Below are positions 1 to 45,555 of a stretch of DNA of 45,555 bases, in pieces; position 1 is the first letter of the stretch, and each line of letters begins with the position of its first letter. Where the stretch lies: positions 1-45,555 of the forward strand of contig CAMCMT010000021.1 in the NCBI GenBank assembly GCA_945875915.1, given 5' to 3'. The DNA is from Synechococcus sp. UW140 (GTDB lineage: Bacteria > Cyanobacteriota > Cyanobacteriia > PCC-6307 > Cyanobiaceae). A program made the translations under genes and the position numbers. The notes under the pieces are model-generated. The model ran no database searches. It saw only the letters and a list, made by a program, of their open reading frames with translations, and was not told where the DNA came from.

Positions 1-138
1 GTCGGCCAGGAGGCTGGCCAGGCCCTCGCTAGGGCTGGCTTCGGCTCGACCCGCTCCCAGCTGGGGCCGGGGCGCCGGAAACAGGTCGGCCACGCCCCGC
101 TCCAGCCAGGGCGGCAGTCCCCACGTCTCGTTCACCAT
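1..138 (-). CDS. tyrS: Tyrosyl-tRNA synthetase, N-terminal fragment (cut by window edge)
   Basis: An open frame of 46 codons runs from an ATG at 138 off the left edge. It begins M-V-N-E-T-W and then reads LPPWLERGVADLFP. That resembles the N-terminus of cyanobacterial tyrosyl-tRNA synthetases, which start with a short L-P-x-W-L-x-R-G-x-x-D-L-F-P segment before the class I catalytic core. The enzyme charges tRNA-Tyr. The HIGH-like and KMSKS motifs would lie outside the window, so the call rests on this short segment and on my memory that tyrS often neighbours DUF1825. A GTG at 135 is a possible alternative start. Confidence 0.62.
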   Translation of the reverse strand, partial: MVNETWGLPPWLERGVADLFPAPRPQLGAGRAEASPSEGLASLLAD

Positions 139-249
139 CAGGGGACCCGTCCAGCGCTCAGGGGCGGATCGTAGGCAGGCGAGTTTCCAGGCCCGGGAGC
201 CCGGCGTCCCGGGCCTGGCGCGTCCACGGTTCGCGCCCCAGGCAGCCCC

Positions 250-573
250 TCACAGGTCCTTGCCCAGGTCTGCCTTCATGCGCTCGAGGGTGTGGTGCAT
301 TTGTTCAAACATCTGTTCCGGCGTCATGCCGAATTGGCCAAGCTGGGTGCGTAACTGCTCAACGGTGAGCTTGGCCTGGAAGTCATCGGAGAGCTCGAAG
401 CGCTTCATGAAGACGCGGTAACGATCCATCAGCTCCTCCATCCTCACGATGAATAGCTTTTTGCCCTCGCGATCGAACTTGCCGTATTCGCCGCCCAGCT
501 GCATCAGTTGCTGGTAGTCGCCAAACAGACGCTTGGCTTCGCCTTGAACGATTTCAGAGTCGAAAAAGGCCAT
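250..573 (-). CDS. DUF1825 family protein (cyanobacterial, unknown function)
   Basis: This 107-residue protein starts at the ATG at 573 and begins MAFFDSEIVQ, the usual start of the family. The open frame continues ten codons further upstream, but that part does not resemble the family. The protein is highly charged and predicted helical, with no signal peptide or membrane segment. Conserved-looking stretches are YGKFDREGKKLF, LMDRYR-FMKRFELS and QLGQFGMTPEQMFEQM. DUF1825 is found almost only in cyanobacteria and I know of no assigned function. It lies about 110 bp upstream of tyrS on the same strand and may be co-transcribed with it. Confidence 0.88.
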   Translation of the reverse strand: MAFFDSEIVQGEAKRLFGDYQQLMQLGGEYGKFDREGKKLFIVRMEELMDRYRVFMKRFELSDDFQAKLTVEQLRTQLGQFGMTPEQMFEQMHHTLERMKADLGKDL

Positions 574-722
574 GGCGCGGCGTTGCTGGATCGAGTTGGG
601 CAATTCTCCGCCGATCGATGGGCGCTGACGAGTGCGGATCCACGCATTCCGTAGCGCCGCATGCAGCAGGGCCGGCTTAATGCCGCAACGATTGCGGCCC
701 AGTTCCCCGTGGTCAGCCCCCC

Positions 723-1433
723 GTGGACTTCACCCGCCAGATCAGGCAGATCCAGCGCAACGGCGCCACGGCCACAACCCTGCTGCAGCGCCACAGGCTG
801 GTGGCCTGTTTTGGCAACAGGGCCTTGCTCAACTTTTTTCTCAGTGGCTTAACCAGGCCGGGCCAGGTGGCTGGGGCCGCCACCACCGAAGAGGAAGGCC
901 TGGCCCTGATCAAGATCCAACGGCCCGACATCCTTGTGGTCACCGACCAGCTGGAAAAAGGGTGCGGCATCCGGCTGGTGCAACGGACCAAGGCCAGCTG
1001 CCCGGAGATCCGCACCCTGCTGCTGGTGGGGCCGCTGCAACGGCCGGCCAAGCTGCGGGCTGCCGTGGAAGCGGGGTGCGATGGGCTCTGCCTCGAATCC
1101 GGCATGGGGCTTGATGCCGGCACGCCGGCCCTACGGGCCATTCGTGATGGCGGCACCTATATCGATCGCCCCCTATCTGAGCTGTTACGCAGCCGGGGGG
1201 CGGGCCAGGCCAGGGGCCCCGTGCCGGACCTCAGCGCCAGGGAAATCGAGGTGATTGAGCTGGTAGTCGCTGGCCTAAAAAACAATCAGATCGCGGCGAG
1301 GCTCTTCATCAGCCCGGAAACGGTGAAAAGCCATCTCACCAACCTGCTCAACAAGCTCGGTGCCCGCAATCGCAACCATGCAGGGTTTCTTGCCGTGCGT
1401 CTTGGCCTGGTGGACTGGCCCCGGGAGGGCTAG
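723..1433 (+). CDS. LuxR/NarL-type response regulator with atypical receiver domain
   Basis: The 236-residue protein has an N-terminal receiver-like domain (about residues 20-135) and a C-terminal LuxR-type helix-turn-helix (about 168-232: LSAREIEVIELVVAGL, then NNQIAARLFISPETVKSHL). The C-terminal half makes it a DNA-binding transcription regulator. The receiver keeps an aspartate at the usual phospho-acceptor place (RPDILVVTD) but lacks the acidic pair after strand 1 (the segment reads VACFGN) and the conserved lysine near the end (reads CLESG). The start is a GTG. It is divergent from DUF1825 across a gap of about 150 bp. Its target genes are unknown. Confidence 0.82.
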   Translation: MDFTRQIRQIQRNGATATTLLQRHRLVACFGNRALLNFFLSGLTRPGQVAGAATTEEEGLALIKIQRPDILVVTDQLEKGCGIRLVQRTKASCPEIRTLLLVGPLQRPAKLRAAVEAGCDGLCLESGMGLDAGTPALRAIRDGGTYIDRPLSELLRSRGAGQARGPVPDLSAREIEVIELVVAGLKNNQIAARLFISPETVKSHLTNLLNKLGARNRNHAGFLAVRLGLVDWPREG

Positions 1434-1464
1434 CTTCGCAGCGTTGTGCTGCCTGCCTGCCGCC

Positions 1465-2199
1465 ATGGCCGATGGCCACTGGTTGGATCCCCTTGCCCGC
1501 AGCCTGCTGGAGGCCACGGGCCAGCTGCCGGCCAGGCCCAGGGGCGTGGCGGCATCAGGTAACCAAGCAGGCGACCGGGCGAACAGCGGCGCCCAGGGCC
1601 TGCCCCTAGGGCAAGCCAGTGACGATCCTGGGGGTAACACCGAGGCGGCGGCGATCGAACGGGAGCTGCTCGCCCTCAAGCTGCGCCGCAACCCAGGCCT
1701 GCGCCTCAGCACGGCCTCGGAGGTGCGCCATGCCGCAGCCCTGGGCTGGCGCCTCGATGTCAACCGGGCCACGGCCGCTGACTGGCTGCGCCTGCCCGGC
1801 ATCGGCCCCCACCAGGTGGACCTGCTGCTACGGCTCCAGGCGGGCGGGGTGCAACTCAGTGGACCGGAGGACCTCGAGCAGCTGCTGGAGCTGCCTGGGG
1901 CCCAGGTCCGTTGTTGGGAACCCCTGCTGCAGTTCCGTTGGTATGGGGAGCCGGCCACCGCCCAGGCCCGCCAGCTCGACCTCAATCGGGCCAGCGCTAG
2001 CCAGATCCACGCAACCCTCGCAGGCCTCACCCCGGAGCGCTGCCAGCGGCTGGTACGGGAACGGCAACGGGCCCCCTTCCGCGACCTGGCGGACCTGCAA
2101 CAGCGCCTGCAACTGCCGGCCGCCCTGGTGGAGGAGTTGATCGGTCGGGTGCGCTTTAGCCAGGGGCCGGCGGGGCCGCTGCTGCCGCGGCCGAGCTGA
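1465..2199 (+). CDS. Helix-hairpin-helix (ComEA-like) DNA-binding protein
   Basis: The 244-residue protein carries two helix-hairpin-helix units of the ComEA type. The first is at about residues 97-145 (LDVNRATAADWLRLPGIG) and the second at about 171-225 (LDLNRASASQIHATLAGLT, then FRDLADLQQRL). Such repeats bind DNA without sequence specificity, and ComEA proteins act in DNA uptake. No clear transmembrane anchor is visible from this start, unlike canonical ComEA, so a DNA-uptake role is only a possibility. The ATG at 1465 avoids overlap with the regulator upstream, although the frame is open back to 1360. It ends five bases before the next gene. Confidence 0.75.
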   Translation: MADGHWLDPLARSLLEATGQLPARPRGVAASGNQAGDRANSGAQGLPLGQASDDPGGNTEAAAIERELLALKLRRNPGLRLSTASEVRHAAALGWRLDVNRATAADWLRLPGIGPHQVDLLLRLQAGGVQLSGPEDLEQLLELPGAQVRCWEPLLQFRWYGEPATAQARQLDLNRASASQIHATLAGLTPERCQRLVRERQRAPFRDLADLQQRLQLPAALVEELIGRVRFSQGPAGPLLPRPS

Positions 2200-2204
2200 A
2201 CGCC

Positions 2205-2894
2205 ATGCCAGCGCGCCCCCAGCCGCCAGCCCGTCAGGGCAACCTCTTCGCCCAAGGGGCCAACGCCCGCAGCCAGATCAAAGCGGTCCTTGCCCTCGAC
2301 GCCCCCCAGCTGCACCAGTGGCAGCAGCGGCTCAGCCAATTTCAGCAGCCCCAGTTTCAAGCGGCGGCCGGAGCGCCCCAGCCCAACCCAGGCATCAAAA
2401 CCACGCTTAGCCCAGCGGCTGCAGCGATCCCAGTCAGCGGCCAAGGCAGCCTGTTCAGCGCCGCCGGGGTGGCAGCACCGGGCGGGTCAGGACCCGAGCC
2501 CCTGGCCCTCGCCGCCGGCCTTGATCCCCTGGCCCTCGTAGCCCAGCCCCTGCAGTTCTGGCGCTGGCCCGGGGCTCCCCAGCAGGGTGCCGCTCTCTAC
2601 TTCGTGGTGGATCGCCCCTGCCACCTGGCTAGTCCCTTGCTGCTTTACGTGGGCGAAACAGGGCAGGCCGATCGCCGCTGGAAAGGGGAGCACGACTGCA
2701 AGGACTACCTGGCGGCCTATGGCGAAGCCCTGCTGCAGGTTGGGTTGGAGTGCCAATTGAGCATCCGCTTCTGGTCCGATGTCCCAGCCCTGACCCGGCA
2801 GCGCCGGGCCCTGGAACAGGCCCTGATCCGCCTGTGGCAGCCACCCTTCAACAAAGAAACCCGCGGCCGCTGGGCCACCCCCTTCACCACCTGA
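2205..2894 (+). CDS. GIY-YIG nuclease-fold protein
   Basis: The 229-residue protein has a variable, Gln/Ala/Pro-rich N-terminal half (residues 1-115) and a C-terminal GIY-YIG-like domain. The first strand reads ALYFVV in place of GIY, and LLYVGET corresponds to the YIG element. These are followed by an arginine-rich turn (ADRRWK), EHDCKDY, and near the end EQALIRLWQPPFN, which supplies the Glu and Asn expected late in the domain. GIY-YIG domains cut DNA or RNA; the substrate here is unknown. It follows the helix-hairpin-helix gene by five bases, so the two are probably co-transcribed and may work together on nucleic acid. Confidence 0.72.
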   Translation: MPARPQPPARQGNLFAQGANARSQIKAVLALDAPQLHQWQQRLSQFQQPQFQAAAGAPQPNPGIKTTLSPAAAAIPVSGQGSLFSAAGVAAPGGSGPEPLALAAGLDPLALVAQPLQFWRWPGAPQQGAALYFVVDRPCHLASPLLLYVGETGQADRRWKGEHDCKDYLAAYGEALLQVGLECQLSIRFWSDVPALTRQRRALEQALIRLWQPPFNKETRGRWATPFTT

Positions 2895-3147
2895 TCGGCG
2901 GGGACTTCGGCGTCTCCGGTTCCAGCTCGACCTGCCCTCTGGTGGCTTTTAGGACTGTTGGTCTTGCGCTTTGGTGGTGGGGGGCTCTGCTGGATCGGCG
3001 CCCTTTTGGTTTTCCGGCCTTTTGGTTTTCGGCCTATTGATCTTGGGGGCTAAGCATCTGGGGAGCTGATCGTCCTGGCTTCGGTCGACTGGTAATCAAG
3101 CCACTAGCGCCCCTCCTACGATCAAGGCCCGCCCCGCCGATGCCCCC
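2895..3147. other. Intergenic region with a 16-bp tandem duplication upstream of pepA
   Basis: No gene is seen here. A T-rich stretch contains a near-perfect duplication, CCTTTTGGTTTTCCGG at 3002-3017 followed directly by CCTTTTGGTTTTCGG from 3018. The segment probably holds the pepA promoter, but no convincing -35/-10 pair could be assigned. Confidence 0.5.
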
Positions 3148-4644
3148 ATGGAGTTCCGCTGCACCTCGACCCCGGCGGGCAGCTGGAGCGGGGACACCCT
3201 GGCCGTGGGTCTGTTCAGCGGCGGAGGCGGCCCCCTTAAGGCGGTGCTGGAAGCGCGTTTGGGTGCAGCCTTGGTGGAGCGGCTGGACCACCGCCAGTTC
3301 AAGGGCAAGACCGGCGAAAGCCTGCGTTTGGAATGGCTGGGAACGACACCGAGCGTGCTGCTGCTGGTTGGCCTGGGGGACCCCGCCGAGTTCGGCCTCG
3401 ACGGCGTTCGCCAGGCAGCGGCCCGGATCGCCAAGGCGGCCCAGGTCCAGGGATGCACCAGCCTGGGGATCGCCCTGCCGGTGGAAGGCCTGGAGCCCCA
3501 GGCAGCAGCGGCCACCATCGCCCAGGCCGTGCGCCTCAGCCTGTTTAACGACCAACGCTTCAAAAGCGAAGCAGAAACCAAGCCCCTGCCCGCATCGGTA
3601 GAGCTACTGGGCTTCCCCGAGGCGGCAGCCGAGCTGCTGGGCAGCGGTCTGTTCAGCGGCGTCGACGCCCTCTGCAGTGGCGTGGAACTGGCCCGCCAAC
3701 TGGTCGCTGCCCCTCCGAACCAGGTCACCCCCCAGGCCCTAGCCGACTGCGCCGCCGCGATCGCAAGCGAATTTGGGTTGGAGCTCAAGCTGCTGGAGCG
3801 CAGCGACTGCGCCGCGTTGGGCATGGGCGCCTACCTGGGGGTAGCCCAGGGCTCGGACCTCCCCCCCAAGTTCATCCATCTCACCTACCGGCCCCCCGGG
3901 GAGGTGCGCCGCCGGGTGGCCCTGGTGGGCAAGGGTCTCACCTTTGACTCCGGCGGCTACAACCTCAAGACGGCCGGCTCCCAGATCGAAATGATGAAGT
4001 ACGACATGGGCGGCAGCGCCGCCGTGTTGGGAGCAGCCCGGGCGATCGGCCAACTCCAACCCGAGGGAGTGGAAGTGCACGTGATCGTGCCGGCCTGCGA
4101 AAACATGATCAGCGGCGGGGCGATTCACCCCGGCGACATCCTCACGGCCTCCAATGGCAAAACCATTGAGGTGAACAACACCGACGCCGAAGGACGGTTG
4201 GTGCTGGCCGATGCCCTCGTCTATGCCTGCGGCCTGGAGCCCGATGTGGTGGTGGATCTAGCCACCCTCACCGGGGCCTGTGTGATCGCCCTAGGCCATG
4301 AGATTGCCGGGCTCTGGTCCCCCAGTGACGTCCTAGCTGGGGCCCTGGACGCCGCCGCCAGCCTGGGGGGCGAGCAGGTCTGGCGCATGCCCCTGCAAGC
4401 CACCTACCGGGAAGGGCTCAAAAGTGGCGTGGCGGATCTGAAAAACACCGGTCCCCGGCCGGGCGGTTCGATTACCGGCGCCCTGTTCCTCAAGGAGTTT
4501 GTCAGCCCCGGCCTGGCCTGGGCCCACCTCGACATTGCCGGCACGGTTTGGAGCGACAAGGGCCGGGGCCTGGACCCGGCTGGCGCCACCGGCTTTGGCG
4601 TCCGCACCCTGGTGAACTGGGTGGTTGCTGGCGCTCCCGCCTAG
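3148..4644 (+). CDS. pepA: Leucyl aminopeptidase (cytosol aminopeptidase, M17)
   Basis: The 498-residue protein is full length for the M17 family. It removes N-terminal amino acids from peptides in the cytosol, as a hexamer with two metal ions per active site. The family signature NTDAEGRL is at residues 344-351, and the metal- and substrate-binding block VGKGLTFDSGGYNLK contains Lys262. The N-terminal third (residues 1-160) is the variable macrodomain-like region and the C-terminal part is the catalytic domain. The ATG at 3148 gives the expected N-terminus. It is followed after about 30 bp by a small membrane-protein gene on the same strand. Confidence 0.95.
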   Translation: MEFRCTSTPAGSWSGDTLAVGLFSGGGGPLKAVLEARLGAALVERLDHRQFKGKTGESLRLEWLGTTPSVLLLVGLGDPAEFGLDGVRQAAARIAKAAQVQGCTSLGIALPVEGLEPQAAAATIAQAVRLSLFNDQRFKSEAETKPLPASVELLGFPEAAAELLGSGLFSGVDALCSGVELARQLVAAPPNQVTPQALADCAAAIASEFGLELKLLERSDCAALGMGAYLGVAQGSDLPPKFIHLTYRPPGEVRRRVALVGKGLTFDSGGYNLKTAGSQIEMMKYDMGGSAAVLGAARAIGQLQPEGVEVHVIVPACENMISGGAIHPGDILTASNGKTIEVNNTDAEGRLVLADALVYACGLEPDVVVDLATLTGACVIALGHEIAGLWSPSDVLAGALDAAASLGGEQVWRMPLQATYREGLKSGVADLKNTGPRPGGSITGALFLKEFVSPGLAWAHLDIAGTVWSDKGRGLDPAGATGFGVRTLVNWVVAGAPA

Positions 4645-4675
4645 GCTGGCCCTCTAACAGCGCCCCTGCCGCCCG

Positions 4676-4903
4676 ATGGCCGTACGCAAGATCCGCTGGT
4701 TCGTGAAGGCCCAACTCGGGGTGCTGTTGCTGCCAGCGGGACTGTGCCTCTTCGGCAAGGCGGTGGAACGGCAAACCCTCCAGGCCATCGGCCAAAACCA
4801 AGGACCCTGGGCCTGGTACGGGGCCCTCGGCCTGATTGCCATCACCGCCGGGGTGGGGCTGATGATCGAAAGCGGCCTGTTGCGCGGCTATCCCAAGCAG
4901 TAG
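4676..4903 (+). CDS. Small hypothetical membrane protein, two transmembrane segments
   Basis: A 75-residue protein with a basic N-terminus (MAVRKIRWFVK), a first hydrophobic segment at about residues 10-28 and a second at about 45-65. A short polar loop separates them and the tail is basic. I do not recognise a named family, though small proteins of this shape occur beside pepA in related picocyanobacteria as far as I recall. The spacing of 31 bp from pepA and the same strand suggest co-transcription. Function unknown. Confidence 0.65.
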   Translation: MAVRKIRWFVKAQLGVLLLPAGLCLFGKAVERQTLQAIGQNQGPWAWYGALGLIAITAGVGLMIESGLLRGYPKQ

Positions 4904-4946
4904 GCCCCTGCCCCTTGGACCAAGGCTGCTGGGTTGATCAGACCAT

Positions 4947-5019
4947 TCCAATAGGCGGGACCGGTCCGATAGGCGGGGACCAGTCCAATGAACGGGCCAG
5001 ATCCGATCGGCGGAGCCCG
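4947..5019. repeat. Four-unit imperfect tandem repeat, 18-19 bp
   Basis: Four consecutive units start with TCC(A/G)AT and contain a GGCGG or ACGGG core. They lie at 4947-4964, 4965-4983, 4984-5001 and 5002-5019. They are in the 284-bp gene-free stretch between the small membrane protein and the minus-strand gene ending at 5188. No ORF explains them. The rest of the gap shows nothing else recognisable. Confidence 0.7.
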
Positions 5020-5187
5020 TTGTGATGGCCAGTCGGAACTTCCCTGTTTAGGCCTACTCGTAACAGCAATTTGGGCCTACGGGCTCGTTGCTGGGCAGTT
5101 ATAAGACCAATATCAGCGGCTGGCGGTCAAATTTCAGACCGCTCGGTATCGAAGTGCCATTGGAAAGCAGCAAGCGCCCCCAACGCT

Positions 5188-5400
5188 TCAGGCGGCGGTG
5201 GCCATCAGCTTTCTGCGCTCCATGGATTCAGCCTTGGGGGCCAGCAACATCTGGGGCGATTCGAGCGCATGGATCTGCCAACGGGACCGTTCACCGAACT
5301 GGGCGAGCAGGCGATCGAGATCGTCGGCAGCCTGCTTGGGACTCGCGTAGGGACCGATATGGCGGGTGTGCAATCCATCCCGGATCGTCAGCAGATACAT
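5188..5400 (-). CDS. Small hypothetical protein, cyanobacterial type
   Basis: From the ATG at 5400 the protein is 70 residues and begins MYLLTIRDGLHTRHIGPY. It continues with a helical segment (PKQAADDLDRLLAQFG) and a strand-like WQIHAL. The frame is open 13 codons further upstream, but the later ATG gives a compact domain. I recall similar short proteins starting M-Y-L-L-T-x-R-D-G in other picocyanobacteria but know of no function. No signal peptide or membrane segment is visible. It stands alone on the minus strand, downstream of msrA. Confidence 0.6.
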   Translation of the reverse strand: MYLLTIRDGLHTRHIGPYASPKQAADDLDRLLAQFGERSRWQIHALESPQMLLAPKAESMERRKLMATAA

Positions 5401-5582
5401 ACAAACGCCTCTTTCTGGCCCTTGACAGGCTAAGGCCATTTCCGGCCAAAACCAGGGTCGGAAAACCGCTCGAACATTGAAGAGTTCGGGATGGACAACC
5501 CACCCTTCTTAAGCTTTTCGTTTGATTTAACGGGTGCGGCCGCAGGATAGGGCGTCGCCCCCGCCTGGGATCGCTCACCGCT

Positions 5583-6356
5583 TTAGCCGGCGGCCCAGGC
5601 CTGGCTGGAACGGGCCCGCTTGCCCCAGAGCTGGTCAAGTCTCTGGTCGCGGCCGCAGGCCCAGCGGTAATAGTTGTAGGCCACCTTGTGGGTCTCGGCG
5701 TAGTTCTGGTGGTAGGCCTCCGCCAACCAGAAGCGCGTTAGGGCCTTCAGCTGAACTTTGATCTCCGAAGGGGAACGCTTCAGCTCTTGGGCCGCCTGGC
5801 CAAGGCTGAGCCGGGCCTGGCTGGCCTGGCTGTCGCCGGCGGAGAAGATCACCGGCCGATAGGAGGCACCCCGGTCACAGAACTGGCCGCCAGCATCGAG
5901 GGCATCCACATTGCGCCAATAGGCCCGCAGCAGGGTGGCGTAGCTGACGCGGGTGTCATCGAAGCGCACCCGCACCGCCTCCTGGTGGCCCGTTCCCCCG
6001 GCCGACACCTGCTTGTAAGTGGGGTTGGCCAGGGAGCCACCGCTGTAACCACTCACGGCCTCCAGCACCCCGGTGACCTGGGCCAGGTCATGCTCCAGGC
6101 ACCAAAAGCAGCCGCCGGCGAAGACCGCCTCCTGGATCGCGGCCTGGGCGCCCAGGGGCCCCGTCAGCGCCACAGCCAGCGCCAGGCTGAGCCGCAGCAG
6201 GCCGCCCACCAGCCCCTGGCGCAACCGGCTCAGCGGATGAAACCTGGCGCGATCCCTGCCGCTCCCCAGCGGGCCCTGGTGCGGTAGGGGCGGGCGAAAC
6301 GGCCGATGCTCCGGGCCAGGTGCTGCAGCATCGAGATCACTGGCAAAGCGGGGCAC
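5583..6356 (-). CDS. msrA: Peptide-methionine (S)-S-oxide reductase MsrA, probably exported
   Basis: MsrA reduces the S form of methionine sulfoxide in proteins. The catalytic motif GGCFWCLE places the active cysteine at residue 83 of the long frame, followed by the family blocks GYSGG, NPTYKQVSAGGTGHQEAV and a C-terminal YYRW. Residues 50-72 (GGLLRLSLALAVALTGPLG, then AQA) look like a signal peptide, so the enzyme is probably periplasmic or lumenal. The start is uncertain. The GTG at 6356 lies two bases after the lpxB stop and would be translationally coupled, but a TTG near 6224 or the GTG at 6209 would put the signal sequence at the N-terminus. Confidence 0.9.
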   Translation of the reverse strand: MPRFASDLDAAAPGPEHRPFRPPLPHQGPLGSGRDRARFHPLSRLRQGLVGGLLRLSLALAVALTGPLGAQAAIQEAVFAGGCFWCLEHDLAQVTGVLEAVSGYSGGSLANPTYKQVSAGGTGHQEAVRVRFDDTRVSYATLLRAYWRNVDALDAGGQFCDRGASYRPVIFSAGDSQASQARLSLGQAAQELKRSPSEIKVQLKALTRFWLAEAYHQNYAETHKVAYNYYRWACGRDQRLDQLWGKRARSSQAWAAG

Positions 6357-6358
6357 GG

Positions 6359-7543
6359 TCAGCCGGGGGCAAGGCCATCCAGGATGGCGCAGGCGGCCCG
6401 GCCCGTGACCCCCGATTCACCCAGCTGCTGGCGCAACCGGTCATAGCCGGAGCGGATCCGCTGGCGCGCCGGACCGCTGGGATCGAGCAGGGGTAGGGCT
6501 TCGGCGACGATCGCCTCCACCGTGAGGTCGTCCTGCAGCAGCTCGCTCAGTAACCGCTCCCCCAGCACCAGGTTGACCGGTGAGATGTGGTCGACCCGGA
6601 AATGGAGCAGGTGGCGGGCTAGCCAGGCCGTGGGCCGACTGACCCGATAGCCCACCACCTGGGGCACGCCCCGTAGGGCTAGCTCCAGGTTCACCGTGCC
6701 CGATTTGGTCAGGGCCAGATCGGCGGCGGCGCAAAGGTCGGGCCGTAGGCGGTCGGCATCGGCAGCCGGCACGACCGTGGCGTCCAGTCCCGCCTCGGCC
6801 AGCAGGGTTTCCAGCAGGGGTTCAAAGGCGGCCTGGCCAGCTGGCACCAGCACCTTCAAGCCGGGGGTGCGGCGCTGCAATTCGGCCGCCGCCGCCGCCA
6901 GGGACGGCACCAAATAACGCAATTCCTGACTGCGGGAGGCGGGCAACAGCAACAGGAGGCGCTCCCCCTCGGCCAGAGCCAGCCGCTGACGCGCCCCATC
7001 CCGATCCGGCAGCTCCGTCAAGGTGTCGAGCAAGGGGTGGCCTACCCAGAGCACATCGGCGCCCCGCTCGCCATAGAAACGGGCCTCCTCCGGGAAGATC
7101 GCCAGGATCCGATCGGTGAAGCCCAGCAGACGCATGGTGCCGCCCTCGCCAAGGCGGAAGGCCCATTCCTGGGGAGCGATGTAGTAATTGATGGGCACCT
7201 GGGGGAAGCGCTTCTTGATGCGCAGGCCCAGGTTGATGTTGGCCCCCATGTAGTCGATCAGCACTACCCCATCGGGGGGCATTTCATCGAGCCAACGATC
7301 CACCCGCCGCTGCAGGCGCAGGGTGGGCAGAACCAGGGGCAAGGCCTCCCACAGGCCAATGGCCCCCATGGGCGCCGTGTTAGCCAGCAGGCGGGCACCG
7401 GCCCGCTCCATGCGTTCGCCGCCTAGGGCGACAATCTCGAGATCGATGCCGCGGAGCTCAGCCTCTTTCCTGAGGGCCAGCACCAGCAAGCCCCCCTGCA
7501 GGTCACCCGAGACCTCCCCGGTGCTGATCAGCAGGCGCCTCAT
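6359..7543 (-). CDS. lpxB: Lipid-A-disaccharide synthase
   Basis: The 394-residue glycosyltransferase (GT19) joins UDP-2,3-diacylglucosamine and lipid X to form the lipid A disaccharide at the inner membrane. The N-terminus reads [16 protein letters not shown], matching the family G-E-x-S-G-D motif. Later blocks include [27 protein letters not shown] and the C-terminal [21 protein letters not shown]. Its start overlaps the lpxA stop by four bases (ATGA), and msrA starts two bases after its own stop. It is the fifth gene of the bamA-lpxC-fabZ-lpxA-lpxB-msrA series. Confidence 0.95.
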
Positions 7544-8391
7544 GGACGCTGGGCCGGCAGGGGGCCCCGGCGGCCGGGGCTGATCGAGGCCACGAGAAAG
7601 TCACACAGTTCTTTGGCGGCCGGCAGCAGCTCCTGGGCAAGTACCACCACGAGGGCCTCGGCCAGGACCCGATCGCTGCGGTAGAGCTGGCTCCAAACCT
7701 CCTGCAACTGGCGGGCTTCGGCGCCGCCAGAGCGTTCGGCCAGGCCACTGCGCTTAATGCCGATGCGGTTAAGGCCCCGCACCCGGCCGGGGTGGCCTTC
7801 CACAACGGAGAAGGGCGGCACATCGCGGTCGATGCGGCTCATGCCGCCCACCATCGCCATGGTGCCGATGTGGACGAACTGGTGAATGCCCAGCACCCCG
7901 CCAATCACGGCCCGATCACCAATGACCACATGGCCGGCCACGGCCACCCCATTGGCTATGACGATGCGATCGCCGAGATGGCAGTTGTGGCCCAGGTGGC
8001 TGTAGGCCATCAGCAGGTTGCTACTGCCGATCCGGGTCTGCTCACCATCGGCCGTGGCCCGATTGATCGTGACGCACTCGCGGATGCTGTTGTCGTCGCC
8101 GATCACCACCTCGGTGGGGGCCCCGTTGTACTTGAGGTCCTGGGGTTCAAGGCCAATGCAGGCACCGGGGAAAATCCGGTTGCGACTGCCCATCCGCACC
8201 CGGCCATCGATCACCACATGGGGACCGATGCGGCTGCCGGCACCGATCGTCACCTCTGGACCAATCACGGCATAGGGACCGATGTCCACCCCAGCGCCCA
8301 GTTCGGCCTTGGGATCGACCACCGCGGTGGGATGGATCCGCGTCTGGACAGTGGCGCCGTCCATCGTTGAGGGGGCGGTTGAACTGGTCAT
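7540..8391 (-). CDS. lpxA: Acyl-ACP--UDP-N-acetylglucosamine O-acyltransferase
   Basis: The 283-residue protein catalyses the first step of lipid A synthesis, transferring a 3-hydroxyacyl chain from ACP to UDP-GlcNAc. It shows the left-handed beta-helix of hexapeptide repeats through residues 18-200 (such as [19 protein letters not shown]), with the family features [10 protein letters not shown] (catalytic His region) and [13 protein letters not shown]. The C-terminal helical domain follows. It begins four bases after the fabZ stop and overlaps lpxB by four bases, which fits tight operon coupling. Confidence 0.95.
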
Positions 8392-8395
8392 GCCG

Positions 8396-9004
8396 TCAGT
8401 CCACCAGGGAGAACATCAGCTCCCCAGAACAGACCAGTTCACCCTCCACGGTGGCTTGGGCCCTTACTTTGCCAAACCGCTTCCGTTTAATGCTGATCAG
8501 CTCGCAACGAATCCGTAATTGGTCGCCCGGCACCACCGGCCGGCGAAAGCGCACGCCGTCGATGCCGGCGAACACGAACAACCCCTTGGGCAGGTCTGGC
8601 ATCTGGGTGACGATTAGGCCGCCGACCTGGGCCATGGCCTCAACGATCAGCACCCCCGGCATCAGCGGCCGCCCGGGGAAATGGCCCTGGAACTGGGGCT
8701 CATTAAAGGTGACGTTCTTGATCGCCTCGGCGCTCTTGCCCGGTTCGTAGGCAATCACCCGGTCCACCAGGGCAAAGGGATAGCGATGGGGCAGCAGCCC
8801 GAGAATCTGCTCGCAGCTGAGCACGGCTCTGGGCAGGCGAGCAACAGGGTCAGCCTGGGCCTCCGGATCAGACGTCAGGGCCGCGGCCGGGGTCTCCTCC
8901 CCTACGGAAGTTCCGGCCCCAGGGGCAAGGGCACTGGACGACGAGGAACAGGAGGAACCAGGAGCTGGAACAAGGGCCTGGGCGGCGGAATCGGTCAAGG
9001 GCAT
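8396..9004 (-). CDS. fabZ: 3-hydroxyacyl-ACP dehydratase FabZ with N-terminal extension
   Basis: FabZ removes water from 3-hydroxyacyl-ACP in type II fatty acid synthesis; here it sits between lpxC and lpxA, which compete for the same substrate. The hot-dog domain spans about residues 58-202. Catalytic His108 is in [11 protein letters not shown] and Glu122 in LIVEAMAQ. The first 55 residues are Ser/Ala/Pro-rich with a run of serines and are absent from ordinary FabZ proteins (about 150 residues). The ATG at 9004 shares one base with the lpxC stop (TGATG), which supports this long start, although an internal start near residue 55 cannot be excluded. Confidence 0.93.
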
Positions 9005-9864
9005 CAGCTGGAAGGGGAACTGGGGCGAAGGCGGGCCAGGGCGGCCGCAAGGGCGGTGTGGAGCCCATGGGAGCCCCGGTAAGCAAATACCTGGGCCTGG
9101 GGTAACCCGACCAGGGCCAGATCCCCTAGCAGGTCCAGGAGCTTATGGCGCACCGGTTCGTCGAGGAAGCGCAGCGGCGGGTTGAGCCAGTGGTCGCCAT
9201 CGCAAACCAGGGCGTTATCGAGGCCGCCTCCTTGAATCAGGCCGGCAGCACGCAGCTGCTCGATCTGGTCGCGGAAACCGAAGGTGCGGGCCGGCGCGAT
9301 CTGCTCGACAAAGGCCTGGGGGGTGAGCTCCAGGCTGAAGATCTGCTGGCCGATCGCGGGCTGACTGAAGGCAATAGCGGCGCCCAGTCGAGGCCGATCA
9401 CTGGGCAAGGCCGTGGCGAAACTCTGGCCCTGCTGCAGGGTGATCGGCCCTTCCAGCACCTGCAAGTCCGGCCGGGGTCCCAGGTCCTTGAGGCCTGCGG
9501 AAGCGATCGCCTCGACCCAAGGCAGGGCCGAACCATCCAGCAGGGGAATTTCATGGCCCTCCACCAGGATCGTCACCTGGCTTAGGCCCACCCCCGCCAG
9601 GGCTGCCAGCAGGTGCTCCACCGTGGCCAGACGGCGTTGGTCGATCTGCAGGGCGGTGCAGAGCTGGGTGTCGACCACCTGGGCCGGATCAAGCCGGTGA
9701 AGGGAGCGATCAGCCCCATCGAGCCAGCCGATCCGATAGCCCGGCAGCTCCGCCGGTTCGAGGCGAACCCGGGCTGGGCTGCCGCTGTGCAGGCCGATTC
9801 CCTGAAGCTCCAAGGGCGCGGCAAGGGTGTGGGCCGAGCCGTAATCCTCAGGCCAAACGGTCAC
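9004..9864 (-). CDS. lpxC: UDP-3-O-acyl-N-acetylglucosamine deacetylase
   Basis: LpxC is the zinc-dependent committed step of lipid A synthesis. The 286-residue protein has the expected zinc ligands: His84 in [11 protein letters not shown], and His240 and Asp244 in [11 protein letters not shown]. The N-terminal GIGLHSG block is also present. It begins at a GTG at 9864 whose first base is the last base of the bamA TAG stop, and it ends with a one-base overlap with fabZ, so translation of bamA, lpxC and fabZ is probably coupled. Confidence 0.95.
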
Positions 9865-12203
9865 TAGAACTTCCAGCCCACGCCCAGGTTGAAGCGCCAG
9901 TTGCTGGTGAAGTCCTGGCTGGCCACCTCCAGGCGCAGGGGGCCCACCGGGGTAGCCAGGATGATGCCGGTGCCCACCGAGAATCCCGAGCCGGGCTTGC
10001 CCAGAACGCCGCCGGGATTGCCCGGCACATTGCCCTGGGTGCCAAAGGCAGTACCAGCATCGGCAAAGAGCTCGCCACTGATGATGCTGAAGATGGGGAA
10101 GCGATATTCAATCGTTGCTTCGCCGTAGCTTGTACCCACGCCCATGTTGCAGTCGTAGAAACCGCGCACCGAGTTGGAGCCACCCAGGCAGAAGGCTTCA
10201 TAGGGGGGGATTGTGCCCACATTGGCACCGGCGGAGAGCTGGAACGCCAGGGCCTGCTTGCAATCGGCAGCTTCACCCTTTTTCGGCCGGCAGCCCTTGT
10301 AGACCCGCAGCCAGTTCACCGGGTAGTACTGGGTATAACTGGCCCTCACCCGGTTGAACGTGGGCGAATCGGGGCCTACGGAGACGAATTGCTCGGTACC
10401 AAGACTAAGGAAATTACCAGCTGTTGGGTTACGCGGATCATTGAGCGTATTGCGGGTTGCTGCCACACGCAGGCCAAAGAGTTGGTTGCTATTGGCGCAG
10501 TTGTAGGCAATGCAAATCACATTGCTAGTGGAGGTGTTGCCGCCGTTGAAGTTAGTGGTGGCCACGCCGTAGGGCATGGTCTGGCCGCTGAAGTTCATCG
10601 GTGTGGCTTCCTGAATACTCAGGCCGACCACCAAGCTCCAAGGGGCCTTCTTGAAGGGATTGCCGCCGTTGAGGGGCCGTACCAACTGAAGGTTGCCGCC
10701 AATCCGCTGGATGGCAATCAGGTTGCCATCCAGCGCAAACCAGTTAGTGCCTGGGTTGGCAGCCCTGGCCGCCTCAACTGAGTTGTAAGTTGTTAAGCCC
10801 GGATTATTAGACGAATAGATATTATAGGCTGTGGCAGTAGATGGAGCGCTATAGAAGCCACTGGAAACATTCGAAACCGTATTGAAGCTGCCGTTGCTCT
10901 GGCTCTGGAAGATTTGGGGAACTTCGCGACTCAGGAAGATGCGAGCCCTAAAGGCAGTGCGATATTTATCACCCTTGATCCAGGGATCGGTGAAGGAGAT
11001 ATCGGCCAGGCCACCGTATTGGCCGTAGGTGAAGTTAAAAGTGGTGTCCCAGGCCCGGCCACCCAGGTTGCTATCCGACAACTGCACCTGGCCGAACACA
11101 CCCTGGCTCTGGCTATAGCCCAGGCCACCTGAGAGGGAGCCGGTGGATTGCTCGGTGATGCCCAACACGACGGTCACCGTGCCGGGGGACTCAGGCAGGG
11201 GCTTGAGGGTTACCTTGACATCGCCAAACAGGCCGGTTCCGTAGAGACGTTTGATATCTTCTTCGAGGCGACGGCGGTTAAAACTGTCACCGGGCTTGGT
11301 GGCCAATTCCCGGTTCACCACCCAAAGTCTGGTTTTGCCCTTGATCGGCTGGCCCTTGGCATTGGTGGGGGAACCCTCCTTATCGACAAACTGGATCTCG
11401 ATGCCCGCCACGGTGCCTTCCCGCACCGTGAGTTGCACCACTCCCTGGGGAGTCACCTTGGAGGGCCCCGTCACCCGGGCCAGGGAATAGCCTTGATCGC
11501 TATACCACTTCTGCAGGTCCTGGAGGCGCCCCTGCAGGGTGTTGAGGTTGAGGGTTTTGCCGTAGTCGGAGGCGAAGGTATCAGGAATCAGGTTGGCGGG
11601 CAGCTTGGCCTTGTCTCCCTCCAGTTCCACCTTGGTGAGCACCGGATTGGGCTCAACCGTCACTAGAAGTCGCACCCCCAGGGGCCCGTCCTGGGGCTGG
11701 ATGCGCACATCGGAGAACCAGCCACTGGCGTAGACCGCGGAAAGGTCGTTGCGCAGCTCACTGCGGGTCACCTGGGTGCCGGGCCGGGTCGCCATGGCGT
11801 CGTAAACGGCCAGCTCGAGCCGCTCCCGTTCCGGGTGCTGCTCGAGCCCCTTCACGACCACTTCACTGATCAAAACCTTGGGTTCGCTGGGGGCCCCGCC
11901 CTCGGGCGCCTGGCTGGCGGAGGGGGTAACTGACCCTGGACCAGGGGCGGCAGCGGGTTTGGCGAGCCCAGGCTTCCCTACACCTGGCTTGGGCGTTCCT
12001 GGTTGGAGCGTGGGCGCAACAGCAGAGGGGCTGGGCGCCGCTGCCGGGGAACTGGCTGGGGCGGACTGGGACTGGGAAGCCGCACCCGGCGCCGCCTGGA
12101 CCGGAGTCACCAGGCTCGCAGCAAGCAGAGGCAGGCTCGCGGCGAGTCCCAGGGGGCCGCCGAAGCGGTTGGGACGGTTCCTGCCGTGAAGGAGGCCTGC
12201 CAT
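9864..12203 (-). CDS. bamA: Outer-membrane protein assembly factor, Omp85/BamA family
   Basis: The 779-residue protein from the ATG at 12203 has a signal peptide (about residues 1-38, ending near VQA). A Pro/Ala-rich linker follows (to about 110), then POTRA-type domains (about 110-390, with motifs such as SGWFSDVRI and YGTGLFGDVKV), then a 16-strand barrel. The barrel carries the GGSNSVRGF motif typical of Omp85 loop 6 and ends in phenylalanine. It inserts beta-barrel proteins into the outer membrane. The segment covering barrel loops (about 10380-10960) is lower in GC than the rest of the gene. It starts 43 bp after purC and overlaps lpxC by one base. The frame is open 39 codons upstream, but the signal peptide supports this start. 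Confidence 0.93.
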   Translation of the reverse strand: MAGLLHGRNRPNRFGGPLGLAASLPLLAASLVTPVQAAPGAASQSQSAPASSPAAAPSPSAVAPTLQPGTPKPGVGKPGLAKPAAAPGPGSVTPSASQAPEGGAPSEPKVLISEVVVKGLEQHPERERLELAVYDAMATRPGTQVTRSELRNDLSAVYASGWFSDVRIQPQDGPLGVRLLVTVEPNPVLTKVELEGDKAKLPANLIPDTFASDYGKTLNLNTLQGRLQDLQKWYSDQGYSLARVTGPSKVTPQGVVQLTVREGTVAGIEIQFVDKEGSPTNAKGQPIKGKTRLWVVNRELATKPGDSFNRRRLEEDIKRLYGTGLFGDVKVTLKPLPESPGTVTVVLGITEQSTGSLSGGLGYSQSQGVFGQVQLSDSNLGGRAWDTTFNFTYGQYGGLADISFTDPWIKGDKYRTAFRARIFLSREVPQIFQSQSNGSFNTVSNVSSGFYSAPSTATAYNIYSSNNPGLTTYNSVEAARAANPGTNWFALDGNLIAIQRIGGNLQLVRPLNGGNPFKKAPWSLVVGLSIQEATPMNFSGQTMPYGVATTNFNGGNTSTSNVICIAYNCANSNQLFGLRVAATRNTLNDPRNPTAGNFLSLGTEQFVSVGPDSPTFNRVRASYTQYYPVNWLRVYKGCRPKKGEAADCKQALAFQLSAGANVGTIPPYEAFCLGGSNSVRGFYDCNMGVGTSYGEATIEYRFPIFSIISGELFADAGTAFGTQGNVPGNPGGVLGKPGSGFSVGTGIILATPVGPLRLEVASQDFTSNWRFNLGVGWKF

Positions 12204-12246
12204 GGGAGTGGAGAGAGTGCGGCTAAACCGCAAAGTTCCGCCGACC

Positions 12247-13002
12247 TTACCTGTAGGTGCGGGGTTCTGGGCAGGCCCCTTGGACCCGTTTGCAGACCTC
12301 CCCGTAGGCCTCGACCACACCGCCTAGGTCCTGGCGGAATCGATCCTTGTCCAAAATTCGCTCGCTGGCATCGGCCACCTGGGTGTTCCAAAGCCGGCAG
12401 GTGTCGGGGCTGATTTCATCGGCCAGCAGCAATTCACCGCTCGCGCTGAAACCCAGCTCGATCTTGAAATCAACCAACTCCATTTCCAGGCTCGCAAAAA
12501 ACGGTCGCAGCACCCCATTCACCTGGCGGGCCAGCTCTTCGAGGCGCTGACGCTGCTCTGGCGTGAGCAGGCCCAGCCGCTCCAGGCGCGCCTCGCTTAA
12601 GAAGGGATCACCGAGGGAATCGTCCTTGTAATACAAGTCCAACAGGGGCGGCTCCATTGCTGCGCCTGCGGCGATCGGCAGCTGCTTACAGAGGGAGCCA
12701 GCCGCCACATTTCGGATCACCACCTCCACCGGCACAATCTGCACGGGCCGTACCAGCATCCAATTGCTGCCATCGATCCCCAGATAGTGGGTGGGCACCC
12801 CCTGGCGCTCGAGCAGCTCAAACAACAGGGCCGAGATCCGGCAATTGAGGGCCCCCTTTCCGGCCAACTGGGCCTTCTTGAGGGCATTGAAGGCGGTGGC
12901 GTCGTCCTTGAACTCCACCGCCACCAGATCACTCTGGTCGGTCTGGAAGACCCGCTTGGCCTTGCCCTCATGGAGCAGGGGCCCGAGGCTATAGCTGGTC
13001 AT
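12247..13002 (-). CDS. purC: Phosphoribosylaminoimidazole-succinocarboxamide synthase (SAICAR synthase)
   Basis: PurC ligates aspartate to CAIR in purine synthesis. The 251-residue protein from the ATG at 13002 shows the family blocks [30 protein letters not shown] and [13 protein letters not shown]. Sixty-six upstream codons stay open but are Pro/Ala-rich without family similarity, so the ATG at 13002 is preferred. It lies between a secreted protein gene and bamA on the same strand. purD is only about 1.2 kb away in the opposite direction. Confidence 0.95.
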
Positions 13003-13076
13003 GGCTGGCTGATCACGAAAGGGGGACGGGGCTGGGGGGCTCGGGGAAGCAGGTTGCCCTGACGGGCCAGGGCCGT

Positions 13077-14150
13077 TCAAGGCCGGGAAGCGGCATGGCC
13101 GCCGCTCTGGCGGGGGGAGCGCAACTGCTGCTCCAGCTGCTGCTGACGGGCCAGCCCCAGGGAATCCTGCCGCCCTAAAACCTGGCGTCCCACCTGCCAT
13201 TCACCGTAGGCATCGTCAATGCGCCGGCTGAGGCGGAGAAAGCGCACGCTGGGCCGATCAGCGTTGGCGCCGGCGACGAGCAGCAGGGCCCGTTGATCGC
13301 GCAGTAGCTCCGCCGCCAGGCCCCAGGCCCCGGCGGCGGCGGCCTGCTCTAGGGCGGTTTCGATTAGCTGGTTACGCTCCTGCAAAGGCAAGCCCCCCAG
13401 TAGGGCCGCTGCCCGCTGCAACCGCTCGGCGCCGTTCTGGCCCTCCTGGCGGCCCGCCAGGAGGGCCGCCGCCGCCTGCAGGTCCTCGCCCAGCACCACC
13501 AGGTGGTCGGCGAGGACATCGAGGGCGGGCCGGCTGACCCGGCTGCCATCACGGCGCACCAGCAGGGTGAGGAGCTGGCCATCGAGGCTGGCTAGGCGGC
13601 CGCCGGCCAGGCGCAGCAGGGCCTCAGCCGCCAGGCGGTGGTGCAGCCCCGCATCGGCAGCCCGCCATTGGGCCCATAACCAGAGGGTGCGCTCTCGGCC
13701 GGGGGCCGGGCCGTAGCGGTTGAGCACGTTGAGGGCGTCGTCGGGGGCGTGGCAGTTCACAAGGGCCTCCGCATTGGCCAACACCACTGCCAGGGGCTGG
13801 GGCGCCGGCTTGACCGCCAGCAGGCGCAGCCGCAAAGCCCGCAGGGACGGGCCCTGGTCGTCCCGGGCGGCCTGGAGGCAGGCCCTGTTGAGGAGGGCCA
13901 GGTCGCTGCTGGCCAGGACCCTAGTAAGGGCTAGCCCTGGCGATTCCCCTGGTGCCGGTTCGGCGGCAGTTGGCGTAGGCGAAGACGGGGATGGGGCCGA
14001 CTGGGCTGTCACCGCCTGGGCCGACCCTGACTGGGCAAGCGCCGCCCACGGCACCGCCAGGCCTACCAGCAGGGCCGGCACCAGCAGGGCGCGCCCCCGG
14101 CAACCCAGCCGCGAGTCTCGGCGCACCGGCGAGTAATAAGGATGGGGCAC
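13077..14150 (-). CDS. Hypothetical secreted or membrane-anchored protein
   Basis: From a GTG at 14150 this is 357 residues (the frame is open to 14201). An N-terminal hydrophobic stretch ([20 protein letters not shown]) looks like a signal peptide and is followed by a Ser/Pro/Ala linker. The rest (about residues 75-340) is leucine- and alanine-rich and helical, with repeated helix pairs reminiscent of TPR or other solenoid folds (for example [20 protein letters not shown]). No catalytic motif is visible. It is divergent from purD and 74 bp upstream of purC. Solenoid proteins near bamA could act in envelope assembly, but that is only a guess. Confidence 0.6.
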
Positions 14151-14218
14151 GGCGAAGCCTCCACGCGGGGTCAACCTAGGGGAAGCCGCCCTCGCCCCCA
14201 TCCCTTGATCCGGCTGCC

Positions 14219-15523
14219 ATGTCCGACCCGGCGACCTTGCTAAGCCCTGAGCGGGTGCTCGTGGTGGGGGGCGGCGGCCGCGAAAATTCCCTCGCCTGGG
14301 CCCTGGCCCGCAGCCAGGGTGTGGCCGCTGTGTGGGTGGCCCCGGGCAATGGCGGCACGGCTGACATCGCCGGCTGTCAGCAGCTGGCGATCGCCGAAAC
14401 CGACGCCGCAGGCCTGCTGGCGGCCTGCAAGACCCACGCCATCGACCTCGTGGTGGTGGGCCCGGAGGCGCCCCTGGCGGCGGGCCTGGGGGACCACCTG
14501 CGGGCCGCCGGCCTGGCCGTGTTTGGCCCCGGCGCCGACGGGGCCCAGCTGGAAGCCAGCAAACAATGGGCCAAGGCCCTGATGGTGGAGGCCGCCATCC
14601 CCACCGCCGGCTACTGGCCGGCCGATAGCCGGGAGCAGGCCCTGGCCATCCTTGAAGGGCAGAACCGACCGCTGGTGGTGAAGGCCGATGGCCTAGCGGC
14701 TGGCAAGGGGGTGACGGTGGCCGACAGCCTGGCGGAGTCCCGCGCCGCGATTGAGGAGATTTTTGCGGGGCGTTTTGGCGGCGCTGGCGCCAGCCTGGTA
14801 CTGGAGGAGCGCACCGAAGGGCCCGAGGTGTCGGTCTTTGCCCTCTGCGACGGCGAGCGGATGGTGGTGCTCCCCCCCGCCCAGGACCACAAACGCATCG
14901 GCGAAGGCGACACCGGGCCCAACACCGGTGGCATGGGGGCCTATGCCCCGGCCCCCATGCTCGCTGGCGCCGCCCTAGAGGCCGTGCGCCAGCGGGTGCT
15001 GGAGCCCACCCTGGCGGCCCTGAAGGCCCGCGGCATCGAGTACCGGGGAGTGATTTACGCCGGCCTGATGCTGACGCCCACGGGGCTCAGCGTGATCGAG
15101 TTCAACTGCCGCTTCGGGGACCCGGAGTGCGAAACCCTGATGCCCCTGCTAGGCCCGGAACTGGCCCAGGTGCTCCTCGCCTGCGCCCTTGGCCGGCTGG
15201 ATAAGGCACCCGTGTTAACGATTGCACCCCGTTGCAGTGCCTGCGTGATCGCCGCTGCGGGCGGCTATCCGGGCGAGGTGCGCCGGGGCGACCGGATTGA
15301 AAGCAGCCTGGAAAGCAGGGCAGACCTGCAGCTCTTTCACGCCGGCAGCCAGCGGCTAGCCGATGGCAGCACGGTGACCAGTGGCGGTCGGGTGCTGGCG
15401 GTGGTGGCCCAGGGCGACGACTTTGACGCCGCCTTTGCGGCTGCCTACGCCGGCCTGGCCCTGGTGCACTTTGAGGGCATCACCTACCGGCACGACATTG
15501 GTCACCAAGTGCGCCGTACCTAG
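14219..15523 (+). CDS. purD: Phosphoribosylamine--glycine ligase (GARS)
   Basis: PurD couples glycine to phosphoribosylamine with ATP in purine synthesis. The 434-residue protein has an N-terminal Rossmann-like domain ([17 protein letters not shown]), the ATP-grasp region ([14 protein letters not shown], then [12 protein letters not shown]) and the metal-binding [11 protein letters not shown] block. The ATG at 14219 gives the normal N-terminus plus about 12 residues. Its TAG stop is followed one base later by the ATG of nblS, so the two genes are very likely co-transcribed. Confidence 0.95.
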
Positions 15524-15524
15524 A

Positions 15525-17612
15525 ATGATTTTTCCTAATCCCAGTGGCCGCAAGCCCACAACCGTGGCCACCAGTAGCCAGAGCGGCAAGCGCCAAGCGG
15601 CGGCAAGCCTGCCTGCGCCTACTGCCCTGGGACTCCCCGAGAACGCACGACCGCGCTCCTGGTGGGATGGGTTGGGGCGCTGGTGGGCCGAATTCAGCCT
15701 GCAAACCAAGCTGCTGGCCGTGGCCACCCTGGTGGTGAGCCTGGTGATGACGGGGCTCACATTTTTTGCGCTGAACAGCATCCAGATGGATGTGCGCATG
15801 AGCGACACCCGCTACGCCCGCGACCTGGGCCTGTTGCTCTCCGCCAACGTCACGCCCCTGGTGGCCGAAGGCAACGACCGGGAACTGGCCGCCGTGGCCG
15901 AACGCTTCTGGCGCTCCAGCCGCAGCCTGCGTTACATCTTTTTCGCCGATCCCGAGGGCCTGATCTACCTCGGCATCCCGATCAGCGGCAGCCAAGGCAG
16001 TAGTGAGTTGCTGCTCAGCCGCCGCCTGGAAATGCCCGCGGACCTGGCCAAACGGCCCCAGAGCCCCCTAGTGCGCCAACACCTGAGCCCCGATGGCCAG
16101 GTCACCGATGTCTTTGTACCGATGGTCAGCAACGGCCAGTATCTGGGTGTGCTGGCCCTGGGCATCAACCCGAACGAGGCGGTCCTAGCCAGTGCAGCCC
16201 TGACCAGGGAAGTGACCGTGGCGGTGTTCATCTCAATCTGGGTATTGGTGATCCTTGGTTCGGTATTTAACGCCTTAACAATCACCCAGCCGGTGAAGGA
16301 ATTGCTGCGGGGGGTAAGTTTAATTGCCGGAGGCGACTTCGGCGCCCGCATCGCCCTGCCCGTGGGCGGGGAACTGGGGGAATTGCTCAATGGCTTCAAT
16401 GCCATGGCCTCCCAATTAGAGGTCTACAACGAAGCCAACATCGAAGAACTAACCGCCGCCCAGGTCAAGCAACAAACCCTGATTGCCACTATGGCTGATG
16501 GGGCCTTGCTGCTCGATGGGGCCAGCAAAATTGTGCTGGTCAACCCCACCGCCAGGCGCCTGTTCCGCTGGGAAGGCCGCAACCTGGAGGGCAGTGAGCT
16601 GTGCGACGCCCTGCCAGGCCTTTTGGGCCTGGAACTGCAGCCCCAACTCGATGCGGTGCAGAGCGGCGCAAAGGACAGTAGTGATTTACGCATCGAGCTG
16701 GGGGAACCCGCCCGAACCCTACGGATCGTGCTGCAATCTGTGCGCGATACCAGTGGCGAAAGTCTCAAGGGCATTGCCGTCACGGTGCAGGACCTTACCC
16801 GGGAAGTGGAGCTAAATGCGGCCCAAAGCCGCTTTATCAGCAACGTCTCCCACGAGCTGCGCACGCCCCTGTTCAACATTAAGAGCTACGTGGAAACTCT
16901 CCACGACATGCGCGATCAACTGAGTGAGGCCGAACAACAGGAATTTCTGGCCATCGCCAATGCCGAAACCGATCGGCTCACCCGGTTGGTGAATGATGTG
17001 CTCGATCTTTCCCGGCTGGAATCGGATCGCATCTGGACCTTGGAGCCGCTGGAATTAGGCCCCGCAATCGAGCAAACCCTGCGCAACTACCGCCTCAATG
17101 CCGATGACAAGGGCGTGAAACTGGCGATGGATGTCGATAGAAACCTGCCGCGGGTGCGCGGTAACTGGGACCTGCTCCTACAAGTGCTCGACAACCTGGT
17201 GAGCAATGGCCTCAAATTCACTGCCGCCGGCGGCCAACTGATGATGCGGGCCTATCTCTGGCCAGACGCCTGCCAGCTGGATCCGAGCACGGCTCCCCAG
17301 CAGGACAGCCCCGCCTGCAACCTCAGCTCTCCCTTACCGCGGCTGCGGGTGGAAATTGCTGATACGGGGTCGGGTATTTCCCTCGACGACCAAAGCCGCA
17401 TCTTTGAACGCTTTTACCGGGTCGAAAATGCGGTGCACACCGAAGTGGGCACGGGCCTGGGTCTCTCGATTGTGCGCGGCATTCTCGAAAAACACACTAG
17501 TCGCATTCAGATGGCAAGTGAACCCGGCTGCGGCACGACCTTCTGGTTCGAACTCCCCCTAGAGCAGGCCGACAGCGATGAGCTGCTGGTGACCAGTGAG
17601 CGCCGTCGCTAG
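15525..17612 (+). CDS. nblS: Sensor histidine kinase NblS/Hik33 (DspA, Ycf26) type
   Basis: The 695-residue membrane kinase has an N-terminal transmembrane segment (about residues 62-84), a periplasmic or lumenal sensor domain (FADPEGLIYLGIPISG), a second transmembrane segment (about 225-250), HAMP, a PAS domain (MADGALLLDGASKIVLVNP), HisKA with His443 in SNVSHELRTPLFN, and an ATPase domain with N, G1, F and G2 boxes (LDNLVSNGLKF, ADTGSGIS, IFERFYRV, GTGLGLSIV). This architecture matches NblS/Hik33, which in model cyanobacteria senses high light, nutrient and cold stress and signals to RpaB. It starts one base after purD. A 130-bp region inside the ATPase lid is Asp/Pro/Ser-rich (near 17280). 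Confidence 0.92.
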   Translation: MIFPNPSGRKPTTVATSSQSGKRQAAASLPAPTALGLPENARPRSWWDGLGRWWAEFSLQTKLLAVATLVVSLVMTGLTFFALNSIQMDVRMSDTRYARDLGLLLSANVTPLVAEGNDRELAAVAERFWRSSRSLRYIFFADPEGLIYLGIPISGSQGSSELLLSRRLEMPADLAKRPQSPLVRQHLSPDGQVTDVFVPMVSNGQYLGVLALGINPNEAVLASAALTREVTVAVFISIWVLVILGSVFNALTITQPVKELLRGVSLIAGGDFGARIALPVGGELGELLNGFNAMASQLEVYNEANIEELTAAQVKQQTLIATMADGALLLDGASKIVLVNPTARRLFRWEGRNLEGSELCDALPGLLGLELQPQLDAVQSGAKDSSDLRIELGEPARTLRIVLQSVRDTSGESLKGIAVTVQDLTREVELNAAQSRFISNVSHELRTPLFNIKSYVETLHDMRDQLSEAEQQEFLAIANAETDRLTRLVNDVLDLSRLESDRIWTLEPLELGPAIEQTLRNYRLNADDKGVKLAMDVDRNLPRVRGNWDLLLQVLDNLVSNGLKFTAAGGQLMMRAYLWPDACQLDPSTAPQQDSPACNLSSPLPRLRVEIADTGSGISLDDQSRIFERFYRVENAVHTEVGTGLGLSIVRGILEKHTSRIQMASEPGCGTTFWFELPLEQADSDELLVTSERRR

Positions 17613-17677
17613 GAGCGAGCCAACCTCCTAGTCGAAACGGTCTGAGGCGCTTTGGGCCTGGCCTGGGGGGCCCAAGC

Positions 17678-19225
17678 TCAAAGGTCTTCGCCGGCAACTC
17701 CGCGGGCGATACGGGCCAACTCGCTGCGTTCGTCGGAGTTGATACGGTGGGGCACACCGCTGATGATGCGCTCGAAGTTGGAGAAGGAATCCTTGATTTC
17801 GGGGCCGTTACCGGTGATCACAAACTCGCGAATACCCTTGTCGTGCCACGAGCCGCGCATCTTGAACACGTTGAGAGCGCGGGCCATTTCGCCGCGAATC
17901 TCCACGTATTGGAGCAATAAAATCGTATCGGTGATCGTGGAGATGTGGGAATCGGTAATCGAGTGGCTGCCCATAAACTCCTCGGAGGTGTTCGTGAAGA
18001 AGCCAGCGATCTCCTCCTGCTTGGCATAGCCCGTCACGCCAATCACAAACTGGCGGAAGGCGTTGTGGCTAACGCCCCGGGCCAGGGCTGAGAGCGAATC
18101 AATCGCCATGCGAGAGGGCTTGAATTCAGCAATCTCGGTTTTGATGATCTGGAGGTGATCCTCGAGGCCGGTGGATTCGGGATAGGCACAGATGATCTTG
18201 AGCAGGCCATCGCGCTCCATCTGCTCAAAATCCATGCCCCAGCTGGTGGCATTCCGCAACAACTGGGCCCGGGATTCCTCATAGGCAAACAGGATCGCCC
18301 GCTCCTTATTGGCACAGGCGTTCTCCACAAACTTGCTAACCAGTAGGGTTTTACCCGTGCCGGTAGCGCCGGTGGCCAGGATGATCGAATCCTTAAAGAA
18401 GCCGCCGCCGCACATGTCATCGAGCCGCGGGACCCCCGAACTGACGCGTACATTCGAGGACCGCTGGGTGAGCCGCATGGCGCCAAGGGGGAAGATGCTG
18501 ACGCCATGGGCGCCCATGGTGAAGGGGAACTCCCCCTTCATATGGGTGGTACCGCGCAGCTTGAGAATCTCCACGGTGCGCCGCCGCCGCTCACCTTCAA
18601 GCACGTTGCGCAGAATGACCACGTTATCGGAGACAAATTCCTCAACGCCGTAGCGGGCAATCGGTCCATATTCATCAATGCGCTCGGTGGTCATCACCGT
18701 GGTGACGCCAATCTCCTTGAGCCGGGCGATCAGGCGGAAGATTTCACGGCGCACCACCGAGACTGCATCATATTGCTGGAATACGGCCGTGATCGAGTCG
18801 ATCGCCACCCGTTTGGCCTTGTATTTACGAATCGCGTAGTTAATGCGCTCAATCAAGCCAGAAAGATCAAAGCTTCCAGCTACATCTTGACCGTCAGGAT
18901 CGGGCGAGGCATCGAGGATGAAAAGTTTGCCCTGCTCAACCATCTCCTGGAGGTTCCAGCCAAAGCTTGAGGCATTACGCAAAATATCGAGGGGTGACTC
19001 CTCAAACGTTACGAAAATGCCAGCCTCATCAAATTGGCGTATCCCGTTGCAAAGAAAATTGAGCGAAAACACAGTTTTGCCCGTGCCCGAGGTGCCACTA
19101 ATCAGGGTCGAGCGACCGATCGGCAGGCCGCCATGGCACACATCATCGAAGCCCTCAATCCCCGTGGGAAGCTTCTGCACCTGCATCAAGGTGGGGCCGG
19201 AGCTGGTGGAACTGGAATCCTGCAT
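17678..19225 (-). CDS. kaiC: Circadian clock ATPase/kinase KaiC
   Basis: KaiC is the double RecA-like ATPase whose phosphorylation cycle forms the clock. The 515-residue protein from the ATG at 19225 has Walker A motifs GTSGTGKT (Lys50, CI) and GATGTGKT (Lys292, CII). The CII phosphosites are intact: ITDSHIST places Ser429 and Thr430 (codons at 17941-17939 and 17938-17936), equivalent to Ser431/Thr432 of Synechococcus elongatus. The C-terminal tail that KaiA pulls on is present (about 480-515). A TTG at 19243 would add six residues. It is the last gene of kaiA-kaiB-kaiC and converges with nblS across 65 bp. Confidence 0.97.
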   Translation of the reverse strand: MQDSSSTSSGPTLMQVQKLPTGIEGFDDVCHGGLPIGRSTLISGTSGTGKTVFSLNFLCNGIRQFDEAGIFVTFEESPLDILRNASSFGWNLQEMVEQGKLFILDASPDPDGQDVAGSFDLSGLIERINYAIRKYKAKRVAIDSITAVFQQYDAVSVVRREIFRLIARLKEIGVTTVMTTERIDEYGPIARYGVEEFVSDNVVILRNVLEGERRRRTVEILKLRGTTHMKGEFPFTMGAHGVSIFPLGAMRLTQRSSNVRVSSGVPRLDDMCGGGFFKDSIILATGATGTGKTLLVSKFVENACANKERAILFAYEESRAQLLRNATSWGMDFEQMERDGLLKIICAYPESTGLEDHLQIIKTEIAEFKPSRMAIDSLSALARGVSHNAFRQFVIGVTGYAKQEEIAGFFTNTSEEFMGSHSITDSHISTITDTILLLQYVEIRGEMARALNVFKMRGSWHDKGIREFVITGNGPEIKDSFSNFERIISGVPHRINSDERSELARIARGVAGEDL

Positions 19226-19292
19226 GGAACTAGAAGGGCTCAAAAAGACAATCAGGAGGGCAATTTATTCTGGACGGTAGCTCCGGCAAGCC

Positions 19293-19838
19293 TCAGAGAG
19301 ACTCAAGTGGCGGTAGGGCCAAGGGGGACTCCAAGCTGTCGCCCCCAGGCCCCTGACCCAAGGGTGCCCTGCCTGGGAAACTTCGGTCAGGGGACCCTGG
19401 CTGGCCAGCACCAAATGGGAACTGATTAGCGCTGCTGGTGGATGGGTCATGGGCATGCCGGTCGTGGGGAACAGTCCCATCAGCTCCTAAATCAGCTGAG
19501 ATCAGGCCGGAAGAGTCCAGATCATCGTCGCTGCCAAAATCCTCCTCACTGAGTTCATCATAAAGAAGATCAAGACCGATAAGGACTTTCTCTCGATCAG
19601 ATAAATCGCCAATAATTCGCCGAACCGGCGGGGGCAAAATCTTCGCCAGCGTGGGGGTGGCCAGGATTTTGTCCTCCTCGGCAAGCTGGGGATTTTGCAG
19701 CACATCGATCACCTTCAAGGCATAGACGCCCTGAAATTCAGTGTCCAATATATTGCGCAGGGTCTTTAGTGCCCGCATCGAATTGGCCGTGTTGCCAGCC
19801 ACGTAAAGCTTGAGGATGTAGGTCTTACGGAGCACCAT
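19293..19838 (-). CDS. kaiB: Circadian clock protein KaiB with long C-terminal extension
   Basis: KaiB switches fold and binds the CI ring of phosphorylated KaiC, sequestering KaiA. Residues 1-101 ([17 protein letters not shown] to [11 protein letters not shown]) match ordinary KaiB almost without gaps. The frame then continues for about 80 more residues: first acidic (SDDDLDSSG), then His/Pro/Gly/Ser-rich and probably disordered, ending [11 protein letters not shown]. elongatus KaiB is 102 residues. The ATG at 19838 overlaps the kaiA stop by one base (TGATG); a TTG one codon upstream is less likely. It ends 67 bp before kaiC. Confidence 0.95.
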
Positions 19839-20728
19839 CAACCCACCTCCTGGGCGAGGGCCATAGACTCGAGACGGGGGGGCTGGGTGTTGGGCAGGGG
19901 TCCATCCGGTGGAACCGTGCGTCGATACATCTCGCAGAGATGGGCCATTACATCAAGCAGGGCTAGGCGGTAGTCCTGCAGAAAATCGTTCTTGCTCCCC
20001 TCCAGCTTGAGCTGCTTCCAGAAACTGTCAATCAAATTCATGTGGATCTCCACAGCTTTGGTAATGGGCAGGTCACTGAAAAAGGCCGTATGTACAAAAC
20101 TTTCAAGGGCCTGGTTGGCCGCAGCCGGGTCGCGGAAGTAGCTGATCAGCAGGTCCCGGTAGGTGCGCTCCAGGGAAGCGAGCAACTCCTGACGCTCCTG
20201 GGGGGCCAGGTGGCGCAGGAAGCGGGAGGGGTCCCGTTTGTAAAAAACTCCCAGGTATCCGAGGCGTTCCTTGAGCCGATTGGGCAGGCGCCAGCGTTCT
20301 GAAGGCGCTGGCGAGCCCGGCTGGTCAGTGCTGCCGCCCTCAGGGCCATTGCTGGCGGCCGAAAGCCCCCGCCGCAGAACGCGGGATACGGCAGCATCGA
20401 TGCTGTAGCTGAGTTGCTCGAGCTGGTCGCCGGGCAGGTGGACCTCGGCTTCGTGGTAATCCAAGCGGCCGCTGACATCGCCGACCACCACGGCCGGCAG
20501 CATCAGGCCCTTGCGCATTAGCCCCTCGAGTTGGTTGCGGGAGAAAGCCCCTTGCTGCAATAACACCACATCAAAGGTCTCTCGCCGCCGCTCCAAGGCC
20601 CCGAGGGGATCGGCCTGGGAGCTGAGGTCGTCGAGCTCATAGCGACCGCCCTTCAGACCCTGGCGACAGGCCAGCAACAGCAGGGGGTCACAGACCAGGG
20701 AGGCGATGGTGAGAGCCGGCTGGGACAT
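19838..20728 (-). CDS. kaiA: Circadian clock protein KaiA, full length
   Basis: KaiA stimulates KaiC autophosphorylation. The 296-residue protein has an N-terminal pseudo-receiver domain (about 1-135), a linker with a Gly/Ser/Pro-rich stretch (about 125-145), and the C-terminal four-helix dimerisation and KaiC-binding domain (about 175-275, [15 protein letters not shown], then FHTAFF-like and [15 protein letters not shown]). The length compares with 284 residues in S. elongatus, so it is not the truncated form or loss seen in Prochlorococcus. Its stop overlaps the kaiB start. It is divergent from rplU across 168 bp, which carry paired direct repeats. Confidence 0.96.
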
Positions 20729-20737
20729 CGGTGCCTA

Positions 20738-20783
20738 GATCGGGCCCTGAACAACCAAGCCAGTGTTGACGATCGGGCCCCGA
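20738..20783. promoter_or_regulatory. Paired direct repeat in the kaiA/rplU divergent promoter region
   Basis: GATCGGGCCCTGA at 20738-20750 and GATCGGGCCCCGA at 20771-20783 share 12 of 13 bases and are 33 bp apart, about three helical turns. The first copy begins 10 bp upstream of the kaiA ATG on the other strand, and both lie between kaiA and rplU. The spacing fits a protein binding one DNA face twice. This is inferred; no known motif was recognised. Confidence 0.35.
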
Positions 20784-20896
20784 AAAGGGCAGGATCTGTG
20801 ATTGTCTTTCGATTGCCGTGCGGCAGGCCGAATGACGCGCCCCATTTCCCATGGCCTGAATCCAGGCTGGGAGCAGGGAACCCCGTCAGCCTGTCC

Positions 20897-21304
20897 ATGC
20901 CCGAGTCCGCCATGACCCCATCCCCGACCAGCCCAGCCCCCGCCCCCGAGGTGGACTCCCCAGCCAGCAGCGGCCCCTACGCGATCGTTGAGGCCTCCGG
21001 CCAGCAGTTCTGGGTCCAGCCAAACCGCTACTACGACCTCGACCGGATCAACGCCGAAGTCGACAGCACCGTGACCTTGGAGAACGTGCTGTTGGTTAAA
21101 GACGCCAAGGGCGCCACCCTGGGCCACCCCTTCATCACGGGCGCCACCGTGGAACTCAAGGTGATGGCCCACCGGCGCGGGCCGAAAATCATTGTCTATA
21201 AAATGAAGCCAAAGAAGAAAACCCGCCGCAAGAACGGCCACCGCCAGGAGCTCACCCGGGTGATGGTGCAGTCGATCACCGTGGCTGGCAAAGCCCTGGC
21301 CTAA
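20897..21304 (+). CDS. rplU: 50S ribosomal protein L21
   Basis: L21 binds 23S rRNA in the large subunit. From the ATG at 20897 the protein is 135 residues. About 25 Pro/Ser/Ala-rich residues come first, a type of tail I recall on picocyanobacterial L21, then the conserved domain begins at YAIVEASGQQFWVQ and contains MAHRRGPKIIVYKMKPKKK, ending GHRQELTRVMVQSI. An ATG five codons later is an alternative start. It is followed by rpmA after 81 bp, the usual L21-L27 pair, with a perfect palindrome between them. Confidence 0.95.
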   Translation: MPESAMTPSPTSPAPAPEVDSPASSGPYAIVEASGQQFWVQPNRYYDLDRINAEVDSTVTLENVLLVKDAKGATLGHPFITGATVELKVMAHRRGPKIIVYKMKPKKKTRRKNGHRQELTRVMVQSITVAGKALA

Positions 21305-21324
21305 GGGCTGGCCGGCTCCGTTTC

Positions 21325-21340
21325 CCCAGATCGATCTGGG
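21325..21340. repeat. Perfect 16-bp palindrome between rplU and rpmA
   Basis: CCCAGATCGATCTGGG is fully self-complementary, and an ATCGATTTTAATT stretch follows it. It lies 20 bp after the rplU stop. It could be a protein-binding site, an RNA processing or attenuation hairpin, or a weak terminator; the lack of a loop and of a clean T-run argues against a strong terminator. Confidence 0.5.
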
Positions 21341-21385
21341 ATCGATTTTAATTAGTTCCATCCGTTCCCTCCCTTATCCCTCCCC

Positions 21386-21649
21386 ATGGCCCATAAGAAA
21401 GGCACAGGCTCCACGCGCAACGGCCGCGACTCCAATTCCAAGCGCCTAGGCGTGAAGCGCTACGGCGGCGAGGTCGTGACCGCCGGCTCGATCCTGATCC
21501 GCCAGCGCGGCACCTCAGTGCTGCCCGGCGACAACGTGGGACGCGGCTCCGACGACACCCTGTTTGCCCTAGTGGATGGTGTCGTCAACTTCGATTCAAT
21601 CACCCGCAACCTGCGCAACCGCAAGCGCATCAACGTCGCCGTTGCCTGA
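21386..21649 (+). CDS. rpmA: 50S ribosomal protein L27
   Basis: L27 is an 87-residue large-subunit protein whose N-terminus reaches the peptidyl-transferase centre. The sequence begins [28 protein letters not shown] with no N-terminal cleavage leader. It contains [29 protein letters not shown] and ends with a basic [10 protein letters not shown]. It is paired with rplU and followed by a factor-independent terminator. Confidence 0.97.
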
Positions 21650-21686
21650 ACCAGGCCCAGGCAGGCTGCCAGACAAGCAAGGTCAG

Positions 21687-21711
21687 GGGCCCAGCTTCCT
21701 GGCCCTTTTTT
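21687..21711 (+). terminator. Factor-independent terminator after rpmA
   Basis: A GC-rich stem (GGGCCCAG with CTGGCCC, loop CTTC, one bulged C) is followed by six T residues. It lies 38 bp after the rpmA stop, at the end of the rplU-rpmA unit. Confidence 0.75.
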
Positions 21712-21739
21712 ATGGCTAGCGGCCCCGGGGCTAGTCCCC

Positions 21740-22549
21740 TCAGGTGGGTGCCTGGAGCCGGTAGGCCCGGGTGGTGATCAGGTAGGGGTGAAACACCTCA
21801 AGGAAACGCTGTTGCAGAGTGGTGAAAAAGCGATTCACCAGGGCTTCATCATCGAAGTGGAAGGGATATTCGCCCCTAAAGCCCTTGAAGAAATACCAGT
21901 TCAATAGGGCCACACCCGAGCCCGTGAGCCGGCCGGCAAAGCTCTCCAACTGGGCAGCGGGATCGGGGAGATGTTCGAGCACATCGAGGCAGACAATCGT
22001 GTCGAACTGCGGCGGTAGGGCCGGATCGTCCAGGTCGCGGAAGCAGCGCAACTTGGCGGCCAGCCCCAGGGCCTCGGCCCGGGCCGCCACAAAAGCACGG
22101 TTGTGGGGGTTGAGGTCCACGAACCAAACCTGCTCCACCTGGGGCCGGGCCGCCGCCGCCAGGGCATGGCTGCCAATGCCGCCACCGAAATCGAGCACCT
22201 GGCCGCGGGCGAAACGCTCTTGCAGTCGCAGGGTGTCGGCGATGTAGTCGGCACTGCCCAGGTGCCAGGCGGCCAGCTCGATCAGGTGGGCCGTGCCAAC
22301 GGTGTCTTCGTAAAAGCGGCCCGCATCAGCCGGATCAAAGGCCAGCTGCACCGCTCCCGGGTGCAGGGCCGCCAGCTGGTCCGTGGCCTGGGGCAACAGG
22401 GCCTCTAGGGCGGCGGCGTCCACCTGCAGGAACGGGGCGAGCTGGGCCTTGAGGGCAAAGCCATCGGCCAGGAACCCCTCCACGTCCATGCGGGAGAGGG
22501 GGGCGGCCAGGGCAGCAGCGGTGGCGCCGGAACGGGGGGACAGACTCAT
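21740..22549 (-). CDS. SAM-dependent class I methyltransferase
   Basis: From the ATG at 22549 the protein is 269 residues. The SAM-binding motif I reads [16 protein letters not shown], motif II ends in [10 protein letters not shown], and the post-II block is [16 protein letters not shown]. An N-terminal helical region (1-110) precedes the Rossmann fold. The substrate cannot be told from the sequence; the fold is used on small molecules, lipids and proteins. The frame stays open upstream through the truB region on the other strand, but that part is a shadow. It converges with rpmA and is divergent from truB. Confidence 0.8.
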
Positions 22550-22699
22550 GGGGCCACCGTAAATCTCCCAGGGAACCGGGCGCCCCCAGGCGCCCCAGCC
22601 CGGAGGGGAGCCGGCGGACCCGGCCGCCAGCAGGCCCTGGCGCGCCCCGGGCCCAAGCCGGATGCAACAGTGCCTGTTCTGGCTGAAGGACCAGCGCCG

Positions 22700-23638
22700 A
22701 TGCCGTCCGAGTCCCCCGTGGGTAGCCAAGCGGGCGCCAAAGGGGTTGCAAGAGAGGAGCTCTGCGGCTTCCTGGTGCTCGACAAGCCCGCCGGGCTCAC
22801 CTCCCATGGCTGCGTCGCCCAGGTGCGGCGCACCTATGGCCTCAAACGGGTGGGCCATGGCGGCACCCTCGATCCCGCCGTGACCGGCGTGTTGCCGATT
22901 GCCCTGGGGGGCGCAACCCGTTTGCTGCCCTACCTCAGCGGCGACAAGCGCTACCGGGGCACGGTGCGCCTGGGCCTGCGCACCAGCAGCGATGACCTCA
23001 GTGGCGACCTTCTTGAGCAGCGCCCGGTGCCAGCCCTGGGACGGGACGCGCTGGAGGCGGCCTTGGAGCCCTTCCGGGGAACGATCCAGCAACGGCCTCC
23101 CAACGTGTCGGCGGTGCATGTGGATGGCGAGCGGGCCTACCTGCGGGCCCGCCGCGGCGAGGAGCTGACCCTGGCCAGCAAAACGGTGACGATCAGCGAG
23201 CTCCACCTGTTGGGCTGGAACCCCGAACGGGCCGAACTGGAGCTGGAGGTGGCCTGCACAGCTGGCACCTACATCCGCTCCCTGGCCCGGGACCTGGGCG
23301 AAGCCCTTGGCTGTGGGGGCTGCCTGGCCGAGCTGCGCCGCACCGAAGCCCTGGGCTTTGGCCTGGAGCAAAGCGTGCCCCTGGAGCTCCTTCAGCAGGC
23401 ACCACCGCCCGAATTGCTCGATCCCCTGGTGGTGCTGCGCCACCTTGACCGCCACCAACTTGAAGGCGAAGCCGAGCTGGCCAGCTGGCGCTGCGGCCGC
23501 AGCCTCCAGGCAGGTCTAGCGCTCCCCGATGGCACGGCCGTGGTGGTGGTGGGCCTTGATGGCAGCCTGGCGGGCATGGCCCAGGCCCAGGCCGGCGGCA
23601 GGCTCCAGCCCAAGCTGGTGCTGCAGGCCAACGGCTGA
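22700..23638 (+). CDS. truB: tRNA pseudouridine(55) synthase
   Basis: TruB isomerises U55 in the T-loop of tRNAs. From the ATG at 22700 the protein is 312 residues. The catalytic aspartate is in [16 protein letters not shown], the family block [13 protein letters not shown] lies near the N-terminus, [22 protein letters not shown] is the substrate-binding loop, and [12 protein letters not shown] is the late conserved motif. A GTG at 22670 would add ten residues. It is followed after 56 bp by yebC on the same strand. Confidence 0.94.
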
Positions 23639-23694
23639 GAGCTTGCCGCCACCCCGGCCCCGCCCACCACCAACCCCGTCAGTTCTCCGCTCCC

Positions 23695-24576
23695 ATGGCC
23701 GGCCACAGCAAATGGGCCCAGATCAAGCGCAGCAAAGCGGTGGTCGATGCCAAACGGGGCGCCCTCTTCACCCGGCTGGGGCGAGAAATCACGGTGGCGG
23801 CCCGGGGCGGCAGCGATCCGGCGGCCAATTTCCAACTACGCACGGCGATCGAAAAGGCCAAGGCGGCCGCCATGCCCAGCGGCAACATCGAGCGGGCGAT
23901 CGCCAAGGGCTCTGGCCAGGGCAGCGGCGCCGGTGACCAGTTCGAGGCCGTGCGCTACGAGGGCTACGGCCCCGGCGGCATCGCCATCCTGATTGAGGCC
24001 TTCACGGATAACCGCAACCGCAGCGCCGCCGAATTGCGCCTGGCCTTCAACAAAAACGGCGGCAACCTGGGCGAAACCGGCTGCGTGGGCTATTTGTTCG
24101 AGCACTTGGGCGTGGTGCGCCTAGGGCCGGCCAACACCCCGGGCAGCGCCGAGCCGGGTGCCAAGGCCACTGGCAACGACGGCTCCCGCTCAAAAGCATC
24201 AGCTCCAGGGACAAGTCCAACCGGCTGGCTCGATGAAGACGCCCTGCTGGAAGACCTCCTGGCCCTTGAAGACCAGGGCGGCCCAGCCGTACTCACTTAC
24301 GAGCTAGACGGCGACCCCGGCCAACGCAGCGGCGCTGAACTGGTGACGGCCTACGCCGACCTGGAGGCCCTGCAGGACCAGCTGAGATCCCTGGGCTGGC
24401 CCGTGGCCAGCTGGGAGCACCGCTGGATCGCCCAGACCAGCTGCCAGGTGAGCGATCCGCAAGTGCTGGCCAGCTGCCTGAACTTGTTGGATGCCCTGGA
24501 AGAACTGGATGACGTGCGCAGCGTGACGACGAATCTGGAGGCGGAAGAGGGGTTGATGCAGGGGGTGCTGGGTTGA
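23695..24576 (+). CDS. YebC/PmpR/TACO1 family protein with internal insertion
   Basis: The 293-residue protein begins [20 protein letters not shown], the family hallmark. The N-terminal domain is followed by the central part ([38 protein letters not shown]) and the C-terminal domain ending [10 protein letters not shown]. Members act as DNA-binding regulators or, in the TACO1/YebC group, help ribosomes through proline-rich stretches; which applies here is not visible. Family members are usually near 240-250 residues. Here about 36 extra Gly/Ser/Pro/Ala residues sit between domains (24124-24231). It follows truB. Confidence 0.93.
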
Positions 24577-24684
24577 GGGGTGGCCGCCTTGGCCAAGGGC
24601 AACATCAGTGGATGCCATCAAAAGCGGCAGATTTTAACCATTTACTTACCTTATTCTAAAATTTAAAAACTGACAACTGGCACT

Positions 24685-24690
24685 TATAAT
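24685..24690 (+). promoter_or_regulatory. Candidate -10 element (TATAAT) of the DUF427 gene
   Basis: A perfect TATAAT lies 28 bp upstream of the ATG at 24718 within an AT-rich stretch (about 24625-24715) that stands out in this GC-rich window. No good -35 is seen at the standard distance; TTTAAA at 24662-24667 is the nearest candidate with a 17-bp spacer. Confidence 0.55.
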
Positions 24691-24717
24691 CAATAACCAA
24701 TTGATAGCCAGCCAGCA

Positions 24718-25200
24718 ATGGAAACCGTTGCCGATTACCCCCGCCCACCCCTACTAGTGCCCTGCCAAGACCAAATTCTGGTCAAAGCAGGGGGCGTCGT
24801 GATCTGCGAAACAACCCGCAGCTTTCGGGTGCTGGAAACCTTCCATCCCCCCACCTACTACCTGCCGCCGGACTCCTTTCGCCTCGACCTGCTTGAGCCA
24901 GCCATGGGCGCCAGCTTCTGTGAATGGAAGGGGGTGGCCCGCTATTTCGATCTGGTGGTGCCCGCCCCAGGCGACGAAACCGAAAAGCGCCTTAGCAAAG
25001 TGGTTTGGCAGTATCCCCAGCCCAGCGCGGCCTTTGAGCCCATTGCCGGTTGGCTGGCGCTTTACCCAGGCGCCATGGACGGCTGCTGGGTGAATGGGGA
25101 AGCCGTAATCGCCCAACCGGGGGGCTTCTACGGCGGCTGGATCACCTCCCAAGTGGACGGGCCCTTCAAGGGGGATCCCCTGCACCCGGAGTTGCGCTAA
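24718..25200 (+). CDS. DUF427 domain-containing protein
   Basis: The 160-residue soluble protein matches the DUF427 layout: strand VVICETTRSFRVLE, the PPDSFRLDLLEP block, CEWKGVARYFDLVV and VVWQYPQPSAAFEPIAGWLALYP. DUF427 folds as a small beta-barrel; its biochemical role is not established to my knowledge. The gene lies in a pocket of lower GC between yebC and nagB, with its own TATAAT-like promoter and short tandem repeats downstream, so it may be a later insertion in an otherwise core region. Confidence 0.87.
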   Translation: METVADYPRPPLLVPCQDQILVKAGGVVICETTRSFRVLETFHPPTYYLPPDSFRLDLLEPAMGASFCEWKGVARYFDLVVPAPGDETEKRLSKVVWQYPQPSAAFEPIAGWLALYPGAMDGCWVNGEAVIAQPGGFYGGWITSQVDGPFKGDPLHPELR

Positions 25201-25255
25201 CACAGAAACAGGCAGCAAACCATTGTGCTATTCGAATACCCGCTATCTACTTCGT

Positions 25256-25335
25256 CCATTGACAAGGCCTGCCATTGACAAGGCCTGCCATCGACAAGGC
25301 AAGCCATCGAGAAAGCATTCCAATGCCAAGTAAGG
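25256..25335. repeat. 16-bp tandem repeat array, four to five units
   Basis: CCATTGACAAGGCCTG occurs at 25256-25271 and again, identical, at 25272-25287. Diverging copies follow: CCATCGACAAGGCAAG at 25288-25303, CCATCGAGAAAGCATT at 25304-25319 and a weak fifth from 25320. The array lies in the 280-bp gap between the DUF427 gene and the four-residue-repeat protein gene. Sixteen is not a multiple of three and no ORF runs through it. Confidence 0.8.
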
Positions 25336-25439
25336 CCTAAGGGTCTACCGGCCACGCCGAGGCGTTGAATCCCTCACGGCGCTGCCGGAACACCGGAACC
25401 AACCAAGACCCGCCGCATGATCTCACTTGCTAATTTTGC

Positions 25440-25445
25440 TATAGT
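25440..25445 (+). promoter_or_regulatory. Candidate extended -10 promoter of the repeat-protein gene
   Basis: TATAGT preceded by TGC (an extended -10) lies 35 bp upstream of the ATG at 25481, in an AT-rich pocket. No matching -35 is seen, as expected for an extended -10 promoter. The predicted leader is about 29 nt and has no clear Shine-Dalgarno sequence. Confidence 0.4.
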
Positions 25446-25480
25446 CATTGCGGAAATCAGTGTCGCTATCATCGTCTGCC

Positions 25481-25813
25481 ATGACCGAAATCGAAGAAAT
25501 CAACAAACTAGTAACTTTTGCCCTTGTAGACGGAAAATTGCGCATTCAGCAAGTCAATGGCAACATTTGGGGTGACGTCAAGGGCAGTATCGAAGGGAGT
25601 GTCCGAGGCGACATCTTTGGTGATGTCGAAGGCAGCGTCGAAGGCAATGTCGGCTGCGATGTTGGAGCCAATGTGGGCCGCCATGTCCTTGGCAATGTCA
25701 ATGGCAATGTCGAAGGCAGTGTTTGGGGTGACGTCAAGGGCGACGTCTGGGGCAATGTCTATGGAAAAGTAGAAGGAAACCCTGGGAGCGATAGCGATAG
25801 TGAGCCGGCGTGA
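25481..25813 (+). CDS. Small protein built of four-residue x-V/I-x-G repeats
   Basis: From the ATG at 25481 this is 110 residues (the frame is open 11 codons upstream, but those lack any pattern). Residues 1-25 are a non-repetitive head (MTEIEEINKLVTFALVDGKL). From about residue 26 to 101 nearly every fourth residue is Gly and every residue two before it is Val or Ile, for example NIWG DVKG SIEG SVRG, about 19 tetrads, ending in an acidic Ser/Asp tail. The outer positions carry Asp/Asn/Ser, and Trp, Lys, Glu, Phe or Tyr alternate. Such a pattern suggests a narrow beta-solenoid or fibrous fold. No signal peptide is seen. Family and function are not recognised. Confidence 0.8.
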   Translation: MTEIEEINKLVTFALVDGKLRIQQVNGNIWGDVKGSIEGSVRGDIFGDVEGSVEGNVGCDVGANVGRHVLGNVNGNVEGSVWGDVKGDVWGNVYGKVEGNPGSDSDSEPA

Positions 25814-25829
25814 GCGCAGGCGAACACCC

Positions 25830-26609
25830 TCAGATCCGCACGCAACCCAGCCGACTGGCCGCCGCCCCATCGACCATCACCTTCAAACGGGGATGGCGCT
25901 GCAACCAGCTGGCCGGCAGCTGGGGTTGGGGGGGCTCCTCCAGGCTGCGTCGCAAGATCTCGGCCTTGGACTCGCCGCTGACCACTAACACCACCGTTTC
26001 AGCCGCCAGGATCTCGGCCAAGCCCACGGTGATCGCCCGCCTCGGCACGGCGGCCAAGCCGGCGGCAAATAGGCCGGCGTTCTGGCGGCGGGTGGCCGGA
26101 TCCAGCTCCAGGCAGCGGGTGGGCGCCTCGGGGGGGCATGGGGGTTCGTTGAAGCCCACGTGGCCGTTGTTGCCCAGCCCAAGCAGCTGCAGGCCTAGGC
26201 CGCCGGCGGCGGCGATGGCCTGGCCGTAGTGGCGGGCCTCCCGCTCGGGATGGGGGGCCAGGCCATCGGGCAGGCGCAATTGGCCAGGGGCCAGGCCTAG
26301 GGGGGCGCCCAGGCATCGCTCCATGCTGGCGGCAAAGGATTCAAGGTCCTCAGGCCCCAGCCCGACGTACTCATCCAGGTTGAAACTGGACCAGCCCGCC
26401 AGCAGCCCTTGGCGCTCAACGCTGGGCAGGGCTTGAAGCTGTTCAACAAGGGCGCCATAGACGGGCTCCATCGTGCGTCCGGTGGCCAAGCCAAGCGGCT
26501 TGGCCGGCCCGCCCGCGGCGGCGGGACGCAAGGCTTCAACTACCAACGCCGCAACCCGCTGGCCAAGGACTTCGGGGCCTGGGGCCACCTCCAACGACCA
26601 GCGTGCCAA
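25830..26609 (-). CDS. nagB: Glucosamine-6-phosphate deaminase-like protein
   Basis: The 259-residue protein has the NagB/6-phosphogluconolactonase fold. The N-terminal phosphate-binding LGLATGRTMEPVY is followed by FNLDEYVGL (catalytic Asp region) and GLGNNGHVGFNEP, which are NagB signatures rather than those of the lactonase. It would convert glucosamine-6-phosphate to fructose-6-phosphate and ammonia. The listed start is a TTG at 26609; a GTG seven codons later is an alternative. It lies 31 bp downstream of the SpoIID-like gene on the same strand, which may link it to cell-wall amino-sugar recycling. Confidence 0.82.
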   Translation of the reverse strand: MARWSLEVAPGPEVLGQRVAALVVEALRPAAAGGPAKPLGLATGRTMEPVYGALVEQLQALPSVERQGLLAGWSSFNLDEYVGLGPEDLESFAASMERCLGAPLGLAPGQLRLPDGLAPHPEREARHYGQAIAAAGGLGLQLLGLGNNGHVGFNEPPCPPEAPTRCLELDPATRRQNAGLFAAGLAAVPRRAITVGLAEILAAETVVLVVSGESKAEILRRSLEEPPQPQLPASWLQRHPRLKVMVDGAAASRLGCVRI

Positions 26610-26640
26610 GCCCCAAAACCCCAGTCCTGGGGCCAGCCTG

Positions 26641-28197
26641 TCAGGGTTTAGTGCCGAGCGTGAGCGCCAGGGGACGGGGCGTGATTGGGGCCAAGCTGAG
26701 GCGCGACTGCAGCAGCGGGACTAGGGCCGCCAGGCTGCTGTAGGGACGCAGCTGGGTGCCCCGGTAGTAGTGCTGCAGGATCTGCTCGAAGCCCGCGCCA
26801 CGCCGGGCCATGGCGCAGGCGCCCCATTGACTCATGCCAATGCCATGGCCAAAGCCCCGGCCAATCGCCACCCACTGCAGGGAGGACGGGGCGGCTAGGG
26901 CGTTCAAGGCGGGCAGGGGGGGCGGAACCAGTAGCGGGGCCGTCAGCTGGTCGGAAGCGGTACCAACCTGATCAGGGAACTGGGGGGCGTTAACGGGCTC
27001 GCGGCTGAACTGCACCAGGGTGCTTTTTAGGCCAAGCCGCGAGCGCAGCTCAGCCCCCGTCACCACCACCGCCCCAGCCGAGCCCACCACCCGGGCCTGG
27101 CGCACCCGGCCGCTGGAGCTGGTGGAGAGCACCTCGATGCGCTCGAGGCTGCCGATCTCCGGGAATGCCCTACGCACCAAGTCATCGCTAAGGGGCAAGC
27201 GCCAATCGCGCACGGGCGACTCACGGTCGAAATCGGCCACGCTCACCAGGTAGGGCAGCTGCTGGGCCCAGAGCTCGCCGCTGTTTTCCGTGGTGCCACC
27301 GCCGCTGCTGTGGAACACGGCCTCAATCAGGCCATCGCCGTAGGTGAGCACCAGGCCGCGGGTGCCGGCTACGGCCGCCTGGGTCGAGGCCGTTTCCGCC
27401 TCCACCCCCAGGTACATCTGGCTGGCCACGGTGGCCTTGAGGTCGTAGGCCCGGCCCGTGGCGGGGCGCAGGGCCCGCAGGGCATAGGTGCGGGCCGCCA
27501 CGGCCTGGGCCCGCAGGGCCTCCAGGGGCCAACTGGCGGGCATCTCGCTACCCACCACGCTGGCCAGGTAGGTCTCCAGGCCGACCAGGTTCACCGCCTG
27601 CAGGATGTCGCCCTGGGGCCGGATCCAGAGGCTGCCGCGGTAGCGGCGCTTCTGCAGCCAAACACTGCCTTCACTGCCAGGCGCTGGCACAGGCTCCACC
27701 ACCAGCTCGCCCACCCGCAGGCGCCGGACGACGGATGGGGCAGAACGGGCCATGGCACCCTGACCAGCCGCAACCAGATCCGCATTGGGATTGGCCGCGG
27801 GCGCAGTTGCAAGGGCTGAAGGGCCCAGGCGGGGAACCGGGGTAGGGCCCGTGGCCGAGTCGTAGGCAGGGGCCGCTTCGCCCGCCCCGGCCTCGGCCAG
27901 AGCCAGCACCTGGGAGCCGGCCAGTTGCAGGCGCAGGGGCTGGTCGGGTCCCAGATCCATCAGTACCTGGCCGGAGCCATCGCGCAGGCGCATGCGAGCG
28001 CCGGCGGGGGCCCGTACCGTGAGGAGCCGGGCTTCCCACAACAGAACCCGCACCTGGGGCCCACCCAAGGCAACCCGATCGGCCCGGCTGGGTGCCGCCT
28101 CCAAGGCCGCCCAGGCCCGGGGCAGGCCCACCAGAAGGCCACCGATTAGCAAGGTGGCGCCCAGGCAGCGCCGCTGGAGGGGAGGGATCAACAACAT
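26641..28197 (-). CDS. SpoIID/LytB domain protein, exported
   Basis: From the ATG at 28197 the protein is 518 residues, with a signal peptide (about 1-31, ending PRAWA). A variable region follows (to about 180), then the SpoIID domain: [37 protein letters not shown], split by a loop with [15 protein letters not shown], and the C-terminal [15 protein letters not shown]. SpoIID is a lytic transglycosylase acting on denuded peptidoglycan in sporulating bacteria. Cyanobacteria carry homologues whose role is unknown. It is divergent from rnz across a gap holding a large inverted repeat. Confidence 0.88.
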
Positions 28198-28268
28198 CGG
28201 CTCAAGCCCCACGGCACGGCTGCGGAGCCGCGGCCGGGCAACCGCGACAGGTTGTCATTGTGACCAAG

Positions 28269-28315
28269 CCCAGGCCCTGGCGCCAGCCAGCCGCCGCCTG
28301 GAGCCAGGGCCTGGG
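28269..28315. repeat. Perfect 13-bp inverted repeat between spoIID-like gene and rnz
   Basis: CCCAGGCCCTGGC at 28269-28281 pairs perfectly with GCCAGGGCCTGGG at 28303-28315 across 21 bp. It sits centrally in the divergent promoter region, so it could be an operator or a hairpin in the rnz leader (it ends 67 bp before the rnz GTG). No T-run follows on either strand. Confidence 0.6.
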
Positions 28316-28382
28316 CCTGGGCTCGACGTGGCAGCATGCGGATCCTGATGAACCGGTGCGGCACCGGGGAGACACTCCAGCC

Positions 28383-29327
28383 GTGCAGGTCACCTTTTTA
28401 GGCACGAGTTCGGGCGTTCCCACCCGCTCCCGCAACGTGTCGGCCGTGGCCCTACGCCTGCCCCAGCGGGCCGAGCTCTGGCTGTTCGACTGCGGCGAGG
28501 CCACCCAGCACCAGTTCCTGCGCAGCGAGCTGCGGGTCTCCCAGCTGCGGCGGATCTTCGTCACCCACATGCACGGCGACCACGTCTTTGGGTTGCCAGG
28601 CCTGCTGGCCACCCTGGGCCTGGCGGGCGCCAGCCCCGGCATCGACCTCTACGGACCCGATCCCCTGCGCGACTACCTCGAGGGGGTGATGCGCACCACC
28701 TCCACCCGGATCAGTTATCCCCTACGCAGCCACCGGGTGCGGGCCGCCGCCAGCAGTGGCGCCCTGCTGCTCGACGACGGCGACCTGACCGTGCGCTGCG
28801 CACCCCTGACCCACCGGGTGCCGGCCTACGCCTACCGGGTCGACCAGAAGCCCAAGCCCGGCCGGTTCGACGTGGAGAAGGCCAAGCAACTCGGCATTCC
28901 GCCCGGCCCGATCTACGCCGCCCTCAAGGCGGGCCAAACCATGACCCTCGACGACGGCAGGATCATCCGCGGCGAGGCCCTCTGCGGCCCGGAACAGCCC
29001 GGCAAAAGCCTGGTGTATTGCACCGACACGGTGTTCTGCGAGGCCGCCGTGGAGCTAGCCCAAGGGGCCGACCTGCTGATCCACGAATCCACCTTTGCCC
29101 ATGGTGAGGCGGAGATGGCCTACCAACGCCAGCACTCCACCAGCACCATGGCGGCCCAGACCGCCGCCGAGGCCGGCGTCAAGCAGCTGGCCCTCACCCA
29201 CCTCAGCCCCCGCTACGTGGCGGGCAATCCCCTCACCCCTGAAGACCTGCTGGCGGAAGCGCGCGCAATCTTCCCGGCCACCGTGATGGCCAAGGATTTC
29301 CTCACCCTGGAGGTGGGCGCCGCCTGA
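28383..29327 (+). CDS. rnz: Ribonuclease Z (tRNA 3' endonuclease)
   Basis: RNase Z trims the 3' trailer of tRNA precursors; the tRNA in this window lacks an encoded CCA, which fits this route. The 314-residue protein begins at a GTG at 28383 ([18 protein letters not shown]). The zinc motif THMHGDH gives His62, His64, Asp66 and His67, and further ligands are in YCTDT and LTHLSPRY. The PxKxGR-type exosite is present ([15 protein letters not shown]). The frame is open for 97 codons upstream, but that part overlaps spoIID and is a shadow. Confidence 0.95.
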
Positions 29328-29427
29328 GCGCCCCTGCAACAGTTCGTGATCCCGCCCCGGGGGGCCCATTCCCCGTGATACAAGGGCTTTGCTGCGGTTC
29401 ATCCCAGCCTTGTTGCCGGCTTTTTCG

Positions 29428-29940
29428 ATGGCCTCTTTCTTCTCCTCTGCGCTGCGATTCCTAGCGCGAACCCTGCTGGTTCTGCCCCTGGTGGTGCTGG
29501 TGAGCTTCGCCGGCCCTGCCACTGCAGCCCAGTGGACTGCCGATCAGCTCACGGTTTCGGCGGATCCCGCTGGCACCACCGTCACCTTCACGGAACAGGA
29601 CGTGAAATCAGGTCGCAAGCTGTTCAATGACAGCTGCGGCACCTGCCACGCCGGCGGGATCACCAAGACCAACCAGAACGTGGGCCTCGACCCCGAAACC
29701 CTGGCCCTGGCCACCCCGCCCCGCAATTCGGTGGATTCCCTCGTGGACTACATGAAGGACCCCACCTCCTATGACGGCGAATACAGCATCTCCGACCTGC
29801 ACCCGAGCCTGCGCAGCAGCGACGTGTTCGTGAAAATGCGCGATCTCGGTGAGGACGACCTGCGCCTGATCGCCGGTTACATCCTGGTGGCCCCTAACGT
29901 CCAGGGCGTCCAGTGGGGCGGCGGCAAGATTTATTTCTGA
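29428..29940 (+). CDS. psbV: Cytochrome c-550 of photosystem II
   Basis: PsbV is an extrinsic lumenal subunit that stabilises the oxygen-evolving cluster. The 170-residue precursor from the ATG at 29428 has a signal peptide with a basic start and a hydrophobic core, cleaved near Ala33 (ATA/AQW). The haem site CGTCH gives Cys70, Cys73 and His74. The family blocks TKTNQNVGLDPETLALATPPR and the C-terminal WGGGKIYF are present. An ATG at 29389 is in frame but would add a non-signal leader. A strong terminator follows. Confidence 0.97.
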   Translation: MASFFSSALRFLARTLLVLPLVVLVSFAGPATAAQWTADQLTVSADPAGTTVTFTEQDVKSGRKLFNDSCGTCHAGGITKTNQNVGLDPETLALATPPRNSVDSLVDYMKDPTSYDGEYSISDLHPSLRSSDVFVKMRDLGEDDLRLIAGYILVAPNVQGVQWGGGKIYF

Positions 29941-30046
29941 TCGGGCCTCCAGCCCTGGTCCCTGGGCTAGGGCCCTAGCCCTTGAAATCGGATTTGGCCC
30001 AACGTTGGCTTCAAGTTCCGGACCCTGGGCCCAAACAAACTTTTTC

Positions 30047-30072
30047 AGCCGCGGCCCCCACCGCGGCTTTTT
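30047..30072 (+). terminator. Factor-independent terminator after psbV
   Basis: AGCCGCGG (30047-30054), loop CCCCCA and CCGCGGCT (30061-30068) form a perfect 8-bp stem, followed by TTTTA. It lies about 105 bp after the psbV stop. Confidence 0.85.
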
Positions 30073-30156
30073 AGTGGGCCAGGCCAAGCCCCTAGCCCGC
30101 CGCTGGAGTCGTCCCTTTAGTGGGGCACAAGGATTCAAGGCCCTGGCGCCAACCGT

Positions 30157-30543
30157 CTACGCCCCTTTCAGGGATTCTGGTAAGGGCTCCGGTAGGGGCG
30201 CGGGCGGCTTGCTATTGGCTTGATCAAGGGAGGCGGGCTGCTTGCTGTACCACCACTCCTGCAGCACCGGGCTGAGGCGCTGGGCGAACAGGGTCAACAC
30301 CGTGCGGGTCGGCCGGGAGCCCGGCTGGAGCAGCTCCACCGCGTAAGAGGGGCAGCGGCGCGAGGCCAGGTCGGCGACAAAGCGGCGACCGACGCGCCGC
30401 CAACTGGGCTCCTTGCTGCGCCAGGCCAGCCGGCAGCAGGGCCACGGCAGCTCATTGCGGTCAAACAACCGGCAGCAGGGCCCCAGGACCCGGTAGCTGT
30501 ACTGGCCGCCCAGACTGGAGTGCTCACTGCCCAGCTCGGGCAT
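30157..30543 (-). CDS. Hypothetical cysteine-containing protein
   Basis: From the ATG at 30543 this is 128 residues. The central part is rich in Cys, Arg and aromatic residues (YRVLGPCCRLFDRNELPWPCCRLAWRS, SRRCPSYAVELLQPGS), followed by a helix and a Pro-rich tail. The paired CC motifs could bind metal or form disulfides; no known family is recognised. The frame is open 27 codons further upstream, where it would translate two duplicated DNA palindromes, so that longer start is less likely. It lies downstream of petF but beyond a terminator. Confidence 0.55.
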   Translation of the reverse strand: MPELGSEHSSLGGQYSYRVLGPCCRLFDRNELPWPCCRLAWRSKEPSWRRVGRRFVADLASRRCPSYAVELLQPGSRPTRTVLTLFAQRLSPVLQEWWYSKQPASLDQANSKPPAPLPEPLPESLKGA

Positions 30544-30561
30544 CTGCTCCAGCAGGGGCAA

Positions 30562-30597
30562 CTTCTCCCCTAGGGGAACCTTCTCCCCTAGGGGAAA
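30562..30597. promoter_or_regulatory. Two tandem 18-bp copies each holding the palindrome TCCCCTAGGGGA
   Basis: CTTCTCCCCTAGGGGAAC at 30562-30579 is followed directly by CTTCTCCCCTAGGGGAAA at 30580-30597. Each contains a perfect 12-bp palindrome (30566-30577 and 30584-30595). They lie just upstream of the ATG at 30543 and downstream of the petF terminator, where an operator for the minus-strand gene would be expected. The role is inferred. Confidence 0.5.
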
Positions 30598-30650
30598 TGA
30601 AGAGCCGGCAGGAGCCACGGACACGGCGGGCGGCGCAGGGGAAGAGGAAC

Positions 30651-30674
30651 AAAAAAGCCACCCCGCAGGGTGGC
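30651..30674 (-). terminator. Factor-independent terminator after petF
   Basis: Read on the minus strand, GCCACCC, a short loop (TGCG) and GGGTGGC form a stem followed by six T residues (the A-run at 30651-30656). It lies about 43 bp after the petF stop. Confidence 0.85.
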
Positions 30675-30716
30675 AGAGGAACGGAACCGGTCAAGCCCGA
30701 GGGCCGAAGCGGCGGC

Positions 30717-31016
30717 TCAATAGAGCTCTTCTTCGGAGTGGGTCTTGATCGTGCAGTCGGAGGTGGGGTAGGCGACGCAGGTGAGCACGAAACCGGCTTC
30801 GATCTGGTCGTCGTCGAGGAAGCTCTGGTCCGACTGGTCGACGGTGCCGGAGGTGAGCTTGCCAGCGCAGGTGCTGCAGGCGCCAGCGCGGCAGGAGTAG
30901 GGCAGGTCGATGCCTTGCTCTTCAGCGGCGTCGAGGATGTACTGGTCGTCGGGAACTTCAATGGTCTTGTTGAGGCCCTCGCCTTCATTGACGAGGGTGA
31001 CCTTGTAGGAAGCCAT
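30717..31016 (-). CDS. petF: Plant-type [2Fe-2S] ferredoxin
   Basis: The 99-residue ferredoxin carries electrons from photosystem I to FNR, FTR and other acceptors. Cluster ligands are Cys42, Cys47 and Cys50 in [12 protein letters not shown] and Cys80 in VLTCVAYP. The acidic surface and the C-terminal EEELY are typical of the main photosynthetic form. The gene is monocistronic: a terminator follows directly and about 145 bp of gene-free DNA lies upstream, towards prmA. The partner FTR subunit gene ftrV is about 10.5 kb away in this window. Confidence 0.96.
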
Positions 31017-31162
31017 GGAAAGAATTGGGGCTCACAGGCTCCTGGAGAATCCGGGCCTGTAGGACAGCACCGTCCTACATCCTCCTGAGGCTGTTCCCGT
31101 GGATCCAGGCCGCCATTTCGGCGAAGCCCAATCAAAGCCAGGGCTCCGATCAGCCTGCCTTA

Positions 31163-32242
31163 TCAAACGGGACCGGTCAACCGGATTTCCAGCAAGCCCC
31201 ATTGGCTCTGCTGGGCCACCAGCTCGGCCCGCCAGCCGGCCGCCGCCAGGGCCTGGGTCAGCGCCGGCACCTGGCTCACGAGCAAGCCGCTAAGCAGGCC
31301 CACCCCGCCCGGGGCCAGCACCGTGGCAAAGGCCGGCGCCAGGGCCTCGATCACCGGTGCCAGGATGTTGCAGAGCAGCAGGTCGACCGGTTGCCCCGCC
31401 AGCAGCTCGGCCAGTCCCTCCACCGAGCCCTGGGCCACCTTCAGGCAGCCAGCCTGGGCCGCCCCGGTGTGCAGGCTGGCTCCCCCCCTTGTGCCTGGAG
31501 CCCCTGGGGCCGGTGGCGCTCCAGGCACAGCCACGCCATTGCAGGCGGCGTTGGCCCAGGTCGCCCGCACGGCCAGGGGGTCGCTATCCACGGCAAACAC
31601 CTGGCAGGCCGGGGCTGGGCTGGCCCCTCCTCTGGCGGCATCACTGGCGCCCAAGAGTTTCAGGGCTGCGAGGGCCAAGATGCCGCTGCCGCAGCCCAGG
31701 TCCGCCACCCGCACGGGCCGGGTGAAGTCCGCCCCTGGCCCATCCGCCCAGCGCTCCAGGGCTTCCAGGCAGAGGCGGGTGGTCGGGTGGCTGCCGGTGC
31801 CGAAGGCATTGCCGGGATCGATGCGGATCGCCAGCCGATCGGCGAACTCCTCCGGGCAATCGAGCCAGGCCGGCAACACAAGCAGCCTGGTCCCGACCGG
31901 ATCGGCCTGCCAATGCTGCTTCCAGCTCAGACTCCAATCCTCATCCCCCTGCTGCTGCCAACAGATCTGCGGCAGAATGAGGCCAAAGGGCTCGCTTAAG
32001 GCGGCGAGGGCCAGCTCCAGCTGCAGCCGCTCGGGCTCGGGCCAGTCCACCGCCGGCAACCAGGCCAGCAGCTGGCGGTGGTCCGGCTTTCTGGGGGTGT
32101 GCTCAATCGCTACCCGGTGGATCCCCAGGGCCTGGAGTTTCCAGAGCAGGGATTCTTCAAGCTCCGGCAGGACCAGGAGCTCCAAGCGCCACCAGGACTG
32201 CCCCGGGCCCGATCCCTGGCCCGGCCCTGGGGGCGCCGGCAT
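31163..32242 (-). CDS. prmA: Ribosomal protein L11 methyltransferase
   Basis: PrmA methylates lysines of ribosomal protein L11. From the ATG at 32242 the protein is 359 residues, longer than the usual 290-300. The N-terminal recognition domain (WWRLELLVLPELEESLLWKL) is followed by AFGTGSHPTTRLCLEAL, SAM motif I VADLGCGSGILALAAL and LLCNILAPVIEAL. The extra length comes from Gly/Ala/Pro-rich loops after motif I and after NAACNGV. A TTG at 32257 overlapping the serA stop is an alternative start. It follows serA directly. Confidence 0.92.
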   Translation of the reverse strand: MPAPPGPGQGSGPGQSWWRLELLVLPELEESLLWKLQALGIHRVAIEHTPRKPDHRQLLAWLPAVDWPEPERLQLELALAALSEPFGLILPQICWQQQGDEDWSLSWKQHWQADPVGTRLLVLPAWLDCPEEFADRLAIRIDPGNAFGTGSHPTTRLCLEALERWADGPGADFTRPVRVADLGCGSGILALAALKLLGASDAARGGASPAPACQVFAVDSDPLAVRATWANAACNGVAVPGAPPAPGAPGTRGGASLHTGAAQAGCLKVAQGSVEGLAELLAGQPVDLLLCNILAPVIEALAPAFATVLAPGGVGLLSGLLVSQVPALTQALAAAGWRAELVAQQSQWGLLEIRLTGPV

Positions 32243-32253
32243 CGGGCTGGCGC

Positions 32254-33840
32254 TCAAAGGGTGACCGGATGGGATTCCTGGATCCCGTTGATGGCATGGA
32301 TCGTGGCCAGCAAGCTGGCGGGGATCGGGTCATCGAGGCTGAGCACCATCACGGCGTCGCCGCGCACGATGCGGCGTCCCACCTGCATCGAGGCAATGTT
32401 GACGTTGTGCTCGCCTAGCACAGTGCCCAGGTTGCCGATAATTCCTGGCATGTCCCGGTGGCGGGTGAAGAGCATGTGACGGCTCGGCGTCACATTCACC
32501 GGGAACTCATCGATCGTGGTGATGCGCAGGTCGCCATCGGCAAACACCGCCCCGGTGACGCTGTGGTTGCCCTTGGAGCCCGTCGACGAGAGCTGCAGGG
32601 AACCGCCGGCAAAGTCGCGGCTGGCATCATCTTTGACTTCCACCACGTGGATGCCGCGGTCCTTGGCCTCCAGGGTGGCGTTCACGTAGTTGATGCTGTC
32701 GCCCAGGGCCGCTGAGAGCAGACCCTTGAGGGCCGCCACCACCAGGGGCTGGGAGGGATGGCTGGCAAATTCGCCCTGGAGGCGCACCTCCAGCTGTTCC
32801 ACATCACCACCGGCCAACTGGCTGAGCAGCAGGCCCAGGGTTTCGGCCAATTGCAGGTGGGGCTTGAGCTGCTCCATCACCTCGGGAGTCAGGCCGGGGA
32901 TGTTCACGGCGCTGCGGGCGGGCAGGCCCAGCAGCACATCACGGATCTGCTCGGCCACGTCCACGGCCACGTTTTCCTGGGCCTCCTCAGTGGAGGCGCC
33001 CAGGTGGGGCGTGAGGATCAGGCGCTGGGTCACGCTGCGCAGGGGCGAATCGGCCGCCAGGGGCTCCTTGGCGTACACATCGAGGGCGGCGCCGCCGATC
33101 ACGCCCTTTTGTACGGCCTCGGCCAGGGCCGCCTCATCAACGATGCCGCCGCGGGCGCAGTTGACGATGCGGGCCGTGGGCTTCATCGTCGCCAGCAGCT
33201 CGGCGTTGACCAGGTTCTCGGTCTCGGGGGTGCGGGGCAGGTGCAGGCTCACGTAGTCGGCCTCGGCGAAGAGGGCCGGCAGGGCCATGAGGCGCACCTG
33301 CAATTGCTGGGCCCGCTCCGCCGAAATGAACGGGTCGTAGGCCATCACCTCCATGCCCATGGCCTTGGCAACCCGAGCCACGTGGGAGCCGATCTTGCCG
33401 AGGCCCACCACGCCTAACTTTTTTTTGTAGAGCTCATTGCCCACATAGGTTTTACGATCCCAGCCGCCGGCCATGGTGCTGGCGTGGGCGTGGGGCACGT
33501 GGCGCGACAGCGACAGCATCAGGGCCAGGGCGTGCTCGGCCGCCGCGATCGTGTTGCCCTCGGGCGAATTAACCACAATCACGCCGCGTTTGGTGGCGGC
33601 GGGCACATCCACGTTGTCCACACCGACGCCGGCCCGGCCAATGATGCGCAGCTTGGTGGCAGCCTCAATAACCTCGGCGGTCACCTGGGTGCCGGAACGG
33701 ATCATCAGGGCGTCGTAGTCGCCGATGATCGCCTTGAGCTCTGCTGGCGGCAGGCCGGTGCGCACATCCACCTGCGCCACCTGGGAGAGGATGTCGATCC
33801 CCGTCTGATCGATGGGATCGGAAACCAAAACCTTTGTCAT
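32254..33840 (-). CDS. serA: D-3-phosphoglycerate dehydrogenase
   Basis: SerA catalyses the first step of serine synthesis. The 528-residue protein is the long form. It comprises a substrate- and NAD-binding core (GRAGVGVDNVDVPAATKRG, LGVVGLGKIGSHVARVAKAMG, NCARGGIVDEAAL, LTPHLGASTEEAQENVA with the catalytic His), an intervening domain (about 320-450), and a C-terminal ACT domain (RHRDMPGIIGNLGTVLGEHNVNI). The ACT domain suggests control by serine or another small molecule. It ends next to the prmA start and is divergent from the membrane protein gene at 33950. Confidence 0.97.
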   Translation of the reverse strand: MTKVLVSDPIDQTGIDILSQVAQVDVRTGLPPAELKAIIGDYDALMIRSGTQVTAEVIEAATKLRIIGRAGVGVDNVDVPAATKRGVIVVNSPEGNTIAAAEHALALMLSLSRHVPHAHASTMAGGWDRKTYVGNELYKKKLGVVGLGKIGSHVARVAKAMGMEVMAYDPFISAERAQQLQVRLMALPALFAEADYVSLHLPRTPETENLVNAELLATMKPTARIVNCARGGIVDEAALAEAVQKGVIGGAALDVYAKEPLAADSPLRSVTQRLILTPHLGASTEEAQENVAVDVAEQIRDVLLGLPARSAVNIPGLTPEVMEQLKPHLQLAETLGLLLSQLAGGDVEQLEVRLQGEFASHPSQPLVVAALKGLLSAALGDSINYVNATLEAKDRGIHVVEVKDDASRDFAGGSLQLSSTGSKGNHSVTGAVFADGDLRITTIDEFPVNVTPSRHMLFTRHRDMPGIIGNLGTVLGEHNVNIASMQVGRRIVRGDAVMVLSLDDPIPASLLATIHAINGIQESHPVTL

Positions 33841-33949
33841 GACCCGGCCGGTGGGGAGCTGCCGGGGGCAACTCTAGAGAGGCGACGTCGGGGGCCCCGA
33901 AGGCCGGCGCCGGCAAGGGAGAATCGGGCTTCTTCATCGGCGCTGATCC

Positions 33950-34453
33950 GTGGCGAACTGCGTGGTGGCGGTCCTGGCCGCCTATGACCAGCTCCAGGCG
34001 CTGCGCAGCCAGCTGGCGGAGCTGAGCCCGCCGCCCTTCAGCCTGCTGGCGATCGGGCCGGGCGAGCTGGCCCTTGAGCAGGTGGAACGGCTCAATCCGT
34101 CCCAAGCCAGAACGCGGCGCCAGAAACAGATGGCCCTCTGGCTGATCCCCTTTGGCTTTTTTGCCGGAGTGATGTTCACCTTCATCACCGACCTGCAGAC
34201 CTTCGCCTTTGCCGGCCCCCTGGGCGAACCCCTAATCAGCGGTCTGCTGGGCCTCGGTTCCGGCTGGATGGGCAGTTTTGCTGCCGCCGCCAGCGTGCCG
34301 TCTGAAGATGACGACCAGGTTCGAATCCTGCGCAATCGCCTGCAGGAGGGCAACTGGCTGCTGCTTTTGGAAACCCGTAACGGCGTGGAGCTGCCCTGGC
34401 GGCTCCTGCAACAGGCTGGCGCCCGGGCCCTAGTGCGCCTGTCGGAAGACTGA
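33950..34453 (+). CDS. Conserved hypothetical membrane protein
   Basis: A 167-residue protein beginning at a GTG. Residues 1-50 look soluble (CVVAVLAAYDQLQALRSQL). There is one clear hydrophobic segment (about 63-88, ALWLIPFGFFAGVMFTFI) and a Gly-rich hydrophobic hairpin (about 94-115, LISGLLGLGSGWMGSF). An acidic segment (SEDDDQVRIL) and a soluble tail follow. The arrangement recalls cyanobacterial proteins of unknown function. It is 63 bp upstream of the S4 gene on the same strand. Confidence 0.7.
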   Translation: MANCVVAVLAAYDQLQALRSQLAELSPPPFSLLAIGPGELALEQVERLNPSQARTRRQKQMALWLIPFGFFAGVMFTFITDLQTFAFAGPLGEPLISGLLGLGSGWMGSFAAAASVPSEDDDQVRILRNRLQEGNWLLLLETRNGVELPWRLLQQAGARALVRLSED

Positions 34454-34516
34454 TCAGGCCCAGGCGTCCCGCCGTGGCGGGGCTCCGCCAGGATTGGTCT
34501 GCCATACCCCCTAGCG

Positions 34517-35317
34517 ATGCTACCCAGGGACCAACTGCTCCAGGCCAGTCGCCATCCCCGGGAGTTGGCCGGCCTGATCGACCTAGCCGAGCAGGCCCTC
34601 CGCACCTGGGAGCCGCTCTGGAGTGGCTTCCTGGCGGCCGAAGTGCTCGAGGAGGCCGAGGCGCGCCTCGGCGACCTGGCCGAGCTGGCCTTGGAGAGCG
34701 CCGGCGGCTGGCCCCAGGCTGAACGGCGCCGGCTCTGCATCAAGCGAAGGGAGCTCGAACCCGAAAGCGCCAAAGCGGAGAGTGCGGCAGCCCCGGCGCC
34801 CCTGATGGGCCTGGCCATCGCCGGCAATTTTCTCTTCGATCCCGCCGAAGCCCGGGACATGCGCCAGGCCCTGATCGTCCGGGGCGCCACCCCAGAGGCC
34901 CTTGGCGACCTCTGGATCCAGGGGGATCGGGGCGCCCAGCTGGTGGTGACCCCGGAACTGGCTGAGGCCCTCGACCAGGGCCTGGCCCTGGTGCGCAGCG
35001 TTGAGGTGCGCCTGGAGGCCCTGCCCCTCGACCAGCTGCAAAGACCCGCCCAGCGCCTGCCCCGCCGACTCACCACGGTGGAGGCCTCCCTGCGTCTCGA
35101 TGCGGTGGCCTCGGCCGGCTTTGGCCTCTCCCGCAATCGCATGGCCGAACTTGTCCGTTCAGGGGCCGTGCGAATCAACTGGCAGCCAGTTAGTAGTCCC
35201 TGCCGGGAGTTGGGCCTCGGCGATCGGGTGCGGCTCGAGGGGCGCGGCGAGTTGGAACTGCTGGAGGTGCAGCTCACCAAGAGGGACCGCTGGCGGCTGG
35301 TGCTCCAACGCCGGTAG
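34517..35317 (+). CDS. Photosystem II S4 domain protein
   Basis: The 266-residue protein belongs to a cyanobacterial and plastid family with a C-terminal S4 RNA-binding domain (about 182-245: LRLDAVASAGFGLSRNRMAELVRSG, VRINWQPV). It has an N-terminal domain related to the YlmH group, with FLFDPAEARDMRQALIVRGAT in its centre. Members have been named for a link with photosystem II assembly, but the molecular role is not settled; the S4 domain points to RNA binding. It begins at the ATG at 34517 and ends about 135 bp before tRNA-Val. Confidence 0.88.
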   Translation: MLPRDQLLQASRHPRELAGLIDLAEQALRTWEPLWSGFLAAEVLEEAEARLGDLAELALESAGGWPQAERRRLCIKRRELEPESAKAESAAAPAPLMGLAIAGNFLFDPAEARDMRQALIVRGATPEALGDLWIQGDRGAQLVVTPELAEALDQGLALVRSVEVRLEALPLDQLQRPAQRLPRRLTTVEASLRLDAVASAGFGLSRNRMAELVRSGAVRINWQPVSSPCRELGLGDRVRLEGRGELELLEVQLTKRDRWRLVLQRR

Positions 35318-35452
35318 CTGCGGCCCAGGGGCTTCGGAGCAGGCCCAGCCAGGCTTGACTGAGCTGGCTGCTAGGTTGCTCCAACATTCGCTAATTCAGC
35401 TCCAGGCCGCTGGTTTGTCCAGTGGACAGGGTTCTGACTATCGAGTGAGGCC

Positions 35453-35524
35453 GGGCGATTAGCTCAGAGGTAGAGCACTACCTTGACACGGTAGGAGTCA
35501 CTGGTTCAATTCCAGTATCGCCCA
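35453..35524 (+). tRNA. tRNA-Val (anticodon GAC)
   Basis: A 72-nt cloverleaf. Acceptor arms GGGCGAT and ATCGCCC pair perfectly, with discriminator A at 35524. The D arm is GCTC-AGAGGTA-GAGC. The anticodon stem is CTACC/GGTAG with a seven-base loop TTGACAC, giving anticodon GAC at 35485-35487. The T arm contains GGTTCAATTCC. CCA is not encoded. murD begins 39 bp downstream without an obvious terminator. Confidence 0.95.
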
Positions 35525-35562
35525 CTCTTTTTCATTCAGCTGTTTCATTTAGTCGCCCAGAG

Positions 35563-37020
35563 ATGGCCGAGCCCAGGCAACCCTGCACCGTTGTCCTAGG
35601 CCTAGGCCGCTCCGGATTGGGCGCCGCCCGATTACTCCATCACCTCGGCCATGGGGTGGTGGTCTTCGAAAGCAGCACCGCTGAACCGGTCCGCCAACGG
35701 GCCCTGGAGCTCGAGGCCCAAGGCATCGAAGTGCGCCTGGGCACGGCCCTAGAAGGGGCCAGTTTCTCGGCCTTAGGCAAGCCCGTTGAGCGCGTGATTG
35801 TCAGCCCTGGGATCCGCTGGGACCACCCCACCCTCGAGCAGCTGCGTCACCAGGGCGTGGCCGTGGCAGGCGAACTGGCGGCGGCCTGGGAGGCCCTGCC
35901 CGCCACCCCCTGGATCGGCATCACGGGCACCAATGGCAAAACCACCGTGACCCACCTGGTCAACCACCTGCTCGGCTGCGCCGGCCTCGATGCCCCCATG
36001 GGCGGCAATGTGGGCAACTCGGCGGCTGAGCTGGCCCTCGAGCGCCTGGCTCCCGGCCAGGCGGCCCCCGATTGGCTGGTGGTGGAACTGAGCAGCTATC
36101 AAATTGAAGCCTGCGCCCTGGTGGCGCCGCGGATTGGCCTCTGGACCACCCTCACCCCGGACCACCTGGAGCGCCACGGCACCCTCGCCAACTACCGCGC
36201 CATCAAACGCAGCCTGCTGGAACGCAGCGCCTGCCAAATCCTCAATGCCGATGACCCGGACCTGCGCTCCCAGGCCCCCAGCTGGGAGCGGGCCCATTGG
36301 GTTACGGCAGGGGATCGCAGCGCCCTACCACCGGGCCTCAATCCCCTGCTCTGGATCGAAGCGGACCAGGTGACTTCAGCCGCTGGTCCGCTCCTCGATG
36401 CCCGCTCCCTGGCCATGCCCGGAGCCCACAACCGCCAGAACCTGCTGCTCGCCGCGGCCGTGGGCCTGGAGCTGGGCCTTTCGGGCGCCACGATGGAGGC
36501 CGCCTTCCGCCGCTTCCCTGGCGTGCCCCATCGCCTCGAGCGGATCGGCGTGCTCCAGGGCATTTCCTATTACAACGACAGCAAGGCCACCAATTACGAC
36601 GCGGCCGAAGTAGCCCTGCAGGCCCTCCCCGGCCCCTTGGTGGTGCTGGCCGGCGGCCAGGCCAAGCAGGGCGATGCCAGCGGCTGGATCGAACGGCTCA
36701 AGGTCCAAGCGGTGGCCGTGGTGCTGTTTGGCTCCGCCGGGCCCTTGTTTCAAGGCCTCCTACGGGAGCGTGGCTATGGCGGCAGGGTCGCCGTGGTGGC
36801 GGACCTGGAGCAGGCAGTGGCGCTAGCAAGCGAGCTGGCGGCTGACCTCAAGCTGGCGCCTGACAGCCAGGGCTGCCAGGCCGTGGTGCTCTCGCCAGCC
36901 TGCGCCAGCTTCGATCAATATAGCGATTTCGAAGCCCGCGGCGACCATTTCCGCCAGCTGGTGCAGGCCCTGGCCACCGGAGCATCCCCCCAAGCCCCGG
37001 GGCCTTCGGTCCCGGCTTGA
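35563..37020 (+). CDS. murD: UDP-N-acetylmuramoyl-L-alanine--D-glutamate ligase
   Basis: MurD adds D-glutamate to UDP-MurNAc-L-Ala in the cytosol during peptidoglycan synthesis. The 485-residue protein has an N-terminal UDP-binding domain (VVLGLGRSGLGAARLLHHLG), the P-loop WIGITGTNGKTTVTHL, the metal-binding ELSSYQIE and DHLERHG blocks, HNRQNLLLAAAV, and the C-terminal YNDSKATNYDAAEVAL. It lies directly downstream of tRNA-Val, so it may be transcribed partly by readthrough, and upstream of the EVE protein gene. Confidence 0.96.
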   Translation: MAEPRQPCTVVLGLGRSGLGAARLLHHLGHGVVVFESSTAEPVRQRALELEAQGIEVRLGTALEGASFSALGKPVERVIVSPGIRWDHPTLEQLRHQGVAVAGELAAAWEALPATPWIGITGTNGKTTVTHLVNHLLGCAGLDAPMGGNVGNSAAELALERLAPGQAAPDWLVVELSSYQIEACALVAPRIGLWTTLTPDHLERHGTLANYRAIKRSLLERSACQILNADDPDLRSQAPSWERAHWVTAGDRSALPPGLNPLLWIEADQVTSAAGPLLDARSLAMPGAHNRQNLLLAAAVGLELGLSGATMEAAFRRFPGVPHRLERIGVLQGISYYNDSKATNYDAAEVALQALPGPLVVLAGGQAKQGDASGWIERLKVQAVAVVLFGSAGPLFQGLLRERGYGGRVAVVADLEQAVALASELAADLKLAPDSQGCQAVVLSPACASFDQYSDFEARGDHFRQLVQALATGASPQAPGPSVPA

Positions 37021-37101
37021 GTGGTCCCGGCCTGGATGGTCCCGACCCCCAGGGGCTCACCCAGCGGGCTACTCTCCGGCCCAACGCAATGCGCTCCGTC
37101 A

Positions 37102-37560
37102 ATGGCCCACTGGCTGATGAAAAGCGAGCCCGATGTTTACGGGATCGACCATCTCGAGCGTGAGGGCACGACCCTCTGGGATGGCATTCGCAACTATCAG
37201 GCCCGCAATTACATGCGGACGATGGCGATTGGCGATCGGGCCTTCTTTTATCACTCCAATGCCAAGCCCCCCGGCATCATTGGCCTGATGCAGGTGGTGG
37301 AAACGGGCCTGGTGGACCCCAGCCAATTCGATCCAGCCTCCAAGTATTTCGATGGGGCCTCGAAACCGGAAGCCCCGCGCTGGGATTGCGTGCGCCTGGG
37401 TTTTCTCGAACGCTTTGATGCCCTGCTCAGCCTCGAGCAATTGCGCCAAACGTTCAGCGCCGACGAGTTGCCGGTGGTCCGCCAGGGCAACCGGCTATCG
37501 ATCCTGCCCGTGGATGAAGCGAGCGCCCAAAAGCTGCTGGCCCTACTCAAGCCGGCCTAA
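37102..37560 (+). CDS. EVE domain protein
   Basis: The 152-residue protein from the ATG at 37102 begins MAHWLMKSEPDVYGIDHLE and continues with LWDGIRNYQARNYMR, IGDRAFFYHSNAKPPGIIGL and the C-terminal VVRQGNRLSILPV. This is the EVE (PUA-related) fold, a small pocket that in other proteins binds modified bases such as 5-methylcytosine or N6-methyladenosine. The ligand in cyanobacteria is unknown. The frame is open 27 codons upstream with no domain. Its stop overlaps the end of the convergent DUF2811 gene by four bases. Confidence 0.88.
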   Translation: MAHWLMKSEPDVYGIDHLEREGTTLWDGIRNYQARNYMRTMAIGDRAFFYHSNAKPPGIIGLMQVVETGLVDPSQFDPASKYFDGASKPEAPRWDCVRLGFLERFDALLSLEQLRQTFSADELPVVRQGNRLSILPVDEASAQKLLALLKPA

Positions 37561-37847
37561 AGGCCCCCAGGCCGGCTTGAGCTGTCCCCCTCATCGTCGC
37601 CATTCCCGGCGGCTGAACCCATCACCAAACTGGGGCCAAACCCCCCTTTCAGGGGAAATAGGTTGGCCAGGTAGCAGCGGGTTACCTCCCGGCTCTCCAG
37701 CCCGTTTTGCACCAGGAAGCCGGCCAAGGCCGCCTGGAAGAGGCGGTACTGGTCCCAGTTGGGGTGGGCCTCGATGAAACTTCGCATCGACCGCAACAGG
37801 GGCTCGGGCACATCGGCCTGCAGGCTCACCATGGCCATCGGGTCCAT
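37557..37847 (-). CDS. DUF2811 family protein
   Basis: A 96-residue protein whose core (SLQADVPEPLLRSMRSFIEA, HPNWDQYRLFQAALAGFLVQNG, REVTRCYLANLF) matches the cyanobacterial DUF2811 family as I recall it, a short helical domain resembling ribbon-helix-helix-sized proteins. The last 30 residues are Gly/Ser/Asp-rich and variable. ATGs at 37838 and 37832 are alternative starts nearer the core. Function unknown. It converges with the EVE gene. Confidence 0.72.
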   Translation of the reverse strand: MDPMAMVSLQADVPEPLLRSMRSFIEAHPNWDQYRLFQAALAGFLVQNGLESREVTRCYLANLFPLKGGFGPSLVMGSAAGNGDDEGDSSSRPGGL

Positions 37848-38185
37848 CCAAATTCCGGGTCAGGCGGCCAGTTCGCTACAGGAATGAAGCCGCGTCAAAT
37901 GGCCTGGAAGCCCTGCAGACTCAGGCCTCTCAGATCTAGACATCCCCGCCGCCCTGGCCTGGCTGGGCTGGACCCCAGGACTTGGGGGCGCCCGGAACTC
38001 ACCTCAAGAATCTGTCAAGGCTGGGCCGGAGCAAGCTGCTGATTTCCCCAGGCGCCAGGCCTCCCCAGGGTTCCGGTCGAGGGACCTGGGGAAAACCAGG
38101 GCAAAAAAGGGGAAGGGACGTTGGCAATTGCGGCAAAGCCGGGGCCATCAGCAGTGCTGATCGGCGCCGGGTCGTTGGACCAGTC
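37848..38185. other. Gene-free region with a 10-bp inverted repeat
   Basis: No convincing gene is seen in these 338 bp; the minus-strand frame at 37999-38232 has no recognisable pattern and overlaps DUF1818. TTTCCCCAGG at 38043-38052 pairs perfectly with CCTGGGGAAA at 38085-38094, with a further CCCCAGG copy between them. This may form a hairpin in the 3' region of the rpoZ-DUF1818 transcript. An A/G-rich stretch (38102-38118) follows. Confidence 0.5.
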
Positions 38186-38557
38186 TCAAGGTTGGCCGCC
38201 CAGGCGCTGCAAGGCCTGGCAGAGGGCCGCACTGGCCTCCACAGACCAGGAGACCTCCACGGCCCGCTGGCCCGCTTCAGGGGTCAACACCCCCTTGAGG
38301 CACCAATGGAGGCGATCCCCCTCCAGCGCCAGCCACCAGGGGCCCCGTTCCAACTCCAGGGTGATCGCCTCCTCGGCCAGCAGCTGGTCGAGGAGGGCTT
38401 GGTGCTCGCAGACCAGGTCGACAACCGCCGCGGCCAGGGCCGCCGCCTCGGCTGCCGTGAGCTCGACCGCCCAGCCCTGGCCGCCGATCAACACCGCAAA
38501 GGGGTGGTTCTCGTCCCGCCAGGCCAGACGCCAACCCGGCCCTTCCAACTGGATCAC
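38186..38557 (-). CDS. DUF1818 family protein
   Basis: A 123-residue protein with the pattern GPGWRLAWRDENHPFAVLIGG, WAVELTAAEAAALAAAVVDL, a helix, then ITLELERGPWWLALEGD and a C-terminal helix. This fits DUF1818, a cyanobacterial and plastid-lineage family of unknown function. It lies about 135 bp downstream of rpoZ on the same strand, an association I recall from other picocyanobacteria, so it may belong to the same transcript. Confidence 0.82.
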   Translation of the reverse strand: MIQLEGPGWRLAWRDENHPFAVLIGGQGWAVELTAAEAAALAAAVVDLVCEHQALLDQLLAEEAITLELERGPWWLALEGDRLHWCLKGVLTPEAGQRAVEVSWSVEASAALCQALQRLGGQP

Positions 38558-38692
38558 GGCCGCCCAACCTCCTTGGGGTCTGATTTCCAGCCTTGCAGGC
38601 AGCCAACAGCCTGTCGTTCAGCCCCCCCAGCGGGGGGAGCCGCTTGGCGGCAGCAGGGAAACGGCATAGGCGCAAAGAGCTTCCGCCAGGAC

Positions 38693-38923
38693 TCAGCCGG
38701 GTAGCAAGTCGGGCTGGTCCTGTTCGTCGCTCATTTCGACGATGGCCCGCTGCACGGGCTTGATCATCGAATCTTCGAGCAGGCCATCGAAATCATCGAA
38801 GCGGCGTTGCTTCGCACGAAAGGCAATGCGCACCGTGGTCAGGTAGCGGTTGCTGGAGTGACGAATCAGGCTTTCGGCCCGCTGGGCCAATTCCTTCGGA
38901 CTCACATCGACGCCGATGAACAT
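38693..38923 (-). CDS. rpoZ: DNA-directed RNA polymerase subunit omega
   Basis: The 76-residue protein reads [31 protein letters not shown], then acidic residues, [18 protein letters not shown], which is the cyanobacterial omega pattern. Omega helps assemble RNA polymerase by binding the beta-prime subunit and supports sigma factor recruitment. It is divergent from the Hsp70-like gene across 99 bp. Confidence 0.9.
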
Positions 38924-39022
38924 GCAAAGCCAGCCATTAAAACCATCTTAAGCCAAGGACCCCCAGCGCACCAAGCCAGCTGCGCCACAATCCAACGGCG
39001 CGCTCCACCTCCCAGGCACTCC

Positions 39023-40594
39023 ATGGCCGGCACCCTTGCCATCGACTTGGGCAGTAGCAGCACCGTGGTGGCCTTCCAGGAAGCCGGCGGGCCGCCGCGC
39101 CTCCTGACGATCGAGCCCTTTGCCCTGGGGGAGCCGTCCGTGGTGCCTAGTGTGATCTGGCTGGCCGATGCCGAGGCGGGCCAGCCCCTGATCGGCCGCC
39201 AGGTGCTGGAGGCCGGCCTAGTCCACCAAGGCGGAGCGGCCCTCCACCGTGATTTCAAACGGGCCATTGGCGGCCAGCGCCAGGTTGATCCGAGCGAAAC
39301 GGTCGCCAACCAGGCTGCCAACATCTTGAGCCCGGAGCAGGCCGGCAGCTTGCTACTGCAACGGATCTGGCGCCAACTACCCGCTGGCATCGAGCCTGAT
39401 CGTCTTGTGCTCACCGCCCCGATCGATGGCTACCGGGACTACAGGCGCTGGCTAGCGGCGGCCAGCGAGACCCTGGCCGTGGCCGAGGTGGCCCTGGTGG
39501 ATGAGCCCACGGCCGCCGCCATCGGCGCCGGATTGCCCCCGGGCAGCAGGGTGCTGGTGGTGGACTTGGGCGGTGGCACCATCGACCTGTCCCTCGTGGC
39601 GCTGGAAGGGGGCGAAGGCCGACCGGCGCCGATTGCCCAGCTGCTGCGCTTCGCCGGGCGCAACCTGGACCAGAGCCGGCAGGCCCTACGCCTTGCCCGG
39701 GTGTTGGGCAAGGCGGGCCTGGTCCTGGGCGGCCGCGACATCGACCACTGGATCGCCGAAGCCCTCTGTCCTGGCCAGGGCAACGATCCAGGCCTGCTGG
39801 AGGTGGTGGAGCGGATGAAATGCAGCCTGAGCAGCCAGGAGCAGGCCCTGGGGCTGTGGCGCCCGGGCCCAGGGCCCACCCAGGAGCTGCGCCTCAGTCG
39901 CCCCCAGCTCGATCGCCTTCTGCAGGAGAAGGGGCTCGAGGAGCTGCTCGACGACTTACTGGAAACGGTCCTCGCCTCAGCCCGGGCCCAGGGCGTCGCC
40001 CTCAAGGATGTCGATGCGATCCTGCCGGTGGGAGGAACGAGTCGGCTGCCCAGCGTGCGGCGCTGGCTGCAGAGCCGCTGCGCCGGAGTTCCCCTGCGGG
40101 ACCAACGGCCGATCGAGGCGGTGGCCCTGGGGGCCCTGGGCCTGACGCCGGGAGTGACGGTGCAGGACCTGCTGAGCCATGGCCTGAGCTTGCGCTGCTG
40201 GGACCGTCGCAGCCGCGAGTACCGCTGGCACCCCCTATTCAGCGCTGGACAGGGCTGGCCGAGTGAGCGCCCCTTGGAGCTGGTGCTGGCCTGCAGCCAG
40301 GAGGGCCAACGCTCTCTGGAACTGGTGCTGGGCGAACCCAGGCCCGACCAACGCAGTGAGGTGGTGTTCGAGGCGGGTCTGCCGCGGCTGCGGCGCCGAC
40401 CCGCCGGCGAGGCGCCCGTGGATGCCTGGCCCGAGCCGCCGGCGCCCGTGCCCCTCGACCCCCCAGGTCAGGCAGGGGTGGACCGGCTGAAACTGCGCTT
40501 TTCAATTGACAGCACAGGCGCCCTGAAGCTGGAGGGCGATGACCTGTTGACGGGCTTGCCCCTGGCCGAGCGCCGGCTTGGACGGGTGCGCTGA
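39023..40594 (+). CDS. Hsp70 family protein (DnaK-like ATPase with short C-terminus)
   Basis: The 523-residue protein has a complete actin-like ATPase fold: phosphate-1 AIDLGSSSTVVAF, DEPTAAAIGAG, phosphate-2 VLVVDLGGGTIDLSLV and adenosine motif ILPVGGTSRLPSVRRWL. The C-terminal part (about 385-523) is a reduced beta domain without the helical lid of true DnaK, which is about 630 residues. It is therefore a divergent chaperone-like protein and not the main DnaK. Frames upstream of 39023 are open but overlap rpoZ. A membrane-anchored protein gene follows after about 80 bp. Confidence 0.88.
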   Translation: MAGTLAIDLGSSSTVVAFQEAGGPPRLLTIEPFALGEPSVVPSVIWLADAEAGQPLIGRQVLEAGLVHQGGAALHRDFKRAIGGQRQVDPSETVANQAANILSPEQAGSLLLQRIWRQLPAGIEPDRLVLTAPIDGYRDYRRWLAAASETLAVAEVALVDEPTAAAIGAGLPPGSRVLVVDLGGGTIDLSLVALEGGEGRPAPIAQLLRFAGRNLDQSRQALRLARVLGKAGLVLGGRDIDHWIAEALCPGQGNDPGLLEVVERMKCSLSSQEQALGLWRPGPGPTQELRLSRPQLDRLLQEKGLEELLDDLLETVLASARAQGVALKDVDAILPVGGTSRLPSVRRWLQSRCAGVPLRDQRPIEAVALGALGLTPGVTVQDLLSHGLSLRCWDRRSREYRWHPLFSAGQGWPSERPLELVLACSQEGQRSLELVLGEPRPDQRSEVVFEAGLPRLRRRPAGEAPVDAWPEPPAPVPLDPPGQAGVDRLKLRFSIDSTGALKLEGDDLLTGLPLAERRLGRVR

Positions 40595-40677
40595 GGCCGG
40601 CCCCACCGGTGGACAACAGCCGGGCTGCCCCCAATAACGGGTGGCGGTCAGCACCACTCCATAGAACAGGGGAGCGC

Positions 40678-41523
40678 ATGCAAACCGCCTTGGCCCTCCG
40701 CCACCACAGGCTCCCCCGTTACTGGCTGGGTCTCACCCTTGGACTGGTAGCGGCAGGCGTGGGCGGAGTGCACTGGTGGGAGCAGCAACTTCCCTTAAAA
40801 CTGCAGGAGGCCGCCAGGGCCGGCCGCCTGGATGCCTGCATCCGTTACGCCGACCAACTAGCGGCCCTACGCTGGCTAGGCGGTCTCGCCCCCCAGGAAC
40901 AGGGGCTCTGCCGCCGCCGCAAGGCCGCCCAGTTCTGGGACCAGGGCCAATGGTCTGCGGCGATGAAACTGCAGCTGCAACTTGTCAATTCCGGTGCCAG
41001 CCAACCGACGGACCAACAGCAACTGGTCCAGTGGCAACGGCAGCTGGAAAGCAGGGCCCTGGGCCTGTTCCAGCAGGGGGACCTGCAGGCAGCCCTGGTG
41101 CTGCTGGCGGCGATCAACGCCGATCACCGCAGCGATGGCGCCGCCCTAGGCGACAACCTGAGGGACAGCTGGACCCGCAACCGGATGCTGCGGGACCGGG
41201 GTCAGCAGCTGATCAAGCAGCAGCGTTGGTGGGAGGCCCTCGATTCCCTCAATCGCATCGATCACCCCTGGTGGAAAGGGCAGACCAAGGAGCTACGCCA
41301 GCAGGTGCAGAAGGGCATCGCCAGCCTGCGCCGCCAGGAAGACAAGGAACACGAAGGCCACGGCGAAACCAACCCCTCAAACGTGCCCCTCGCGGAGCTC
41401 GATGCCTTGGTGTCCCGCAAAATCGCCACCGGCATGGACGACGGCCAGGCCTTCGAACGGGCCTGCAAGGAACTGGGCGGCAGAGTGGTGGAAACGGGTC
41501 CGGAGAGCGCCTGTCGCCGCTGA
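40678..41523 (+). CDS. Hypothetical membrane-anchored protein
   Basis: From the ATG at 40678 this is 281 residues. A short cytoplasmic start (MQTALALRHHRLPRYW) precedes a single transmembrane segment (about 16-34, GLTLGLVAAGVGGVHWW). The rest is a helical, Gln/Leu/Trp-rich domain with repeated helix pairs like a TPR solenoid (QAALVLLAAINADH, QQRWWEALDSLNRI). The last 70 residues are charged and end in a separate small domain with two cysteines (ACKELGGRV, SACRR). It follows the Hsp70-like gene and could be its partner, but no function is recognised. The frame is open 23 codons upstream. Confidence 0.68.
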   Translation: MQTALALRHHRLPRYWLGLTLGLVAAGVGGVHWWEQQLPLKLQEAARAGRLDACIRYADQLAALRWLGGLAPQEQGLCRRRKAAQFWDQGQWSAAMKLQLQLVNSGASQPTDQQQLVQWQRQLESRALGLFQQGDLQAALVLLAAINADHRSDGAALGDNLRDSWTRNRMLRDRGQQLIKQQRWWEALDSLNRIDHPWWKGQTKELRQQVQKGIASLRRQEDKEHEGHGETNPSNVPLAELDALVSRKIATGMDDGQAFERACKELGGRVVETGPESACRR

Positions 41524-41565
41524 GGGACCATGGCAAGATGGTTTCCATTGCAGTGTTGAGCCTTC

Positions 41566-41787
41566 ATGCAAGCTGGAGATCAGGTCAGGGTCAGCGCCAG
41601 TGTGGTTGTGTTCCACCACCCTGAACACCGCGGCCAGGCCTTCGATCTGCAGGGGCAAACGGGCGAAGTCAAAGACATTCTTGGCGACTGGAAGGGCAGA
41701 CCGATCAGCCCAACCCTGCCGGTGATCGTGGCCTTTGGCCGCTTCAAGGCCCACTTCCGTAGCGACGAACTCGAGCCCGCCTGCTGA
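41566..41787 (+). CDS. ftrV: Ferredoxin-thioredoxin reductase, variable (alpha) chain
   Basis: The 73-residue SH3-like subunit supports the catalytic chain of FTR, which passes electrons from ferredoxin to thioredoxins. Matching features are GDQVRVSASVVVFHHPEHRGQAF, the GEVKDILGDWKGRPISPTLPVIV core and the C-terminal FRSDELE. It contains no cluster ligands, as expected for this chain. It lies 42 bp after the membrane-anchored protein gene and converges with pyrR. Confidence 0.94.
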   Translation: MQAGDQVRVSASVVVFHHPEHRGQAFDLQGQTGEVKDILGDWKGRPISPTLPVIVAFGRFKAHFRSDELEPAC

Positions 41788-41817
41788 AGCGCCCCCCAAG
41801 CTGGCCGCCCGTAAACC

Positions 41818-42510
41818 TCAGCCGGCCGGCTCGGTTCCCTTAAGCAGGTAAACCCCCTCCTCGCCATCGGTGGCCTGCAGGCAGAGGGCAATGGCCTCTT
41901 GGCGGCTGGTCGGAACCACCCGTCCACAGAAATCGGGTTGGATCGGCAATTCACGATGGCCCCGATCCACCATCACCAGCAGGCTGACCCGGCGCGGCCG
42001 TCCCCAGGCCTGCAGGGCTTCGAGGGCCGCCCGCACGGTGCGACCGGTAAAGATCACGTCATCCACCAACACCACGCTGCGGTCCTTCAAATCGGCCGGC
42101 AATTCCGTGGGGGTACCCAGGCGGGTGCCGACACGCCCCAGGTCGTCGCGGTGGAAAGTGGGATCCAGGCTGCCCTGGTCCACGGCATGGCCGGCGATGC
42201 TACCGATCTGGTGGGCGAGCACCTGGGCCAGGGCGACCCCCCGGGTGGGAATACCCAGTAACACCAGCTCCCGGCTATCGGTGACGCTCTCCAATACCTG
42301 GGAGGCCAACCGGATCAGGGTGCGGGAGAGCTCCAGGGACGAAAGAATTTCTACCCGCCCAGGGTTTCCCGGGACAGGGTTTCCCTGGACAGCGCTTCCT
42401 TGGACAGCGCTTCCTTGGACAGCGCTTCCCGGGACGGGGTTCCCCGGGCCATTGCCTGGGGCCAAGGGCCCCGATCGCCCAGCGAAACCCTGCTGAGAAG
42501 AAGGTGTCAT
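41818..42510 (-). CDS. pyrR: PyrR pyrimidine regulator / uracil phosphoribosyltransferase with N-terminal repeat tail
   Basis: PyrR binds UMP/PRPP and pyr mRNA in other bacteria and has UPRTase activity. From the ATG at 42510 the protein is 230 residues. The normal domain starts near residue 51 (VEILSSLELSRTLIRLASQ) and includes GIPTRGVALA, the PRPP loop VVLVDDVIFTGRTVRAALEAL and VMVDRGHRELPIQPDFCG. The first 50 residues are low-complexity with five-residue repeats (GSAVQ three times, GNPVP twice) encoded by 15-bp DNA repeats. The frame is open further upstream. No pyr genes adjoin it here. Confidence 0.9.
   Translation of the reverse strand: MTPSSQQGFAGRSGPLAPGNGPGNPVPGSAVQGSAVQGSAVQGNPVPGNPGRVEILSSLELSRTLIRLASQVLESVTDSRELVLLGIPTRGVALAQVLAHQIGSIAGHAVDQGSLDPTFHRDDLGRVGTRLGTPTELPADLKDRSVVLVDDVIFTGRTVRAALEALQAWGRPRRVSLLVMVDRGHRELPIQPDFCGRVVPTSRQEAIALCLQATDGEEGVYLLKGTEPAG
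42371..42445. repeat. 15-bp tandem repeats inside the 5' end of pyrR
   Basis: Five 15-bp units: GGGACAGGGTTTCCC (42371-42385), TGGACAGCGCTTCCT twice (42386-42415), TGGACAGCGCTTCCC (42416-42430) and GGGACGGGGTTCCCC (42431-42445). The two outer units are nearly palindromic. They are in frame and encode pentapeptides of the PyrR tail. Confidence 0.85.
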
Positions 42511-42824
42511 CACGGCGCAATGGGATCCCTGGGATGGGACAAGCACTGGCGCAAGACTGGCAGAGCCGAAGCCCACGAGGCGGGGAGCCTGGGGCCATTC
42601 AGGCCCGCAAAGTGGGGGCCGCTTGCCGGGCCTAGGTCCCATCGCTGGCCTGAACGCCAGCCGCAGGGGGCCCTTGATGGCCAAAAGCTGACCCACCAAG
42701 GGGCTCACTTGGGTCTTTGGCCATAAGGCAGTAAGTTTTAAAGGGTTGAAGTTGTTGAGGGATAGGGCAACTCCGGGTGAAAGCAGTTCCTTCCTCCGAT
42801 CGCAACCCTGGCCTTGAGCACAGC
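42511..42824. other. Divergent intergenic region between pyrR and gpmI
   Basis: These 314 bp hold no supported gene. The segment next to gpmI (about 42725-42755) is AT-richer (AAGTTTTAAAGGGTTGAAG) and probably contains its promoter. No clear operator or PyrR-type RNA leader was identified. Frames that enter it from pyrR (up to 42708) and gpmI (from 42777) lack family similarity. Confidence 0.4.
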
Positions 42825-44489
42825 ATGGCTAAATCCCCGTTTTCCGATGGGCACCTCCAGCCGGTTGCCTTGGCGCCAGCCCAACCGTTGACCGGCAAAG
42901 CGCCTCTGGCGCCGGTTGTGCTGGCCATCCTGGATGGCTGGGGCCATAGCCCTGCCCATGAGCACAACGCCATCCACAACGCCGAGACCCCGGTGATGGA
43001 TGCCCTTTGGCATGCCTATCCCCACACCCTGATCCAGGCCAGTGGCGCCGATGTGGGCCTGCCCGACCAACAGATGGGCAATTCCGAGGTGGGCCATCTC
43101 ACGATTGGCTCTGGCCGGATCATCCGCCAGGAGTTGGTACGCATCGGCCAGGCCGTACGCGACGGCAGCATCGCCCACAACGCCGCCCTCAACCAACTAG
43201 CCGACGAATTGCTCGCCAATGGCCACACCCTGCACTTGCTTGGCCTTTGCTCAAACGGCGGCGTCCATAGCCATGTGAACCATGTGGGAGGTCTGTTGAA
43301 GTGGGCGGCGGGGCGGGGCCTCAAGGACGTCTGCATCCATGTCACCACCGACGGACGTGACACCCCCACCCAAAGTGCACCAGGATTTATTGCCAGCCTG
43401 GAGGCCCAGATCGCCGCTGCCGGCGTCGGCAGGCTGAGCACCATCTGCGGCCGCTACTGGGCGATGGACCGGGACAACCGCTGGGAGCGGACCGAAAAGG
43501 CCTATCGACTGCTCAGCCAGGACGACGGCGCCTGTGGCCTAACGGCCCTGGAGGTGGTTGAGGCCTCCTACGCCGAAGGCATCACCGATGAATTCATCGA
43601 ACCCACCCGTTTGGGACCAGGCCATCTCAAGCCCGATGACGGCGTGATTTGTTTCAACTTCCGCCCCGACCGGGTGCGGCAGTTGATCCGGGCCCTGGTG
43701 ATGCCCGAGTTCGAACCCTTCGAGCGAGTCCAGATCTGCCCGCTGCCTGTGGTGACTTTCACCCAATACGAGCGCGGCTTACCTGTTGAGGTGGCATTCC
43801 CGCCGGAATCCCTTGATGGCTTGCTGGGGGAAGTGGTGTCTAAGCACGGCCTGCGCCAGTTCCGCACCGCCGAAACCGAGAAATACCCCCACGTCACCTA
43901 CTTCCTCAATGGGGGCATCGAAAAACCCTTCCCCGGCGAAGACCGCCATCTGGTGCCCTCCCCCCGGGTCGCCACCTACGACCAATCGCCGGCCATGTCC
44001 GCAGACCAGCTCACCGAAAGCTGCATTGCGGCGATCCGTAAGGGCGTCTACTCCTTGGTGATCATCAATTACGCCAACCCGGACATGGTTGGCCACACCG
44101 GTCAGATGGAGGCCACCACCCAGGCGATCGCCACCGTGGACCACTGCGTCGGCCGCCTGATGGAAGCCACCAACCGCATGGGGGGCACACTTTTAATCAC
44201 GGCCGATCACGGCAATGCCGAGCTAATGGAGGGTCCCGATGGCAGGCCCTGGACCGCCCACACCACCAATCCAGTGCCCGTGATCCTGGTGGAAGGGGAA
44301 CAACGCAAACTTCCCGGCCATGGCACCAACGTGCTCCTGCGCGAAGGCGGTGGCTTAGCCGATATCGCCCCCACCCTTCTGGCGATCCTCGGCCTGCCCC
44401 AGCCCGCCCACATGACTGGCCAATCCCTAGTAATTCCAGCCAGCTTAAGCATCAGCGAAAGCCGCCAGCCCCTGAGCTTGAGCATCTGA
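42825..44489 (+). CDS. gpmI: 2,3-bisphosphoglycerate-independent phosphoglycerate mutase
   Basis: GpmI interconverts 3- and 2-phosphoglycerate using two metal ions. The 554-residue protein from the ATG at 42825 shows the metal and phosphoserine motifs [10 protein letters not shown] and [16 protein letters not shown] (catalytic Ser in GNSEVGH). It also has [46 protein letters not shown] and [11 protein letters not shown]. About 20 extra N-terminal residues precede the domain. secG follows after 51 bp, a pairing that I recall from other cyanobacteria. Confidence 0.97.
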
Positions 44490-44540
44490 TCCGGCCCAGT
44501 GCCAGCCCCTCCCCCGGCCCCGAAGACCTAGGCTTGGCCC

Positions 44541-44771
44541 ATGCTTCAGAACATTCTTTCGTGGGTCTGGATCGCCAGCGGCCTCCTGCTAGTGGTCTCG
44601 GTGTTACTGCACAGCCCCAAGGGCGACGGCATGGGTGGCCTGGCCAGCAGTGGCGGCTCCATGTTCAGCAGCGCCCGCAGCGCCGAAGACACCCTCAACC
44701 GCATCACCTGGACCCTGCTATCCCTCTTCCTAGGGCTAGCTGTGGTGTTGAGTGCCGGCTGGCTCAAATAG
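44541..44771 (+). CDS. secG: Preprotein translocase subunit SecG
   Basis: A 76-residue protein with two transmembrane segments (about 5-23 and 54-72). They are separated by a Gly/Ser-rich loop with the family-like HSPKGDGMGGLASSGGSMF and NRITW. SecG is an accessory subunit of the SecYEG channel. It lies between gpmI and msrB on the same strand. Confidence 0.92.
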   Translation: MLQNILSWVWIASGLLLVVSVLLHSPKGDGMGGLASSGGSMFSSARSAEDTLNRITWTLLSLFLGLAVVLSAGWLK

Positions 44772-44778
44772 GTTGGCC

Positions 44779-45264
44779 ATGAAGCGGCGCAGCCTGTTTG
44801 GACTGCTGGGATCGGCCCTGGTTCCCTGGCTCGGGGCGAAGCCAGCCCTGGCAGCATCAACGCCTACGGATCCCCAATGGCAACTGAGCCCAAGCCAATG
44901 GCGTTCCCGGCTTAGTGCAGAGGCCTTCTCGGTACTGCGCCAGGCCGGCACGGAACGGCCCTTCAGCAGCACCCTCAACAAGGAAAAACGCCAAGGCACC
45001 TATGCCTGCGCCGGCTGCCAGCTGCCCTTGTTCAGCTCCAAGGCGAAATACGACAGCGGCACGGGCTGGCCGAGTTTTTACGAAGCCCTACCCAACGGCA
45101 TCGCCACCAAGGTGGACTTCAAGCTGATCATTCCCCGCACTGAATACCATTGCCGCCGCTGTGGCGGGCACCAGGGCCATGTCTTTGATGACGGGCCCAA
45201 GCCCTCCGGCAAGCGCTATTGCAACAATGGTGTGGCCCTCGTATTTCTAGCCAAGGGCAACTAA
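44779..45264 (+). CDS. msrB: Peptide-methionine (R)-S-oxide reductase MsrB, probably exported
   Basis: MsrB reduces the R form of methionine sulfoxide. From the ATG at 44779 the protein is 161 residues. The N-terminus (MKRRSLFGLLGSALVPWLGA, then KPALA) is a signal peptide with paired arginines, possibly Tat-type. The zinc site has two CxxC pairs (Cys77/80 and Cys125/128), DSGTGWPSFYE is the substrate region, and the catalytic Cys148 is in RYCNNG. It begins seven bases after secG. With the exported-looking MsrA at 5583-6356 it could serve the periplasm or lumen. Confidence 0.94.
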   Translation: MKRRSLFGLLGSALVPWLGAKPALAASTPTDPQWQLSPSQWRSRLSAEAFSVLRQAGTERPFSSTLNKEKRQGTYACAGCQLPLFSSKAKYDSGTGWPSFYEALPNGIATKVDFKLIIPRTEYHCRRCGGHQGHVFDDGPKPSGKRYCNNGVALVFLAKGN

Positions 45265-45450
45265 GCAAGCAAAACCCTGGCAAGCCAATTGGGTGGAGAA
45301 GGGGGCATCGCCAGGGTTGGTGATCGTTCCTAGGACGGGGACCAAGGCCAAGCAGCGGATGGTTTCGATCGCCAGAAGCCCTGTCTTGATTAGCTCTGGA
45401 CCTTGACCGGGGGCGTCCCGCCAAGTGGTGTAAATCCCTGGGCTCAGCAC
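45247..45450 (-). CDS. Doubtful small ORF downstream of the edge riboswitch candidate
   Basis: A 67-codon frame starting at a GTG at 45450. The product (MLSPGIYTTWRDAPG, with a mildly hydrophobic middle TIRCLALVPVLGTI) matches no family known to me and has no Shine-Dalgarno sequence. It overlaps the msrB end by 18 bp in convergent orientation. Its GTG lies inside a perfect hairpin. It is listed only because it is the sole candidate target of the structured element upstream of it. Confidence 0.2.
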   Translation of the reverse strand: MLSPGIYTTWRDAPGQGPELIKTGLLAIETIRCLALVPVLGTITNPGDAPFSTQLACQGFACLVALG

Positions 45451-45467
45451 CGGCGTAGCCGGTGCTG
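45445..45467 (-). promoter_or_regulatory. Perfect hairpin, 10-bp stem and 3-nt loop
   Basis: CAGCACCGGC, loop GTA and GCCGGTGCTG form a perfect inverted repeat, about 40 bp downstream (minus strand) of the B12-box-like segment. It could be the expression platform of a riboswitch or the end of a structured RNA. No T-run follows on either strand, so it is not a standard terminator. Confidence 0.55.
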
Positions 45468-45489
45468 ACGGTCCGTTGCTCAGAGCCCT

Positions 45490-45555
45490 TGCGGGGGAAT
45501 GGGTGGGCTGGTCTGTGACTCTGGTCGGAGCACTACCACCTTCCCGAGACCAGAC
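45490..45555 (-). ncRNA. Possible cobalamin riboswitch, 3' part, cut by window edge
   Basis: Read on the minus strand from the edge, the sequence contains CGGGAAGG, then CTCCGACCAGAGTCACAGACCAGCC (in two pieces: CTCCGACCAG and AGTCACAGACCAGCC, the latter at 45506-45520). This resembles the cobalamin riboswitch order GGGAAGG ... AGYCAGGAGACCTGCC, with one base missing and a few changes. The upstream part (GCCACTG and the GCAACNGT region) would lie beyond the right edge. The call is by eye only. Confidence 0.35.

Follow-up and report, generated by a model that had tools for sequence, protein, structure and literature searches.

A small acidic protein encoded on a picocyanobacterial chromosome shares, as judged by sequence comparison, the head-plus-tetrad architecture of a family of small phage proteins. 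Its gene occupies positions 25481 to 25813 on the forward strand of the window, the whole 45,555-nucleotide stretch analysed here, which is contig C21 of a 2.6-Mb genome (Synechococcus sp. UW140). No paper on this tetrad-repeat family was found in the literature. A confident match to a characterised family would have counted against the first-pass annotation, but no model of Pfam, NCBIfam or PADLOC reaches its cut-off for the protein.

The tetrad-repeat protein and its gene

The ORF starts with ATG and encodes 110 residues. Residues 1-26 (25481..25558, +) form the head, recognised by a phage-only profile and by AF2, which predicts a helix at residues 3-10 and a beta-hairpin of residues 11-16 and 19-25. 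By eye the head (MTEIEEINKLVTF) is not signal-like, as the original description of a protein lacking a signal peptide had it. Residues 27-98 (25559..25774, +) consist of 18 consecutive tetrads of the form G-[NDS]-[VI]-x. The count depends on the register, and when read as x-V-x-G from Q24 there are 19, which bears out the approximately 19 x-V/I-x-G repeats reported previously. Val or Ile is present in 18 of 18 tetrads and Gly stands at its canonical place in 15 of 18, followed in nearly all by Asn, Asp or Ser. In three repeats (residues 59-70) the Gly is displaced by one position. These belong to a central block, GNVGCDVGANVGRHVL (residues 55-70; 25643..25690, +), of which DVGANVGRHVLG is invariant across the aligned orthologues. 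The longest unbroken run is 8 units, a length reached by 0 of 20,000 composition shuffles (best shuffle, 4), and Tandem Repeats Finder detects an imperfect 12-bp period over the gene. The protein has a pI of 4.26, a net charge of -10 and two Thr among its 110 residues, with no ordered Thr arrays. The tail (25775..25810, +) is acidic here, as had been noted, but neither its length nor its sequence is conserved among the orthologues.

Orthologues with 73-99% identity are found in the window's own genus and in one other genus of the family. Between the two genera the synonymous sites are saturated (pS 0.79-0.92), pN is 0.06-0.11 and mean protein identity is 85%. Substitutions fall mostly at third codon positions, for example 9, 7 and 58 changes at positions 1, 2 and 3, respectively. 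Across 12 orthologues the sense frame alone of the six is open and is the best conserved, with 0 stops against 12-88 in the other frames. The number of tetrads is the same in all orthologues compared, in both genera. Specifically, the variation in copy number of the 12-bp unit for which the strains were to be checked was not seen among the orthologues, nor were there frameshifts in those compared, although frequent frameshifts in relatives had been named as evidence that would count against the protein. Because the repeat number and the 73-99% identity are kept despite saturated synonymous sites between genera, the repeat is not a DNA microsatellite. At the level of sequence, these comparisons establish that the ORF is a genuine protein-coding gene and that purifying selection on it is strong, and its divergence pattern is that of an ancient, constrained gene rather than a fast-changing one.

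The GC3 of the gene is 0.54, as opposed to 0.74-0.83 in its neighbours, which, together with its accessory presence, upholds the earlier placement in a low-GC accessory pocket. In the window's genus the gene is flanked by DUF427 and pgl (a 6-phosphogluconolactonase/glucosamine-isomerase family gene). In two genomes of the same genus the DUF427-pgl slot holds a different, secreted-looking ORF of 154 aa (YFAGQCMHQRGGANCLIQAN; L332:988-1452, +, and L333:2327-2791, -) and no tetrad gene, indicating that the slot takes alternative genes. In the second genus, according to names given by eye from the translations, the gene adjoins an EamA-like and a Coq4-like gene, is flanked by efflux genes and a transposase, or is close to a sensor kinase or a desaturase. 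No phage genes were found near it in the chromosomal loci surveyed. The several chromosomal sites and the patchy presence (12 of 400 genomes of the family, and 8 of 16 genomes of the second genus) point to an accessory gene of long standing that moves between sites. The carriers, read from their sample names (lake, Baikal, Caspian-type, bloom) or known as Synechococcus strains, appear to form a freshwater or brackish group.

Upstream, an extended -10-like element, TGcTATAGT (25437..25445, +), was read from the sequence as a candidate promoter and is kept in the four same-genus genomes that carry the tetrad gene. For the likely promoter suggested earlier this element is the candidate, but a sigma-70 scan for -35/-10 elements gave no match. 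A 16-bp tandem repeat of 3.4 copies in the upstream spacer, outside the gene (25256..25310), is strain-variable, being found in one close relative (L021) and missing from two other genomes (L020 and L019). An Rfam search returned no match.

Phage relatives and the DUF3310 association

Repeats alone are poor proof of homology, since microsatellites and tail fibres look alike, and for this reason the search profile was limited to phage heads. It was made solely from phage proteins, with the repeats excluded, and run against 860 window ORFs. The tetrad ORF was the sole match (E 5e-4), and the head of the window protein by itself matched at E 1.2e-5. This selectivity identifies the protein as a chromosomal member of a family of small acidic phage proteins. 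In tblastn, proteins of Synechococcus phage S-SKS1 (AGH31745.1; 41%) and Octadecabacter virus DB2 (gp74, URC15576.1; 39%) align across head and repeats. Two DNA-pattern scans of viral contigs in IMG/VR, used to collect small head-plus-tetrad proteins, yielded at least about 27 distinct contigs encoding proteins of the same build.

The phage relatives (S-SKS1, DB2, L047, L092, L122 and L185-L298) share the head T.EE.LxLVxF.....G...I..V followed by tetrads G-[DNS]-[VI]-x and, like the window protein, are small, stand-alone and acidic. They carry 7 to 42 tetrads, whereas the window lineage is fixed at 18. All members are acidic, with pI values of 4.1-5.6, and the net charge per repeat unit spans +0.08 to -0.77, a variation which means that the repeats do not conserve a charged surface. 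Some phage members are extended at the C terminus (INGRxW..ETPxEKxxRLI) or bear DUF3310 as an added domain. The window protein has the head, directly followed by at least seven G-x-[VI]-x tetrads, in a stand-alone acidic chain; it departs from the family in habitat, being encoded on a chromosome between DUF427 and pgl and not by a phage.

Several phage contigs carry more than one member. The phage contig L211 has three paralogues, at 1149-1760, 4109-4363 and 4554-4766 (+), with 41, 14 and 9 tetrads, and L298 and L047 have two apiece. A similar module follows the tetrads (approximately RxW..xxTPxEKxxRLI) in L298 (8690-9196, -), L186 (5351-5872, -), L245 (1453-1824, -) and S-SKS1, and has no Pfam match. 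Other matches were rejected. Those on plasmids (Lactococcus pFI430, Enterococcus and Rhodoferax) proved to be DNA repeats of short period, taken in a different reading frame; in pFI430 the annotation of a hypothetical protein (L028:3987-4457) covers a long, near-perfect 12-bp microsatellite. The inspected matches in other cyanobacterial genera are microsatellite-like or low-complexity proteins without the head, and those in the cyanophages Syn10 and S-RIM2 are large structural-module genes. A second match in the window's own genome, on contig C20 (L002:1326-2834), lies in the long low-complexity N-terminal extension (AGSVAGSMAGNVAG) of a PlsX-like protein outside the family.

In S-SKS1 and DB2 the family gene sits among small non-structural genes, which in DB2 include a methylase, a single-strand annealing protein and regulators. 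Among 125 same-strand neighbours in the IMG/VR loci, DUF3310/'nucleotide kinase' is the commonest, followed by DNA polymerase A, exonucleases and ribonucleotide reductase; Thy1, dCMP deaminase and NinG are further neighbours, and portal and terminase appear once each among the neighbour families listed. Among the matches listed from the same scans, 11 of about 27 distinct family contigs carry DUF3310, versus 1 of about 200 non-family contigs. These controls are skewed to tail genes and microsatellites, so that the association makes a good lead but does not amount to proof. In two phage proteins (L195:193-786, +, and L278:2006-2846, +) head, tetrads and DUF3310 are fused in one chain, with PF11753 recognised in L195 at E 1.4e-17. 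In L212, L196, L252 and L288 the DUF3310 gene is at most 130 bp away on the same strand. The phage genes of the family are therefore found in DNA-metabolism surroundings, and fusion to DUF3310 or a position next to it recurs among them. A search that was positive for DUF3310 in phage records found no such gene in the cyanobacterial genomes carrying the tetrad protein.

Predicted fold and solved structures

PHROGs gives weak matches, to gp5 and to tail fibres, and 13 of 24 family members match its gp5 entry, phrog_430. A profile of the family reaches the beta-helix chains of gp5 at E 3e-4 to 1e-3, the V-x-G-[N/D] element being common to both. Gly/Val repeats raise such profile scores, and the PDB matches that outscore gp5 (an ARID protein and a pyridoxal kinase) were set aside because they fall on Gly-Met repeats in unrelated proteins. 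The triple-stranded beta-helix of T4 gp5, though the profile match is weak, is the most relevant solved structure. The consensus of gp5 is VxGxxxxx, once per octad; N or D residues are reported to make a hydrogen-bonded ladder on its helix, and the stretch where the repeat is strongest to form a trimer by itself (PMC4576200). The C-terminal helix of gp5 (phrog_430; PDB 1K28, 4JJ2 and 4OSD) and the window protein both have V-x-G-[N/D] and a super-period of two tetrads, or eight residues. In contrast, V-x-G stands once per octad in gp5 and twice in the window protein, which departs from the VxGxxxxx octapeptide in repeating V-x-G every four residues, the octad being merely a super-period. Furthermore, gp5 is a virion spike with a lysozyme domain, while the window protein is a stand-alone chain of 110 aa that lacks one.

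Other repeat proteins are less similar in one respect or another. Cyanophage tail-fibre tetrads such as TGNVTGNVTGDV (phrog_30742, S-RIM2 structural protein) have the same period-four G-N-V-x, but x is mostly Thr and the tetrads are short stretches within very large virion proteins, without the head. Bactofilin (PF04519) is likewise a beta-helix with V/G-rich repeats, and its weak match (E 0.049; 14.3 bits) falls below the Pfam gathering score of 27.9. The unit of the pentapeptide-repeat proteins (MfpA/Qnr type), A(D/N)LXX, is chemically alike in its small, D/N and aliphatic residues. Their period is five, whereas that of the window protein is four, and there is no Pfam match.

Over 568 tetrads of the family, Ile/Leu pairs two tetrads apart number 22 versus 10.2 expected, a value reached in 0 of 2000 shuffles. 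Such pairs are depleted at lag 1 and show no rise at lags 3 and 4, and the lag-2 excess survives the omission of any single sequence. Position statistics of the family show no preference of aromatics for alternate tetrads. The Ile/Leu excess suggests that the structural repeat is probably an octad hidden in the tetrads, with the eight-residue spacing of the T4 gp5 triple-stranded beta-helix. The strict period of four described in the first-pass annotation is accordingly correct in that V/I recurs in every tetrad, and incomplete in that it misses this super-period. A monomer with one tetrad per face is unsupported, no correlation being raised at lag 3 or 4. AF2 was run on the monomer. With 7 orthologues the pLDDT was 54.7; with 24 family members the head was modelled confidently (block pLDDT 83-91 for residues 1-30) and the repeats poorly (36-71 past residue 40), confidence being lowest at residues 58-72, around the shifted-Gly block. 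The monomer prediction that had been recommended thus succeeded for the head but not for most of the repeats. Foldseek found no match to the predicted monomer in the PDB or BFVD. Overall, the family probably folds as a capped, oligomeric beta-helical rod.

Proposed role and alternatives

The best explanation, whose chances are put somewhat short of even, is that the protein is a cytosolic, acidic, capped trimeric beta-helix rod of phage origin, now encoded by a chromosomal accessory gene of freshwater picocyanobacteria, and that inside the cell it acts as a scaffold or binds a partner. In such a rod the V/I side chains would point inward, the G-N/D pair would form the turn, and two tetrads would make up one structural repeat. 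By analogy with the T4 gp5 central spike, three chains would be intertwined, the helix-hairpin head could act as cap and as starting point of trimerisation, and the N/D position could supply a ladder. More speculatively, the rod might gather copies of a partner, the DUF3310 nucleotide kinase in phages and some host protein in Cyanobium. A wider proposal, doubtful at present, is that these proteins are an unrecognised class of phage non-structural tetrad triple-beta-helix rods that organise DUF3310-type enzymes, one lineage having been captured by hosts to organise a host partner.

The strongest of the rival explanations, though an unlikely one, holds that the protein is a monomer, a solenoid of three or four sides in which each tetrad occupies one face, and that as an acidic mimic of nucleic acid it blocks a DNA-binding enzyme. 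G-[DN]-V-x does resemble A(D/N)LXX minus one residue, every family member is acidic, and the phage relatives are placed among DNA-metabolism genes. Nevertheless, such a solenoid agrees poorly with a correlation raised at lag 2 alone and not at 3 or 4 tetrads, with a charge per unit that ranges from slightly positive to clearly negative, and with the lack of a match to the pentapeptide-repeat family. That the gene serves anti-phage defence or phage exclusion, as a phage-derived part retained by the host against phage assembly or replication, is decidedly improbable. A phage-type protein that is accessory and low in GC3, with several chromosomal sites and a slot open to an alternative occupant, would fit this role, but PADLOC gives no match, no adjoining defence genes were noticed in the surveyed loci, and the gene is ancient and constrained, not rapidly changing.

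Of the folds suggested originally, a fibre- or rod-like solenoid remains plausible, and ice or surface binding is unsupported. A secreted or surface protein (ice-binding protein, adhesin or fibre) would account for a repetitive sequence of beta-helix type, and phage tail fibres have similar tetrads; it is nonetheless very unlikely given that an export signal is absent by eye, Thr is scarce and the phage homologues are located outside structural modules. Finally, the many look-alikes on plasmids and in other cyanobacterial lineages, which are microsatellites or low-complexity sequence, might suggest that a 12-bp DNA repeat is translated by chance and yields no functional protein. This reading, which has almost no probability left, is refuted by the high protein identity at saturated synonymous divergence between genera, the fixed repeat number and the sense frame that alone is open.

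The phage protein family described here is absent from the family libraries searched and combines a recognisable head with a minimal, four-residue, beta-helix-like unit. A structure would tell whether four residues suffice for a regular beta-helix, and would decide whether the natural length range of 7-42 units makes the family a possible molecular ruler or design scaffold. The link between the phage family and DUF3310 nucleotide kinases is testable, and one lineage of the family has been retained by cellular hosts under strong selection. If the proposed rod class and its host capture prove true, freshwater picocyanobacteria would possess a stable chromosomal gene derived from a class of phage rods, now working with a host partner.
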